Of a DNA stretch of 51,322 bases, positions 1-51,322 are shown one piece after another. This stretch comes from Spirochaetales bacterium. Lineage in GTDB: Bacteria; Spirochaetota; Spirochaetia; Treponematales; UBA12059. A model generated the notes under the pieces. That model did not search any database and had not been told where the DNA came from. It worked only from the letters and a program-made list of their open reading frames with translations. Numbering within the stretch: the first letter of the stretch is position 1; each line of letters opens with the position of its first letter. Position numbers and translations under genes: made by a program. Location: positions 1-51,322 of the forward strand of contig JAFGNN010000063.1 of the NCBI GenBank assembly GCA_016926955.1, in the 5' to 3' direction.

Positions 1-186
1 ACTCCTCGCGGGCGCGCGAGGCGATTCGAGGCCGCCTGATTGCCGTGATGGCGACCGGTCGGCGGCGGCGCGAAGGCGAAGCCCGTTCGGGAAGGTGGAC
101 GGGGGTGGGGGCGGAGCGCCCGCCCGGACGGCGAAGCCCCTTTTCCCCCTCCCCCGTCACTGTCCCGGCGGCTACGGTTTCAAGCT
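1..186. other. GC-rich flank downstream of purC, no gene seen
   Basis: The short open frames here look like chance frames in GC-rich DNA. A small hairpin (GGGCG-gag-CGCCC near 109-121) lies downstream of purC on the minus strand but lacks a following T-run, so I do not call it a terminator. Confidence 0.4.
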
Positions 187-1176
187 CTATGCCACGTGCC
201 CGCGGACGATATCCGCCGCGCTTTTCGCGAGCGCTTGCGGGTCGAGGTCCACGGGGACGAATTTTTCGCCGGTGATGGCCTCGAAGGCGCGGACGTAGCG
301 GAGGGCGGTCTCGACGCGAAGATCGTCGGGAATGGCAGGCGGCTCCCCGTCGCCGGACCAGCCGTGCTCCATGAGCCAGCGGCGGAAGGCTTCCTTGTCG
401 AGCTCGCGCTGCGCGTCGCGGGCGGTGAAGCGTTCGGCGTAGCCGTCCGCGTACCAGTAGCGGCTCGAGTCGGGGGTGTGAATCTCGTCGGCCACCACGA
501 GGCGGCCGTCGACGAGGCCGAATTCGTACTTGGTGTCCACGAGTATCAGGCCGCGCCGGGCGGCGAGCTCCTGCCCGCGGCGGAACAGGGACAGAGCTGC
601 CCGCTCGACCTCGGCCCAGAGCTCGCGCTCCACGATCCCCGACGCGACGAGCTCCGCGCCGGAGACGGGACGGTCGTGGCCGGAAACTTCCTTGGTCGAG
701 GGGGTGATTATCGGGACGGGGAATTTCTCGTCGCGCTCGAGGCCGGAGGGCAGGACGAGGCCGGAGACGGGGCGCCCTTCGCGATAGTCGCGCCAGGCGG
801 AGCCGGAAAGGTAGCCTCGCACGACCACCTCGACCGGCAGCATGTCCGCCTTGCGGACCAGGGCGCAGCGGCCGGTAGCCGCGGTGACGTCAAGGCCGCC
901 GGTTTCATCGGGTGCGACCAGGTGGTTCGGCACGAGGTCCGCCGTCTCGCGGAACCAGAAGGCGGCGATCCGGGCGAGTACCTCGCCTTTGAAAGGGATG
1001 GTGGAAAGGACGCGGTCGAAGGCGGAAATGCGGTCAGAGGCGACGAGGAGGAGGCGCTCCTTGCCGGCGACGACGTCGCGGACCTTGCCGCGGTAGACGG
1101 GGAGGCCGGCCGCGGCCTCCTCGCCCAAGGACCCGAGGGTCCGTTCGAGCGCGGCCGCGGCGACCTCGGCCCTCAC
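187..1176 (-). CDS. purC: Phosphoribosylaminoimidazole-succinocarboxamide synthase
   Basis: SAICAR synthase joins CAIR and L-aspartate using ATP, a step of de novo purine synthesis in the cytosol. The 329-residue protein has the N-terminal GKVRD motif near residue 29, the family motif RGYLSGSAWRDY, and the LILVDTKYEFG and HTPDSSRYW blocks, in normal order for the longer PurC type. The start is GTG at 1176. It overlaps the clpP stop by four bases (GTGA), so the two genes are probably translationally coupled. The word GGGACAGAGCT occurs inside the gene at 588-598, but it encodes a stretch that fits the family (LSLFRRGQ), so this copy may be chance. Confidence 0.95.
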   Translation of the reverse strand: MRAEVAAAALERTLGSLGEEAAAGLPVYRGKVRDVVAGKERLLLVASDRISAFDRVLSTIPFKGEVLARIAAFWFRETADLVPNHLVAPDETGGLDVTAATGRCALVRKADMLPVEVVVRGYLSGSAWRDYREGRPVSGLVLPSGLERDEKFPVPIITPSTKEVSGHDRPVSGAELVASGIVERELWAEVERAALSLFRRGQELAARRGLILVDTKYEFGLVDGRLVVADEIHTPDSSRYWYADGYAERFTARDAQRELDKEAFRRWLMEHGWSGDGEPPAIPDDLRVETALRYVRAFEAITGEKFVPVDLDPQALAKSAADIVRGHVA

Positions 1177-1796
1177 GCCCCGAGCTCCTCGCGCCTGGTC
1201 ACGACCCGCGAGACGAGACCGTAGGCGATGGCCTCCTCGGCGTTCATCCAGTAGTCGCGGTCGGTGTCGCGCGCGATGCGCTCGAGGCTCTGGCCGGTCT
1301 CCTCGGCGATGATGGCGTTGATGCGCTGCTTGGCCCGCTCGAGCTCACGGGCGTGGATCTCGATGTCGGTGGCCACTCCGCGCATGCCCGAGAGGGGCTG
1401 GTGTATCAGATAGTGCGAGTTCGGAAGGCCAAGGCGGCGCTCTTTCGGGGCGGCGAGCAGGATCAGGGCCGCCGCGCTGGCCACGAGGCCCATACCGACG
1501 ATTATGACCGGGGGCTTCACGAAGCGGATCATGTCGAAGATGGCGAAGCCCGCGTCGACATCCCCGCCGGGCGAGTCGATGAAGAGCTTGATCGGGTCGG
1601 TCTCGGACATGGCCTCGAGCATGAGCAGGCGCGAGACGATCTTCTCGGCCTGGTCCTTGTCCACCTCGCCCGAGAGCAGGATGGTCCGGGTCTTGAGGAA
1701 CTTCTCGGCCAGCGGATCGGGGCCGGCCGGGCGCTCGGTCTTTTCGTCTTCCTCGTCGGCACGGGGGCGGGCGAACTGGCTGCTCGTCATGGTCAC
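1173..1796 (-). CDS. clpP: ATP-dependent Clp protease proteolytic subunit
   Basis: ClpP is the serine-protease chamber of Clp proteases and works with an ATPase partner such as ClpX or ClpA. The catalytic triad is visible: Ser107 in GLVASAAA, His132 in LIHQPLSG and Asp181 in DTDRDYWM. Length is 207 residues. The N-terminus has a charged extension of about 25 residues before the fold. A GTG at 1796 has AAGGAG six bases upstream, while the ATG two codons later is twelve bases away, so I prefer the GTG. ASAAA replaces the commoner ASMGA around the serine. It heads a two-gene unit with purC. Confidence 0.93.
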   Translation of the reverse strand: MTMTSSQFARPRADEEDEKTERPAGPDPLAEKFLKTRTILLSGEVDKDQAEKIVSRLLMLEAMSETDPIKLFIDSPGGDVDAGFAIFDMIRFVKPPVIIVGMGLVASAAALILLAAPKERRLGLPNSHYLIHQPLSGMRGVATDIEIHARELERAKQRINAIIAEETGQSLERIARDTDRDYWMNAEEAIAYGLVSRVVTRREELGA

Positions 1797-1830
1797 GCTG
1801 GACTCCTTGCGTTCGTTGTCGATGGGTTTG

Positions 1831-1836
1831 AGTATA
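1831..1836 (-). promoter_or_regulatory. Candidate -10 element of clpP
   Basis: The minus strand reads TATACT about 35 bases upstream of the clpP start, in otherwise GC-rich DNA. I see no good -35 partner, so this is tentative. Confidence 0.25.
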
Positions 1837-1874
1837 CCGAAAACGGCCGGGGGCGGCTATCGAGCTCCCGAGAG

Positions 1875-2066
1875 GGGACGGAGCTCACAGGTGGCTGTCG
1901 AGCTGCCGCGAGGGACAGAGCTCACCTGCGGCTATCCCCTTGCCGTGAGGGACAGAGCTCTCACGCGACTGCCGATCCCCCGCAAGGGACAGAGCTCGCG
2001 CTCGCAACGTGCCGTGAGGGACAGAGCTCTCACACGACTGCCGATCCCCCGCAAGGGACAGCGCTC
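1875..2066 (+). repeat. Array of six GGGACAGAGCTC words, mostly 37-bp period
   Basis: Copies of the 12-mer start at 1875 (one mismatch), 1912, 1949, 1986, 2018 and 2055 (one mismatch). Start-to-start spacing is 37, 37, 37, 32 and 37 bp. The array lies in the 480-bp divergent region between clpP and the thioredoxin-like gene. The spacers are GC-rich. Each word contains the palindrome GAGCTC. Confidence 0.9.
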
Positions 2067-2073
2067 ACGCTCG
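1941..2073 (+). repeat. Two tandem copies of a 69-bp unit
   Basis: The blocks starting at 1941 and 2010 match over about 64 bases with roughly three differences. Each contains two of the GGGACAGAGCTC words. The array therefore grew at least partly by duplication of a two-word unit. Confidence 0.85.
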
Positions 2074-2140
2074 GTATTGGTCCCGACGAACCTGCGCATC
2101 CCGGGAACGAATCAAGCTATCGAGGGTGCATCGTGGTATC

Positions 2141-2172
2141 CATAACATAGCATATTTGTTATATTCAAATCG
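2141..2172 (+). promoter_or_regulatory. AT-rich island, possible promoter of the thioredoxin-like gene
   Basis: A run of A and T about 105 bases upstream of the gene at 2277 stands out in a GC-rich background and includes TATATT-like hexamers. I cannot assign a clear -35/-10 pair. Confidence 0.25.
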
Positions 2173-2276
2173 AAGGTGCGCCAGCGACGGAAGCGCATCA
2201 GAGATGATCTGATACCGAGTCCGGTCGGGTCAGCCGTCGAATCGGCGCCGCCCCGGACCCTGGCAAGGAGTTTCAC

Positions 2277-2903
2277 ATGAAGACCGCTACCCTCGCCGCC
2301 CTGGCAGGTCTGTCCCTCATGCTCGCCGCCTGCGCGCCGAAGCCGACGCCGGCCATCGACGGGGCGACCCCTCCGCAGTCCGCAAGCTCCGGCGAGAGCC
2401 CGGCCCTCATCCCAGACGCGAGCACGTCGAAACCCTGGTACGCCGACAGGCTCGAGACTCTCGGCTTCTTCGTCTTCCCGGAGCCGGTCGCGCTGCCCCC
2501 CTTCACCCTGCCCGGCTACCCCTCGGGTTCCGTGGACTCCTCCAAACTGGCCGGCAAAGTGACCTTGCTCAACTTCTGGGCCACCTGGTGCCCGCCCTGC
2601 AAGCAGGAGATGCCCTCCATCGAGGCGCTCTGGAAGAAGATGCGGGGCGAGGCCTTCGACATCGTCGCGATCAGCGTGCAGGAGAGTCGCAAGACCGTCG
2701 AGACCTTCATGAAGGAGTATCCCTATACCTTCCCGATCTACCTCGACGAGTCCGGCGCTGTCTCCGGCATGTTCGTGAGCCAGGGCATCCCGACCACCTT
2801 CATCCTCGACAAGACGGGCATGGTGATAGCGGGCACGGTCGGCGGCCGCTCGTACGACGGTCCCGAGCTCGTGGCCTTCTTCAAGGAACTGGCCGCCAAA
2901 TGA
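2277..2903 (+). CDS. TlpA/ResA-type thioredoxin-like lipoprotein
   Basis: A membrane-anchored thiol-disulfide oxidoreductase acting outside the cytoplasm. Residues 1-19 form a lipoprotein signal ending in the lipobox LAAC (Cys19). The mature part has a thioredoxin fold with the active site WCPPC (Cys105, Cys108). It ends with GIPTTFILDKTG, the usual cis-proline region. Length is 208 residues. AAGGAG lies six bases before the ATG. Its stop overlaps the start of a CcdA-type gene, so the two probably form an electron relay: CcdA passes reductant from cytosolic thioredoxin across the membrane to this protein. The final target (cytochrome maturation or protein thiols) is not shown. Confidence 0.92.
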   Translation: MKTATLAALAGLSLMLAACAPKPTPAIDGATPPQSASSGESPALIPDASTSKPWYADRLETLGFFVFPEPVALPPFTLPGYPSGSVDSSKLAGKVTLLNFWATWCPPCKQEMPSIEALWKKMRGEAFDIVAISVQESRKTVETFMKEYPYTFPIYLDESGAVSGMFVSQGIPTTFILDKTGMVIAGTVGGRSYDGPELVAFFKELAAK

Positions 2904-4018
2904 TGACGGAAGTCCCCGGGCTCGCGGCCGCCTTCGCCGCGGGACTGCTCTCGTTCCTCTCCCCCTGCGTCCTGCCCCTCGTGCCCGGCTATCTTTCGTT
3001 CATCACCGGCCGGAGCGCCTCTTCGATCAAGGCCGGAGAGGTCTCGAAGCCGCTGGTGTTCGTCCGAACGGTCTTCTTCGTGCTCGGCTTCACGGTGGTT
3101 TTCGTCGCCCTCGGCTTCGCCTTCCGCGGAGCCTTCGCCATCGGAGGCGCCCGCCGGACCTTGACCATGGTCGCCGGCGCCGTCGTCGTGCTGTTCGGCC
3201 TCAACACCCTTTTCGAGTTCGCGCGCTTCCTGGAAATCGAGAAGCGCTTCCATCCGGTCAAGGGGAAGGGCGGCCCCTTCGGCGCCTTCCTGCTCGGCGT
3301 CGCCTTCTCGGCGGGCTGGTCTCCCTGCGTCGGCCCCATGCTCGGCTCGATCCTGCTCTATGCGGGGCGCTCGGGCACGACGGTCCAGGCAGCCTCCCTG
3401 CTCGCCTCCTACACCATCGGATTCTCCCTGCCCTTCCTGGCGGCGGGCCTCTTCTTCGAGCGGACCAAGGGGCTCCTGGACTTCTTCAAGCGCCACGGAC
3501 TCGCCGTGCGCGTCGTGTCGGGACTCCTGCTCGTCGGCCTCGGCCTGGCCATGCTGCTCGGGCAGCTGAGCCTGCTCAACGGCGTCTTCGCCCGCGCGGG
3601 TTGGGCAATGAAGGAAGCTGCCGCGGAAAATCCCGAAGCTGCCCGGCTCTGGGCGCTCGGTGCCTACGCCCTGCTGTTCTGCCTCTCGACCCTGCTCGCC
3701 CTCGCCAGGGACAGGAGGGACAGAGCCCGCTTCAATGCGCGGAATGGCGAAGCGACGACCGAGAACACGATGGACACGGGAAAGCCAGGGGACAGACCTC
3801 ACGTTGAAGCGGCAGCATCGGGGACAGACCTGCGAGGCAGGCCGGATGCCCGGGACTCTTCCACCACCTCCGCGGACAATCCCGCCGGGCGCCGTACTTC
3901 GCTGTGGCACCCCGCGCGCCTTTTCTTCATGGCGCTGCTGGCGCTCGCCGCGGCCGGCGAGCTGGCGGGCTGGTGGAGGACGGCGGAAATCCTCGCGGGC
4001 TGGCTCCTGTTCCAATAG
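2900..4018 (+). CDS. ccdA: CcdA-type thiol-disulfide transporter with a repeat-derived tail
   Basis: An inner-membrane protein of the CcdA/DsbD-beta family that carries reducing equivalents outward. The two redox cysteines are in FLSPCVLPLVPG, in the first membrane segment, and in SAGWSPCVGPML, about 115 residues later. The ATG at 2900 overlaps the upstream TGA (ATGA); a second ATG follows directly. The 372-residue protein is longer than a typical six-helix CcdA. After about residue 270 comes a hydrophilic, low-complexity linker, then a last membrane helix near residues 335-370. Three copies of the GGGACAGA(C/G)C word lie in the linker DNA (3717, 3789, 3821) and are read in different frames, giving GDRP and GTDL. 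The linker therefore looks like inserted repeat DNA that kept the frame open. Confidence 0.88.
   Translation: MMTEVPGLAAAFAAGLLSFLSPCVLPLVPGYLSFITGRSASSIKAGEVSKPLVFVRTVFFVLGFTVVFVALGFAFRGAFAIGGARRTLTMVAGAVVVLFGLNTLFEFARFLEIEKRFHPVKGKGGPFGAFLLGVAFSAGWSPCVGPMLGSILLYAGRSGTTVQAASLLASYTIGFSLPFLAAGLFFERTKGLLDFFKRHGLAVRVVSGLLLVGLGLAMLLGQLSLLNGVFARAGWAMKEAAAENPEAARLWALGAYALLFCLSTLLALARDRRDRARFNARNGEATTENTMDTGKPGDRPHVEAAASGTDLRGRPDARDSSTTSADNPAGRRTSLWHPARLFFMALLALAAAGELAGWWRTAEILAGWLLFQ
3717..3831 (+). repeat. Three GGGACAGA(C/G)C words inside the ccdA coding region
   Basis: Copies at 3717-3727 (GGGACAGAGCC), 3789-3799 and 3821-3831 (GGGACAGACCT) lie in the part of ccdA that encodes a poorly conserved linker. 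Confidence 0.85.
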
Positions 4019-4030
4019 GAGCCTTCGGCG

Positions 4031-6088
4031 TCACCCCGCGCCGCGTACGATACGGGCGAGGAATCCGCGCCAAGCGCTTCGCTTTCCGGAGTTCCGCGCC
4101 TGGGCGCCCGTACCGCACGGAAACACGAGGATGGCGTCGAGGGTCTTGAGGCGACCGTCCAGCTCCCCGAGCAGCGGTTCGAGCGCGCGGTTCCCTGCTC
4201 TCGGCGCGACCAAGGCCACCATGGCGCGTTCATCCCGCCTGGCGTCCAACGCGCGCAATCCGACGCGCGCCTCCATATCCGAGAACTGGATGGAAGACCC
4301 CAGCGGATGCCCCTCGAGCGCGCTGCGAGCGGCCTCGAGACCTGCGCCCGTCCCGAAGACCCGCGGCGCCACCTTGAGCTGCCGCGCGATGCCCGCGAGG
4401 GCGAGGACGCATCCCTCGAAATCAGGCTCGGCTTCTGCGCCCGGCGCCAGGATGAGTACCATGCGCGCGGCGGTCCCGGGCGGCGCGGACAGGCGGGCGG
4501 CGAACACGCGCGGCCCCCCGCCCGGCAACAGCTGGTCGAGCACCCTCCTCATGCCGGAATCGAGGAAGGACTTCCGCGTCCGCCAGCCGATCACGATTTC
4601 CGTCGCCCTGAATTCAGCGGCGGCGTAGCCGAGTCCCGTGGCGACGTCGATGTCGGCCCTGTAGGCTGTCGCTACGCCCAGCCCGGCGGCGACCCCCCGG
4701 TCCGCCACGACGGAGAGGTTCCGCTCCGCCTCGGCGACGGCCTTCGGGTCGCTCGATACCGCAGGCACTATGCTCACCGCCTTCAGGGTTCCATCGCCAC
4801 GAAGCGTCATCGCGAGATCGAGCAGACGGCTCGCGCTTTCCGGATCCCCGACACCCAGAAGCAGCCTTCGCCCCGCGGGATCCGGTCCGGCCGACGCCGC
4901 GCGTTCGGCGGCCAGCTTCCGTCCTGCAGTCTGAACCGACGCCGAACCGACCAGGACGGTGACGAGGATCATTACTATGGTTCCGTTCAATACCGCCGCG
5001 CCGAATATGCCGAGATCGTAGGCGACCAGGACCGCGGCCAGGGTTGCCGCGGCCTGGGGCACCGACAACCCGAACACCACGCCGCGCCGGGCGCGCGACC
5101 AGCGGGAAAGCTTCTGGATCAGGAAAGCCGCCAGCCATTTCGAAACGATGACGCAGCAAGTCATGAGCGCGGCCACCGCGAGCGATTCCAGGTCGGTCAC
5201 GAGGACACGCGGGTTCACGAGCATGCCGACCGAGAGAAGGAAGGCCGGTACGAAAACCGCGTTTCCGAAGAATTCCAGTCGATTGGCCAAGGGCGATACG
5301 GGCGGAATGTGCCGGCCGACGGCCATGCCCGCGAGGAAGGCGCCGATGATGGGCTCGACGCCCGCCAGTTCCGCGAGCAATGCCGAAAGGAACAATACGG
5401 CAAGGGAAAAGAGGAACTCGAGATCCTCGTGCCGCGCGAGCTTGCCGTAAGCCCAAGCCGCCGCCCGCGGCAGGACGAAGAGTTCGAAGGCGGTGAACGC
5501 CGCGAAGGCGAGCGACATGCGAAGGGCCGTCTCCGCGCCGAATTCCCCGCGCCTCGCGCCCGCGATCACCGCCAGCACGAGCAAGGCGGCGACGTCCGTG
5601 ATGATGGTCCCGCCGACCGTGACGCCGACCGCGTCATCTCCGGTAATGCGCAGGCGGGAGGCGACCGGATAGGCCAGCAGGGTATGCGAGGCGAACAGCG
5701 AAGCCAGCAGTATCGACTGCGCGACATCGAAGCGCAGGACCAGGAGCCCCGCGGCGATTCCGATGCCCATGGGCACAGCGAAGGTAAGGAAGCCGAACAG
5801 GAAGCTGCGCGAGCGGTACCGCCGGAAATCGTTGCCGTCGATCTCGAGCCCGGCTATGAACATCAGGAAGAGGATGCCCACCGAGGCGAACAGCTCGATG
5901 ACGCGGTCGCGTTCGAGGACGCCGAGCGAGAAGGGACCGAGCGCGACGCCGACGGCGATGAGGCCGACGATCTCGGGGAACCCGAAGCGCCGCGCCAGCG
6001 CGGGAACCAGGAGCGCGCAGGCGACGATTACCAGGAAGATCGCGATCGGATCATGCAAGGGCAATGAAAGGAAGTGTCCGGACGGCAA
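4031..6088 (-). CDS. CPA2-type cation/proton antiporter with soluble C-terminal tail
   Basis: A Kef/NapA-like Na+(K+)/H+ exchanger. Residues 1 to about 390 form a membrane domain of some twelve hydrophobic segments, with family motifs such as FPEIVGLIAVGVALGP, FMFIAGLEID-like text and GGTIITDVAALL, where an acidic residue for ion binding is expected. Residues from about 400 to 685 are soluble. They resemble two universal-stress-protein-like halves rather than the usual TrkA-N domain. The start at 6088 gives MPSGHFLSLPLHDP; I did not find a strong ribosome binding site. The gene converges on ccdA with only 12 bases between stops. Ion specificity cannot be read from the sequence. Confidence 0.85.
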   Translation of the reverse strand: MPSGHFLSLPLHDPIAIFLVIVACALLVPALARRFGFPEIVGLIAVGVALGPFSLGVLERDRVIELFASVGILFLMFIAGLEIDGNDFRRYRSRSFLFGFLTFAVPMGIGIAAGLLVLRFDVAQSILLASLFASHTLLAYPVASRLRITGDDAVGVTVGGTIITDVAALLVLAVIAGARRGEFGAETALRMSLAFAAFTAFELFVLPRAAAWAYGKLARHEDLEFLFSLAVLFLSALLAELAGVEPIIGAFLAGMAVGRHIPPVSPLANRLEFFGNAVFVPAFLLSVGMLVNPRVLVTDLESLAVAALMTCCVIVSKWLAAFLIQKLSRWSRARRGVVFGLSVPQAAATLAAVLVAYDLGIFGAAVLNGTIVMILVTVLVGSASVQTAGRKLAAERAASAGPDPAGRRLLLGVGDPESASRLLDLAMTLRGDGTLKAVSIVPAVSSDPKAVAEAERNLSVVADRGVAAGLGVATAYRADIDVATGLGYAAAEFRATEIVIGWRTRKSFLDSGMRRVLDQLLPGGGPRVFAARLSAPPGTAARMVLILAPGAEAEPDFEGCVLALAGIARQLKVAPRVFGTGAGLEAARSALEGHPLGSSIQFSDMEARVGLRALDARRDERAMVALVAPRAGNRALEPLLGELDGRLKTLDAILVFPCGTGAQARNSGKRSAWRGFLARIVRGAG

Positions 6089-6169
6089 CGGGAACCTCCG
6101 CGCGGCTGACGCGCCGCTTTGCCATTATCCGCTTCGCCCGAGCCGATCGTGCGTCACAAGCCGTGAAGC

Positions 6170-6865
6170 TCAGGCTCCGAGCATGAAATCCACGAGGGCG
6201 CGGGCGTGCAGCAGGGTGGTGTCCCAGTAGGGAACGGCCAGGTCCCCGTCGCGCATGGCCAGCGGAAGCTCGGTGCAGCCCAGGATTATGCCTTCCGCTC
6301 CGGCTTCCGCCAGCGAAGCCGCTATCTCCTTGAGCCGCGCGGTCGTACGTGGATCGAGGATTCCGCGGCAGAGTTCGCCGAAGATGCAGCGATCCACCTC
6401 AAGCCGGTCCGCGCGTTCCGGGACAATGGCCTCGATGCCATGCCGCTCGCGCAGCCTGTCGCGGTAGAAGGCTTCTTCCATGGTGAACACGGTGCCGAGC
6501 AGCCCGGCGCGCCGGATTCCGGCGGCCTTCATCGCGGTGGCAGCGGCGTCGGCGATGTGGATGAGGGGCAATCCGCTCGCCGCCTCGAGCGCGGCGGCGA
6601 ATTTGTGCATGGTGTTGGTCGCGAGCGCGAGCGCCTCCGCGCCGCCGTCCCGGAGACGGACCGCCTCGCGGACCAGGTCCGCGCGGATGCCGTCCCAGTC
6701 GCCGGACTTCATCCGCGCGGCGAAGGGTCCGAAATCGACCGAGGAAAGGAGTACGCGCGCCGAGGAAAGCCCCCCGACCCTCGCGGAAACTTCATCGTTC
6801 ACGATCCGGTAGTACTCGGCCGTGGATTCCCACGACATGCCGCCGATGAGCCCGACGAGCCTCAA
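6170..6865 (-). CDS. Aspartate/glutamate racemase family protein (YgeA-like)
   Basis: An amino-acid racemase of the Asp/Glu/hydantoin racemase fold, 231 residues. It begins MRLVGLIGGMSWEST, the expected N-terminus of the YgeA/RacX group, which supports the unusual TTG start at 6865. The C-terminal catalytic cysteine is in GCTELPL. The first catalytic position, in ATNTMH, is a threonine instead of cysteine; this is known from the YgeA branch, which has broad substrate range, so it does not imply inactivity. The TTG overlaps the TGA of the upstream phosphoribosyltransferase gene. That junction lies within a copy of the GGGACAGACCT word. Likely substrates are L/D-amino acids for cell wall or catabolism. 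Confidence 0.88.
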   Translation of the reverse strand: MRLVGLIGGMSWESTAEYYRIVNDEVSARVGGLSSARVLLSSVDFGPFAARMKSGDWDGIRADLVREAVRLRDGGAEALALATNTMHKFAAALEAASGLPLIHIADAAATAMKAAGIRRAGLLGTVFTMEEAFYRDRLRERHGIEAIVPERADRLEVDRCIFGELCRGILDPRTTARLKEIAASLAEAGAEGIILGCTELPLAMRDGDLAVPYWDTTLLHARALVDFMLGA

Positions 6866-7404
6866 GGTCTGTCCCCGCCGCGCGCCAGCGCGTCATGCTC
6901 GTCGATGTCGGGCGCGTCCCACGGATACTTGATCCAGCGGTCCTCTACCTCGAGGCCCTTCCAGTAGCGCGTCACCTCGGGGGGAAGCTCCTCGCGCTTG
7001 GGCTTCCGCTTGTCGTGGAGCACCGCCACGGCGACCTCGGCCGGCGCGTGCCGCAGGAGTTCGCGCACGCAGTAGGCCAGGGTCGAGCGCGAATCGTCCA
7101 CCTCGTCCACGAGGAGTATCCGTTTCCCGCCGAGCTTCCGTTCGGCCTCCTCGATCCACTGCACGGTACGCGGGTTGTCGGTGGGCCGGTCCTCGTCGTC
7201 GTAGTACGAGACACCGACCGCCAGGATGGGCCGGTCGAGGAAGGTGCGCAGCATGCGCGCGGGAATGAATCCGCCCGAGCCGATGGCGACGATCAGGTCG
7301 GGCGACCAGAGCGACGCCTCGATGCGCTCCGCGATGGAGCGCACCGTGCGGTGGATGTCCTGGTAGGTGAAGCGGTACGGCGCCGGGTCCGTGGATTCGG
7401 CCAT
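6862..7404 (-). CDS. Phosphoribosyltransferase domain protein (purine salvage type)
   Basis: A type I phosphoribosyltransferase of 180 residues. The PRPP-binding loop is ILLVDEVDDSRSTL near the middle. Before it, LIVAIGSGGFIPARML is the usual first loop, and SYYDDEDRP is the flexible segment. Family resemblance is to xanthine/hypoxanthine-guanine phosphoribosyltransferases, but the exact base is not shown. The ATG at 7404 lies two bases after the M42 peptidase stop, so the genes are in one transcript. The last four codons (GDRP plus stop) are made of the GGGACAGACCT word at 6865-6875. The open frame continues upstream, but that part overlaps the peptidase gene and is not coding. Confidence 0.85.
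   Translation of the reverse strand: MAESTDPAPYRFTYQDIHRTVRSIAERIEASLWSPDLIVAIGSGGFIPARMLRTFLDRPILAVGVSYYDDEDRPTDNPRTVQWIEEAERKLGGKRILLVDEVDDSRSTLAYCVRELLRHAPAEVAVAVLHDKRKPKREELPPEVTRYWKGLEVEDRWIKYPWDAPDIDEHDALARGGDRP
6865..6875 (-). repeat. GGGACAGACCT word at a gene junction
   Basis: On the minus strand the word reads directly into TTGA, which is both the stop of the phosphoribosyltransferase and the start of the racemase. Confidence 0.85.
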
Positions 7405-7406
7405 GC

Positions 7407-8441
7407 TCAGTGCCCCGCGTACTCGAAGAGCAGCGCCAGGGTGTTGGCGATGGCGTCCGAATGGGTCCGCTCGTAGCCGTGGCTCGCGTACACGCCGGGC
7501 CCCACGAGGCCGTGGCGCACGTCGTGGCCCGCCTGAAGCGACACATTGGCGTCGGAGGAGTAGCGAGGGTAGACGTCCACGGCAAAGTCGCAACCCGCGC
7601 GCCCGGCTGCCTCGACGAGCGCCTGCGTGACGTCGCGGTCGTAGGGGCCGCCGGAATCCTTGGCGCAGATGGAGACCTGCCGGTCGCTGCACGAGAGGTC
7701 GTCGCCCACGGCGCCCATGTCCACCGAGAGCATCTCGACGGCGCCCTCGGGTATCACCGCGCCGCCGTGCCCGACCTCCTCGTAGGTCGTGAAAAGGAGC
7801 CACACCTTCCGCGCGAGCTTGAGCTCTCCGGCCGCCACGGCCTCCGCGAGGGCGAGGAGGACTCCGGCGCTCGCCTTGTCGTCGAGGTGTCGGCTCTTCA
7901 GGTAGCCGGATTCGGTCAGCGTCGTGCGCGGATCAAGCGAAACGAAGTCCCCCGGGCCGATGCCGAGCTCGCGGACATGGTCCTTTTTCGAAACCTTTTC
8001 GTCGATCACGATCTCGCAGTGCTCGTCGTCGAGCTTCTGCTCCGCGAGCTTCGCGTTGACGTGCACCGAGGCGTCGTTCGGCTGGAGCGTGCCCGAGTAG
8101 CGCCGGCCGTCGCGCGCGTGGATGGTCACGTTCTCGGTCAGCGCGAGGAAATCCGGAAAGCCGCCGATCTTCGCGTAGCGGAGGCGCCCGTTCGACTTGA
8201 CCGAGCGCACCATGAGGCCGAGGGTGTCGATGTGCGCCGCCATGACGAGGGGCCGGCCCTCGCCGCCCAAGTCGACCAGCACCGAACGCTTGACAGTCCG
8301 CTCGCTCGTGAGCCCGGCGGCCTGCAGCGCCTGCTCGACGTATCCTTCCGCCAGCGCGGTGAAGCCCGTCGGGCTCGGCAGGCGGCACAGTTCCATGACG
8401 TGGTGGATGGCGCGATCGACGACGGTCTGGGCTATGTTCAT
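7407..8441 (-). CDS. M42 family metallo-aminopeptidase
   Basis: A cytosolic two-metal aminopeptidase of the TET/deblocking aminopeptidase group, 344 residues. Metal and catalytic motifs appear in order: AAHIDTLG (His70, Asp72), SRHLDDKASAGV, TTYEEVGHGG with the catalytic glutamate pair, LSVDMGA, and SHGYERTH near the end. GGAGG lies five bases before the ATG at 8441. The frame stays open far upstream, but that stretch is the shadow of mglC and is not part of the protein. It sits downstream of mglC after a strong hairpin and upstream of the phosphoribosyltransferase. Confidence 0.93.
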   Translation of the reverse strand: MNIAQTVVDRAIHHVMELCRLPSPTGFTALAEGYVEQALQAAGLTSERTVKRSVLVDLGGEGRPLVMAAHIDTLGLMVRSVKSNGRLRYAKIGGFPDFLALTENVTIHARDGRRYSGTLQPNDASVHVNAKLAEQKLDDEHCEIVIDEKVSKKDHVRELGIGPGDFVSLDPRTTLTESGYLKSRHLDDKASAGVLLALAEAVAAGELKLARKVWLLFTTYEEVGHGGAVIPEGAVEMLSVDMGAVGDDLSCSDRQVSICAKDSGGPYDRDVTQALVEAAGRAGCDFAVDVYPRYSSDANVSLQAGHDVRHGLVGPGVYASHGYERTHSDAIANTLALLFEYAGH

Positions 8442-8483
8442 GCGGACCTCCCCGGTGCCTCGATAGTACACCGGCCCCGGCCC

Positions 8484-8514
8484 GCCGTGGCCCGAAAACG
8501 GTTCGGGCCACGGC
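8484..8514 (-). terminator. Strong hairpin downstream of mglC
   Basis: A perfect 13-bp stem (GCCGTGGCCCGAA and its complement) with a 5-base loop lies 10 bases after the mglC stop. There is no T-run, so it may stabilise the upstream mRNA end or cause partial termination rather than act as a full intrinsic terminator. Confidence 0.6.
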
Positions 8515-8524
8515 CGCGCGGGTC

Positions 8525-9544
8525 TCAGCGCTTCCGCACGTACTTCTGGATGTCGATGGCCACCGCCGCTACGATGATTATGCCTTTGACGATCTGCTGC
8601 CAGTAGGCCGAGACGCCGAGCACCACGAGCCCGTTGTTCAGCACCTCGAAGATGAGCACGCCCGTGATCATGCCCCCGACGGTCCCGATGCCGCCCGAGG
8701 TGGATACCCCGCCGATGACGCAGGCGGCGATCGCGTCGAGCTCGTACATCTGCCCGTAGTTGTTGGTCGCGCCGCCGGTGCGCGCCGCGAGCAGGGCTCC
8801 GGCAAGGCCGTAGAGCAAGCCGCCGAAGGCGTAGACGAGCAGGGTGTTCCGCCACACACTCACGCCGGAAACCACGGCGGCTTCCGGATTCCCGCCGATG
8901 GCGTAGACGTTCTTCCCGAGCCTGGTCCGGTTGAGAATGACGTAGGTGACCAAGGTGACCAAGGCCGCTATCAGGATCAGGTTTGGTATCGTAAGGGTGT
9001 CGCCGGTGCCGATGTTCGTGAAATCCTCGCGGAGCCCGCCGAGCGGCTGCGCGCCCATCGGCGGCCGATCGACGTAGAGCGAGACGGCGCCATAGACGAT
9101 GACCATCATGCCGAGGGTGGCGATGAAGGGCGGCACCTTGAGGAAGGCCACGACCGAGCCGTTGAGAAGCCCGACCAGCAGTCCGACGCCGAGCGCCGCC
9201 AGCACCGGCACGAGGAGCGGCAGCATCGGCAGGTCCTTGAAAAGCTTGCTCGCGTAGTCGTCGCGCTGGGCGAGCGAGGCGGCGACCACGGCCGCGAATC
9301 CGACGGTCCTTCCCGCGGAGAGGTCTGTCCCCCGCATGATCAGGATGCCGCCGACGCCGAGCGCGATGATGGCGCGCACCGAGGAGATGCGCAGGATGTT
9401 GACGAGGTTCTCGGGGTTGAGAAAGCTCGGCCTCGCGGCGCCGATCACGAGGACCAGTCCCAGCAGGACGAGGACGATTGCATTCTTGCTCGCCAGCTCG
9501 GCGATGCTCCGGCGCGGTCCCTCCGCGCGTGCCAGTGTGCTCAT
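8525..9544 (-). CDS. mglC: Galactose/methyl-galactoside ABC transporter permease
   Basis: The membrane subunit of a CUT2-type sugar importer, 339 residues and about ten hydrophobic segments. Recognisable family text includes LSAGRTVGFAAVVAA, PPFIATLGMM, NRTRLGKNVYAIGGN and the cytoplasmic GGVSTSGGIGTVGG. These match the MglC/RbsC family. The gene follows mglA by 21 bases. The naming as mglC rests on the MglB-like binding protein of the same operon. A GGGACAGACCT word falls inside the gene at 9321-9331 and encodes GTDL in a position where family members have similar residues, so it may be chance. Confidence 0.92.
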   Translation of the reverse strand: MSTLARAEGPRRSIAELASKNAIVLVLLGLVLVIGAARPSFLNPENLVNILRISSVRAIIALGVGGILIMRGTDLSAGRTVGFAAVVAASLAQRDDYASKLFKDLPMLPLLVPVLAALGVGLLVGLLNGSVVAFLKVPPFIATLGMMVIVYGAVSLYVDRPPMGAQPLGGLREDFTNIGTGDTLTIPNLILIAALVTLVTYVILNRTRLGKNVYAIGGNPEAAVVSGVSVWRNTLLVYAFGGLLYGLAGALLAARTGGATNNYGQMYELDAIAACVIGGVSTSGGIGTVGGMITGVLIFEVLNNGLVVLGVSAYWQQIVKGIIIVAAVAIDIQKYVRKR

Positions 9545-9565
9545 TGCGATCTCCTTGCCTCGGCC

Positions 9566-11083
9566 TTAGGTCATGAATTGCGTCGCGAGCTCCATGACGC
9601 GCTCCTGGGTCGCGCCCTTCCCGTCGAGGACGCCGGTCGCGCGACCTTCGCACATGACGAGGACCCGGTCCGACATGCCGAGCAGCTCGGGCATCTCGGA
9701 CGAAATCAGGATGATGCTCTTTCCTCGCTTCGCCAGGTCGGCGATGATCGAGTAGATCTCGTACTTGGCGCCGACGTCGATGCCGCGGGTCGGCTCGTCG
9801 AGGATCAGGATGTCCGGATCCGTCAGCAGCCAGCGCGCGAAGATCACCTTCTGCTGGTTGCCTCCGGAGAGGCTCTCGATCTTGGTGTCGTTGCCCGGCG
9901 TCTTGATGCGCAGCAGCTCGACGCTGCGCTGGACGTCCTCGTTCCCGCGGCGCCGGTCCAGCAGGCCGATGCGGTTCACGTAGCGGCGGATGTTCGCGAT
10001 CAAGGTGTTGTCGCGAACTGAGAGCACCGGGAAGATGCCCGTGCTCCGACGCTCTTCGGTCAACAGGGCGAACCCACGCCGCTTGGCCTGTATGGAGTCG
10101 CGGATGCGCACCTCCTCGCCCTTTACCCGTATCCTTCCCGACTTGACCATGCGCAACCCGAAAATCGACTCGACGAGTTCGGTGCGCTGCGCGCCGACAA
10201 GTCCTCCCAGCCCCAGTATCTCGCCTTTCCTCAGCTCGAAACTGACGTCGCGGAACGAGCGGGAATTCGCAGACGTGAGTCCTTCGACCGAGAGCACGAT
10301 CTCTCCCGGCACGTTTTCGCGCGGAGGGAAGCGGTGGGTCAGGTCGCGTCCGACCATGCGGTTGATGATCAGGTCCGTGGTCAACTCGCCCGACGGATAG
10401 GTACCGACGCGTCGGCCGTCGCGCATTATCGTCACCTCATCGGCGATCTCCAGGATCTCTTCCATCTTGTGGGAGATGTAGATGATCGCCCGTCCCTCGG
10501 AGCGGAGCTTCCGGATGATGCCGAACAGGTGCTCTACCTCGAGCTCCGTGAGCGACGAGGTCGGCTCGTCCATGATGATGACCCGCGCGTCGTACGACAC
10601 GGCTCTGGCGATCTCCATGGATTGAATCTTGGAGACAGATAGGGTCTGGACCCAGGCGCGCGGGTCGATGTCGATGGCGAGATCGGCGAAGAGGGCGCGG
10701 GTATCGCGCAGCATCCTGCGGTTATCGACCAGTTTGAAAAGGCCGAGGTTCACGGTCGGATATCGCCCCAGCCAGATGTTCTCCATGACGCTCCGGAAGG
10801 GTACCGGATGCAACTCCTGGTGGATCATCGAAATTCCGGCATCGAGGGCTTGCCGGGCTCCCTGGAAGCTGCGCGGTTTCCCGCTCACTTCGATCGAGCC
10901 TTGGTCGGGCCGGTAGATCCCGAACAGGCATTTCATCAACGTCGACTTGCCTGCCCCGTTTTCGCCCATCAGGGCATGGACGGTGCCGGGCCTCACCTGT
11001 ATGGAGACGTCATCGAGGGCTTTCACGCCGGGAAAGGATTTCGAGATGCCACGCATTTCGACGGCCAGGCTATGCTCGTTCAT
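9566..11083 (-). CDS. mglA: Sugar ABC transporter ATP-binding protein, two nucleotide-binding domains
   Basis: The 505-residue ATPase subunit of the Mgl importer. The first domain has Walker A GENGAGKST, the Q-loop region MIHQEL, a divergent signature LSVSKIQ and Walker B VIIMDEPT. The second has a degenerate Walker A (GGLVGAQRTE), signature LSGGNQQK and Walker B ILILDEPTRGIDVG. One degenerate Walker A is normal in this family. The ATG at 11083 has GAGGAGG about ten bases upstream. Codons upstream of this ATG remain open but fall in a hairpin-rich spacer after mglB and are not coding. Confidence 0.94.
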   Translation of the reverse strand: MNEHSLAVEMRGISKSFPGVKALDDVSIQVRPGTVHALMGENGAGKSTLMKCLFGIYRPDQGSIEVSGKPRSFQGARQALDAGISMIHQELHPVPFRSVMENIWLGRYPTVNLGLFKLVDNRRMLRDTRALFADLAIDIDPRAWVQTLSVSKIQSMEIARAVSYDARVIIMDEPTSSLTELEVEHLFGIIRKLRSEGRAIIYISHKMEEILEIADEVTIMRDGRRVGTYPSGELTTDLIINRMVGRDLTHRFPPRENVPGEIVLSVEGLTSANSRSFRDVSFELRKGEILGLGGLVGAQRTELVESIFGLRMVKSGRIRVKGEEVRIRDSIQAKRRGFALLTEERRSTGIFPVLSVRDNTLIANIRRYVNRIGLLDRRRGNEDVQRSVELLRIKTPGNDTKIESLSGGNQQKVIFARWLLTDPDILILDEPTRGIDVGAKYEIYSIIADLAKRGKSIILISSEMPELLGMSDRVLVMCEGRATGVLDGKGATQERVMELATQFMT

Positions 11084-11155
11084 CGGTGTGGAGCCTCCTC
11101 TCGGTGCGTTTTGAGGACCGCCGGGTCCGCGAATCGCGGGTCCCGGCAAGCTTAC

Positions 11156-11185
11156 GGGGGCGGACGCCTGCCGGCCTCCGCCCCC
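11156..11185 (-). other. Intercistronic hairpin between mglB and mglA (distal)
   Basis: GGGGGCGGA at 11156-11164 pairs with TCCGCCCCC at 11177-11185, with a further GCC/GGC pair inside. No T-run follows. Together with the next hairpin it fills the 175-base mglB-mglA spacer. Confidence 0.6.
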
Positions 11186-11225
11186 CGGGCCCAACCGCGC
11201 CCCTTCGGGCGGTGTCGACCCGTCA

Positions 11226-11248
11226 GGCTCCGTCGCGGGGACGGAGCC
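11226..11248 (-). other. Intercistronic hairpin just after mglB
   Basis: A perfect 9-bp stem (GGCTCCGTC and its complement) with a 5-base loop starts 10 bases after the mglB stop. In many binding-protein operons such stems protect the first cistron and keep its mRNA level above that of the membrane genes. Confidence 0.65.
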
Positions 11249-11258
11249 CGGGAATCGC

Positions 11259-12281
11259 TTACTTGAACGCCTTGTAATTGTCCTTGGTCACCTTCACGTA
11301 GGGAACCCACACATACTTGCCTTTGGGATCGGGCTTGCCGTCCGCGTTGGCGAGAGGGGCCACTGTCGTGGAGGCGGGCTTGCCCAGGGCGAGGCTGTAG
11401 GCGAGCTCGAAAGTCGCGAGACCCTGGCGCTTGGCGTCGTTGAGGACGGTGCCGAGGAGGTATCCCTGCTCGAGCGCGTCGAGGGCGGGCGGGGTGGCGT
11501 CGACGCCGACTACGGGCATGTACTTCCCGTCCTTGAAGTATCCGGCTGCCTTGAGGGCCTCGATTGCGCCGAGGGCCATGTCGTCGTTGTTGGCGAACAC
11601 GACCTCGATCTTCCCGGCGTAGGCGGTAAGCCAGGCCGCCATCTTCTCCTGCGCCTTCGGGCGATCCCACATGGCGGTGTCCTCGGCGAGCTTCTGCACC
11701 TTGATGCCGGCCGCCGTCACGGCCTTGATCGAGAACTCGGTGCGGTACTTCGCGTCGGTGTTGGACGGGTCTCCGATCAGCATGACGTACTGGAGAACCC
11801 CGTCCTTGTTGAGGTCGGCGGAGGGATTCTTCTTCCAATAGTCGGCGACGATCTCGCCTTCCATGGTGCCGGATTCCTGGGCCTTGGCTCCGACATAATA
11901 GGCCATGGCGTACTTGGCCATGTCGGCGGCGGCGGGCTCGCGGTTAAAGAGGACCAGGGGGACCTTCTTCTTGGCGGCTTTCCCGATCAGGACGGAGACG
12001 GCGGAGGGGTCGACCATGTTGATCGCGAGACTCTTCATGCCCTCCACGAGGAACTGGTCGACCTGGTCGTTCTGGCGGGGCTGGTCGTACATGCTGTCCT
12101 GGACGGAAAGGATCGCCTTGCCCTTCGCCGCGGTTTCGATGGTGTTGCGGACGTAGGACATGAAGGTGTCGTCGAACTTGTAGATGCAGACGCCGATCTT
12201 GGGAGCTGTCTGGGCGACCATGCCCACGCCGACGGAGAGGACGAGAACGAGGGCGACGAGGATCGATACGGTACGTTTCAT
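11259..12281 (-). CDS. mglB: Galactose/glucose-type periplasmic binding protein
   Basis: The extracytoplasmic receptor of the Mgl importer, 340 residues. Residues 1 to about 23 form a signal peptide without a lipobox cysteine. The diagnostic feature is the calcium loop DLNKDGVLQ (residues 156-164), which matches the EF-hand-like loop of enterobacterial galactose-binding protein. Other family blocks are LVLFNREP, VFANNDDMALGAIEALKAAG and VVGVDATPPALDAL. GGAGG lies seven bases before the ATG at 12281. The open frame extends upstream into the repeat array but is not coding there. The gene opens the mglBAC operon and is probably controlled by the sensor-kinase-regulator genes next to it. Confidence 0.94.
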   Translation of the reverse strand: MKRTVSILVALVLVLSVGVGMVAQTAPKIGVCIYKFDDTFMSYVRNTIETAAKGKAILSVQDSMYDQPRQNDQVDQFLVEGMKSLAINMVDPSAVSVLIGKAAKKKVPLVLFNREPAAADMAKYAMAYYVGAKAQESGTMEGEIVADYWKKNPSADLNKDGVLQYVMLIGDPSNTDAKYRTEFSIKAVTAAGIKVQKLAEDTAMWDRPKAQEKMAAWLTAYAGKIEVVFANNDDMALGAIEALKAAGYFKDGKYMPVVGVDATPPALDALEQGYLLGTVLNDAKRQGLATFELAYSLALGKPASTTVAPLANADGKPDPKGKYVWVPYVKVTKDNYKAFK

Positions 12282-12343
12282 CTGGTGGCCTCCACGGGTA
12301 GCGACGATTCGCGCGCGCCGAGGGCGCGTGCCGGGACGGATGC

Positions 12344-12373
12344 AGTATCCATCCCGTTTTCGCAAATGGTCAG
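12344..12373 (-). promoter_or_regulatory. Candidate mglB promoter
   Basis: On the minus strand CTGACC, an 18-base spacer and GATACT stand about 65 bases upstream of the mglB start. Each hexamer matches four of six consensus bases, so this is a weak call. Confidence 0.3.
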
Positions 12374-12414
12374 CAGGAAGTAAACGCCGAAGTACCGCAC
12401 TTTTCGGACGCGAC

Positions 12415-12432
12415 CGAGACGGAGCCGTCTCG
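12415..12432. promoter_or_regulatory. Candidate operator upstream of mglB
   Basis: CGAGACGG-AG-CCGTCTCG is a perfect 8-bp inverted repeat with a 2-base centre, about 40 bases upstream of the candidate -35. Its place fits an activator site, but AraC-type regulators more often bind direct repeats, so the binding protein is uncertain. Confidence 0.4.
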
Positions 12433-12500
12433 AATTCAGCACAGTTTCCCTGCGAAGCGGGGAAAGTGCAGACCGCTTGTCCTTCATGCCACGGGTTCGG

Positions 12501-12540
12501 ACATCGAGGGACATCGAGGGACATCGAGGGACATCGAGGG
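12501..12540 (+). repeat. Four tandem copies of ACATCGAGGG
   Basis: Four perfect 10-bp repeats run directly into the first GGGACAGACCTTG word of the adjacent array. The last GGG is shared, suggesting slippage growth from the edge of the word. Confidence 0.9.
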
Positions 12541-12684
12541 ACAGACCTTGGGGGGCAGCAGTCGAGGGACAGACCTTGCCAGTCGAGGGACAGACCTTGC
12601 GAGAATTCCAGGTGACGAGAGACAGACCTTGCGAGAATTCCAGGTGACGAGGGACAGACCTTGCCAGTTGGGGGACAGACCTTG
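12538..12684 (+). repeat. Array of six GGGACAGACCTTG words upstream of mglB
   Basis: Copies start at 12538, 12566, 12587, 12619 (one mismatch), 12651 and 12672; spacing is 28, 21, 32, 32 and 21 bp. A 32-bp unit beginning with the mismatch copy is duplicated. The 428-base spacer 12282-12709 holds this array, the 10-bp repeats, the candidate operator and the candidate mglB promoter, and no gene. Confidence 0.9.
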
Positions 12685-12709
12685 CCGGGTTCGCGATGGA
12701 GGGGATCCC

Positions 12710-14329
12710 TCAATCCTCGGCGTCATCCCTCAGATCGCCGCCCGTCATGTGCGAGCCCTGCGCCAAGCTTTCCCGACCCAAGCCGGAACCGTAGGCGCTC
12801 GGCGTCATGCCGGTAGCCTTCTTGAACAGTCGCGCGAAATAGTTGGGATCCGGGTAGCCGCAAGACGCGCTCACTTCCTTGATCGTCCAATCCGGCTTGG
12901 ATAGCAGCTCACGGGCGAGCTCGATCCGTCGGTCGATGAGCAATTCAGTGAAGCCCTTCCCGGTCTCTTCCGCAAAGGACCGCGAAAGCCTTCCGGGCGA
13001 GATGCCCACCGCGTCCGCGCATGCCTCGAGTCCCAACCCTTTCCGGAAATTCGAGCCGATCCAGGCCATGGCGCGAGCCACCGGTGGCGAGTACGGAGGC
13101 GAGCTCGCCATCGACGCGGCGATACGGGCGAGGCGCGAGCGCGCCACGAGCGCGAATGCCTTTCCGGAAAGGATCCCGCACATGCCAGTCGAATCCATCA
13201 AGGACTCAGCCTCGCCAACGTCGATCGCCGAGCGCCGCGCCTGGAACCGCACCGCGGCGCCGAGCAAGGCGGTTACACGGCCAAGCTCGGGGCCGGGTAC
13301 CGCGTCAAGGCGTTCGAGCCGCGCGAGGATGCGTTCCAGCGCCAGCGATGCCCTCGCAGGAGCCGATTCCCGCACCGCGGCAAGGAAAGCCTCGTCGTCT
13401 TCGAAGGGCCATTCGCCTTCCGCCCTTCCGATAGGGCCTGGCGTTCCGGATCCTCCCAGTTTCGCGAGCCCTGCGAGGGCCTCGGCCCATGAACGCCCGG
13501 CCTCTTCGACCGGACAGGGCGCGCCGGCCGCTATGGCCAGATAGCCACGTTCGAGTTCAGCGCCGAAATCGCGGCCGATCGCGACGAGCAGTTCGTCGAG
13601 CCGGGACCGCGTCGCCATTTCGTCGCGACCAGCCACGAGGACGGGAGCGATGTCGGCCGAAAGCGGTCCGATGAAAGAACGGGTCCGGAAGCGCAGCATG
13701 GTGCGGAACTGAAGGTAGTTTTCGAGAGTGGATCCCTGTGGCTTCCCCTCCGCTTCCGCTCCGGAGCGGGTGAAGGACGTCGCGACGACGGCCGCCCAGC
13801 CCCCCGCGATGCCGAGTTCCGCGAGCGCCGCCGCCTGTTCCGGTCCTGAAGCCCCGAGCATGAGACCTGCGAGGAAGGAGGATTCGACGAAGCGACGAAG
13901 CCGTTCCTCACTCTCCCGATGCTCCATTTCGCGCTCTTCGAGTACCCTGAGCCGCTCGAGGAAAGCCGCTGCCGAGCGCAGGGTCCTGCCGAGCTCCTCG
14001 CGCGTTACGGGCTTGAGCAGATAGCCGACTATGCCGAGGTCGACAGCCTCACGCGCCACGTCGAAACGTTCGTACGCCGTCATAAGGACGAAGGCCGCGC
14101 CGCAGCCGCGCTCGCGCAGCTCCCGCACAGCCTCGAGGCCCGTGATTCCCGGCATGTTGACGTCCATCAACACGATGTCGGGCGAGGTCCCGGCAACGCG
14201 CTCGACGGCCTCGCGGCCCGAGGCCGCCGCCCCGACCACCGCGAACTCGGTCGCCAGATCCTGCTCCACCATCATCGAGACGCACTCGACCACCGGACGT
14301 TCGTCGTCCACGACGAAGATGCGGTTCAC
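12710..14329 (-). CDS. YesN-type response regulator, AraC-family output
   Basis: A transcription regulator of 539 residues. The N-terminal receiver domain starts MNRIFVVDDERP; the phosphoacceptor is Asp56 in DIVLMDVNMPG, and a C-terminal KPVTREEL follows. A long middle region lacks a clear family. The last ~110 residues are an AraC double helix-turn-helix (SPGRLSRSFAEETGKGF and the terminal GYPDPNYFARLFKKATGMTPSAY). The GTG at 14329 overlaps the kinase stop (GTGA), and the protein then begins at the usual receiver-domain start; an upstream ATG at 14362 would add 11 residues and is less likely. The mglBAC operon lies next downstream, the likely target. Confidence 0.9.
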   Translation of the reverse strand: MNRIFVVDDERPVVECVSMMVEQDLATEFAVVGAAASGREAVERVAGTSPDIVLMDVNMPGITGLEAVRELRERGCGAAFVLMTAYERFDVAREAVDLGIVGYLLKPVTREELGRTLRSAAAFLERLRVLEEREMEHRESEERLRRFVESSFLAGLMLGASGPEQAAALAELGIAGGWAAVVATSFTRSGAEAEGKPQGSTLENYLQFRTMLRFRTRSFIGPLSADIAPVLVAGRDEMATRSRLDELLVAIGRDFGAELERGYLAIAAGAPCPVEEAGRSWAEALAGLAKLGGSGTPGPIGRAEGEWPFEDDEAFLAAVRESAPARASLALERILARLERLDAVPGPELGRVTALLGAAVRFQARRSAIDVGEAESLMDSTGMCGILSGKAFALVARSRLARIAASMASSPPYSPPVARAMAWIGSNFRKGLGLEACADAVGISPGRLSRSFAEETGKGFTELLIDRRIELARELLSKPDWTIKEVSASCGYPDPNYFARLFKKATGMTPSAYGSGLGRESLAQGSHMTGGDLRDDAED

Positions 14330-15801
14330 GATGCGCCATCCGCGAGCGGCAAATGGACGCACACCGTCGTACCTCGGCCCGAGGCGCTGTCGATGACGAC
14401 CCTGCCCTTCCCGCCCGAGGCCAGACGAACCCGCCGCATGACGTTCCGAAGCCCTATCCCGCCTTCGCCGATCGATTCCGTACCGTCCCCCTCATCCTCG
14501 AGCCCGGCGAGGGTCGCCTCGTCCATGCCCGTTCCGGTATCCTCGACCGCGAGCAGGACCTCGCCCCCCTCGACGCGTGCGCTGACGCGCACCTCGCCGC
14601 CTCGCTCGAGCCCCTTGAAACCGTGCGTCACCGCGTTCTCGACCAAGGGCTGGAGCACCAGGGCGGGGGTCTTGACGGCGAGGGCATCGGCCTCCGATCG
14701 GATCACGAAGGCAAAGCGCTCTCCGAAACGAAGCCTGAGCAGCCATACATAACGCTCGACGCAGGCGATCTCGTCGGCCACCACCACCGAGCGCGATGGG
14801 GAACGTAGCGCGTATCGGATAAAAAGACCGAGCTTTTCCATGAACTCACCGGTACTCTTCGCCCGTTCGACGAGAGCCAACTGCATGCCCGCGTTGAGCG
14901 TGTTGTACAGGAAGTGGGGGTTTATCTGGGCTTGCAGCGCGAGGAGCTCGGCGTCCTTGAGCTTGCGGTCCATGTCGACAAGCCTCAGGTCTTCCTCTAT
15001 CAGGCGACGCTCCATCTCGGCCTTGGACTTGAGCTCGTCGAAGGAAGAGCGGACGCTCCTCCTCATCTCCTCGAAAGCTTCGGCCATCGTGACCAGCTCC
15101 TCGGCAGCCTCGATGCGGGGCAATTCGCGTCCGTAGTCGCCGCGCGCGATGGCGCGGGCCGAGTCGGCCAAGGTCGATAGCGTGCCGGTCATGCCCCAGA
15201 CGTAGTGGACGTACACCGTGAATGCCAGCAAGGCTGCGGCGAGTGCGAGCACCGCGTTAGTCGCGACTATCGAGCCGATCCGCGACTCGAAGCCGGAGTA
15301 CGCCACGATCGACGCCGACAGGTTCCGGCGTTCAATCCGCTCGATCACCGCCTGCGAAAGCTCGACGGTGCGCACGGCGCTCTCGTATCCGGCAGCGAAC
15401 GTGGCGATATGGCCGGAGGCCTTCGCCGCGACCGCGGCGTCCGCATCAAGGAGGAAACGGCCGACGAGGCCCGCGAGCTGGCGTTGGAGCAACATGATTT
15501 CGTCTCGATGCACTCTCCTTTCGATATGGGAGGTCCGGTCAACGAGGATGGCCGCGTTGCGGCGGTAAGAGGCCAGGTAGTCCTCGCTCCGTGAGGACAG
15601 GTAGCCTGAGAGGGCGGAGCTGGCCCCATCGAGCCCGGCGCGGATATCTTCGATCAGCTGGTTCCGCCTGAACAGCAATCCAAGGCTCCGCGACAGCTCA
15701 CCGGTCGCGAAACCCGTATAAAGCGTTGCGGCGCCGACCACGGCAAGCATGAACACCGTGACCGCGGTCATCCGGGCGCGAAGGCTCGATGAGCGCTTCA
15801 T
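14326..15801 (-). CDS. LytS/YesM-type sensor histidine kinase
   Basis: A membrane kinase of 491 residues. TM1 is near residues 11-33 and TM2 near 181-203. Between them lies a mostly helical extracytoplasmic region of about 150 residues, then HAMP (ADSARAIARGDYG), a coiled segment and the His_kinase block LLALQAQINPHFLYNTLN with phosphoacceptor His296. The ATPase domain has the N-box LVENAVTHGF, DTGTGM and GIGLRNV motifs intact. ATGA overlaps join it to the sensor gene upstream and GTGA to the regulator downstream. It most likely receives its signal from the binding protein encoded just before it rather than binding sugar itself. Confidence 0.92.
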   Translation of the reverse strand: MKRSSSLRARMTAVTVFMLAVVGAATLYTGFATGELSRSLGLLFRRNQLIEDIRAGLDGASSALSGYLSSRSEDYLASYRRNAAILVDRTSHIERRVHRDEIMLLQRQLAGLVGRFLLDADAAVAAKASGHIATFAAGYESAVRTVELSQAVIERIERRNLSASIVAYSGFESRIGSIVATNAVLALAAALLAFTVYVHYVWGMTGTLSTLADSARAIARGDYGRELPRIEAAEELVTMAEAFEEMRRSVRSSFDELKSKAEMERRLIEEDLRLVDMDRKLKDAELLALQAQINPHFLYNTLNAGMQLALVERAKSTGEFMEKLGLFIRYALRSPSRSVVVADEIACVERYVWLLRLRFGERFAFVIRSEADALAVKTPALVLQPLVENAVTHGFKGLERGGEVRVSARVEGGEVLLAVEDTGTGMDEATLAGLEDEGDGTESIGEGGIGLRNVMRRVRLASGGKGRVVIDSASGRGTTVCVHLPLADGAS

Positions 15802-16781
15802 TCGGCCGCCTCCCGGAGCCTCACCGTGAAATCGAGCTCTATGACACCCGGGGGCGGTCGCCCCGCCTCGATGGAAGCGAAGGCGCGGACGGCCTCGACG
15901 CCGATCGCCCTCGAATCGCGTACGATGCTCGCGGCGACCACGCCGTTCGCAAGATGCCGCAGGAGTTCGGGCGTTTCGTCGGCGCCGACGATCGCGACCT
16001 TTCCCTCGAGGCCGCGATCGACAACGACCTGGGCCGCGCCGAGGGTATCGCGCGAGGTCGCGCAGAAGAAGGCGTTGATTTCGGGATGCGAGCCGAGGAT
16101 GACCGCCGCAGCCTCCTCGGCGGCGAAGGGGCCGGCCCCGGTCCGGAGCGTCGCTACGATTTCAGCACCACGATAGGTCGCGACCGCCGCGGCGACGCCC
16201 TTGTAAAGCGAGTCGTCCTCGGGGCTCCCGCTGCCGCCCGACGGCAGGATGATGCCGATGCGGGCGCGTTGGGCGAGCAGTCCGGTGATGATCCGCCCGC
16301 CCTCGAAGCCGTGGAAGAGCGGAGCAGAGCCCACGAAGCAGGTGATGACCCCGCCGGGAGCCTCCTTTCCGACCGCGACGAAGACAACGCCCGCGGCCTC
16401 GGCGAAGTCGAAGTACGGTTGTATGTCGTCACTGCGCGCCGCGTACATCAGGATTCCGTCGACACCGGAGCGAAGCCCGATTTCAAACCAGCGTCGGCTT
16501 TCCTCCGGCGAGGATGGCGGATATCGCTCGACCTGGATGGCAACCCCGGCCTCTGGCGCGGCCGCCTCGATACCTTCAAGCAGGCCAGTAAAGTAGCCGT
16601 CGTCGGAGTCCGGCAGGACGACGAGCAGGTGTAGCCGCGCCGCATCAGCCTCAGGGAAGCCCGATATCCCCGCGCCCGCGAGCGCGGCGCGACTCCGGGA
16701 TACAAGGTCAGCGTTGAGGGCCACGGCCCCGAGCAGGACGAGGCCGAAGAACGCGGCTAGTATCCATGCGGTCTTCTTCAT
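15798..16781 (-). CDS. Sugar-binding-protein-like sensor subunit
   Basis: A periplasmic-binding-protein fold (Peripla_BP_4 type), 327 residues, with an N-terminal hydrophobic segment (residues 5-24) that may be an uncleaved anchor or signal peptide. Blocks such as LLVVLPDSDDGYFTGLLEGIE, GVDGILMYA, FVAVGKEAP and AIVGADETPELL follow the ribose/galactose-binding pattern. It is not next to permease genes but is coupled by ATGA to the kinase. This matches the XylFII-LytS-YesN arrangement described in Clostridium, in which a binding protein docks on the kinase sensor domain. The ligand is unknown; the neighbouring mgl genes suggest galactose or glucose. No ribosome binding site is obvious, and TATAGT lies eight bases before the ATG. 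Confidence 0.85.
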   Translation of the reverse strand: MKKTAWILAAFFGLVLLGAVALNADLVSRSRAALAGAGISGFPEADAARLHLLVVLPDSDDGYFTGLLEGIEAAAPEAGVAIQVERYPPSSPEESRRWFEIGLRSGVDGILMYAARSDDIQPYFDFAEAAGVVFVAVGKEAPGGVITCFVGSAPLFHGFEGGRIITGLLAQRARIGIILPSGGSGSPEDDSLYKGVAAAVATYRGAEIVATLRTGAGPFAAEEAAAVILGSHPEINAFFCATSRDTLGAAQVVVDRGLEGKVAIVGADETPELLRHLANGVVAASIVRDSRAIGVEAVRAFASIEAGRPPPGVIELDFTVRLREAAE

Positions 16782-16850
16782 CGAGGCCGACTATACCATG
16801 ATTCTCCCCGGCGCAGCGCTCCGGACGCCGGCAGTCCGGAGTCATGGTCG

Positions 16851-16861
16851 AGGTCTGTCCC
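16851..16861 (-). repeat. Single GGGACAGACCT word in a divergent intergenic region
   Basis: One copy, minus orientation, between the sensor gene and the symporter gene. Confidence 0.8.
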
Positions 16862-16987
16862 TGCGTCGCCCCTTTCCCGGAATGACCCGCTCGGCCGACT
16901 TGCCCACGAGCCCCGGCTCCGCTACGCTTCGTTCCCTCGCGCGCGCCGCCACGCGCCGCTTCCATAACTACCCGCGAGGAGTTGCCC

Positions 16988-18373
16988 ATGGCAGAGGAAA
17001 CCATTCGCTCCGACCGCCCCGCCACGAAACCGGCCGGGAGGCTACCGCTCGGAACCAAGCTCGGATTCGGAATAGCCGATCTCGGCGGCAACCTGTTCTT
17101 CACCGCCATGGGCTTCTGGACCCTGTTCTACCTGACCGACGTGGTCGGCGTCCCGGCGGCCCTCGCGGGCGCCGTCTTCTGGATCGGCAAACTCTGGGAC
17201 GCGGTGACGGACCCGCTTACGGGCTGGCTCTCGGACCGCACGCGAACGCGGCTCGGCCGACGAAGGCCCTGGATGCTCGCCGGCGCGATCCCCATGTTCC
17301 TGGCCATGTGGTTCTTCTTCTCGAAGCCCGCCATCGAAAGCCCTTGGGCGCTGGCGGCCTGGGCCGCCCTCGCGCTCATGCTCCTCAATACCGCTTACAC
17401 TCTGGTCAACATCCCCTACAGCTCGCTGACGCCCGACCTCACCGACGACTACAACGAGCGCATGAGCCTCAACGCCTACCGCTTCGGATTCGCGGTCATC
17501 GGAACCATGGTCGGCGCGGCGGCGGTGCAACCGATCGTCAGCCTCTTCCCGAGTCAGTCGGCGGGATTCTCCGCGGCCGGAGCCGCGCTCGGCGTGGTGA
17601 TGGCCATGACCGCCCTCGTCACCGTCGCCTCGGTGCGCGAGGGGCCGCACTCCCGGGCTCCCGTCCCCAAGGAGGGCTTCTTCGAGACCTTCGTTGTGGT
17701 CTTCCGCGACAAGGCGTTTCTGGTCCTGCTCTTCACCTACGCCCTCAACCTGACCGCGCTCGCCTTCGTACAGACCACGCTGGCGTACTACTTCAAGTGG
17801 CTCTACCGCGACGAAGGCGCCACGACCCTTGCGATGGTCATCCTGCTCGTGGTCGCCATGGTCTTCATCCCGGTTTCGGTGCTGGTCTCGAAGCACATCG
17901 GCAAGAAGCGCACCTACCAGATTTGCTTCGTCATCCTCGCCGTGTCGACGCTTCTCATCTGGGCCTTCGGCCATACCTTGGGCATGGATTTCTTCCTCGG
18001 CGTCATGGTGTTCGCGGGCGTCGGCATCGGCTTCGGCTACGCCGCTCCCTGGGCCATGTTGCCCGACGTGGTAGAGCTCGACGCGCTCCGCACCGGCAAG
18101 CGCAAGGAAGGCGCCTTCTACGGCGTCTGGACCTTCATGAGCAAGGTCGGCACCGCGGCGTCCGCGGTCGTCACGGGGTTCGTCCTCCAGACGGCGGGAT
18201 ACTCCTCAGCCCTGGAATCCCAGGGGGAATCCGCGCTTACGGCCATCAGGCTCCTCATCGGCCCCGTTCCCGCGCTCGTTTTCCTTGTGGCCCTCTTTCT
18301 CGTCGAGCGCTACCCCGTCGACGGGAAGTCCTATGCCGCGGCCCTCGGACGCGCGGAGGAAGCCGCGTCCTGA
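16988..18373 (+). CDS. GPH-family sugar:cation symporter (MelB-like)
   Basis: A twelve-helix secondary transporter of 461 residues in the glycoside-pentoside-hexuronide family. The N-terminal half has FGIADLGGNLFF and the conserved FWIGKLWDAVTDPLTGWLSDRT, carrying the acidic cation-site residues, followed by GRRRPWML. Later blocks are NIPYSSLTPDLTDDYNER and the C-terminal GFGYAAPWAMLPDVVE. The ATG at 16988 has GAGGAG six bases upstream; the TTG two codons before it is less likely. It is transcribed divergently from the sugar-sensing cassette and could belong to the same regulon. The sugar is not predictable from sequence. Confidence 0.9.
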   Translation: MAEETIRSDRPATKPAGRLPLGTKLGFGIADLGGNLFFTAMGFWTLFYLTDVVGVPAALAGAVFWIGKLWDAVTDPLTGWLSDRTRTRLGRRRPWMLAGAIPMFLAMWFFFSKPAIESPWALAAWAALALMLLNTAYTLVNIPYSSLTPDLTDDYNERMSLNAYRFGFAVIGTMVGAAAVQPIVSLFPSQSAGFSAAGAALGVVMAMTALVTVASVREGPHSRAPVPKEGFFETFVVVFRDKAFLVLLFTYALNLTALAFVQTTLAYYFKWLYRDEGATTLAMVILLVVAMVFIPVSVLVSKHIGKKRTYQICFVILAVSTLLIWAFGHTLGMDFFLGVMVFAGVGIGFGYAAPWAMLPDVVELDALRTGKRKEGAFYGVWTFMSKVGTAASAVVTGFVLQTAGYSSALESQGESALTAIRLLIGPVPALVFLVALFLVERYPVDGKSYAAALGRAEEAAS

Positions 18374-18472
18374 GCGAAGTTTCGAGAGGGGAAGTCATCG
18401 CGCCGGCCGCGGGACCCGGACGACCCGGAGCGTCGTGTTACCCGCGCTCCGGGCACGCCTTCGATTCCGGGC

Positions 18473-18510
18473 GGCGCCGCAGGCGTCGGCTGGCAGTCGC
18501 ACGCGGCGCC
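18473..18510. repeat. Inverted repeat just downstream of the RAYT gene
   Basis: GGCGCCGC at 18473-18480 and GCGGCGCC at 18503-18510 form perfect arms around 22 bases, two bases beyond the transposase stop. It could be a terminator stem or a REP-like hairpin bound by the transposase. Confidence 0.45.
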
Positions 18511-18512
18511 TG

Positions 18513-19055
18513 TCAGGGCCTACTCCGCTGCGACCGACCGTCGAGGAGCGCGACCGCGTGGGCAGGGAACAACAAGGCAAGCGCCTCCCCTATCGGTCCC
18601 GCGATATCGCAAAGGCCGCGTCGTCGTTGCGCCAGGGCCGAAGCCGCCCATTCCCGAGGTTGCACCACGAGTCCCGCCCGGACCGGGTTCGCGTCGATGT
18701 AGGCGAATAGGTCGACGAGCGCGCGGAAGCCATCGACTATCCAGGACATGAACCTATCGCCCCACACGTGTCCCCACCAGCCGGTCCGCCGGTTCAGACT
18801 CATCGCGAATACCCCGAGGATCCATTGCATGATCCTCGAGAGGCATTCGCCAGAACCCGGCCGGATCAGGAGATGCACATGGTTGCCCATTACGGTGAAG
18901 GTCTCGATCCGGAAGTCATACTTCCTACGCGCGCGCGCGACGGTCTCCATGAAAAGCCGCTTCGTCGTCTCATCTTCCAGGAGCCGCAGCTTCCCTACAA
19001 CCCGCGCGCAAACATGGTAGAGCGCGCCGTCCCTCAATACCCTCGAACGTCTCAT
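18513..19055 (-). CDS. REP-associated tyrosine transposase (RAYT, Y1_Tnp family)
   Basis: A single-strand DNA transposase-like protein of 180 residues, related to IS200/IS605 TnpA. It shows the YHVCARVV start of the fold, the metal-binding HUH motif in MGNHVHLLI (His59, His61), and YIDANPVRAGLV near residues 119-130, where Tyr119 is the likely nucleophile. RAYTs are usually single-copy domesticated transposases that act on REP hairpins scattered in the genome. Here the gene has no flanking partner gene or IS ends. On its upstream side are four copies of the GGGACAGA(C/G)C word in 190 bases, and on its downstream side an 8-bp inverted repeat. No strong ribosome binding site is visible. Confidence 0.9.
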   Translation of the reverse strand: MRRSRVLRDGALYHVCARVVGKLRLLEDETTKRLFMETVARARRKYDFRIETFTVMGNHVHLLIRPGSGECLSRIMQWILGVFAMSLNRRTGWWGHVWGDRFMSWIVDGFRALVDLFAYIDANPVRAGLVVQPREWAASALAQRRRGLCDIAGPIGEALALLFPAHAVALLDGRSQRSRP

Positions 19056-19381
19056 GCTACCCTATCGCTTCCAGGCGCGCCGTTGCTTGCGATTTTCGAG
19101 AAACACTCTTCCAGCGACAAGAATGACTGATCGAGATTCGCAGGTCAGATTCGCAGGTCTGTCCCCTTTTTGCACCCTCCGGGTTTCATGGGGCAGCGGC
19201 TTGTCCTCGGCCCCGTCCTGGACCAGTTCACCACCATCACGGGCCAGCTCTGTCCCTGATTCTGGGCCTGCTCTGTCCCTGATTCTGCAGTAATTGCATC
19301 ACAGTTCCGCAAGATAATGCTTGGCCACTAGGTCTGTCCCTGGATGCTTGTCCCTGAATCTGTTCGCGTCGATTCATATGA
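19056..19381. other. Gene-free region with a cluster of the short word
   Basis: These 326 bases hold minus-orientation words at 19155-19165, 19246-19256, 19270-19279 (ten-base form) and 19330-19340, several followed by CTGATTCTG-like text. I see no gene in it. Confidence 0.7.
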
Positions 19382-20425
19382 TCACCACTTGTTGTACACG
19401 TCCTCCGCGAAGCCCGCGAGCTCGCGGAACTCCACGAAGTTCCCGTCCTCCAGGCGCGCCCGTCCGGAGAAGCGGCCGAAGACCTGGTGCTGGTCGGATG
19501 CGATCAGCTTCAGGTCCACCTTCGACGCCCGGTCGACGAGCGGCCGGAATTCGGCCTCGAAGCTTCCGTCGTCGCTCGTCATGCGCCATGGTTCCAGCAA
19601 GCGGCCCCTGTCGAAATCGAAGCGCACGCGACCGAGCTTGTGCGCGCGGCCCCCGAAAAACGCCATATCTTCGCTCGCCGGACTCCGGTCGGAAAAGCCG
19701 TAGCCGAGGTTGAAGCCGAACGGCTTGCCGACGGCCACGCCCGAGGCGGAGCTCCAATACCAGCGATTCTCGCGGGTCCAGCGCCCCCGGCCCCAGTCGA
19801 GGCCGCCCCAGCCGGAGCCCGGGGAAAAGAGCAGCTCCGTCCCTCCCGCGCGCGCGGTTCCTATCACCGGCATGCAGCAGAGCTTCTGGTTGTAATAGAA
19901 CGCGCGGCGGTTCTCCGCCCAGCTCGTCGCTATGGCCATGCGCTCAAGGTCGGCCGGCTGCGCGAGCTCTACCGCCCCCTCGAGGCCGGTCCCGCCCCGG
20001 AGCTCCAATCCGGGCGCCGCGAAGCGAAGCCGCCGGGTCGCCCCTTCCCGGATGAACTCGAGGCTCAGCCTGCGCCCGGAAAAGCGCAGCGCGCCCTCGG
20101 CGTCGCACTCCTCGGCGAACCCGGTGCGGTGCATGGTCAGCGGCGCGATCTCGTCCACCTGCGCCGCCTTCCCCGCCGCCAGATCGACGAAGGCCAGCGC
20201 GAAAAGCCCCGCGTACCCCAGGTCGCTCATGGTCAGGCAGATGAAGCAGTCGTCCGCGTCCGAGCGGAGATAGTAGTAATCCCACTCCTTGATCCGCCAG
20301 AACGGAGCCTTGACCGCGGACCTCCGGTAGCGCCAGCGCGGCAGCCGCGCCCAACCTTCCCGAGTCAGCGTCCCGTCGGGCTGCAGGAGCTCGACATCCT
20401 CCACGATCTCGGTCTGTCCCCGCAT
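19382..20425 (-). CDS. DUF2804 family protein
   Basis: A 347-residue protein of the DUF2804 family, identified by WYWSSASGVAVGKPFGFNLGYGFSDRS and the preceding NQKLCCMPVIG, typical of the C-terminal half. The fold is expected to be beta-rich; no signal peptide or membrane segment is seen, and no biochemical role is established. The ATG at 20425 has GGGAGG five bases upstream. The second to fifth codons (RGQT) come from a copy of the GGGACAGACC word at 20411-20420, so the present N-terminus may be a recent modification. It is divergent from the TspO-like gene. Confidence 0.82.
   Translation of the reverse strand: MRGQTEIVEDVELLQPDGTLTREGWARLPRWRYRRSAVKAPFWRIKEWDYYYLRSDADDCFICLTMSDLGYAGLFALAFVDLAAGKAAQVDEIAPLTMHRTGFAEECDAEGALRFSGRRLSLEFIREGATRRLRFAAPGLELRGGTGLEGAVELAQPADLERMAIATSWAENRRAFYYNQKLCCMPVIGTARAGGTELLFSPGSGWGGLDWGRGRWTRENRWYWSSASGVAVGKPFGFNLGYGFSDRSPASEDMAFFGGRAHKLGRVRFDFDRGRLLEPWRMTSDDGSFEAEFRPLVDRASKVDLKLIASDQHQVFGRFSGRARLEDGNFVEFRELAGFAEDVYNKW
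20410..20420 (-). repeat. GGGACAGACC word at the 5' end of the DUF2804 gene
   Basis: Ten of eleven bases match; it encodes residues near the N-terminus (GQTE). Confidence 0.75.
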
Positions 20426-20677
20426 GCGTTCCTCCCTTCGTCAGCTTCATTGTAATCCCGGATTCCTTCGAAGGGGGAAGTCCCGCGCCCGCCGCCTCGC
20501 GGCGTCGGCCCATGGGCTCGCGTTGCGCGCGGCCCCGGGCGCGCCTCCGTCCGCGCTCCGGCGCCTTGCGCGAGTTTTCGGCGCCCGGTTTTGCGCCGGG
20601 ACCCGCGAACCGTTATCTTTCCCCTCGGACGACGCGATACGTCTCCGCGACGCGGCGTCCGAAGGAGCAGACGCATC

Positions 20678-21508
20678 ATGGAAACCACGCGCGCAAAAGT
20701 CCCCATTTCCCTCGCCATCCTCATCATCCTCGCGTTCGCCGGAGTGCTGGTCGTCAACGCCCTCGCCAACGCCCTGCCGCTCAACGGCATGAACACCGGC
20801 GAGCTCTCCGACGCCATACCGAACCTGTTCGTGCCGATGGGGCTCACCTTCTCGATCTGGGGCCTCATCTACCTGGGCCTCGCGGCTTATGTCCTCGCGA
20901 TACTCGCGGAGAGCCTCGGAAAGGGCGCGAAGGCAGCTGCCTTCGACTCGACCGACGCCCTGCTCGTCCTCGCAAACTTCGCCGCCAACATGGCCTGGAT
21001 ATTCGCCTGGCATTGGCAACTCCTGCCGCTTTCGCTCGTCTTCATGCTCGGCATCCTCGGTACGCTCATCGCGCTTGCCGAACGCATCCACGCTAAAAAA
21101 ACCAGGGGTGGAGCTCTGTCCCTCGAGAGCGGTCGTTCCCGGGCCGCCCGCCTCGCGCTCACGACACCCGTCCACATCTATCTCGGCTGGATCTCCGTAG
21201 CGACGATAGCCAACGTCACGGCGCTGCTCGTCACGCTCGGCTGGAACGGCTGGGGTTTGTCGGACCCGCTCTGGACGGTCATCGCCATCATCGCGGGACT
21301 CGCGGTCGCGCTCGGCTTTGTTTTCCTGCGCGGCGGGGTCGCCGCCCCGCTCGTCGTGGTCTGGGCCTATGCGGGCATCGCCATCAAGCGCCTGGGGACG
21401 GACCCGACCGAAACGGCCGCCGTCTGGATCGCCGCGGTCGCGGCCGCCGGTCTCATCCTCGTCGCGCTCGCCGCGCGCTACATCCTCAAGACCTACCCGA
21501 AGGACTGA
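20678..21508 (+). CDS. TspO/MBR-like integral membrane protein
   Basis: A 276-residue hydrophobic protein with about seven predicted helices, similar to the TspO/tryptophan-rich sensory protein superfamily. Typical blocks are FSIWGLIYLGLAAYV, ANMAWIFAWHWQLLP and HIYLGWISVATIANVTALL. TspO proteins bind tetrapyrroles and other hydrophobic ligands; the role of this longer bacterial branch is unknown. AAGGAG lies ten bases before the ATG at 20678. A GAGCTCTGTCCC word (21111-21122) encodes part of the hydrophilic loop KKTRGGALSLESGRS between helices, where relatives usually have a different short loop. This looks like another in-frame word insertion. Confidence 0.82.
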   Translation: METTRAKVPISLAILIILAFAGVLVVNALANALPLNGMNTGELSDAIPNLFVPMGLTFSIWGLIYLGLAAYVLAILAESLGKGAKAAAFDSTDALLVLANFAANMAWIFAWHWQLLPLSLVFMLGILGTLIALAERIHAKKTRGGALSLESGRSRAARLALTTPVHIYLGWISVATIANVTALLVTLGWNGWGLSDPLWTVIAIIAGLAVALGFVFLRGGVAAPLVVVWAYAGIAIKRLGTDPTETAAVWIAAVAAAGLILVALAARYILKTYPKD

Positions 21509-21581
21509 TCGGACGGTACGCCGCGGAACGCCTTGCCGGCGCCTCGCGGCGGTCGTACCATGGCCCGGATCAGGAGGTCCC

Positions 21582-22766
21582 ATGATTCTCCTCGTCCGGA
21601 ACGCCGAAGTCTTCTCTCCCGACCCCCTGGGCCGCCGGGACGTCCTCTGCGCCGGCGGCACCATAGTCGCCATCGAAGCGCGAATCGATCCTTCCGCCTT
21701 GCCCGGCACCGTGGAAACCGTCGACGCGGGCGGGGCGGCCCTCGTGCCCGGCTTCATCGACGGGCACGTTCACGTAGCGGGTGGCGGCGGCGAGGCTGGT
21801 TTCGCCTCGCGAACACCGCCCCTCGATCCGGCCGACGCGTTCCGCGCGGGGGTGACGACGGTGGTGGGGGTTCTCGGCACCGACGGCGTGACGCGCTCGA
21901 TGGAGGACCTCCTCGCGCGCGTCTACGCCCTCCGCGAATCGGGGCTGTCAGCCTGGTGCCTGTCCGGCAGCTACCGCGTCCCCCCGCGCACCCTAACGGG
22001 CGACCTCATGAAAGACATCATGATGATCGAAGCGATAATCGGGGCGGGCGAGATCGCCGTTTCCGACCATCGCTCCTCGCAGCCGACGGACGCCGAGTTC
22101 GCGCGACTCTGCTCCGAGGCGCGGCTCGGCGGCATGCTCTCGGGAAAAGCCGGCATCGTCTGCGTCCACCTGGGCGACGCCCCGGACGGCTTCGGCCCCC
22201 TCGAACGGTCGCTCGCCTCGGGAGAGTTGCCGCGCACCCAGCTCTGGCCCACGCACTGCAGCCGAAACCCCGCCTTGCTCGATTCGGCATTCGCCTGGAT
22301 GCGGTCGGGCGGCTACGCCGACTTCACGGCGGCCTCGCCCGATGCTGACGGATTCGAAACCGGGGGACAGAGCTCCGCATCGGCGGCGCTCGCGAGCACC
22401 CTCGCTCAAGGTCTGTCCCTCGACCGGATCACCTGGACGAGCGACGGTCAGGGCAGCCTTCCACGCTTCGATGCCGCCGGGAACCTGGTCAGCTATGGAA
22501 TCGGCACCTGTAACAGTCTGCTCGCGGCTCTCCGCAGCGCAGTTCTGCGACTCGGCATTCCACTCGAAACGGCGTTGCTGCCGGTCACAATGAATCCTGC
22601 GACGGTTCTCGGTCTGGACAAGAAAGGGCGCATAGCATCCGGAGCCGACGCCGATCTCGTCGTCATGGGGACAGACCTCGTGCCGAAGTTGGTGATCTCC
22701 AAAAGTTTGCCTCGTGACTTCATATCCGATCGATTGAGCCTGCCGCTGCGATGCCCGGAGGGATGA
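21582..22766 (+). CDS. iadA: Isoaspartyl (beta-aspartyl) dipeptidase, amidohydrolase family
   Basis: A two-zinc amidohydrolase of 394 residues that cleaves beta-aspartyl dipeptides from damaged proteins. Metal ligands are visible in PGFIDGHVHVAGGGGE, VCVHLGD and LWPTHCSRN, and the catalytic aspartate in ITWTSDGQGSLPRFD. The family lysine is expected near GMLSGKAGIV. AGGAGG lies four bases before the ATG at 21582. Three words of the GGGACAGA(C/G)CT family lie in the gene: 22364-22375 and 22409-22419 flank the segment before TSDGQG, and 22668-22678 encodes GTDL near the C-terminus. The first lies in a variable loop longer than usual; the protein should still fold. Confidence 0.9.
   Translation: MILLVRNAEVFSPDPLGRRDVLCAGGTIVAIEARIDPSALPGTVETVDAGGAALVPGFIDGHVHVAGGGGEAGFASRTPPLDPADAFRAGVTTVVGVLGTDGVTRSMEDLLARVYALRESGLSAWCLSGSYRVPPRTLTGDLMKDIMMIEAIIGAGEIAVSDHRSSQPTDAEFARLCSEARLGGMLSGKAGIVCVHLGDAPDGFGPLERSLASGELPRTQLWPTHCSRNPALLDSAFAWMRSGGYADFTAASPDADGFETGGQSSASAALASTLAQGLSLDRITWTSDGQGSLPRFDAAGNLVSYGIGTCNSLLAALRSAVLRLGIPLETALLPVTMNPATVLGLDKKGRIASGADADLVVMGTDLVPKLVISKSLPRDFISDRLSLPLRCPEG
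22364..22419. repeat. Two oppositely oriented words inside iadA
   Basis: GGGACAGAGCTC at 22364-22375 (plus) and AGGTCTGTCCC at 22409-22419 (the minus form) lie 33 bases apart in the coding sequence. Confidence 0.8.
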
Positions 22767-23041
22767 GGAAGGGACAGGAACCCGTTTCCAAAGAGCAGTC
22801 CTAACCGGTAAACATGAGGGTCTGTCCCTTCGATTTGCCTTTCTCACCTTATCCCGAACGAGTTACTTTTATTCCGCGAGCCGAGGTCTGTCCCTCTCAC
22901 CGGCATCTTTCTCTCCAGGATCCCTCTCTCCGGCATCCTTCTCCCGGATATCCATCCCTCTGACCGGTGTCCGAATTGTCCCTCGGTGTTAGCGTCCCCG
23001 ATCCGTTGACGCGCGCTCCGATGCGGCCTAGCATCGGTGGG
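22767..23041. other. Gene-free region with two words and a 30-bp tandem repeat
   Basis: Minus-form words lie at 22818-22828 (one mismatch) and 22884-22894. Two similar 30-bp units starting at 22891 and 22921 (TCCCTCTC, CCGGCATC, TTCTC cores) follow, with a decayed partial third. The end of the region holds the weak leader of the next gene. Confidence 0.65.
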
Positions 23042-23986
23042 ATGGACCAGCGAAGCCGCGCCATCCGAAACGCCACGACGATCAGCTTGATCGGGAACGC
23101 CCTGCTCGCCGTGCTCAAGATCGGCGCCGGCGTCGCCTCGGGATCGCTCTCTGTCCTCGGAGACGGCATCGATTCCTCGACGGACGTTCTGATTTCCTTC
23201 GTCGCCCTCTTGACCGTACGCTGGGCTTCCCGGCCTTCGGACGCGGAGCATCCGTGGGGACACGGCCGCGCGGAGACGGTCGCCACCGTCGCGCTCGCCT
23301 TCGCCATCTTCTTCGCGGGCGCCCAGCTCGCTGTACAGGCGGTGCGGAACATGCTTTCCGGAATCGCTGCCTCGATTCCAGGCGCGTTCGCGCTCACGGC
23401 GACGGTTGTCTCGATCGCTGGAAAACTCCTGCTGGCGTGGAGCCAAAGCCGGGCCGGACGCCGCCACGGTTCGCAGCTCCTCGTAGCGAACGGCGTCAAC
23501 ATGCGCAATGACGTCATCATGTCGATAGCGGTCCTGGTCGGGCTCCTCGTCTCCCGTCTATTCGGCGTACCGGCGGTCGACAAGATCGTCGCCATCCTGG
23601 TCGGGATCTGGGTCATGAAATCGGCGATCGGCATCTTCTTCGAGTCGAACGCGGAACTGATGGACGGAAACACGAGCCACGCCACTTACCGGCTCGTGTT
23701 CGAGGCCGTCCGTTCGGTTCCCGGCGCCGGCAACCCGCACAAGGCCCGTGTCAGGCGCATCGCCAACACCTGGGACATCGATCTCGACATCGAGGTGGAC
23801 GGCTCCATGACGGTCCGGGAGGCGCACGCGATCGCCGACCGGGTAGAACGCGCGGTCAAGGAACGCATCGACTCTGTCTACGACATCGTGGTGCATGTCG
23901 AGCCCGCCGGCATGGGCGAACACGGCGAGCAATATGGCCTCGACGAGCGCAGCATCACGGAAGACGTCGCGAAAACGGGCAGATAA
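23042..23986 (+). CDS. Cation diffusion facilitator family transporter
   Basis: A proton-coupled divalent metal exporter, 314 residues with six predicted helices and a C-terminal cytoplasmic metal-binding domain (IANTWDIDLDIEVDGSMTVREAHAIADRVERAV). TM2 carries GDGIDSSTD (Asp41, Asp44, Asp48) and is followed by the hallmark HPWGHGRAE. In TM5 the usual His-x-x-x-Asp is Asn153-x-x-x-Asp157, so the transport site lacks its histidine. This suggests a preference other than zinc, possibly manganese or iron. I choose the ATG at 23042 because the protein then starts as relatives do; an in-frame start at 22967 would add 25 residues from repeat-rich DNA. Confidence 0.88.
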   Translation: MDQRSRAIRNATTISLIGNALLAVLKIGAGVASGSLSVLGDGIDSSTDVLISFVALLTVRWASRPSDAEHPWGHGRAETVATVALAFAIFFAGAQLAVQAVRNMLSGIAASIPGAFALTATVVSIAGKLLLAWSQSRAGRRHGSQLLVANGVNMRNDVIMSIAVLVGLLVSRLFGVPAVDKIVAILVGIWVMKSAIGIFFESNAELMDGNTSHATYRLVFEAVRSVPGAGNPHKARVRRIANTWDIDLDIEVDGSMTVREAHAIADRVERAVKERIDSVYDIVVHVEPAGMGEHGEQYGLDERSITEDVAKTGR

Positions 23987-24069
23987 AGCCTGCCGGGACC
24001 TCGATTCGCGTCGCGTCGACTTATACGCTAGACTGGGATAGGTGCTTTACACTCTTCAAGGGGGATCCC

Positions 24070-25695
24070 TTGCGCAGCGAAGCGCCATCGCCCACCAAAT
24101 CGTCTCCCGTCCCGGCCCTCAATGCGTTCGACGAGCTGGCGAGGGCTTCGAGCCGAATCGCCGCCGCCTCGGACTTTTCCGGCATCGAAGCCGCCCTCGT
24201 CGACCAGGCTTGCGATGTGACGCAATCCGAGCTTGCGGCCCTCTACCTCGAACCATCCGATCCAAGCTCCCCCTTGCGGCTGTCGCGACGCAGAGGAGCT
24301 TGGGAGGCGCCGCAGCGCCTTGCGCGGGATGATCCCGCCGTCTCATTCATCGCCGAGTGCGGCGAGGCCGCCATACTCCACGAACGCCGACCATGCTTTC
24401 TGGAAAGCCTTCTACTCGATCCGCGCATGCGATCGCTCCTCGCCGTACCGCTCACTACGCCGCGTGGTTCAGTAGGCCTGCTCGTGGTCAACTCACGAGA
24501 AGCGGGCCACTACGGCAGGATACGGTTCAATTTCCTGACGGCCTTCGCCGCGCTCGCCTCTGGCACCCTCAACAACGCCCGCCTTTACGCCGAGCTCAAG
24601 GAGCGCGCGGCGCTCATCGAGGCCCTCGAACGTTACCAGGAGAGCATATTCGGCGCGATGTCCAACTTGCTCCTGACCGCCGATCCCGATGGATCGCTGC
24701 ATTTCTTCAACGACGCCGCAGCGGACGCTTTCGGCTTTTCAGCGGGCGATACGGGGAAGCGGCTTTCGGATCTACTGAAAGCAAGGCTCTCCGAAAAGGT
24801 GGTCCGCGAAATCGAGCGCTCGATGTCCGAGGGCATCACGATCCTCGGCATCGAAGGCGTCGCCAAAGGCAAGGATCGCGAAATTGATTTCTCGCTCAAC
24901 CTCTCCCCGATACGCGGCAAGAGATCCAGGCGCCCGGACGGGCACGTGCTCGTATTCGCCGACCAGAGCAGAGAACGGGAACTGAAGGCCCGGATGGACG
25001 TGGTCGTCGAGGAACGACGCGTGATCAAGGACATGTTCAGCCGCTACCTGTCGGAGGAAGTGGTCAGTCACCTGATGGAGACGCCCGCGCTCGCGGGGCT
25101 CGGCGGCTCCGGAAAACGCGCGACGGTGTTCTTCGCCGACATCCGCGGCTATACCTCGTTCTCGGAAGGAAAGAAACCTGAATACATCGTCGAGGTTTTA
25201 AACGACTACTTTTCCGAGGCGGTGGAGATAGTCGCGAAACGCCGCGGCTTCATCGATAAATTCATCGGTGACTGCATCATGGCGGCATGGGGTGTTCCGA
25301 TGACGAGCGAGGAAGAGGACGCCATCAACGCCGTGGCCTGCGCCATCGAAATCCAGAAGCTCGTGGCAGATCCGGAACGAAGGTTCTTCCGAGGCGAGGC
25401 CTCGCATCTCATGGTAGGCATCGGCGTGCACACCGGCTATCTCGTGGCTGGCAATCTCGGCTCCCCGCGCCGCATGAACTACTCGATGATCGGCGACACC
25501 GTGAACGTCGCAGCCCGCCTCGAAGGCGTCGCAGCGGGCGGCGAGGTGATCATCACCGAAGATACGCGAGCGCTGCTCGGCGACCGCTTCGAGCTCGAGG
25601 AACGCCAAGCCGTGCATGTAAAGGGAAAGTCACAAGCCATTCGCATCTACAGCGCCATCGACATCAAGCCGGGCGCGATTCGGAGGAATCCATGA
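24070..25695 (+). CDS. GAF-PAS class III adenylate/guanylate cyclase
   Basis: A soluble cyclic-nucleotide synthase of 541 residues. A GAF domain spans about residues 18-178, a PAS-like domain about 185-300, a short helical linker follows, and the cyclase domain runs from about 335 to 520. The metal-binding aspartates are Asp357 in FFADIRGYT and Asp401 in IGDCIMAAWG. Lys397 and Asp476 occupy the adenine-specifying positions, and Asn479 and Arg483 the transition-state positions, so it should be an active adenylate cyclase. The TTG at 24070 follows AAGGGGGA at a good distance. Its stop overlaps the HEAT-repeat gene start (ATGA). The GAF and PAS ligands are unknown. Confidence 0.92.
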   Translation: MRSEAPSPTKSSPVPALNAFDELARASSRIAAASDFSGIEAALVDQACDVTQSELAALYLEPSDPSSPLRLSRRRGAWEAPQRLARDDPAVSFIAECGEAAILHERRPCFLESLLLDPRMRSLLAVPLTTPRGSVGLLVVNSREAGHYGRIRFNFLTAFAALASGTLNNARLYAELKERAALIEALERYQESIFGAMSNLLLTADPDGSLHFFNDAAADAFGFSAGDTGKRLSDLLKARLSEKVVREIERSMSEGITILGIEGVAKGKDREIDFSLNLSPIRGKRSRRPDGHVLVFADQSRERELKARMDVVVEERRVIKDMFSRYLSEEVVSHLMETPALAGLGGSGKRATVFFADIRGYTSFSEGKKPEYIVEVLNDYFSEAVEIVAKRRGFIDKFIGDCIMAAWGVPMTSEEEDAINAVACAIEIQKLVADPERRFFRGEASHLMVGIGVHTGYLVAGNLGSPRRMNYSMIGDTVNVAARLEGVAAGGEVIITEDTRALLGDRFELEERQAVHVKGKSQAIRIYSAIDIKPGAIRRNP

Positions 25696-28295
25696 TAGAC
25701 GCGGCGCTCGCGTTGCTTTTGTCACCCTACGCCCCCTGGGCCGTGGCAGGTCTGTCCCTCGCGGCGCTGATCCTGGTCATGGCGCTCGCGGAACGGCGCT
25801 TCCGTCGTCGCATCCGAGCGGTCGCGTCCGCCACCGAACCGCCTTCTCGTCCGCCGTTCAAGCCGTTGACCCTCTTGCTGCGAAGGCGTCACATACTGCT
25901 GGCGGCCAGGGGCGGCTTCCGCGATCTGCCCGGCCCGTTCCCGGACCTGCCCGAGCGTCTCGGCCTCGTGGAGCGCTGGACTGATCGGCTCGCCCGCTGC
26001 AGGGGCGGTGCCGGAACGATGAGGCTGGCGCTCGAGTTCGCTCCCGATCGGGCGATTTTTCCGTGCATGCTTCAGTCCATCGGCTCGCGACGCCGCTCAC
26101 GAGGCTTTCAAGCCTGGCTCGAAGGACCCGGTGGCGATTTCGCGCTCCGGCGTGTCGCCCTTTCCTCCAGGGGCATGCCCTTCGACTCCGCGGAAGCCCG
26201 CGAATTGCTCGGAGAGAGGCTCGAAGACGGGCTGGAACTTTTCGGCGATCCCGAGTGGGCGGTCCGGGTATTCGCCGTCAGGCTCTTTACGGGCGAAGGA
26301 TCGAGCCGCTCGGAAAAGGCGATTCTCGATGCGCTTTCCGACCCTCACCCCCTCGCGCGGCGCTTGTCCGTCGAAGGTCTGTCCCTCCCCGCCGATCTAG
26401 TCTCACAAACCGCGTTCGAGACCGAATTGGCGCGCTTACGGCTCGACGATCCGTCGAGCGAGGTGCGCGAGGCCGCCAAGAAACGCCTGTCTCACGATTT
26501 CCCGGCGAGCCTGGCGATCGATCCGGCCACCCTCGACGAGGACCAGGCGACTCACGTTCTCGAAAGCCTCGATATGACCAGTGACGAAGACGAGCGCGTC
26601 GCCTTCCACTACCTAGCCCACGGCAAGCCAGGCGAGCGACTGGCCGCGGCCGAGCACCTCGATGCGCGAGGATCGCTTGCCAGGTTGCTGCTCACGGCGG
26701 ACAGGTCCAATCCCGGCGAATTCGAGCATCGGGCAGAACTTCTGGCAAACGCCGCCGCGCTCGGATCCGGAAGCTTCCTCGCGGCGGCGAAGGACGCAAA
26801 GCTGCCCGATGCGGGACTGCTCCTCGCCGCGCGCACCTTGGCCTTATCGGGCGATCCGCGCTTGATCGGGTCTTTCGCGATCCGCATCTTCGCGCGGACC
26901 GGAGAAGCTCCCCTCTCCGCCGCGAGTCTCGAACTATACGACGCCGCCCTGAAAGCAATCTCGAAACGAGGCGATCAAGCCGCGAGGGAAGCCGTCGCCT
27001 CCGAGCTTGTGGTTCGGAAGTCACGCCGGGACCTTGCCCCGATTATCCTATCTTCACTTTCCCCCGAAGAAGCGACTGCCTTGTTCGACTCTTTGTCGGC
27101 GTTGTTCCTTGACGAATCATTCGCGTTCCGCGACGAACTGCGCGCCGCGTTGCTCAAGGCCGGCAAAGACCTCGCCATGCCGCTCGCGATGAAGGTCGCC
27201 CGCGCTGGCAGACAAGGTCACCCGCGCATCGTCCGCAAGGATGCCATGCTCCTCCTTGGCGCCCTCAAACCTGCGGGCGCGTTGCTCATCCTTCTGGAGA
27301 ACCTGCCGGCATTGCCTGTCGGGGAAGCGATCGAATTCGCCCCAGTTCTGGCCGAAGCCGATCCGGAGGCTTTCGCCCGCATCGCGCGACGCATCCTCGA
27401 TTCCGTCGACGCTCCTTCCCGCGCGGCCCTGATAGCGGCCCTGCCGGCGATCGGGGCCAAACCTTTCATGACCGATTTGAAGAAGGCCCTCGACGATCCC
27501 GACCCGGACGTGCGCGCCGCGGCGGCGAGGGCCCTCGCCGCGCTCGACGAAGGTAAAGCCCTGACTTCAGGCGCCCTGGGCCTGTTGCGCGATCCGGTCG
27601 AGCGGGTGCGAGAAGCTTCCGCGGCCGCCCTGGCGGAAGCGGGCGGATCAAGCGCGATCGAGTCGCTTCGTACCATACTCGCGGACCAGAACGAGGTCGA
27701 CGAGGTAAAGCTTTCACTCATCGAAGGCCTGGGCGCGGCGGGCGATCAGGCTTCGCTCGGCCTGCTGCTGGACACCCTCGATGGAGAGTGGAACGAGCAG
27801 GCCTTCAAGGCGCTTCTGCGCCGAACCTCGAAGCGCGATCTTCGATTCCTCGCGGAACGCTTCAAGGATGCGACCGGCGAAGCGAAGTCGAGAATCGCCG
27901 AAAATTTCAAGCGCCTCGGCGAGGTCGGCGAAGAAGCGGTCGCGGCCTTGCTCATGGAGGACATCCCTTCCCTACGCCCCGTGCTGGCGGGCATCCTGGA
28001 GGAATCCGGGTGGGTAGATGCAAGGATACGCGAACTCAAGCGTCGCGACCCGGCCATCAGACGCGCCGCCGCTGCCGCGTTGCAATCCATAGGCACTCCG
28101 TCCGCGTATCGCGGCATCGTCATGGCGGCCCGGGACCCTGACCGCGAGGTCAGGGCGGCTGTAGCGAAGGCCCTCGAAAGGCTTGGCGGTCCCGACGGCA
28201 CGGAACTTTTGGAACGGCTCGAGCATGATCCGGACCCTAAAATCCGGAAGTACGCTCTATGGGCGCTCGAACGAGTCAAGTCCAAGGAACTTTGA
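25692..28295 (+). CDS. Membrane-anchored HEAT-repeat protein
   Basis: A protein of 867 residues with one N-terminal membrane helix (about residues 15-33), a basic linker, and then a long array of HEAT/PBS-type helical repeats. Repeat text includes DPDPDVRAAAARALAAL, DPVERVREASAAALAEAGG and DPDREVRAAVAKALERLGG, strongest in the C-terminal half. Such solenoids usually bind other proteins; no catalytic domain is seen. ATGA overlap with the cyclase gene, and GGAGGA five bases upstream, indicate coupled expression and possibly a physical partnership. Two AGGTCTGTCCC words lie in the gene (25748-25758 and 26375-26385); both encode GLSL in the same frame. Confidence 0.85.
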   Translation: MIDAALALLLSPYAPWAVAGLSLAALILVMALAERRFRRRIRAVASATEPPSRPPFKPLTLLLRRRHILLAARGGFRDLPGPFPDLPERLGLVERWTDRLARCRGGAGTMRLALEFAPDRAIFPCMLQSIGSRRRSRGFQAWLEGPGGDFALRRVALSSRGMPFDSAEARELLGERLEDGLELFGDPEWAVRVFAVRLFTGEGSSRSEKAILDALSDPHPLARRLSVEGLSLPADLVSQTAFETELARLRLDDPSSEVREAAKKRLSHDFPASLAIDPATLDEDQATHVLESLDMTSDEDERVAFHYLAHGKPGERLAAAEHLDARGSLARLLLTADRSNPGEFEHRAELLANAAALGSGSFLAAAKDAKLPDAGLLLAARTLALSGDPRLIGSFAIRIFARTGEAPLSAASLELYDAALKAISKRGDQAAREAVASELVVRKSRRDLAPIILSSLSPEEATALFDSLSALFLDESFAFRDELRAALLKAGKDLAMPLAMKVARAGRQGHPRIVRKDAMLLLGALKPAGALLILLENLPALPVGEAIEFAPVLAEADPEAFARIARRILDSVDAPSRAALIAALPAIGAKPFMTDLKKALDDPDPDVRAAAARALAALDEGKALTSGALGLLRDPVERVREASAAALAEAGGSSAIESLRTILADQNEVDEVKLSLIEGLGAAGDQASLGLLLDTLDGEWNEQAFKALLRRTSKRDLRFLAERFKDATGEAKSRIAENFKRLGEVGEEAVAALLMEDIPSLRPVLAGILEESGWVDARIRELKRRDPAIRRAAAAALQSIGTPSAYRGIVMAARDPDREVRAAVAKALERLGGPDGTELLERLEHDPDPKIRKYALWALERVKSKEL

Positions 28296-28312
28296 CTCAT
28301 GCGACACTGCGA

Positions 28313-28323
28313 GGGACAGAGCC
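28313..28323 (+). repeat. Single GGGACAGAGCC word
   Basis: One copy in the 64-base spacer between the HEAT-repeat gene and the convergent cysteine-cluster gene. Confidence 0.75.
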
Positions 28324-28359
28324 CAAGAGGAAGAAGAGACTTCTCACCAGGAAAGACGC

Positions 28360-28626
28360 TCACCCAGGCCTGGTCAGGCGCTCGAGGTCCGAGAGCAGAG
28401 CGAGCGCTTGCTCACGGTCCTTGCCGCACATCTCCGGGTTCGGCTCCAAACTCGAACAGAAGCTTGGTCGATCGGCCCGAGCCCATAGCCGACATCGCAT
28501 TCGTTCGTCCAACCAGGGACAGACCTCGCCTGCCGGCTTCCCTTCGGGAGCGCCCGGCAGCGGAGAACATATGGAAGGGGCGATGCAGCAAGCGCCACAT
28601 CCGTCACGGCAAGCGAAGCCACCCAT
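28360..28626 (-). CDS. YkgJ-type cysteine-cluster protein
   Basis: A small protein of 88 residues with the YkgJ (CxxCxxCC) pattern: CRDGCGACCIAPSIC (Cys6, 10, 13, 14, 20), then GEVCPWL, MRCRLW and RPSFC. The family is thought to bind a metal or iron-sulfur centre; its role is unknown. The ATG at 28626 has only a weak GGGGA upstream. A GGGACAGACCT word (28516-28526) overlaps the codon of a conserved cysteine (EVCPW), so here the word coexists with constrained sequence. It is antiparallel to both neighbours. Confidence 0.75.
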   Translation of the reverse strand: MGGFACRDGCGACCIAPSICSPLPGAPEGKPAGEVCPWLDERMRCRLWARADRPSFCSSLEPNPEMCGKDREQALALLSDLERLTRPG

Positions 28627-28747
28627 TCCCCAATGATGCGGATCCGCAAGCCGCGTGTCGAGGCCGCTTTCGAGCGCGATACCGGGGGGAAACGCGCGGA
28701 GAGAACGGTTTTACACCGCCGCGCCTACTTCCGCGGTCGCAGTGGGT

Positions 28748-28753
28748 TATACT
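28748..28753 (+). promoter_or_regulatory. Candidate -10 of the kinase-like gene
   Basis: TATACT about 60 bases before the ATG at 28814, in a locally AT-rich stretch; no clear -35. Confidence 0.25.
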
Positions 28754-28813
28754 CAAAGAATAGAGTCATTATGGAAAAAGTTGCGCGCCTTCATGGCGCG
28801 CGGGAGACGCTCC

Positions 28814-30100
28814 ATGGGCAAGGACAGGCGGCACAGACCGTCGGCGCTCCGAAGCACCCTTGACGCGCTCGATGAGCGTGGCCGCGAAACTTTCCGCAAG
28901 GCCATGATGCTCGTACTCGGGGCCGCGGCAATATCGACCAGTCTGATCGCCATCGCGGATCTGGCGAACCTGACGCTCGGTTGGGATTTCGCCCCCTTGG
29001 CCATTCTGCTCGTCGCGTCCTGGTACGGGTTTTTCCGGATCCGCGCGGGTCACATCCGGGCAGGCATAGTACCTTTCGTCTGGGCAGCCATACTCGACGT
29101 CAACCTGGAGCCGCTCGTGGCTACATCGAATCCGCTCGCGCTTTCCTCGTATCTGCTCACCAACGGCGCGGCCGGCGCGATCCTCGGCCTCATGCTCGGC
29201 GCGGTCGGCGGCCCCCTCCAGGCGGGGCTGGCCTTCGCTTCGATAGGACTGGCAACCGCCGCCTACCTGGCCGGCAGCGGATCGCCAGTCCTCATCGAAT
29301 CCCTGCCCTATGTCATGTTCGCGTGGGTAATCCTCGGAGTCATCGTCGTCGCCATCTCGCGCATCGTCGCCGATTTCGTTGCCCGGATCAACAACGAGAC
29401 CGAGGGCAACCGGCGCGCCCTCGCGGCGCTCGCGGAAGCGGCTCGCATCCGCGAAGGCCTGCTCCGCGAGATCGAACACCGCGTTTACAACAACCTCCAG
29501 GTCATGCGCTCCCTGCTGTCGCTCGAAGCCGCGGGAGCCGCCCGAGACGGCGAGGCGCTCGCGAGGGCCCGCGGCAAGGTGAGGACCCTCGCTTTGGCCT
29601 GCGAGTGCATCCAGGAAAGCGACGCGGCAGCGGTTCCTCTCGAGGACCTCGCGCGGCGCGTGGTGCACGACCTGGTTGCCGAGGATCACCCTGACTTCCC
29701 GCAGACCGATGTTGACTACGACCTGGAAGATTCCGCCATCGATGTCGACCGCGCCGGTCCTTTCGCGCTTGCGCTGCACGCATTGGTTGAACGCGCTTTG
29801 CCGGAGCTCTCGCCGCTCAAGTCGCTCTCGGCGCGCAAGCCCGCCTTCAAGAACCTCGCGGCGAAGCCATCGGCTTCGGTCCGGGCGCCTCTGAGGGTCG
29901 CTCTCAAGCATTCAGGATCGGACTACGTCTGCGAAGTGAGCGGTCCCGGCACCAGCGCCGAAGTCGGGCCCGTCGCGAACGCGCTCGCCCGACAACTCGA
30001 TGGTCGTGTGGAACGACTCCGCGGGGACCGACCTTTCGCCGCCCGGCTCAGCTTTCCCCTCCAGGCGCGACTAAAAGCCCCGCCGTCCAGGCTTTCTTGA
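28814..30100 (+). CDS. Membrane histidine-kinase-like protein, HisKA_2 type
   Basis: A protein of 428 residues with about six hydrophobic segments in residues 28-185, followed by the HisKA_2 block LREIEHRVYNNLQVMRSLLSLEA with His222. The C-terminal part should be the ATPase domain, but I do not find a usable N-box (the position reads ALHALVERALPEL) or a DxGxG motif. It may therefore be a catalytically poor kinase, a phosphotransfer partner or a scaffold. I choose the ATG at 28814 because GGGAGA lies six bases upstream; an in-frame ATG at 28793 has no ribosome binding site. No response regulator gene is adjacent. Confidence 0.75.
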   Translation: MGKDRRHRPSALRSTLDALDERGRETFRKAMMLVLGAAAISTSLIAIADLANLTLGWDFAPLAILLVASWYGFFRIRAGHIRAGIVPFVWAAILDVNLEPLVATSNPLALSSYLLTNGAAGAILGLMLGAVGGPLQAGLAFASIGLATAAYLAGSGSPVLIESLPYVMFAWVILGVIVVAISRIVADFVARINNETEGNRRALAALAEAARIREGLLREIEHRVYNNLQVMRSLLSLEAAGAARDGEALARARGKVRTLALACECIQESDAAAVPLEDLARRVVHDLVAEDHPDFPQTDVDYDLEDSAIDVDRAGPFALALHALVERALPELSPLKSLSARKPAFKNLAAKPSASVRAPLRVALKHSGSDYVCEVSGPGTSAEVGPVANALARQLDGRVERLRGDRPFAARLSFPLQARLKAPPSRLS

Positions 30101-30108
30101 GGCGGAAA

Positions 30109-30171
30109 GGCCGTCCGAAGCCTCACGGCACACCCGTACTACGACGGATTGGCGCGCGGTTCCGGACGGCC
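30109..30171. repeat. Inverted repeat between convergent genes
   Basis: GGCCGTCCG (30109-30117) and CGGACGGCC (30163-30171) lie 45 bases apart between the kinase-like gene and livF. The loop is long and there is no T-run, so termination is doubtful. Confidence 0.35.
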
Positions 30172-30185
30172 CGTTGTCGCAGGCG

Positions 30186-30890
30186 TCAGACGCCCAGGTA
30201 CGCTTCGCGCACCTTCGGGTTGTCCGCGACATCTTTCGCTGAGCCTGATATGGTCGTGTAGCCAACCTCGAGCACGTAGGCGAAATCAGCGATGTCGAGA
30301 GCCTCGGCGGCGTTCTGCTCGACGAGCAGGATGGTGGTACCGAGCTTGTTGAGCGCCACGATCTTGTCGAAGATCTCGTCCACCAACACGGGTGCCAGCC
30401 CCATGGACGGTTCGTCGAGAAGCAGGAGCTCCCCGCCCGTGACCATGGCGCGCCCGACCGCGAGCATCTGCTGCTCCCCGCCCGACAAGGTGCCGCCGAG
30501 CTGGCCGACGCGCTCCGCGACGCGCGGGAAGAACGTGAATACTTCCTCGATGCGCCGCTTTACCTCTTTGGCGTCCTTGACCGTCCATCCCGCCAGTTCG
30601 AGGTTTTCCCGAACCGTCAAGGTCGGGAAGATCTTCCGGCCCTCCGGCACGTGCGAGATGCCGAGCTTGACCAGTTCGTGGCTCTGAACGCCCGCGAGGT
30701 CCTTGCCCTTGAACGAGATGGTGCCGCCCGAAGGCTTTTCGAGACCGGAGATGGCGCGGAGTGTCGTTGTCTTGCCCGCTCCATTCGAGCCGATGAGCGC
30801 GATGATCTTCCCCGCGGGCACTTCGAACGAGACATCCTTGAGCGCGGCGATGCGGCCGTAGTTGACCTGCAGGTTCTTTACGCTGAGCAT
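30186..30890 (-). CDS. livF: Branched-chain amino acid ABC transporter ATP-binding protein LivF
   Basis: One of the two ATPases of a high-affinity branched-chain amino acid importer, 234 residues. Walker A is GSNGAGKTT, the Q-loop region is followed by the LivF-typical HVPEGRKIFPTLTVRENL, the signature is LSGGEQQM and Walker B is LLLLDEPSMGLAP. Its ATG at 30890 shares one base with the livG stop (TGATG). It is the last gene of the liv operon and converges on the kinase-like gene. Confidence 0.95.
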   Translation of the reverse strand: MLSVKNLQVNYGRIAALKDVSFEVPAGKIIALIGSNGAGKTTTLRAISGLEKPSGGTISFKGKDLAGVQSHELVKLGISHVPEGRKIFPTLTVRENLELAGWTVKDAKEVKRRIEEVFTFFPRVAERVGQLGGTLSGGEQQMLAVGRAMVTGGELLLLDEPSMGLAPVLVDEIFDKIVALNKLGTTILLVEQNAAEALDIADFAYVLEVGYTTISGSAKDVADNPKVREAYLGV

Positions 30891-31663
30891 CAGTGGCCTC
30901 CCTTCTTGCCGAGGTAGGCCTCGAGCACGCGCGGATCCTTGGCAACCAGTTCCGGAACGCCCTCGGCGATGGTCTCGCCGAAGTCGAGCACCTTTATGCG
31001 CTCGCAGAGGCCCATGACGAATTTCATGTGGTGCTCGATGAGGAACACGGTCACCTTGAATTCGTCACGCACCCTTGCGATCAAGGCCATCAGGTCCTGG
31101 ACCTCCTTGGGGTTCATGCCGGCGGCCGGTTCATCCAGCAAGAGCAGGCTGGGGTTCGTCGCGAGCGCCCGGGCGATCTCAAGCCGACGAAGCTCGCCGT
31201 AGGGCAGGTTTTTCGCCTGTTCCTTCGCGCGTCCGGACAGGTGCAGCACATCGAGGAGATTCATCGCCTCGGCCTTCCTGGCCCGTTCTTCCGCCTTGTA
31301 CGAAGGCAGGCGCAGCGTCGACGCCAGGAACGAGGAGACGGGGGCGTACTGCCGGGCAACGCGCACGTTGTCGAGAACGCTCATGGAACCGAAGATGCGG
31401 AGGTTCTGGAAAGTGCGGGCCACGCCCTTGCGGACTATCCGGTAGGGCTTGGCTCCGGTGATGTCACCGCCGGAGAATTCGATCTTACCCTCGGTCGGCT
31501 TGTAGATTCCGGTAATCAGGTTGAAGGTGGTTGTCTTTCCGGAGCCGTTCGGCCCTATGAGCCCGTAGATGGCGCCCTCGGGCACCTCGAAATTGAAATT
31601 CGACACGGCCTTGAGGCCGCCGAACCAGTGTGACATTCCCGTTACCTTGAGGACGGCGCTCAT
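30890..31663 (-). CDS. livG: Branched-chain amino acid ABC transporter ATP-binding protein LivG
   Basis: The second ATPase of the Liv importer, 257 residues. Walker A is GPNGSGKTT, followed by the long insertion typical of LivG (GVARTFQNLRIF, then a region of about 40 residues). The signature has the LivG form YGELRRLEIARAL, and Walker B is LLLLDEPAAGMNP. The start overlaps the livM stop by four bases. Length and motif order are normal. Confidence 0.95.
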   Translation of the reverse strand: MSAVLKVTGMSHWFGGLKAVSNFNFEVPEGAIYGLIGPNGSGKTTTFNLITGIYKPTEGKIEFSGGDITGAKPYRIVRKGVARTFQNLRIFGSMSVLDNVRVARQYAPVSSFLASTLRLPSYKAEERARKAEAMNLLDVLHLSGRAKEQAKNLPYGELRRLEIARALATNPSLLLLDEPAAGMNPKEVQDLMALIARVRDEFKVTVFLIEHHMKFVMGLCERIKVLDFGETIAEGVPELVAKDPRVLEAYLGKKGGH

Positions 31664-32655
31664 TTGTCGTCCTCCTCAGGGATAACCATGAGCTTGGCCT
31701 CGCGGGTTCCCATTAAGCCCTCCGTGCGGTACAGCATGATGAGTATGAGAAGCAGGGCGTAGAGCACCATGTACCAGTCGCCGCCGATCGGCAGGCCGGT
31801 CAGGCTCTTGAGGGAAGAAAGCCCGCTCTTGAGGAGCTGCGTCAGGATGGTCAGGGCGAAGGCCGCGAGCACCGAGCCGGTGAGGCTTCCGACGCCGCCC
31901 GCGTACACCATGATGAGCACCTGCACCGAATAGATGAAACCGAACTGGGTCGGGTGCGCGATCTGCAGCAAGTGGGCGTAGAGTCCGCCGCCTATCCCCG
32001 CGAAGAAAGCGCCAAGGGCGAAGGCCTTCACCTTGTAGCCCGTCGTGTCTATGCCGACGAGGTCCGCGGCCAGCTCGTTCTCCCGGATGGCGATCATGTT
32101 GCGACCGTGCGCCGACTCCGCGATGTTGCGGATGACCGCGACCGTGATCAGGGCGAACGCGAGGATCACGGTGAAGGTGGAGAACTTCGGGATGCCGAGC
32201 AGGCCGCGCGGTCCGCCGACAGCGTCGATGTTGTTGAAGACCGTGCGGATGATTTCGCCGAAGCCGAGCGTGACTATGGCCAGGTAGTCGCCCTTGAGCC
32301 TGAGCGTCGGAAAACCGATGGCCACGCCGACCAGGGCCGCGGCGACGCCGCCGGCGACCAGCGCCAGCACGAAGCCCGGATAATGCGCGGCGACATTCGG
32401 CGAAAGCTTGAATATCAGGGTGGTGATCGACCCCGAGACGTAGGCGCCGACCGCGGCGAAGCCCATGTGCCCGAGGCTGAACTGACCGATGATGCCGTTT
32501 ATCAGGTTGAGGCTCACCGCCAGGATCACGTATACGAGGGACAGGTTGGCGATGAACAAATAGTAGTCGTTGAAGCCGACAAGGCGGAGCAACTGCACGG
32601 CCGCCCAGAAACCGGCGGCCACGACGAGCAGCCAGGGCGTTCTCGGAATTTTCAC
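31660..32655 (-). CDS. livM: Branched-chain amino acid ABC transporter permease LivM
   Basis: A membrane subunit of 331 residues with about nine hydrophobic segments. Family blocks are NLINGIIGQFSLGHMGF, GDYLAIVTLGFGEIIR and GRNMIAIRENELAADLVGID. The C-terminal part contains YAGGVGSLTGSVLAA. The start is GTG at 32655, with AGGAGG five bases upstream; that site overlaps the livH stop, consistent with coupled translation. Like other LivM proteins it pairs with LivH to form the channel. Confidence 0.94.
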   Translation of the reverse strand: MKIPRTPWLLVVAAGFWAAVQLLRLVGFNDYYLFIANLSLVYVILAVSLNLINGIIGQFSLGHMGFAAVGAYVSGSITTLIFKLSPNVAAHYPGFVLALVAGGVAAALVGVAIGFPTLRLKGDYLAIVTLGFGEIIRTVFNNIDAVGGPRGLLGIPKFSTFTVILAFALITVAVIRNIAESAHGRNMIAIRENELAADLVGIDTTGYKVKAFALGAFFAGIGGGLYAHLLQIAHPTQFGFIYSVQVLIMVYAGGVGSLTGSVLAAFALTILTQLLKSGLSSLKSLTGLPIGGDWYMVLYALLLILIMLYRTEGLMGTREAKLMVIPEEDDK

Positions 32656-32664
32656 GGCGTCCTC

Positions 32665-33579
32665 CTAGATCTTGTCGGCGTGCTTTTCGCCGAGGATGCC
32701 GCGCGGCCTGACAAGCAGCACGACGATGAGGATGGCGAACGCGATGCCCTCGCCGAGCAGCGAGTTGTACGCGGTCGCGAAGGTTTCGGCCACGCCCATT
32801 ATGTAGGCGCCGAGCACGGCGCCGGGAATGTTGCCGATGCCTCCGAGCACCGCGGCGATGAAGGCCTTGAGGCCCGGAAGTATTCCCATGAAGGGGAAAA
32901 TGCGCGGATAGGTCATGCCGGCGAGAAGGCCCGCCGCGCCCGCGAAGGCGCCGCCGATCATGAAGGTCCAGGCGATCACCTTCTCCACGTCGATGCCCAT
33001 CAGCTTGGCCGCGTCCTTGTCCTGCGACACCGCGCGCATGGCCTTTCCGAGCGTGGTATGGCGCACGAGGATGGTCAAGCCGATCATGAGCACGGCGGCG
33101 ACGCCGATGTCGATCAGCGCGTGCGTCGATATGGTGGCGTTCTGGCCGAGCTTGATGGGCACGCTCGGCAGGATTTCCGGAAACGCGCGGAACGATGGGC
33201 CGATGAAGGGCAGGGCGGAGAAAAGATATTCGATGAGCATCGAGACGCCGATTGCGGTGATCAGGGACGAAAGCTTCGGCTTGTAGCGGAGCGGCCTGTA
33301 GGCCAGGCGGTTGGTCAGGAGGGCGACGAGCCCCGAAGCGAGCATTGCGAGCACGAGCGCCACCGCCGCCATCGGCAGGCCCGAGCCGCCGAGCACGGCG
33401 TTGAACAGGAAGAACGCGCCATATGCCGTATAGGCGCCGATCATGTAGAAGTCGCCGTGGGCGAAATTGATGAGCCGCACGATGCCGTAGACCATCGTGT
33501 AGCCCAAGGCGATCAACGCGTATATCGAGCCGAGCTGCAGCCCGTTTACGACTTGTTGCAGGTTGAATATTGATCCCAT
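32665..33579 (-). CDS. livH: Branched-chain amino acid ABC transporter permease LivH
   Basis: The second membrane subunit, 304 residues, with the LivH N-terminus LQQVVNGLQLGSIYALIALGYTMVYGIVRLINFAHGDFYMIG (given as the characteristic block at residues 7 to 48) and the cytoplasmic motif KAMRAVSQDKDAAKLMGID. The ATG at 33579 has GGGGAG six bases upstream. It is separated from livK by a 70-base spacer with a strong hairpin. Confidence 0.94.
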   Translation of the reverse strand: MGSIFNLQQVVNGLQLGSIYALIALGYTMVYGIVRLINFAHGDFYMIGAYTAYGAFFLFNAVLGGSGLPMAAVALVLAMLASGLVALLTNRLAYRPLRYKPKLSSLITAIGVSMLIEYLFSALPFIGPSFRAFPEILPSVPIKLGQNATISTHALIDIGVAAVLMIGLTILVRHTTLGKAMRAVSQDKDAAKLMGIDVEKVIAWTFMIGGAFAGAAGLLAGMTYPRIFPFMGILPGLKAFIAAVLGGIGNIPGAVLGAYIMGVAETFATAYNSLLGEGIAFAILIVVLLVRPRGILGEKHADKI

Positions 33580-33605
33580 GGCAGACTCCCCGCTTGGATA
33601 CGGAT

Positions 33606-33629
33606 GGCGGGGCCGTTTCCGGCCCCGCC
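33606..33629 (-). other. Intercistronic hairpin between livK and livH
   Basis: A perfect 10-bp stem (GGCGGGGCCG and its complement) with a 4-base loop. On the coding strand it is followed by mixed bases, not T, so it probably protects livK mRNA or reduces read-through into livHMGF, as the hairpins after mglB may do. Confidence 0.65.
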
Positions 33630-33649
33630 CTTTGTTTCAGGAATGCCGG

Positions 33650-34792
33650 TTACGGAGCTACCGTGGTCCGATAGACCTGCTGGCCGCCCTTGATCTCGAT
33701 GATGGCCGCGGCCTTGACCGGGTTGTGCTGCGCGTCGAACGTGGTCCGCCCGGATACCGCGGCGAAGTCCGTAGCCTTGAGCGCGTCGCGGATCTTCACG
33801 CCTTCGGTGGATCCGGCGCGACCGATGGCGTCGAGCATGATGTTCATGGCGTCGTAGGCCAGGGTGGCCAGGGCGTCGGGAGCCGCGCCGTACTTCGCCG
33901 TGTACTTCCTCACGAAGTCCTGGACCTCGGGACGGGTATCGTCCTTCGAGTAGTGGTTGGTGAAGAAGCCGTTCTCGACCGCCTCGCCGCCGAGCTTGAC
34001 GAGGTCGGGGCTGTCCCAGCCGTCGCCGCCGACGAGCGGGCCGGTGAAACCCAGCTCGCGGAGCTGCTTCGCGATCAGGGCCACATCGTTATAGTAGTCG
34101 GAGATGTAGACCACGTCCGGCCCGGCCTGGACGATCTTGGTAAGCTGGGCCTTGAAGTCCGTGGCGCCGGTGGGGTGCGCCTCGAAAGCCACGACCTCGC
34201 CGCCGAGCGAGACGAAGGTGTCGCGGAAGAATTCCGAGAGACCCTTGGTGTAGTCGTTGCCGACGTCGAAGATGGCCGCCGCCTTCCGGGCGCCCAGGTC
34301 GTCGTAAGCGAACTTCGCGCCGACCGTTCCCTGGAAGGGGTCGATGAAGCAGGCGCGGAACACGAAGTCGCGGAGCTTGCCGTCGGAGAACGTGACGGAC
34401 GGGTTCGTCGAGGTGGGGCTGATCATCGGTACGCCGTACTGCTCGGAGATCGGAGCGCCGGCGAGCGACACCTTCGACATGACCGTTCCGACGATGGCGA
34501 CGACCTTGTCCTGCTGGATCAGCTTGGTCCAGACCGCGGCGCCTTCGGCCGCGTCGCCCTTGTCGTCCTCATAGACGAGCTTGATCTTCTGGCCGAGCAG
34601 ACCGCCCTTGGCATTCCACTCCTCGACCGCGAGCTCGCAGCCCTCCTGGGTTGACTTGCCGAACGTGGCGGCCTCGCCGGACACGGGGCCGACGCCGCCG
34701 ATGACGATTTCCGCGGGACCCTTGGGCGCGCAGGAAACGAGCGCGAGCGCGACGAGCAGCGCGAGCGCGACGATGGACAGGGTTCGCTTCAT
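33650..34792 (-). CDS. livK: Branched-chain amino acid-binding lipoprotein LivK
   Basis: The receptor of the Liv importer, 380 residues. A lipoprotein signal ends in LVSC (Cys21), and the mature protein has the Leu/Ile/Val-binding fold. Recognisable blocks are IGGVGPVSGEAATFGKSTQEG, VVAIVGTVMSK and PMISPTSTNPSVT, where the ligand-contacting serine and threonine residues sit. AAGGAGG lies four bases before the ATG at 34792. A good sigma-70-type promoter lies just upstream. The exact amino-acid preference cannot be read from the sequence. Confidence 0.94.
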   Translation of the reverse strand: MKRTLSIVALALLVALALVSCAPKGPAEIVIGGVGPVSGEAATFGKSTQEGCELAVEEWNAKGGLLGQKIKLVYEDDKGDAAEGAAVWTKLIQQDKVVAIVGTVMSKVSLAGAPISEQYGVPMISPTSTNPSVTFSDGKLRDFVFRACFIDPFQGTVGAKFAYDDLGARKAAAIFDVGNDYTKGLSEFFRDTFVSLGGEVVAFEAHPTGATDFKAQLTKIVQAGPDVVYISDYYNDVALIAKQLRELGFTGPLVGGDGWDSPDLVKLGGEAVENGFFTNHYSKDDTRPEVQDFVRKYTAKYGAAPDALATLAYDAMNIMLDAIGRAGSTEGVKIRDALKATDFAAVSGRTTFDAQHNPVKAAAIIEIKGGQQVYRTTVAP

Positions 34793-34829
34793 GGTTCCTC
34801 CTTCCAGTTACTATGAGGCGTTGCGTTCC

Positions 34830-34858
34830 GTCATAGAGTAGCAGTTGGAGGAAGTCAA
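34830..34858 (-). promoter_or_regulatory. Probable sigma-70-type promoter of livKHMGF
   Basis: The minus strand reads TTGACT (revcomp of 34853-34858), exactly 17 bases, then TATGAC (revcomp of 34830-34835), about 38 bases before the livK start. Five and four of six bases match the consensus. This is the best promoter I can see in the window. The rest of the 292-base livK-pyk spacer shows no other clear element. Confidence 0.6.
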
Positions 34859-35084
34859 GCGAAAACGTTGTCGTCCGAAAAAATCCGCTTGCCAAATCCC
34901 GTTTTTCGTGTCCTTTTTATCGACTTCCATATTCGTGGATGGAGATTTTCGAGAAAAGACAACCACGGCGCGGTTCCCGCGAGGGGCCCGGAACGCGCCG
35001 AATGGTGGCACTGGAGCAAGATCCTCCGAATCGCTAGACTGTCGACATAACCAAGCAGTTCGTCCAGGACTGACAGAGGTAGCC

Positions 35085-36551
35085 ATGGAACGCGAATTCA
35101 AGAGAACCAAGATCGTCTGCACCATCGGCCCCGCGACCCGGAGCGTGGAAGCCATCCGTAACCTCGCGATGGCCGGCGCCGACGTCTTCCGCATCAACTT
35201 CTCGCACAGCTCGGAGGCCGAAGCCCTCGAGACCCTGGATATGGTCAGGAAGGTCCGCGAGGAGCTGCGCCTGCCGCTCGCGGTCATGGGCGACATAAAG
35301 GGTCCGGCCGTCCGGCTCTACGGATACAAGGAAGCCGTTGACATCGAAGCCGGCGACCTCGTCACCATCGAGAGCTGGCATGGCGACGATCCCGAAAGCT
35401 CCGCCGTAAAGGGCCCGCGCCACCTGTGGACCAACCTTCCCGAGATCGACACGCTCGTGAAGCCGGGCCAGCGCGTCCTCCTCATGGACGGCTACTTCCT
35501 CGGCGAGGTCGTCGCCATTCATGTCGGGGCGGTGGACGTCAAGATAGGCAACGCCGGCCGCCTCCGGCCGAAAGCGCACCTGACCATCCCGAACGTCGAC
35601 TACCCGATTCCCTTCCTCTCGTCGAAGGACGTCTCGGACATCGCTCTGGCCGCGGAGAACGAGGTCGAATACGTGGCGCTCTCCTTCGTCCGATCGGGCA
35701 CCGACATCGAGGAAGCCCGCAGGCTGATCCAGCGCTCGCGAACAAAATCGGGCGGACGCCCCCGGACACGCATCATCGCTAAAATCGAGAGCGCCAAGGG
35801 ACTCGCCAACATCGAGGAGATCGTGGAGGCCGCCGACGGCGTCATGGTCGCCCGCGGCGACATGGGCGTCGAGATGGCCATCGAGGCGGTGCCCATCGCG
35901 CAGAAGCGTATCATCCGGGTCTGCCGCGACTCGGGCAAACCGGCCATCACCGCGACCCAGATGCTTGAATCGATGATAGAAAGCCCGATCCCGACCCGCG
36001 CCGAGGCCAGCGACGTGGCCAACGCCTGCTTCGATTCCACCAGCGCCGTCATGCTTTCGGGCGAGACGGCCATCGGCAAGCATTCAGTCCGCACCGTCGA
36101 AACCATGAGCGCCATCATCCGCACCGCGGAGGCCGAGTTCGACTACGAAACTTTCCACGCGCTCATTCCCGCCGAGGTGCGGAGCCGCGACCTGCCGTCG
36201 ATCGTCACCTACAGCGCGGTATCGATGGCCTACCAGTGCGGCGCGGCCGCCATCCTCGTTTTCACCGAAACAGGAGGGGCCGCGCGCGGCCTCTCGCGGC
36301 TCAGGCCCCGCCAGCCCATCATCGCCTTCGCCACCGACGAGCTCGTGCGGCGCCAGCTCGCCCTCTCGTGGGGCGTCGTGCCGCTCTCGCACTCCGGCGC
36401 CCCGGAGCTAGACCAGGTGGTGGCCGAGGGGCTATCTGCGGCGAAGGCCTCGGGCTATCTCAAGGCCGGCGACCGGGCCGTCGTGGTGGCGGGCTTGCCG
36501 CTTACCAAACAGGGTTCCACCAACGTCATCCGTGTTGAGACGGTGAAGTAG
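35085..36551 (+). CDS. pyk: Pyruvate kinase
   Basis: The glycolytic enzyme that makes pyruvate and ATP from phosphoenolpyruvate, 488 residues. Motifs in order: TKIVCTIGPATRS, RINFSHSS, MGDIKGPAVRLYG, LSFVRSGTDI, IAKIESAKGLANIEEI, VARGDMGVEM and ITATQMLESMIESP. The last is the substrate-binding block. The C-terminal domain is the usual alpha/beta fold with no added phosphotransferase domain. DIKGPAVR differs from the common DTKGPEIR. The ATG at 35085 has a modest AGAGG upstream; the open frame before it is not coding. TAGACT about 45 bases upstream could be a -10 element. Confidence 0.95.
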   Translation: MEREFKRTKIVCTIGPATRSVEAIRNLAMAGADVFRINFSHSSEAEALETLDMVRKVREELRLPLAVMGDIKGPAVRLYGYKEAVDIEAGDLVTIESWHGDDPESSAVKGPRHLWTNLPEIDTLVKPGQRVLLMDGYFLGEVVAIHVGAVDVKIGNAGRLRPKAHLTIPNVDYPIPFLSSKDVSDIALAAENEVEYVALSFVRSGTDIEEARRLIQRSRTKSGGRPRTRIIAKIESAKGLANIEEIVEAADGVMVARGDMGVEMAIEAVPIAQKRIIRVCRDSGKPAITATQMLESMIESPIPTRAEASDVANACFDSTSAVMLSGETAIGKHSVRTVETMSAIIRTAEAEFDYETFHALIPAEVRSRDLPSIVTYSAVSMAYQCGAAAILVFTETGGAARGLSRLRPRQPIIAFATDELVRRQLALSWGVVPLSHSGAPELDQVVAEGLSAAKASGYLKAGDRAVVVAGLPLTKQGSTNVIRVETVK

Positions 36552-36580
36552 GTCCCGGCCGCGACCGGAATCCCTGGCCG

Positions 36581-36591
36581 GGGACAGACCT
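36581..36591 (+). repeat. Single GGGACAGACCT word between pyk and its terminator
   Basis: One plus-form copy lies 29 bases after the pyk stop, just before the terminator stem. Confidence 0.8.
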
Positions 36592-36597
36592 GTCCGG

Positions 36598-36634
36598 AAA
36601 CGAAGGGCGCGGGATCCCCCGCGCCTTTCGTTTT
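36598..36634. terminator. Bidirectional intrinsic terminator between pyk and malQ
   Basis: GGCGCGGG pairs with CCCGCGCC around ATCC, and the stem continues through eight A/T-rich pairs (one G-T), giving about 16 pairs with T-rich flanks on both strands. It fits convergent genes sharing one terminator. Confidence 0.85.
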
Positions 36635-36646
36635 CAGTGCGAGGGC

Positions 36647-38620
36647 TCAAGTCCGGGGACGGGCGGCGACCACCTTCCCCGCCGCGGCGGCCCACAGCTC
36701 GTCATCGGCGAGCTCCTCGAGCGACCGGGGCATCCTCCAGGTCCAATTCGAATCGTTCACCGTCCCTGGGACATTCACGCGCTCCTCGCGGCAATCGGCC
36801 GGATTCCAGCCGGGCGCGAGGCCGAGCCAGTCCTGCAACTGCGCCACGAAAAGCAGGGAATTCGACTTGGCGAGCGCGCTCATCAAGCGAGCCTGAATCT
36901 CGGGCGACCAAGGTTCGGCCGCCGCATCCTTCCCTTCGAGGAACGAGAGGAAGCGCGCGCCTTCGCCTTCGCGCTCGTACCACTCCCGCAGCGTCGAGGT
37001 GTCGTGGACCGATGAGGCGGTCACGGTCAGTCGCGGATACTCGGCGAGCGGCACGAAGGGCTGTCCATCGAGGTGCCAGTACCGGGACCATCGGGGAATG
37101 CGGAGACCGAGGATGCCGAGTTCGGCCAGGGTCGGCGCGACGCAGGGGGGCACCGATCCGAGATCCTCGGCGCAGGGCAGCATCTCCGTCGCCCCTTTCA
37201 GGACGCCCAGCAGACGCCTGCCTTGCTCTTCCCACGCCTCGTCGTCCTGTCGCCCGAGTGCCCCGAAAAGATCCTCGAGCCGACCGCGCTCGTGGTCTGA
37301 AAGCGTCGCCCAAGCTGACGCCTCTTTCCAACGCCAGGCCTTGACGTAGCGCCCGGTACCGGTTCCGACCAACACGCGGTCCCGCCAGGCCGCGGCCAGG
37401 AACTCCTTCGCCATCGCGCCCAAATCGAGCGCGTCGATGTCCTTCTCGCCGCGGATTGATGGCTTGAACAGGAAGAGCTCCTCGTTCCCGATGCGGTCCA
37501 AGGCCAGGCGGATGGCGCCGGCGGCCTGACCGGCCGGATCCGGCGTTGCGGCGAGCGCTCGGAGAAGATCAGCCGTCCTGATGTGCGGTTCGGACATCCA
37601 GCGGATGCGGTCGCCGTCGAACCCGAGCGCCCGGAGCTCGTCCGCCCCGACGTCACCTCCCGGCACGAAGCGACCGAGAGCGCCTTCGCGGTCTGCGGCG
37701 GGCAAGGCCCAGATCCGGAAGAAGCCGAGCACGTGGTCGATCCGGTACGCGGCGTAGAATTTGTCCGCCGACCTGAGCCGGTCGATCCAGAACGAGTAGC
37801 CCCGTCGTGCCAGCGCGTCCCAATCATAGATCGGGAAACCCCAGTTCTGGCCGAGTGGAGCGCCCGCGTCGGGTGGAGCGCCCGCCCGCAAGTCGTCGCG
37901 GAACGCCTCTCGGTCTGACCAGGCATCGGCTGAATCCTCGTTGAGCAGGATGGGCAGATCTCCCTTGAGCGCGATGCCCCGCTCGGCGAGGGAGCGGGCC
38001 GCGGCCGAAAACTGCTGCTCGCAACGGTATTGGACCCATGCCTGCTTGCGGTGCTCCACTGCGAGCGACGGATCGTTCCAGAGCGCCTCGATCTCGCCGG
38101 GGCCGGGATCACGGTGCTCGTTCCATTCCTTCCATGAACGCCATTCGTTCAAGCGCTTGAGACGCATGTAGACCGCGTAGGATCTGATCCACGAGTTGGC
38201 GATTATCCACGCGTCGAGCGACTTGTCCGCGGCGATGGCTTCCATGTTCGCTTCATATATGCGGTCGAGAAGGTCCAGCTTGGCGAGCAGCAGTTCATCG
38301 TAGGGGAATCGTCCCTCCCGCTCGAAGCGGGCGCGGAACGCGGCCGTCTCCTTCCTGAACGCCCTCGCTTCCGGAAGGGACTGGAGGGAGAGGTGGAGCG
38401 GATGCAGGGCGAAGGCCGAAAGCGCCGAATATGGACTCGTCTGCCGACCGGAATCATTGACTGGCAAAAGTTGGACCAGGCGGATTCCCGCCTTTTCGCA
38501 AACCGGGCCGAGCGCGGCGAGATCGGGGAATTCGCCCACTCCGGAGCTGGCGGAGCTGCGCAGCGCGGCCAAAGGTACCGCAAGGCCAGCCACGGGCCGC
38601 GTTCCAAGCTCGTATTTCAT
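36647..38620 (-). CDS. malQ: 4-alpha-glucanotransferase (GH77)
   Basis: Amylomaltase transfers alpha-1,4-glucan chains during maltodextrin or glycogen breakdown. The 657-residue protein has the family catalytic residues: nucleophile Asp295 in YRIDHVLGFFR, acid/base Glu485 in CAEDLG and Asp540 in SVHDTSTLR. The N-terminus PLAALRSSASSGVGEFPDL and the block LRIPRW also fit. Length is in the range of the longer MalQ forms. The start at 38620 gives MKYELGTRP; no strong ribosome binding site is visible. It is followed by the shared terminator and preceded by radA, 78 bases upstream. Confidence 0.94.
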   Translation of the reverse strand: MKYELGTRPVAGLAVPLAALRSSASSGVGEFPDLAALGPVCEKAGIRLVQLLPVNDSGRQTSPYSALSAFALHPLHLSLQSLPEARAFRKETAAFRARFEREGRFPYDELLLAKLDLLDRIYEANMEAIAADKSLDAWIIANSWIRSYAVYMRLKRLNEWRSWKEWNEHRDPGPGEIEALWNDPSLAVEHRKQAWVQYRCEQQFSAAARSLAERGIALKGDLPILLNEDSADAWSDREAFRDDLRAGAPPDAGAPLGQNWGFPIYDWDALARRGYSFWIDRLRSADKFYAAYRIDHVLGFFRIWALPAADREGALGRFVPGGDVGADELRALGFDGDRIRWMSEPHIRTADLLRALAATPDPAGQAAGAIRLALDRIGNEELFLFKPSIRGEKDIDALDLGAMAKEFLAAAWRDRVLVGTGTGRYVKAWRWKEASAWATLSDHERGRLEDLFGALGRQDDEAWEEQGRRLLGVLKGATEMLPCAEDLGSVPPCVAPTLAELGILGLRIPRWSRYWHLDGQPFVPLAEYPRLTVTASSVHDTSTLREWYEREGEGARFLSFLEGKDAAAEPWSPEIQARLMSALAKSNSLLFVAQLQDWLGLAPGWNPADCREERVNVPGTVNDSNWTWRMPRSLEELADDELWAAAAGKVVAARPRT

Positions 38621-38698
38621 GCGTTGTTATCCTCCGGCGCGAATTATAGCCGCGGCGTACGGCTTTTGGAACGGGAGCGGGAATCCGCTCGCCCCGGC

Positions 38699-40111
38699 TC
38701 AGTCCGCGGCCCTTTCCCCGCCAGTCCGCCTCGCGGCGTCGGCGCCGAAAAGCGCGCGCAGAGCATCCTTCAGGGTCGCGGAACGCGACCAGGCCGCGGC
38801 ATTGCCGTTCCTCCCTTCGTCCTCCCGATCGCCGCCGTCCGCCGGCCCCACGAATTTCGGGAAGCCGAGCCCCGCCGCCGCGCGAGCGCGCGAAAGGAGC
38901 CGGCGCACGGGCCGCACTTCTCCGGCGAGGGAAAGCTCGCCCGCCATGGCCACGCCTTGCGGTAGCGCGATTCCGGAACGCGCCGACCAAAGTGCCGCCG
39001 CTATGGCCAGGTCTGCCCCCGGCTCCGCCACCTTCACTCCGCCGGCCACATTGACGTAGAGATCCTGGTCGGAGAATCGCATGCCAGCCCAGCGCTCCAG
39101 TATGGCCGCGATCCGCGCGACGCGCTGCGAGTCGACCCGATCAGCGTAGACGCGCGTCAGTGAAGCCTTGGCCGGCGCCACCAAGGCCTGCACTTCCACA
39201 AGCAGGCAACGGCTCCCTTCCCACAAGGCGGCCACCGCGGCGCCGGCCGGAAGCGCGCCGTCGCGGCGCGTCAGGAACAAGCTCGACGGATCGGGCAGCT
39301 CCGCCAAGCCTTTCGCGCCCATCGTGAAGATGCCGAGCTCGTCCGTCGAACCGAAACGGTTTTTCGCGGCACGGAGGAAGCGGGCGTCGGCGTCGTTCTG
39401 CTCGAAGTAGAGCACCGTGTCCACCAGATGCTCCACCGCCTTGGGCCCCGCGATGGTCCCTTCCTTCGTGACGTGCGCCACGACGAAAAGCGCCGCTCCG
39501 TGGGTCTTCGCCCAATCGGAAAGGGCCGCAACCCCGTACTTGATCTGGTTGACGGTGCCCGGGACGGCGCCGGCTTCCTCGCTGCGCAGGGTCTGGGCCG
39601 AGTCCGCGACCACGAGCACGGGTTTTACCCGCTCGAGCGTGGCCAGGATGGACTCGACCTCCCCCGTGCAGAGCACCTCGAGAGTATCCCGCGAAAGCCC
39701 CAGGCGATCGGCTCGAAGCCTGAGCTGTGCCGCGCTTTCCTCGCCGGAGACATACAGGACCCTGCCCTTGGTACGGACGAGCGCGGCCAACTGGAGCAGC
39801 AGGGTGCTTTTTCCGATACCCGGCTCTCCGCCCACCAGCACCGCGGAACCGGGCATCACGCCTCCGCCGAGCACCCGATCGAGCTCTCCTATCCCCGAAG
39901 GGAATCGTTCCCCCTCTCCAGGGTCGATAGCCGCGAGGGGCACGGAAAAATGCCCGAGCCCGGATCCCGAGCCTTGCGGCCGAGCATCGGCCACGGAGGT
40001 CTCGCGAAAGGTGTTCCATTCGCCGCAGACGGGACAGCGCCCGAGCCACTTGGGCTCGTCATGGCCGCACGAGGAACAACGAAAAACGCTGGTTTTCTTC
40101 TTCACGTCCAC
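38699..40111 (-). CDS. radA: DNA repair protein RadA
   Basis: A DnaB-like/RecA-like ATPase that helps extend D-loops in recombination. The 470-residue protein has a four-cysteine zinc finger (Cys12, 15, 26, 29), Walker A GEPGIGKST with Lys101, the RadA-specific KNRFGST and a C-terminal Lon-like domain. The GTG at 40111 is one choice. A second GTG at 40105 would give MKKKTSVFRC, closer to the usual N-terminus. On the minus strand TGCTAATAT lies just before these codons and could be an extended -10, giving a leaderless or nearly leaderless mRNA. No ribosome binding site is visible. The 42-bp repeat array lies immediately upstream. Confidence 0.93.
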   Translation of the reverse strand: MDVKKKTSVFRCSSCGHDEPKWLGRCPVCGEWNTFRETSVADARPQGSGSGLGHFSVPLAAIDPGEGERFPSGIGELDRVLGGGVMPGSAVLVGGEPGIGKSTLLLQLAALVRTKGRVLYVSGEESAAQLRLRADRLGLSRDTLEVLCTGEVESILATLERVKPVLVVADSAQTLRSEEAGAVPGTVNQIKYGVAALSDWAKTHGAALFVVAHVTKEGTIAGPKAVEHLVDTVLYFEQNDADARFLRAAKNRFGSTDELGIFTMGAKGLAELPDPSSLFLTRRDGALPAGAAVAALWEGSRCLLVEVQALVAPAKASLTRVYADRVDSQRVARIAAILERWAGMRFSDQDLYVNVAGGVKVAEPGADLAIAAALWSARSGIALPQGVAMAGELSLAGEVRPVRRLLSRARAAAGLGFPKFVGPADGGDREDEGRNGNAAAWSRSATLKDALRALFGADAARRTGGERAAD

Positions 40112-40120
40112 ATATTAGCA
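40112..40120 (-). promoter_or_regulatory. Candidate extended -10 of radA
   Basis: The minus strand reads TGCTAATAT directly before the GTG start. A transcript from here would have almost no leader. I see no clear -35. Confidence 0.3.
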
Positions 40121-40179
40121 GAAAACGGCATGACGCTTGCGCCAATCGCCCATCGAACGCACCGCCGAAAGGGACAGGA

Positions 40180-40358
40180 GGGACAGACCTCGTCATCGGG
40201 GACAGACCTTCAGTCGCGCCAGGGACAGACCTCATCATCGGGGACAGACCTTCAGTCGCGCCAGGGACAGACCTCGTCATCGGAGACAGACCTCCAGTCG
40301 CGCCAGGGACAGACCTCGCCATCGGGGACAGACCTTCGGTCACGCCAGGGACAGACCT
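40180..40358 (+). repeat. Four-unit 42-bp array with nine GGGACAGACCT words
   Basis: Words start at 40180, 40199, 40222, 40241, 40264, 40283 (one mismatch), 40306, 40325 and 40348. The spacing alternates exactly 19 and 23 bp, so the unit is 42 bp with two words per unit. The region between radA and the next gene is 316 bases; it holds this array and a terminator, and no gene. Confidence 0.93.
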
Positions 40359-40376
40359 CGGCCGCCCGACCCGGTC

Positions 40377-40408
40377 AAAAAAAAGGGGGAGGGCTCACGC
40401 CCTCCCCC
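40377..40408 (-). terminator. Intrinsic terminator of the vWA lipoprotein gene
   Basis: On the minus strand a perfect 10-bp stem (GGGGGAGGGC and its complement) with a 4-base loop is followed by eight T, 20 bases after the stop codon. Confidence 0.92.
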
Positions 40409-40427
40409 CATCCTTTCGGTGTTTCCG

Positions 40428-42236
40428 CTACAAACCGAGTTCCGGCTCGATGCGTGCCCGCGTCACCGCGAGCACTTCGGCGGTTCCAACACGGACGAGC
40501 TTCAGGAAAACCTCAAAGCGGCCATCGCGTTCCACCAAGCTGCCGACGACAAGCACTTCGGCGCCGAGCAGGCCGCCGACCCTTGCTGCGGCGGATTCGT
40601 CCACGAGCCCCGAAAGCTGCAACTCCAGCTCTTCAAGTATCTTCTGGAGGTTCGCCCGGTCCACTATGGTGAAGAGCCTGCGCTCTGATGCAGCGAGGAG
40701 TATCCGCTCGGAGAAGTATTCCGCGTTGGCCGCGAGCTTCCCGTCGGATGCGGTCGCGGGCAAGATCGCCACCGGCGTGTCCGCCCCTATCCGGACGGTC
40801 GAATAGTCCACCAGATTCGAGAGCGCCTCCCCGAACAGCTTGCCGAGCGTCGCGTCCTTGGTCTCCGCCTCGATGCGCTTCGCCTCGAAGTAGTCGTCAT
40901 CCTTCGCCTCTACCGGCACGTCCGAGAGGGCCGAAAGGTCCTCCTTCACGAAGCGGATGACGATGGTCTCGAGCTTGTCCGCGGTGAAGTTGGACCCGGT
41001 GTGGTGCGATACCGACCCCTCGACGCCGCCCTCGCTTTCGCCGCGCTCGCCGTAGGTCAGGAAGATGTAGCGACCGCCTGAATAATGGGAGATCTGCCTC
41101 AGGACATACTCGCCGTCGACGTCGAGGCCGCCCGTACCGATGGTATGGAACTTGATGCCCTTCTCGCGCGCCCTGCGCATCGAGCTCACGTAGTCGAAAT
41201 CGCGCTTGTAGCCGAGCTGGGCGGTCGCGTCGGTGACCACGAAAGCCAGTCGAACACCGTCGTCGTTCCACCTCATCCGCGTCACGGCGTCCTCGAGCGC
41301 CGCTTCCAGGTCCTCCGGATAATCGCCGCCGCCTGACGCATGGACAAGAGCGAGCGATTTACGGAACGACTCGAGGTCCTCCGTGAACGGAACCACGCGG
41401 GTCACGTATTCGTCCCCTTCGTCCTTGTAGAGCACCATGCCGAAGCGCACCGCGGGACGCGGACTTATCGAGGCTATGTTGTCGTGGATGATTTCGATGG
41501 TGGCCTTGAGGCGCTCGATCTCTCCGCCCATCGAGCCGGTCGTGTCCATCACGAAGAGCACGTCGAGCGGGAGAGGGGAAGGAACGTTCCGGGGGGAAGG
41601 CAACGCGGCGGCCACCGAGCGCGGACCATCCGCCTTCACCGTGCCAGCCCAATCGCCGGAATCCGACTCCACCGACACATCCCAGCCGTCCGCACCGCCA
41701 TAGGCCGCGGGGTAGAGCCGGAACCGTCCGTCGGGAAGCGTCACGCCGCGGTCGACCACCTTCCCGTCGATGCGGACCGTCACAATGGCGTTCGCGACAG
41801 CCTTGCCGTCGGCGTCGCTCACCTCGAGGGTTACGCGCCCGGAAACGTCGAGCTCACGATGCGGCACATAACCGTACTCATCGAGAAAGCCGAGAAAATA
41901 GTTGTACTGTTCGTTGTCGTCGGAAAATCCGGCCTTGAGGCCCGACGAGCTCGGTGGAGCGTAGGCGTCCTCCCACGCTCCGGCGGGAGCGCCTCCGGTC
42001 GCCTCCCCCCGGCTCGATGCCTCGGAGGATTTCGCGGCAGGGGACGGAGACGGCAGGAAGCCGAGCGAGGGCGCGGCTTCCGATTCCGTGAACAAGCCGT
42101 CGCTCCGGCTGTCCCGATCCTCCTCGTACGCCGCGGCGACGGGTGGCGGCGCTCCGGAGCAGGCGACGAGCGCGGCGGACAGCGCGAGCGCGATGATCGC
42201 CGTCGGCACGGCTTTTCCGTTCAGCTTGATTCCCAT
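40428..42236 (-). CDS. Lipoprotein with von Willebrand A domain and CsgG-like C-terminus
   Basis: A 602-residue envelope protein. A lipoprotein signal ends in LVAC (Cys26). A serine/proline-rich linker and a beta-sandwich-like stretch (residues 128-200) follow. The vWA domain starts at PLDVLFVMDTTGSMGGEIERL with MIDAS residues Asp231, Thr233 and Ser235. From about residue 450 it has text such as LFTIVDRANLQKILEELELQLSGLVDESAAARVGGLLGAEVLVVGSLV (block at residues 523-570), which matches CsgG/FlgO-type curli-secretion-like domains found in spirochaetes and others. GGAGG lies four bases before the ATG at 42236. The open frame continues upstream but is not needed. The function is unknown; surface assembly or adhesion is plausible. 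Confidence 0.8.
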   Translation of the reverse strand: MGIKLNGKAVPTAIIALALSAALVACSGAPPPVAAAYEEDRDSRSDGLFTESEAAPSLGFLPSPSPAAKSSEASSRGEATGGAPAGAWEDAYAPPSSSGLKAGFSDDNEQYNYFLGFLDEYGYVPHRELDVSGRVTLEVSDADGKAVANAIVTVRIDGKVVDRGVTLPDGRFRLYPAAYGGADGWDVSVESDSGDWAGTVKADGPRSVAAALPSPRNVPSPLPLDVLFVMDTTGSMGGEIERLKATIEIIHDNIASISPRPAVRFGMVLYKDEGDEYVTRVVPFTEDLESFRKSLALVHASGGGDYPEDLEAALEDAVTRMRWNDDGVRLAFVVTDATAQLGYKRDFDYVSSMRRAREKGIKFHTIGTGGLDVDGEYVLRQISHYSGGRYIFLTYGERGESEGGVEGSVSHHTGSNFTADKLETIVIRFVKEDLSALSDVPVEAKDDDYFEAKRIEAETKDATLGKLFGEALSNLVDYSTVRIGADTPVAILPATASDGKLAANAEYFSERILLAASERRLFTIVDRANLQKILEELELQLSGLVDESAAARVGGLLGAEVLVVGSLVERDGRFEVFLKLVRVGTAEVLAVTRARIEPELGL

Positions 42237-42413
42237 GTTCCCTCCGGCCGGCTCGACCCTTCGCCGCCGGGTTCTCGGCCCGGATTCCACCCGCTCGGGT
42301 ACGGTCGGCGCTTTCAGTATAGCGCGTCAGGCGTCCCGCGCACGCGGATCTGCAGGCCCGCCGCCGATGGGAGGGCTTGCCCCGATCACCGCAAAGCTTT
42401 ATTCATATATGCC

Positions 42414-43622
42414 ATGCACCACCGGATACGAGTCATTCTCAAACCCCGCGAGGAAGACCGACTCGTCAGGGGACACCCTTGGGTCTACGACAACGAGATC
42501 GCCCGGGTCCTCGGCTCCCCAGTGGCCGGCGACTCCGTCGCCCTCGAATCGGCTCGCGGGCGCTTCCTCGGCAGCGCCCTCTGGAGCCCGCGCTCGAAGA
42601 TCCGGGCCCGGCGCTATACGGACGAGCCCAGGTCATTCGAGGAACACCTTCCGGACGCCCTCGAACGCGCGCTCGCCCTTCGCGCCACGGAATTCGATCG
42701 TGACCGCGAGTCCTTCCGCGTCGCGTTCGGCGAAGCAGACGCGCTCCCTGGCCTGATCGTCGACCGCTTCGTCGGCGAGACTCCCGACGGATCGCGGGGA
42801 GTCTGGCTCTCGGTACAGATCCTTGCGGCGGGCATGGCGGCCCACAAGGACGCCGTGGTGGAGCGACTCGTCGCGGCGCTGTCGCCCGACGGGATCATGG
42901 AACGCTCGGAAGCCCCCGTGCTGGCGTTCGAAGGCCTCGAATCCACGGTAGGCGCGCTCGCTGGCTCGGTGCCCCCCTCGGTGACCATCCTCGAGAACGG
43001 CCTTCGCTTCGAAGTCGATCTCGCCTCCGGCCAGAAGACGGGATGGTTCCTCGACCAGGCCCGGAACCGGGCCGCCGCCGCGCGTTACGCGAAGGATGCC
43101 CGCGTGCTCGACGCGTTCTGCAACCAGGGCGGGTTCGGTCTCGCCTGCGCGGCCGCCGGCGCATCTTCGGTGCTCGCCGTAGATTCCTCCGCGCCAGCGC
43201 TCGCCGCCGTGGCCGCCAACGCGGCGCGGAACGGCCTCGCCGACCGGGTCGCGACGCGCGCGGCGAACGCTTTCGACCTGCTCCGCGAACTCGAACGCTC
43301 GGACGAACGCTACGGCCTCATCATCCTCGACCCGCCGGCCTTCGCCAAGAACAAGGCGTCGGTCAAAGGCGCGCTCCGCGGCTACAAGGACATCAACCTG
43401 CGCGCCATGAAGCTGCTCGAACCGGGCGGACGCCTCGTCACCTGCTCCTGTTCGTCGTGGGTAGACCGCGACACCTTCATGTCCACGGTCGCCGACGCCG
43501 CGGCCGACGCGAGACGGCGTTTCCGGGTACTCGAGGAACGACCGGCGGCCCCGGACCATCCAGCGCTGCTCGGGTATCCCGAGTCGAGGTACCTGAAATG
43601 CGCCATACTCCAAGCCCTCTAA
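42414..43622 (+). CDS. rlmI: 23S rRNA methyltransferase, RlmI type
   Basis: An S-adenosylmethionine-dependent RNA methyltransferase of 402 residues. An N-terminal PUA domain (residues 1 to about 75, with GHPWVYDNEI) is followed by the RlmI-type domain with LPGLIVDRF, SGQKTGWFLDQ, the SAM motif VLDAFCNQGGFGLA and the catalytic-site block ILDPPAFAKNK, ending with VTCSCSSWV. It probably makes m5C in 23S rRNA as RlmI does. The ATG at 42414 has no ribosome binding site; TATTCATATATG just before it could be a -10 for a nearly leaderless mRNA. The start of the next gene overlaps its last 25 bases. Confidence 0.9.
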   Translation: MHHRIRVILKPREEDRLVRGHPWVYDNEIARVLGSPVAGDSVALESARGRFLGSALWSPRSKIRARRYTDEPRSFEEHLPDALERALALRATEFDRDRESFRVAFGEADALPGLIVDRFVGETPDGSRGVWLSVQILAAGMAAHKDAVVERLVAALSPDGIMERSEAPVLAFEGLESTVGALAGSVPPSVTILENGLRFEVDLASGQKTGWFLDQARNRAAAARYAKDARVLDAFCNQGGFGLACAAAGASSVLAVDSSAPALAAVAANAARNGLADRVATRAANAFDLLRELERSDERYGLIILDPPAFAKNKASVKGALRGYKDINLRAMKLLEPGGRLVTCSCSSWVDRDTFMSTVADAAADARRRFRVLEERPAAPDHPALLGYPESRYLKCAILQAL

Positions 43623-45184
43623 GGCGCTTGCGCGGATACCGGAAGGCGCTCGCGCTGGCCCTCGCCTCCGTGGTTGCGCTTTCGGCGTGCGGTGCTTCCT
43701 CCCCCCTTTCGGTCGTGCAGGTTAACGCGCTTCGCGGCGTCATCCAGCCCGTCGAACGTGAAGGCAGGCTCACGGGCGGCTTCGCCCTCCTCGGCGGCGC
43801 CGTGGACGCCGCTCGCGCCGAGGCAGACGGTCGCGTTCTCGTCATCGGCAACCTCAACTTCCTCCACGGCACCCCGGAAGCCTGGTTCACCAAGGGACGC
43901 GCGGTCATAGACCTCATGAACGAGGTCGGGTTCTCGGGTCTGGTCGTCGGCCCCCGCGATTTTTACTTCGGCGCCGACGCGCTTGCGGAACTGTCCTCGG
44001 TCGCCAGGTTTCCATTGGTGTCGGCGAACATCGTGGATCAAAGCGGCGAAACGCCTTCCTATCTCAAGCCCTGGATCTACGACGCTCCCAGCCGTTCCGG
44101 CTTCATCGGCCTCTCCCCTTCCCAGGTGCTAGTCCAGAACCTCGCCAAGGACGTGGCCGGCCTCTCCATCATCGATTCCGTCGAAGCGGCCCGGCGCGCG
44201 GCGGCCGGCCTCCGCACCGCCGGCGCGCGCCGCATCGGCCTGTTCGCGGGCGGGGTCTATTGGGGCGCGGCTCCCGGATCCGCCGAGGAAAGGGAAGCGC
44301 TCGCCCTGCTTGAAATCCCCGAAATAGACCAGTACTACTTCGGACCGGCCAACGCCGACCTTCCGGACGGCGCCGTCACGGTCGACACGCCCGTCGGGAG
44401 GAAGCTGGTCGTCGTGCAGTCCGGCGCCCGCTTCCTGAACGGCGAGCGCGCCTCGCTCGTCACCTTCCCCGCCGGCACCGGCGACGCCACGTTCCGCGAG
44501 CTTCCCGTCGATTCGACGCTCGTACGACCTTCGGGCGCCCTGTCCGAACGCCTTTCCGCGCTCCGCCGCGACCTCGACGCCACCATGGGCCGCAAGGTCG
44601 CGGACTCGCTCGCCGCGCTGCCATCCGACCTCGAACGAGAATCGCCGATGGGCAACTTCATCTGCGACCTATTCCGCGACTACGCGGGCACCGACGCGTT
44701 CATGCTGAACTCCGGCAAGATCCGTGCCGGCTTCGAGGCCGGTCCAGTCGACCGGCTCGACGTCTATAACGTGCTGCCGTTCTCCGGCCAGGTGCTCGTC
44801 GCGGAGGCGACGGGCGAGCAGCTCCTGGCCCTCCTCGAACGTTCCTGCACCTTTCCCGGCAACGCGCGCGCCGGTCGCGGCTGGCTTCAGGTGTCGGGCA
44901 TTTCCTTCGCGTGGAATCCCGGGGCGCCCGCCTTCTCCAGAATCGTGCCCGGTTCGGTACGGGTCGCCGGCGCCCCGCTCGAAAACGGGAAAACCTACCG
45001 CATAGGCACGGAAGCCTATATCGCGGGAGGCGGAGACGGTTACGCGGAATTCGCCGAGCTCGGCATAAGGACGATCAAGAGCGATCCCCGCTCCATGCTC
45101 GAGGTTCTCCAGGAACGGCTCGAAAAACTCGGAACCATCGACACCATGCCGCTCGGTCGGGTCGAGGAGCGGGGCGGCAATTGA
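43598..45184 (+). CDS. 5'-nucleotidase-like lipoprotein, catalytic site degenerate
   Basis: A 528-residue lipoprotein (lipobox LSAC, Cys31) of the UshA/5'-nucleotidase superfamily. The C-terminal substrate-binding domain is well kept: ESPMGNFICDLF, DAFMLNSGKIRAGF, VYNVLPFSGQVLVAEATGEQLL and GDGYAEF. The N-terminal metallophosphatase domain is not. The block that should read GNHEFDYG is GPRDFYFG (residues 118-125), the usual GD before it reads GNLNFLHG, and the expected first DxH is not seen. The protein may bind nucleotides or nucleosides but is unlikely to hydrolyse them. The ATG at 43598 has GAGG eight bases upstream and overlaps rlmI by 25 bases. The next gene encodes a sensor kinase. Confidence 0.82.
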   Translation: MRHTPSPLRRLRGYRKALALALASVVALSACGASSPLSVVQVNALRGVIQPVEREGRLTGGFALLGGAVDAARAEADGRVLVIGNLNFLHGTPEAWFTKGRAVIDLMNEVGFSGLVVGPRDFYFGADALAELSSVARFPLVSANIVDQSGETPSYLKPWIYDAPSRSGFIGLSPSQVLVQNLAKDVAGLSIIDSVEAARRAAAGLRTAGARRIGLFAGGVYWGAAPGSAEEREALALLEIPEIDQYYFGPANADLPDGAVTVDTPVGRKLVVVQSGARFLNGERASLVTFPAGTGDATFRELPVDSTLVRPSGALSERLSALRRDLDATMGRKVADSLAALPSDLERESPMGNFICDLFRDYAGTDAFMLNSGKIRAGFEAGPVDRLDVYNVLPFSGQVLVAEATGEQLLALLERSCTFPGNARAGRGWLQVSGISFAWNPGAPAFSRIVPGSVRVAGAPLENGKTYRIGTEAYIAGGGDGYAEFAELGIRTIKSDPRSMLEVLQERLEKLGTIDTMPLGRVEERGGN

Positions 45185-45186
45185 CG

Positions 45187-46932
45187 ATGTTCCGCTCCGG
45201 CCTCGCGCAGCGCATCTTCGCGGTAGTGCTGCTCGTCATCGCCGTTCCGACGGTCGCGATCGCGGTCGTGGCGGGCCGGTTCCAGGGGCTCGTCGAACGA
45301 GGCGACGAGGAAGCCCGGCTCGAATACGGAAAGACCTATCTTGAAAACCTGGTGGCCCGCCGGTCAGCGATGCTCGAGTCCCGCCTGGCCGTCCTCGTCG
45401 ACGATCCGCGGCTCGTCGGCGCGCTCGCCCCGGCCTCGTCGGACCGGGAACGACCGATCGCGCTACTCGAACTCGCGCGGGAATACGGCTTCAGCTCCCT
45501 GGACCTCGTTCCAGTAGCCTGCGACGCCGAGTCTGCTTCGGGCGGCAGTTTCGCGGCCGGGCCGGATGGCCTCGCCTTCAAGGCGCGCGCCCTTGTCCGG
45601 GACTCCGAGGGGACTTGCCACTCCATCATCGCGGTCTCCGATATCGACCGCTCGGTTCTCGACGAATTCCGCATAGGCCTCGACATCGATATCGACATCC
45701 GCTCGTTCGATCCCTCGCTCGGCGTCGACAGGATTGAATTCTCCACCCGTTTCGACGTCTTCGGTTTTTCGTACGCCGGGTTCCCCGGATTGCCCGTCCC
45801 GTCCACCTACCTTCAGGAACTTGCCACCGGAGGCTCCCGCTTCACCGAATCGCTTGTCGAAGGGAAAAAGCGCCTGTTCCTCGATTTCCCCTTCTTCGCG
45901 AACGCGGAGGGACCTTATATCGCGTCCGTCTCGCGGACCGTCCCGGACAAGTCGATCCCGCGCGGCGCGCCGATCATCGTCGCTTTCGCCGGCCTGGGCA
46001 TCCTGCTCGCCGCGATCGCCGCGATCATACTCTCGATCTGGATGGCCAATCCCATCGTCGAACTCGCCATGGCCATGGACTCGCTGGCAGGTCGCTTCGC
46101 GGCCGGCATGCCGCCCGTCATCTTCGGACGCAAGCGCTCGGACGAAATCGGCGCCGTGCGCGACGCCTACGACCGAATGGCCCGCGACCTCGTCAGCACC
46201 AGGGATACGCTCGAGCGGCGCGATAGGGAATACGAGGACCTCGACAGGCTGAAGGACGAGCTCCTGGCCTCCACGTCGCACGAGCTGCGCACTCCCCTGG
46301 CCGCCATCGTCGGCCTCGCCGAAACGATGGCGGCGGACGGAGAACTCCAGGAACGCTTCCGCGGCGCTTCGATCCTGATCGGCCGCACGGCCCGAAGGCT
46401 TTCCTCGTTGGTCGACGACATCATGGATTACGCGAAGCTCCGGAAAGGCGCACTGACGGTCCATCCCCGCCGGTTCGACCTGGCGCAGGCCATCGACGCG
46501 GTAGTCTCCGCCTGTTCACCGCTGGCTCGCACCGGGGTGGACCTGCGCTCCATCATGCCGCGTCCGGCCATGGCCCGCGGAGACCGAGGCAGGGTGGAAC
46601 AGATCCTCACAAACCTTGTATCGTCGGCCCTCAAGTTCACCGAGCGCGGCAGGGTCTCCATCGAGGTGGCAAGGGAAGGTTCGCGCTGGATCGTCAAGGT
46701 GCGCGATACCGGCGTCGCGACGGAACGGCTCGAGACGGGCCTGGGTCGCTACTTCTCGCGGCACGGCGGCGGCGCTAACGTTCCCGCTCAAGGCGCGGGT
46801 CTCGGCCTCGCGGTAGCCAGCCGACTCGCGGAGCTGCATGGCGGCTCTCTGCGGATGGACACGGATCTCGCGCCGGGCGGCCAGGTCACGGGCGCGGTGG
46901 CGAGCTTCGACCTCGCCGCGCTCGACGAGTAG
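45187..46932 (+). CDS. Sensor histidine kinase with atypical ATP site
   Basis: A transmembrane kinase of 581 residues. TM1 spans about residues 9-30, an extracytoplasmic domain 31-258 carries alternating acidic patches, and TM2 is about 260-287. Then come HAMP, a short coiled segment, HisKA with LASTSHELRTPLAA (His365) and HATPase. The N-box reads NLVSSALKFT, so the magnesium-binding Asn is Ser480, and the next motif is DTGVA instead of DTGxG; the later QGAGLGLAV is normal. ATP binding is therefore doubtful. The ATG at 45187 is two bases after the previous stop; a TTG at 45181 would overlap it and lies better placed to GAGGAG. It probably works with the lipoprotein encoded before it. No regulator gene is adjacent. 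Confidence 0.82.
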   Translation: MFRSGLAQRIFAVVLLVIAVPTVAIAVVAGRFQGLVERGDEEARLEYGKTYLENLVARRSAMLESRLAVLVDDPRLVGALAPASSDRERPIALLELAREYGFSSLDLVPVACDAESASGGSFAAGPDGLAFKARALVRDSEGTCHSIIAVSDIDRSVLDEFRIGLDIDIDIRSFDPSLGVDRIEFSTRFDVFGFSYAGFPGLPVPSTYLQELATGGSRFTESLVEGKKRLFLDFPFFANAEGPYIASVSRTVPDKSIPRGAPIIVAFAGLGILLAAIAAIILSIWMANPIVELAMAMDSLAGRFAAGMPPVIFGRKRSDEIGAVRDAYDRMARDLVSTRDTLERRDREYEDLDRLKDELLASTSHELRTPLAAIVGLAETMAADGELQERFRGASILIGRTARRLSSLVDDIMDYAKLRKGALTVHPRRFDLAQAIDAVVSACSPLARTGVDLRSIMPRPAMARGDRGRVEQILTNLVSSALKFTERGRVSIEVAREGSRWIVKVRDTGVATERLETGLGRYFSRHGGGANVPAQGAGLGLAVASRLAELHGGSLRMDTDLAPGGQVTGAVASFDLAALDE

Positions 46933-46944
46933 GCCGCGACGGGC

Positions 46945-47235
46945 TCAGAGCGCCAGCGCGCGCTTGACCGGATGCTCCTCTACGCCGAAGAGCCGCGACA
47001 TGTCCGCGGAATTCCGGTAAGCCCCGCCCGTAAGCGCGGAGAAGTACGCGATGAACTCTTCCATCTCTGAAGCCTTCCCGGACCTCAGCGCCGAAGAATA
47101 GGCGGCCCGGTACAAGCCCTTCCTGGCCAGATCCATGGTGCCGAGCTTGCCGTACGCCGATCGCGCCTTGCCGTCCACGATCGCGCTCTCGCCGTCGTAT
47201 CCTATCGTGAAGAGGAAATCCTCTCTGGAAAGCAT
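46945..47235 (-). CDS. Small conserved-looking protein of unknown function
   Basis: A 96-residue soluble protein starting MLSREDFLFTIGYDG. I do not recognise a family. Phrases such as AIVDGKARSAYGKLGTMDLARKGLYRAAYSSAL suggest a helical fold, and codon use fits the neighbourhood. GAGGTGGG lies six bases before the ATG at 47235. It converges on the kinase gene with 12 bases between stops and lies behind the rubredoxin terminator, so it likely has its own promoter. Confidence 0.6.
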   Translation of the reverse strand: MLSREDFLFTIGYDGESAIVDGKARSAYGKLGTMDLARKGLYRAAYSSALRSGKASEMEEFIAYFSALTGGAYRNSADMSRLFGVEEHPVKRALAL

Positions 47236-47266
47236 GTTCCCACCTCTTTCGTTCCCGATGCGGCGC

Positions 47267-47295
47267 AAAAAAAGGCCGCTCCTCGAGGAGCGGCC
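47267..47295 (-). terminator. Intrinsic terminator after the rubredoxin gene
   Basis: On the minus strand the 22-base palindrome of GGCCGCTCCTC and its complement is followed by seven T. It closes the rubrerythrin-desulfoferrodoxin-rubredoxin cluster. Confidence 0.88.
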
Positions 47296-47382
47296 ACATG
47301 CTATACCGGACGCTTGCCGAGCGCAAGCGCGCCCGAGCGACGGAGCCCCGGGCCCGTCGGGTCAGGCGAGCGTAGGCATCGT

Positions 47383-47541
47383 TCAGGCGGGGCTGAAGGA
47401 ATCCTTTCCCGCGCCGCAGAGCGGGCAAACCCAATCGGCGGGCAGCTTCTCGAACGGGGTGCCGGGGGCGATACCGCCATCCGAATCGCCGGCTTCCGGA
47501 TCGTAGATGTAACCGCAAACGTCGCAAACATACTTCTGCAT
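47383..47541 (-). CDS. Rubredoxin
   Basis: A one-iron electron carrier of 52 residues. The four cysteine ligands are in [11 protein letters not shown] (Cys6, Cys9) and [12 protein letters not shown] (Cys39, Cys42), and [20 protein letters not shown] is the standard middle. GAGGAG lies six bases before the ATG at 47541. It lies downstream of desulfoferrodoxin, 81 bases away, and is the likely electron donor to that enzyme and to rubrerythrin. A strong terminator follows. Confidence 0.95.
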
Positions 47542-47622
47542 CGATGACTCCTCATTTATGACCCGCGGGCATTCGCGCTCCGGGTCCGTGTCCCGCTTCG
47601 ACTACGCCCGACGGGCGTCGGA

Positions 47623-48003
47623 TCAGATGGAAGCCTTCCAGAGGCCGTGGAGGTTGCAGTATTCCCTGGCGGAGACGCGTGTCGCCTGCACGGGGAAGAC
47701 AACCACCGGAGTATCGCCGGGTTTCAGCATCGCGCGATGCGTTACGCCGTCGGCTTCGAGCTCGATCCATTCGATGAAGTGCTTGTCCTCCATCGGATGG
47801 GCGACCGCGCCGACCGACACGCGCCAACCCTCGGCGACTTTCTCGAGGACGGGCACGTGCTTTTCCTTGGCGGCGTCGACGGTGTTCTCCGTCATGCGCT
47901 GCATCGGCTCGCCGCAACAGACCAGATCGCCCGCGCCCGCGTGGACGACCTCGACTATGTTGCCGCACTTGGCGCACTTGTAGACCGCGTGCAAATCTGC
48001 CAT
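47623..48003 (-). CDS. dfx: Desulfoferrodoxin (2Fe superoxide reductase)
   Basis: Superoxide reductase reduces superoxide to hydrogen peroxide in anaerobes. The 126-residue protein has the N-terminal rubredoxin-like centre (Cys10, Cys13, Cys29, Cys30) and the catalytic iron site with His49 (EKHVPV), His69 (AHPM), His75 (KHFIEW), Cys116 and His119 (EYCNLHGLW). AAGGAGG lies five bases before the ATG at 48003. The start is 10 bases after the rubrerythrin stop, so the genes are in one operon. All ligands are present. Confidence 0.95.
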
Positions 48004-48013
48004 CCGGACCTCC

Positions 48014-48589
48014 TTACCAATTCTCGCCGAGCAGCTCGAAATAAGCCTGCGGGTGCGCGCAGGCGGGGCAGGCTTTCGGTGCTTCCACGGCCTCGACAAT
48101 GTAGCCGCAGTTCAGGCAGCGCCATGCGACCGCGACGTCCCGCTTGAAAACGCGCCCCGCGTCGATATTGGCCTTCAGGTCCTCGTATCGCTTGGCGTGC
48201 TGCTTTTCCGCGACCGAGACCGCGTCCCACACGGACGCGATGGCCTCGAAGCCCTCTTCCCGCGCGATTTTCGCGAAGCCCGGGTACATTTCCTTCCACT
48301 CGTGATTCTCGCCCATTGCCGCGTTGGCCAGATTGACCGCGGTGGTATCGATCGTGCCGGCGGGGAACGCCGCTTCGACCATCACGTCGCCGCCCTCGAG
48401 GAACTTGAAGAAACGCTTGGCGTGCTCCTTCTCCTGGTTGGCGGTCTCCTCGAAGATGGCCGCGATCTGCATGTAGCCTTCCTCTCGGGCCTTGCTCGCC
48501 CAATAGGTATAGCGGTTGCGCGCCTGCGATTCGCCCGCGAACGAGGCGAGCAGGTTCTTCTCCGTTTTCGTTCCCTTCACGCTTTTCAT
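48014..48589 (-). CDS. rbr: Rubrerythrin
   Basis: A diiron peroxidase of 191 residues that removes hydrogen peroxide in the anaerobic oxidative defence. The four-helix ferritin-like domain has [29 protein letters not shown] and [12 protein letters not shown], supplying the glutamate and histidine ligands. The C-terminal rubredoxin-like domain has [10 protein letters not shown] and [13 protein letters not shown] lies six bases before the ATG at 48589; the frame before it is not coding. It is first in the rbr-dfx-rubredoxin cluster. Confidence 0.95.
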
Positions 48590-48697
48590 GCCGATCCTCC
48601 ATCCTTTCGTCGCCTGCGCGCTCCCGACGGGAGCCCGCGGAGCCGGCACCCCGAAAGAGGCTCCCGGACGCCGCGCCGGCGGCTTTGCCAACATAGT

Positions 48698-48725
48698 ACT
48701 ATAAACAGGAAGGCGAGTCGCGCAA
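48698..48725 (-). promoter_or_regulatory. Candidate rbr promoter
   Basis: The minus strand reads TTGCGC (48720-48725), 16 bases, TATAGT (48698-48703). The -10 overlaps the palindrome ATAGTACTAT, which could be a repressor site. The -35 match is poor. Confidence 0.35.
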
Positions 48726-48805
48726 GGCCCGTATGGACGATAGGCGCGCTTTCCCTTCCGCGAGCTCCGCTCGACCTTCCCGGAGAGCTCGCTGACAGTA
48801 GGTCC

Positions 48806-48833
48806 CGACAAGCCTTGACTCAAAGGCTTGTCG
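48806..48833. other. Perfect 11-bp stem-loop
   Basis: CGACAAGCCTT and AAGGCTTGTCG flank a 6-base loop. It lies 95 bases after the TSUP stop. No T-run follows in the gene direction, so its role is unclear. Confidence 0.5.
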
Positions 48834-48927
48834 AAAAGGCGATTTGCGTCAAACGGGCTCCTGCCGCAGGCGCCCGGGCTCTCCCGGTTCTTCCGGCTTC
48901 AACGAGGCTCTCCGGCGGCGCGCCGAC

Positions 48928-49686
48928 TCAGGCGAAGGCCTGCCAGGCAAGCTTCGCGCAGAGGGCCAGCGCGATCACGATAAAAATCGGCTTGATCACC
49001 TTGGCCCCGTTCTTTATGGCGATGTGCGTGCCCACCCAGGCGCCGGCCACCATGGCGAGAGCCATCGGCACGGCGGCCGGATACACGATTTTCCCGCTCG
49101 CCGCGAACAGGGCGAGCGACACCGCGTTGCTGGCGAAGTTCAGGATCTTCCCGTTGGCCGCCGCCCCCACGAAATCGTAACCGTAAACGCTGATGAACAG
49201 GAATATGAGGAAGCTTCCCGTGCCGGGTCCGAAGAATCCGTCGTAGAAACCGAGCGCCAGGGCGAAGGCCATGCCGGCGGCGTGCCCCGAGCGGCTGTGT
49301 CCACGGAAGCGGTCCGTCGCACCGAAATCTTTTTTCAGCGAGGTATAAACGGCAACCGCGAGCACCATGACCACGATCAAGGCGTTGAGGACACGCTCGT
49401 CCAGGGCCAGCGCGGTGCGCACGCCGAGGGCGGCGCCGAGCGCGGTGCAGGGCAGCTGCCAGAGGACCAGGGCAAAGTCGATGCGCTTCGAGAAGGCGAA
49501 CCTGACGGTGCTGGTAAGGCTCGCGCAGGTGCTTGCGAATTTGTTCGTCCCCAGGGCGAGGTGGGGCGGAACGCCGGCAGCCAGGATTGCCGGCAGACTG
49601 ATCAGCCCGCCGCCTCCGGCTATGGAATCAACCGCCGCCGCAAGGAAGCCGGCGGCGCTGAGGAAGGCTATCATGCTTGCGCTCAT
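48928..49686 (-). CDS. TSUP family permease (TauE/SafE type)
   Basis: An integral membrane protein of 252 residues with about seven hydrophobic segments, of the TauE/SafE/TSUP group that moves sulfur-containing or carboxylate anions. Motifs are SIAGGGGLISLPAILAAGVPPHLALGTNK near the N-terminus and YDGFFGPGTGSFLIF in the middle. The ATG at 49686 has GGGGAG about ten bases upstream. It is 109 bases from the next gene upstream and may be transcribed with it. The substrate is unknown. Confidence 0.88.
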   Translation of the reverse strand: MSASMIAFLSAAGFLAAAVDSIAGGGGLISLPAILAAGVPPHLALGTNKFASTCASLTSTVRFAFSKRIDFALVLWQLPCTALGAALGVRTALALDERVLNALIVVMVLAVAVYTSLKKDFGATDRFRGHSRSGHAAGMAFALALGFYDGFFGPGTGSFLIFLFISVYGYDFVGAAANGKILNFASNAVSLALFAASGKIVYPAAVPMALAMVAGAWVGTHIAIKNGAKVIKPIFIVIALALCAKLAWQAFA

Positions 49687-49794
49687 GCGGTGCTCCCCAA
49701 GCGCGCCACCGAATATTGGCGCGCGTTCGCGCGGATGCGACCCGGTTGCCCGAAGGCCGGCCCGCGCACTTCCTTCCGGCCGACGGAGCGGCCG

Positions 49795-50325
49795 TCAAGC
49801 GCCGAGCATGTCCTCCAGCAGGGCGTCCACGTCGGATTGGTCCAGGTCGGACTTGCGCTCGAAGGCCAGCTCCTGATTGGCCGCCCTCAACTTTCGCAGG
49901 AGTCCGTAGATCACTACCAGCAACAGCTTGTTCCCGCCGCCGGGCTGATCCCGGATGAAGGCCGAAACGTCCGAGCGGTGCAGTCGTATGAGCGTGGCCG
50001 CGTCCGCCGTCCTGACGCTGGCCGTCCGGCGCACGTTCATGAACAGCCCTGCTTCGCCGAAGGCGTCGCCCGGGCCGAGCGTGCACATGTACACGTCCTT
50101 CTCCGCGTCCGTCCCGTCGCGTACGCTCACGGAAACCGTGCCTTCCAGTATCCCGTAGAAGTAGCTCTCCAGCTCCCCCTCGCCGACCACGAGTTCCCCC
50201 GGCCTGTAGCGGAGGAAGCTTGCCATGCCGACTATCGCCTCAAGCTCGGTCGGCGACAGGTAACGGAACGCCATGATGCCCGCGGTCTTCTTGCGCCACG
50301 CGGCCTTGTCAGCGAGTTCTTCCAT
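49795..50325 (-). CDS. Orphan cyclic-nucleotide-binding domain protein
   Basis: A soluble protein of 176 residues with one Crp-type cyclic-nucleotide-binding domain: RPGELVVGEGELESYFYGILEG, then the phosphate-binding cassette FGEAGLFMNVRRTASVR with its arginine. There is no helix-turn-helix; the end is a helical tail (residues 140-176). It may report the cAMP made by the cyclase at 24-25.7 kb, by binding a partner. The ATG at 50325 has no ribosome binding site; TAGACT lies about ten bases upstream on the coding strand. The frame is open for 12 further codons upstream. Confidence 0.82.
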   Translation of the reverse strand: MEELADKAAWRKKTAGIMAFRYLSPTELEAIVGMASFLRYRPGELVVGEGELESYFYGILEGTVSVSVRDGTDAEKDVYMCTLGPGDAFGEAGLFMNVRRTASVRTADAATLIRLHRSDVSAFIRDQPGGGNKLLLVVIYGLLRKLRAANQELAFERKSDLDQSDVDALLEDMLGA

Positions 50326-50429
50326 GGCAGCCAGTCTATGGCAGACCAGGCGCGAGCGCAACGCGAATTATTCCACGGCGCCCCGCAAGCGCCGCGACGG
50401 GCCGGCGGCGCTCATCGATCGGAGGCACC

Positions 50430-51002
50430 ATGAACTCCGTCTACGAATCCCCCGAGGGCGAGGCCGAAACCCGCCCCGACGTCCGTGAACGACTCTCCCT
50501 CGCGGGGCCCGGCGCGGTCAGCGACGTCGAGCTCCTGATGGCGCTTATCGGATCTGGCGGCAAGGGCCGCAAGGTGCGCGCCCTGGCCCGCGAGACGCTC
50601 GCGCTCGTGGACGGCTCGGCCGCGCCGCCCGAGCCCGGGCGCCTTTCCTCGCTCGACGGCGTCGGCAACGCTCTGGCCTGCCGCATCGCGGCCGCCCTCG
50701 AGCTCGGCCGCAGGCTCTACGGCCACCGGGAACGCAGGATTTCCGGCCCCCGCGACGTGTGGCCGCTCGTCGCGCACTGGGCGGACCGCAAGCAGGAGCG
50801 CTTCATCAGCGTCTCGCTCAACGGCGCCCACGAGGTCATCTCGGTCCGCATCGTCTCGGTCGGCCTGGTCAATCGAACCATCCTCGCTACATTATTTAGT
50901 AGTTATTTTATTTCTATGCAAATATACCCAATAACCCAAAATAGACTGCATTTGCAAATGGATGTTTCATTTATTAAAACGGAAAAGGTTTGCGTTTTAT
51001 GA
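50430..51002 (+). pseudogene. radC: RadC family protein, truncated at a GC-content junction
   Basis: The first ~150 codons match RadC (UPF0758): RERLSLAGPGAVSDVELLMALIGSGGKG, the helix-hairpin-helix-like SSLDGVGNALACRIAAALELGRRL, then KQERFISVSLNGAHEVISVRIVSVGLVNRTI. At this point the family continues with HPREVF and the JAMM metalloprotease motif. Here, from about 50880-50890, the sequence turns AT-rich and the frame ends at 51002 with unrelated residues. The catalytic domain is missing. GGAGG lies four bases before the ATG. Either an AT-rich element inserted here or two sequences were joined in assembly. Confidence 0.8.
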
Positions 51003-51322
51003 TTTGTGGCAAGTTTGAAGTTGCATGAGATTGAAGTGGGATGTTAAAGCAAGACCATCCTTCTCCGCTTATCAAATGACCTTACAGGCAGAAGATTGAT
51101 AGATTATCCAGTTTACCGACTTTTTTATTACTAAATATGTCATACATGAAGTTAATGTGAATACTTCAATAAGGGATTTTCAATATGGAGAACTTAAGGG
51201 ATGATGTCTCCACTTCTAAGTCTCGTAGAGAGTGTAGATGCCTTTCGGAGTATTCCCGTTCGGATGCGACACTCTTCTTCACCTTCGATTACTATCTTTT
51301 TTAGTAAATTTGGGAAGTAATC
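50889..51322. other. AT-rich tail of unknown origin
   Basis: The last ~430 bases have strikingly low GC, unlike everything before. I find no gene family. A 12-bp palindrome CATTTGCAAATG lies at 50949-50960. One short frame of 39 codons at 51185-51304 follows a weak AAGGGA, but nothing marks it as real. No copy of the GGGACAGA word occurs here. Confidence 0.6.

Follow-up and report, generated by a model that had tools for sequence, protein, structure and literature searches.

Between the DNA-repair gene radA and the co-directional gene upstream of it lie nine 11-bp words, all reading GGGACAGACCT save one GAGACAGACCT (at 40283), in the window studied here, that is, the whole 51,322-bp contig (Table 1). 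Their starts, at 40180, 40199, 40222, 40241, 40264, 40283, 40306, 40325 and 40348, give spacings of 19, 23, 19, 23, 19, 23, 19 and 23 bp, so that the perfect alternation described in the first-pass annotation is borne out, as it is by the 42-bp period that TRF reports. Since the repeated 42-bp unit holds two words, the alternation is one fact, a tandem two-word unit, and no independent regularity. The units differ from one another by few substitutions; the assembly comprises 94 contigs (98% complete, 0.7% contamination), and the number of units could be misassembled, though these substitutions distinguish them.

The array does not stand directly before the start codon, as had been claimed, but 68 bp upstream of the radA GTG at 40111, with its words on the strand opposite to radA, and this 68-bp gap is conserved in three species. 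Within it, TGC-TAATAT likely fits an extended -10 element of radA, judging from the aligned sequences, in which the hexamer of the relatives reads TAGTAT; a consensus scan of the radA upstream region found no sigma-70 consensus pair and no full promoter. At 40103-40117 the TAATAT abuts the GTG with an in-frame stop inside, an arrangement kept in two congeners that looks leaderless, and the radA transcript would be leaderless or nearly so. On the far side the array is bounded by the intrinsic terminator of the upstream gene, and a similar G/C-rich inverted repeat stands at this position in the sister species (G001). With a terminator on one side and a conserved putative -10 on the other, the array therefore fills the gap between the terminator of the upstream gene and the probable radA promoter.

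Table 1. Positions of the repeat arrays and neighbouring features in the window.
Feature	Position	Strand	Basis
Array of sister word GGGACAGAGCT, spacings 37, 37, 37, 32, 37	1875..2068	+	
Second array of GGGACAGACCT, spacings 28, 21, 32, 32, 21	12538..12682	+	
RAYT-type Y1/HUH transposase gene	18513..19055	-	PF01797, 45.8 bits (cut-off 23)
Words on the strand of the RAYT gene, upstream of it	19155..19340	-	
radA (sms), start GTG 40111 or in-frame GTG 40105	38699..40111	-	ORF; TIGR00416, 454 bits, above cut-off
Putative -10, TGC-TAATAT, directly before radA start	40112..40117	-	Alignment, block conserved in three species
Truncated tenth word GGGACAG, just ahead of the array	40171..40177	+	Read directly
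42-bp tandem array, ~4.3 units, nine GGGACAGACCT words at 19/23 bp	40179..40360	+	TRF: period 42, 4.3 copies, 93% matches
Intrinsic terminator of gene upstream of radA, bounding the array on its far side	40384..40409	-	
Gene with VWA and CsgG-like domains, upstream of radA, co-directional	40428..42290	-	

The words at radA belong to a larger family. With up to one mismatch, the window holds 42 matches against 0.96 expected and a maximum of 4 in dinucleotide shuffles, and 28 of the 55 exact copies of GGGACAGACCT in the 3.38-Mb genome lie on this contig, which makes up 1.5% of it. After copies within 500 bp were collapsed, 13 of 33 sites still fell here (0.5 expected, in a binomial calculation that treats sites as independent). 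The genome-wide word figures come from pattern searches; some counts are matches to GGGACAGANC(T), which does not apply to the spacing statistics. A 10-bp tandem repeat of GGACATCGAG (12499-12548; 4.5 perfect copies) leads directly into the second word array.

The same contig carries a RAYT gene, a domesticated transposase gene. Its product has an HVH motif and a YIDANPVRAG motif with the tyrosine, its sole match in the PDB is a weak one to E. coli TnpA-REP (4er8), and with 76.9 bits it lies just under the cut-off of 80 of NCBIfam NF047646, which several of its relatives in the family exceed.

Clustering around RAYT genes recurs in related genomes. In the sister species, 47 copies of GGGACAGACCT collapse to 34 sites, 15 of them no more than 38 kb from the orthologous RAYT gene against 0.76 expected, a binomial figure for which the sites were again treated as independent and the radius was picked after viewing the data. 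There, too, 88 of 144 copies of the sister word GGGACAGAGCT lie on a 110-kb contig (C1) that carries another RAYT gene, at 58 kb, with GGGACAGAGCT arrays of up to 16 words at spacings of 13-21 bp. In a second genus (G015), all nine word pairs are found on two contigs, in stretches around RAYT genes. Across the family, 21 of 27 RAYT genes have a word on their own strand no more than 150 bp upstream, and one of the 27 has an inverted word no more than 150 bp downstream. Furthermore, the variant of the word largely tracks the RAYT clade: ACC words go with the C82/C19 RAYTs, and the RAYTs of the other large clade mostly have AGC words. An ACC word does lie beside an otherwise AGC-clade RAYT in the third species (G002, C531). 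On contig C16 of the sister species, GGGACAGACCT words are present although the RAYT gene there is preceded by GGGACACACC, which has six copies immediately upstream of that gene, on the opposite strand and at intervals of about 29 bp (109745-109889); GGGACACACC was absent from three further contigs that were checked.

Some of the copies may not be mobile repeats. A rough gene call places about 10 of 36 words inside genes. Two words of the window lie within reading frames or at their start: one, at 9321-9331, encodes GTDL in a putative permease, and the other, at 2306-2316, encodes GLSL in the putative signal peptide of a lipoprotein and is conserved in the sister species.

At the radA site itself, the sister species has five words spaced 25, 45, 25 and 46 bp, which make up 2.2 copies of a 71-bp unit of two words, and the third species has two decayed words. 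Thus, the 42-bp unit is absent from both congeners, and the two species with alternating arrays share the alternation but not the spacing. Independent tandem amplification would be expected to leave differing units at one site; a phased operator would not. Aligned with the sister species, some words of the window are orthologous, some replaced without a change in length and some in unalignable gaps, and from this comparison the length of a mobile unit, as an insertion of a defined segment, could not be fixed. Taken with the clustering of the word at RAYT genes, the absence of the unit from the congeners supports the earlier suggestion of a recent tandem amplification of a RAYT-linked two-word repeat, and in all we consider it quite probable that the array is a tandem amplification, specific to this lineage, of two words from a repeat family clustered at the RAYT gene.

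The other suggestion of the first-pass annotation, a helically phased array of protein-binding sites that regulates radA, is considerably less credible and in our judgement improbable. It draws on the 42-bp unit being close to four helical turns, on a location upstream of the conserved putative radA promoter, and on the fact that each of the three species of the genus has one or more words here, intact or decayed. However, neither spacing nor number is conserved, with 25/45 bp in the sister species and two decayed words in the third, so that close relatives show variable, non-phased spacing or almost no array. In the arrays of six contigs the spacing ranges from 13 to 59 bp and is often regular, several arrays alternating (13, 31, 42; 42, 21; 25, 45), and 71 array spacings show no periodicity of 10, 10.5 or 11 bp (Rayleigh p ~0.9). 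In addition, the word is found at numerous unrelated sites, and it is missing upstream of radA at the 25 loci from outside the genus, on which ground a general radA operator was rejected. We found no evidence that regular array spacing controls radA; a role in radA control is not needed to explain the array, which is probably unimportant for radA itself.

Plain replication slippage or unequal exchange of random sequence, with no link to a transposase, is a known route to tandem direct repeats and would suit units that differ so little, and we regard it as unlikely, if slightly less so than an operator: slippage alone could account for the tandem step, but it does not explain why one word should be present at dozens of sites that, in two species, cluster around RAYT genes. 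A transcribed structured RNA or an array of hairpins like those of REPs and BIMEs, suggested by the hairpins and clusters that REPs often form (PMC2817692), is hardly to be expected here, as both DNA strands and the minus-strand RNA fold worse than 200 of 200 shuffles (z +2.45 to +2.9) and Rfam gives no match. Even more remote is a 14-residue repeat peptide, for which 42 bp would supply 14 codons. Open frames do run through the array on both strands, but they continue into radA or across a terminator, and neither length and frame nor the array itself is kept, the 71-bp unit of the sister species being no multiple of three and the third species having no array.

How far does the family resemble known repeat systems? 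As in REP/RAYT systems (REPtrons, BIMEs and REPINs; PMC2817692, PMC3116915, PMC6006769), there is a gene for a RAYT-type HUH/Y1 transposase, short repeats flank it and are scattered around it, each RAYT has its own variant of the word, and clusters are made of repeated modules. Nor is the cloud of words new in kind, because an earlier proposal had new REPs arise close to the rayt gene in a RAYT-dependent manner (PMC2817692) and REPMa and REPMb were reported to be concentrated near two tnpA genes (PMC8266576). Of the earlier label “REP-like”, the link to a transposase holds but the palindromy does not: the words are not palindromic, form no hairpin and lack GTAG/GTGG, there being no GT(A/G)G head in GGGACAGACCT. 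Whereas BIMEs and REPINs have inverted neighbours, words up to 60 bp apart in the arrays of six contigs are direct, 163 pairs being on the same strand and 3 on opposite strands. Moreover, the word stands only upstream of the RAYT gene, instead of two inverted repeats flanking it. A second comparison is offered by TIRtrons, or TIRYTs, in which RAYT-like transposases are accompanied by non-REP repeats carrying GGGGWSAS (PMC3733652; subclass 2.1 of PMC6006769). Words preceded by G (GGGGACAG), such as that at 40199, fit this motif, the others being preceded by A, and TIR repeats may, like the words here, be dimeric or clustered. In contrast to TIRtrons, no inverted copy was seen downstream of the gene, so that terminal inverted repeats do not stand on both sides, and the RAYT protein of the window has no Pfam match for a C-terminal helix-turn-helix. 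Our literature search for the word itself returned unrelated papers only, within a scope that did not extend to the study of RAYT groups by Bertels and colleagues (2017), where this variant may be described.

For the amplification of a RAYT-linked two-word unit, we envisage the following as the likely course. The RAYT would recognise the word, and copying would be favoured near the RAYT gene, where the words are seen to be concentrated. An ancestral word or word pair would have settled in the space that separates the terminator of the upstream gene from the radA promoter, and the interval between words would then have been amplified in head-to-tail orientation. For this step, the RAYT could have nicked one word and transferred the strand to another, or the 11-bp direct repeats could have undergone ordinary slippage or unequal exchange. 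The length of whichever unit was amplified would account for the alternation of 19 and 23 bp as well as for a period close to a whole number of helical turns.

How short repeats are dispersed by RAYT transposases has yet to be settled (PMC8266576). Although this currently seems speculative and rather less likely than the alternatives to it, we tentatively hypothesize that the substrate of this spirochaete RAYT lineage is a non-palindromic 11-bp word, used in direct orientation only, and that the RAYT multiplies it mainly within tens of kb of its own gene, giving rise to word-bounded tandem arrays through nick-primed copying, unlike the mobility of REPINs. A hairpin-free, direct-only 11-bp word, with dense arrays of many periods and a sharp cloud for each transposase gene, would make a system in which the word, the range of its spread and the tandem step could be tested separately.
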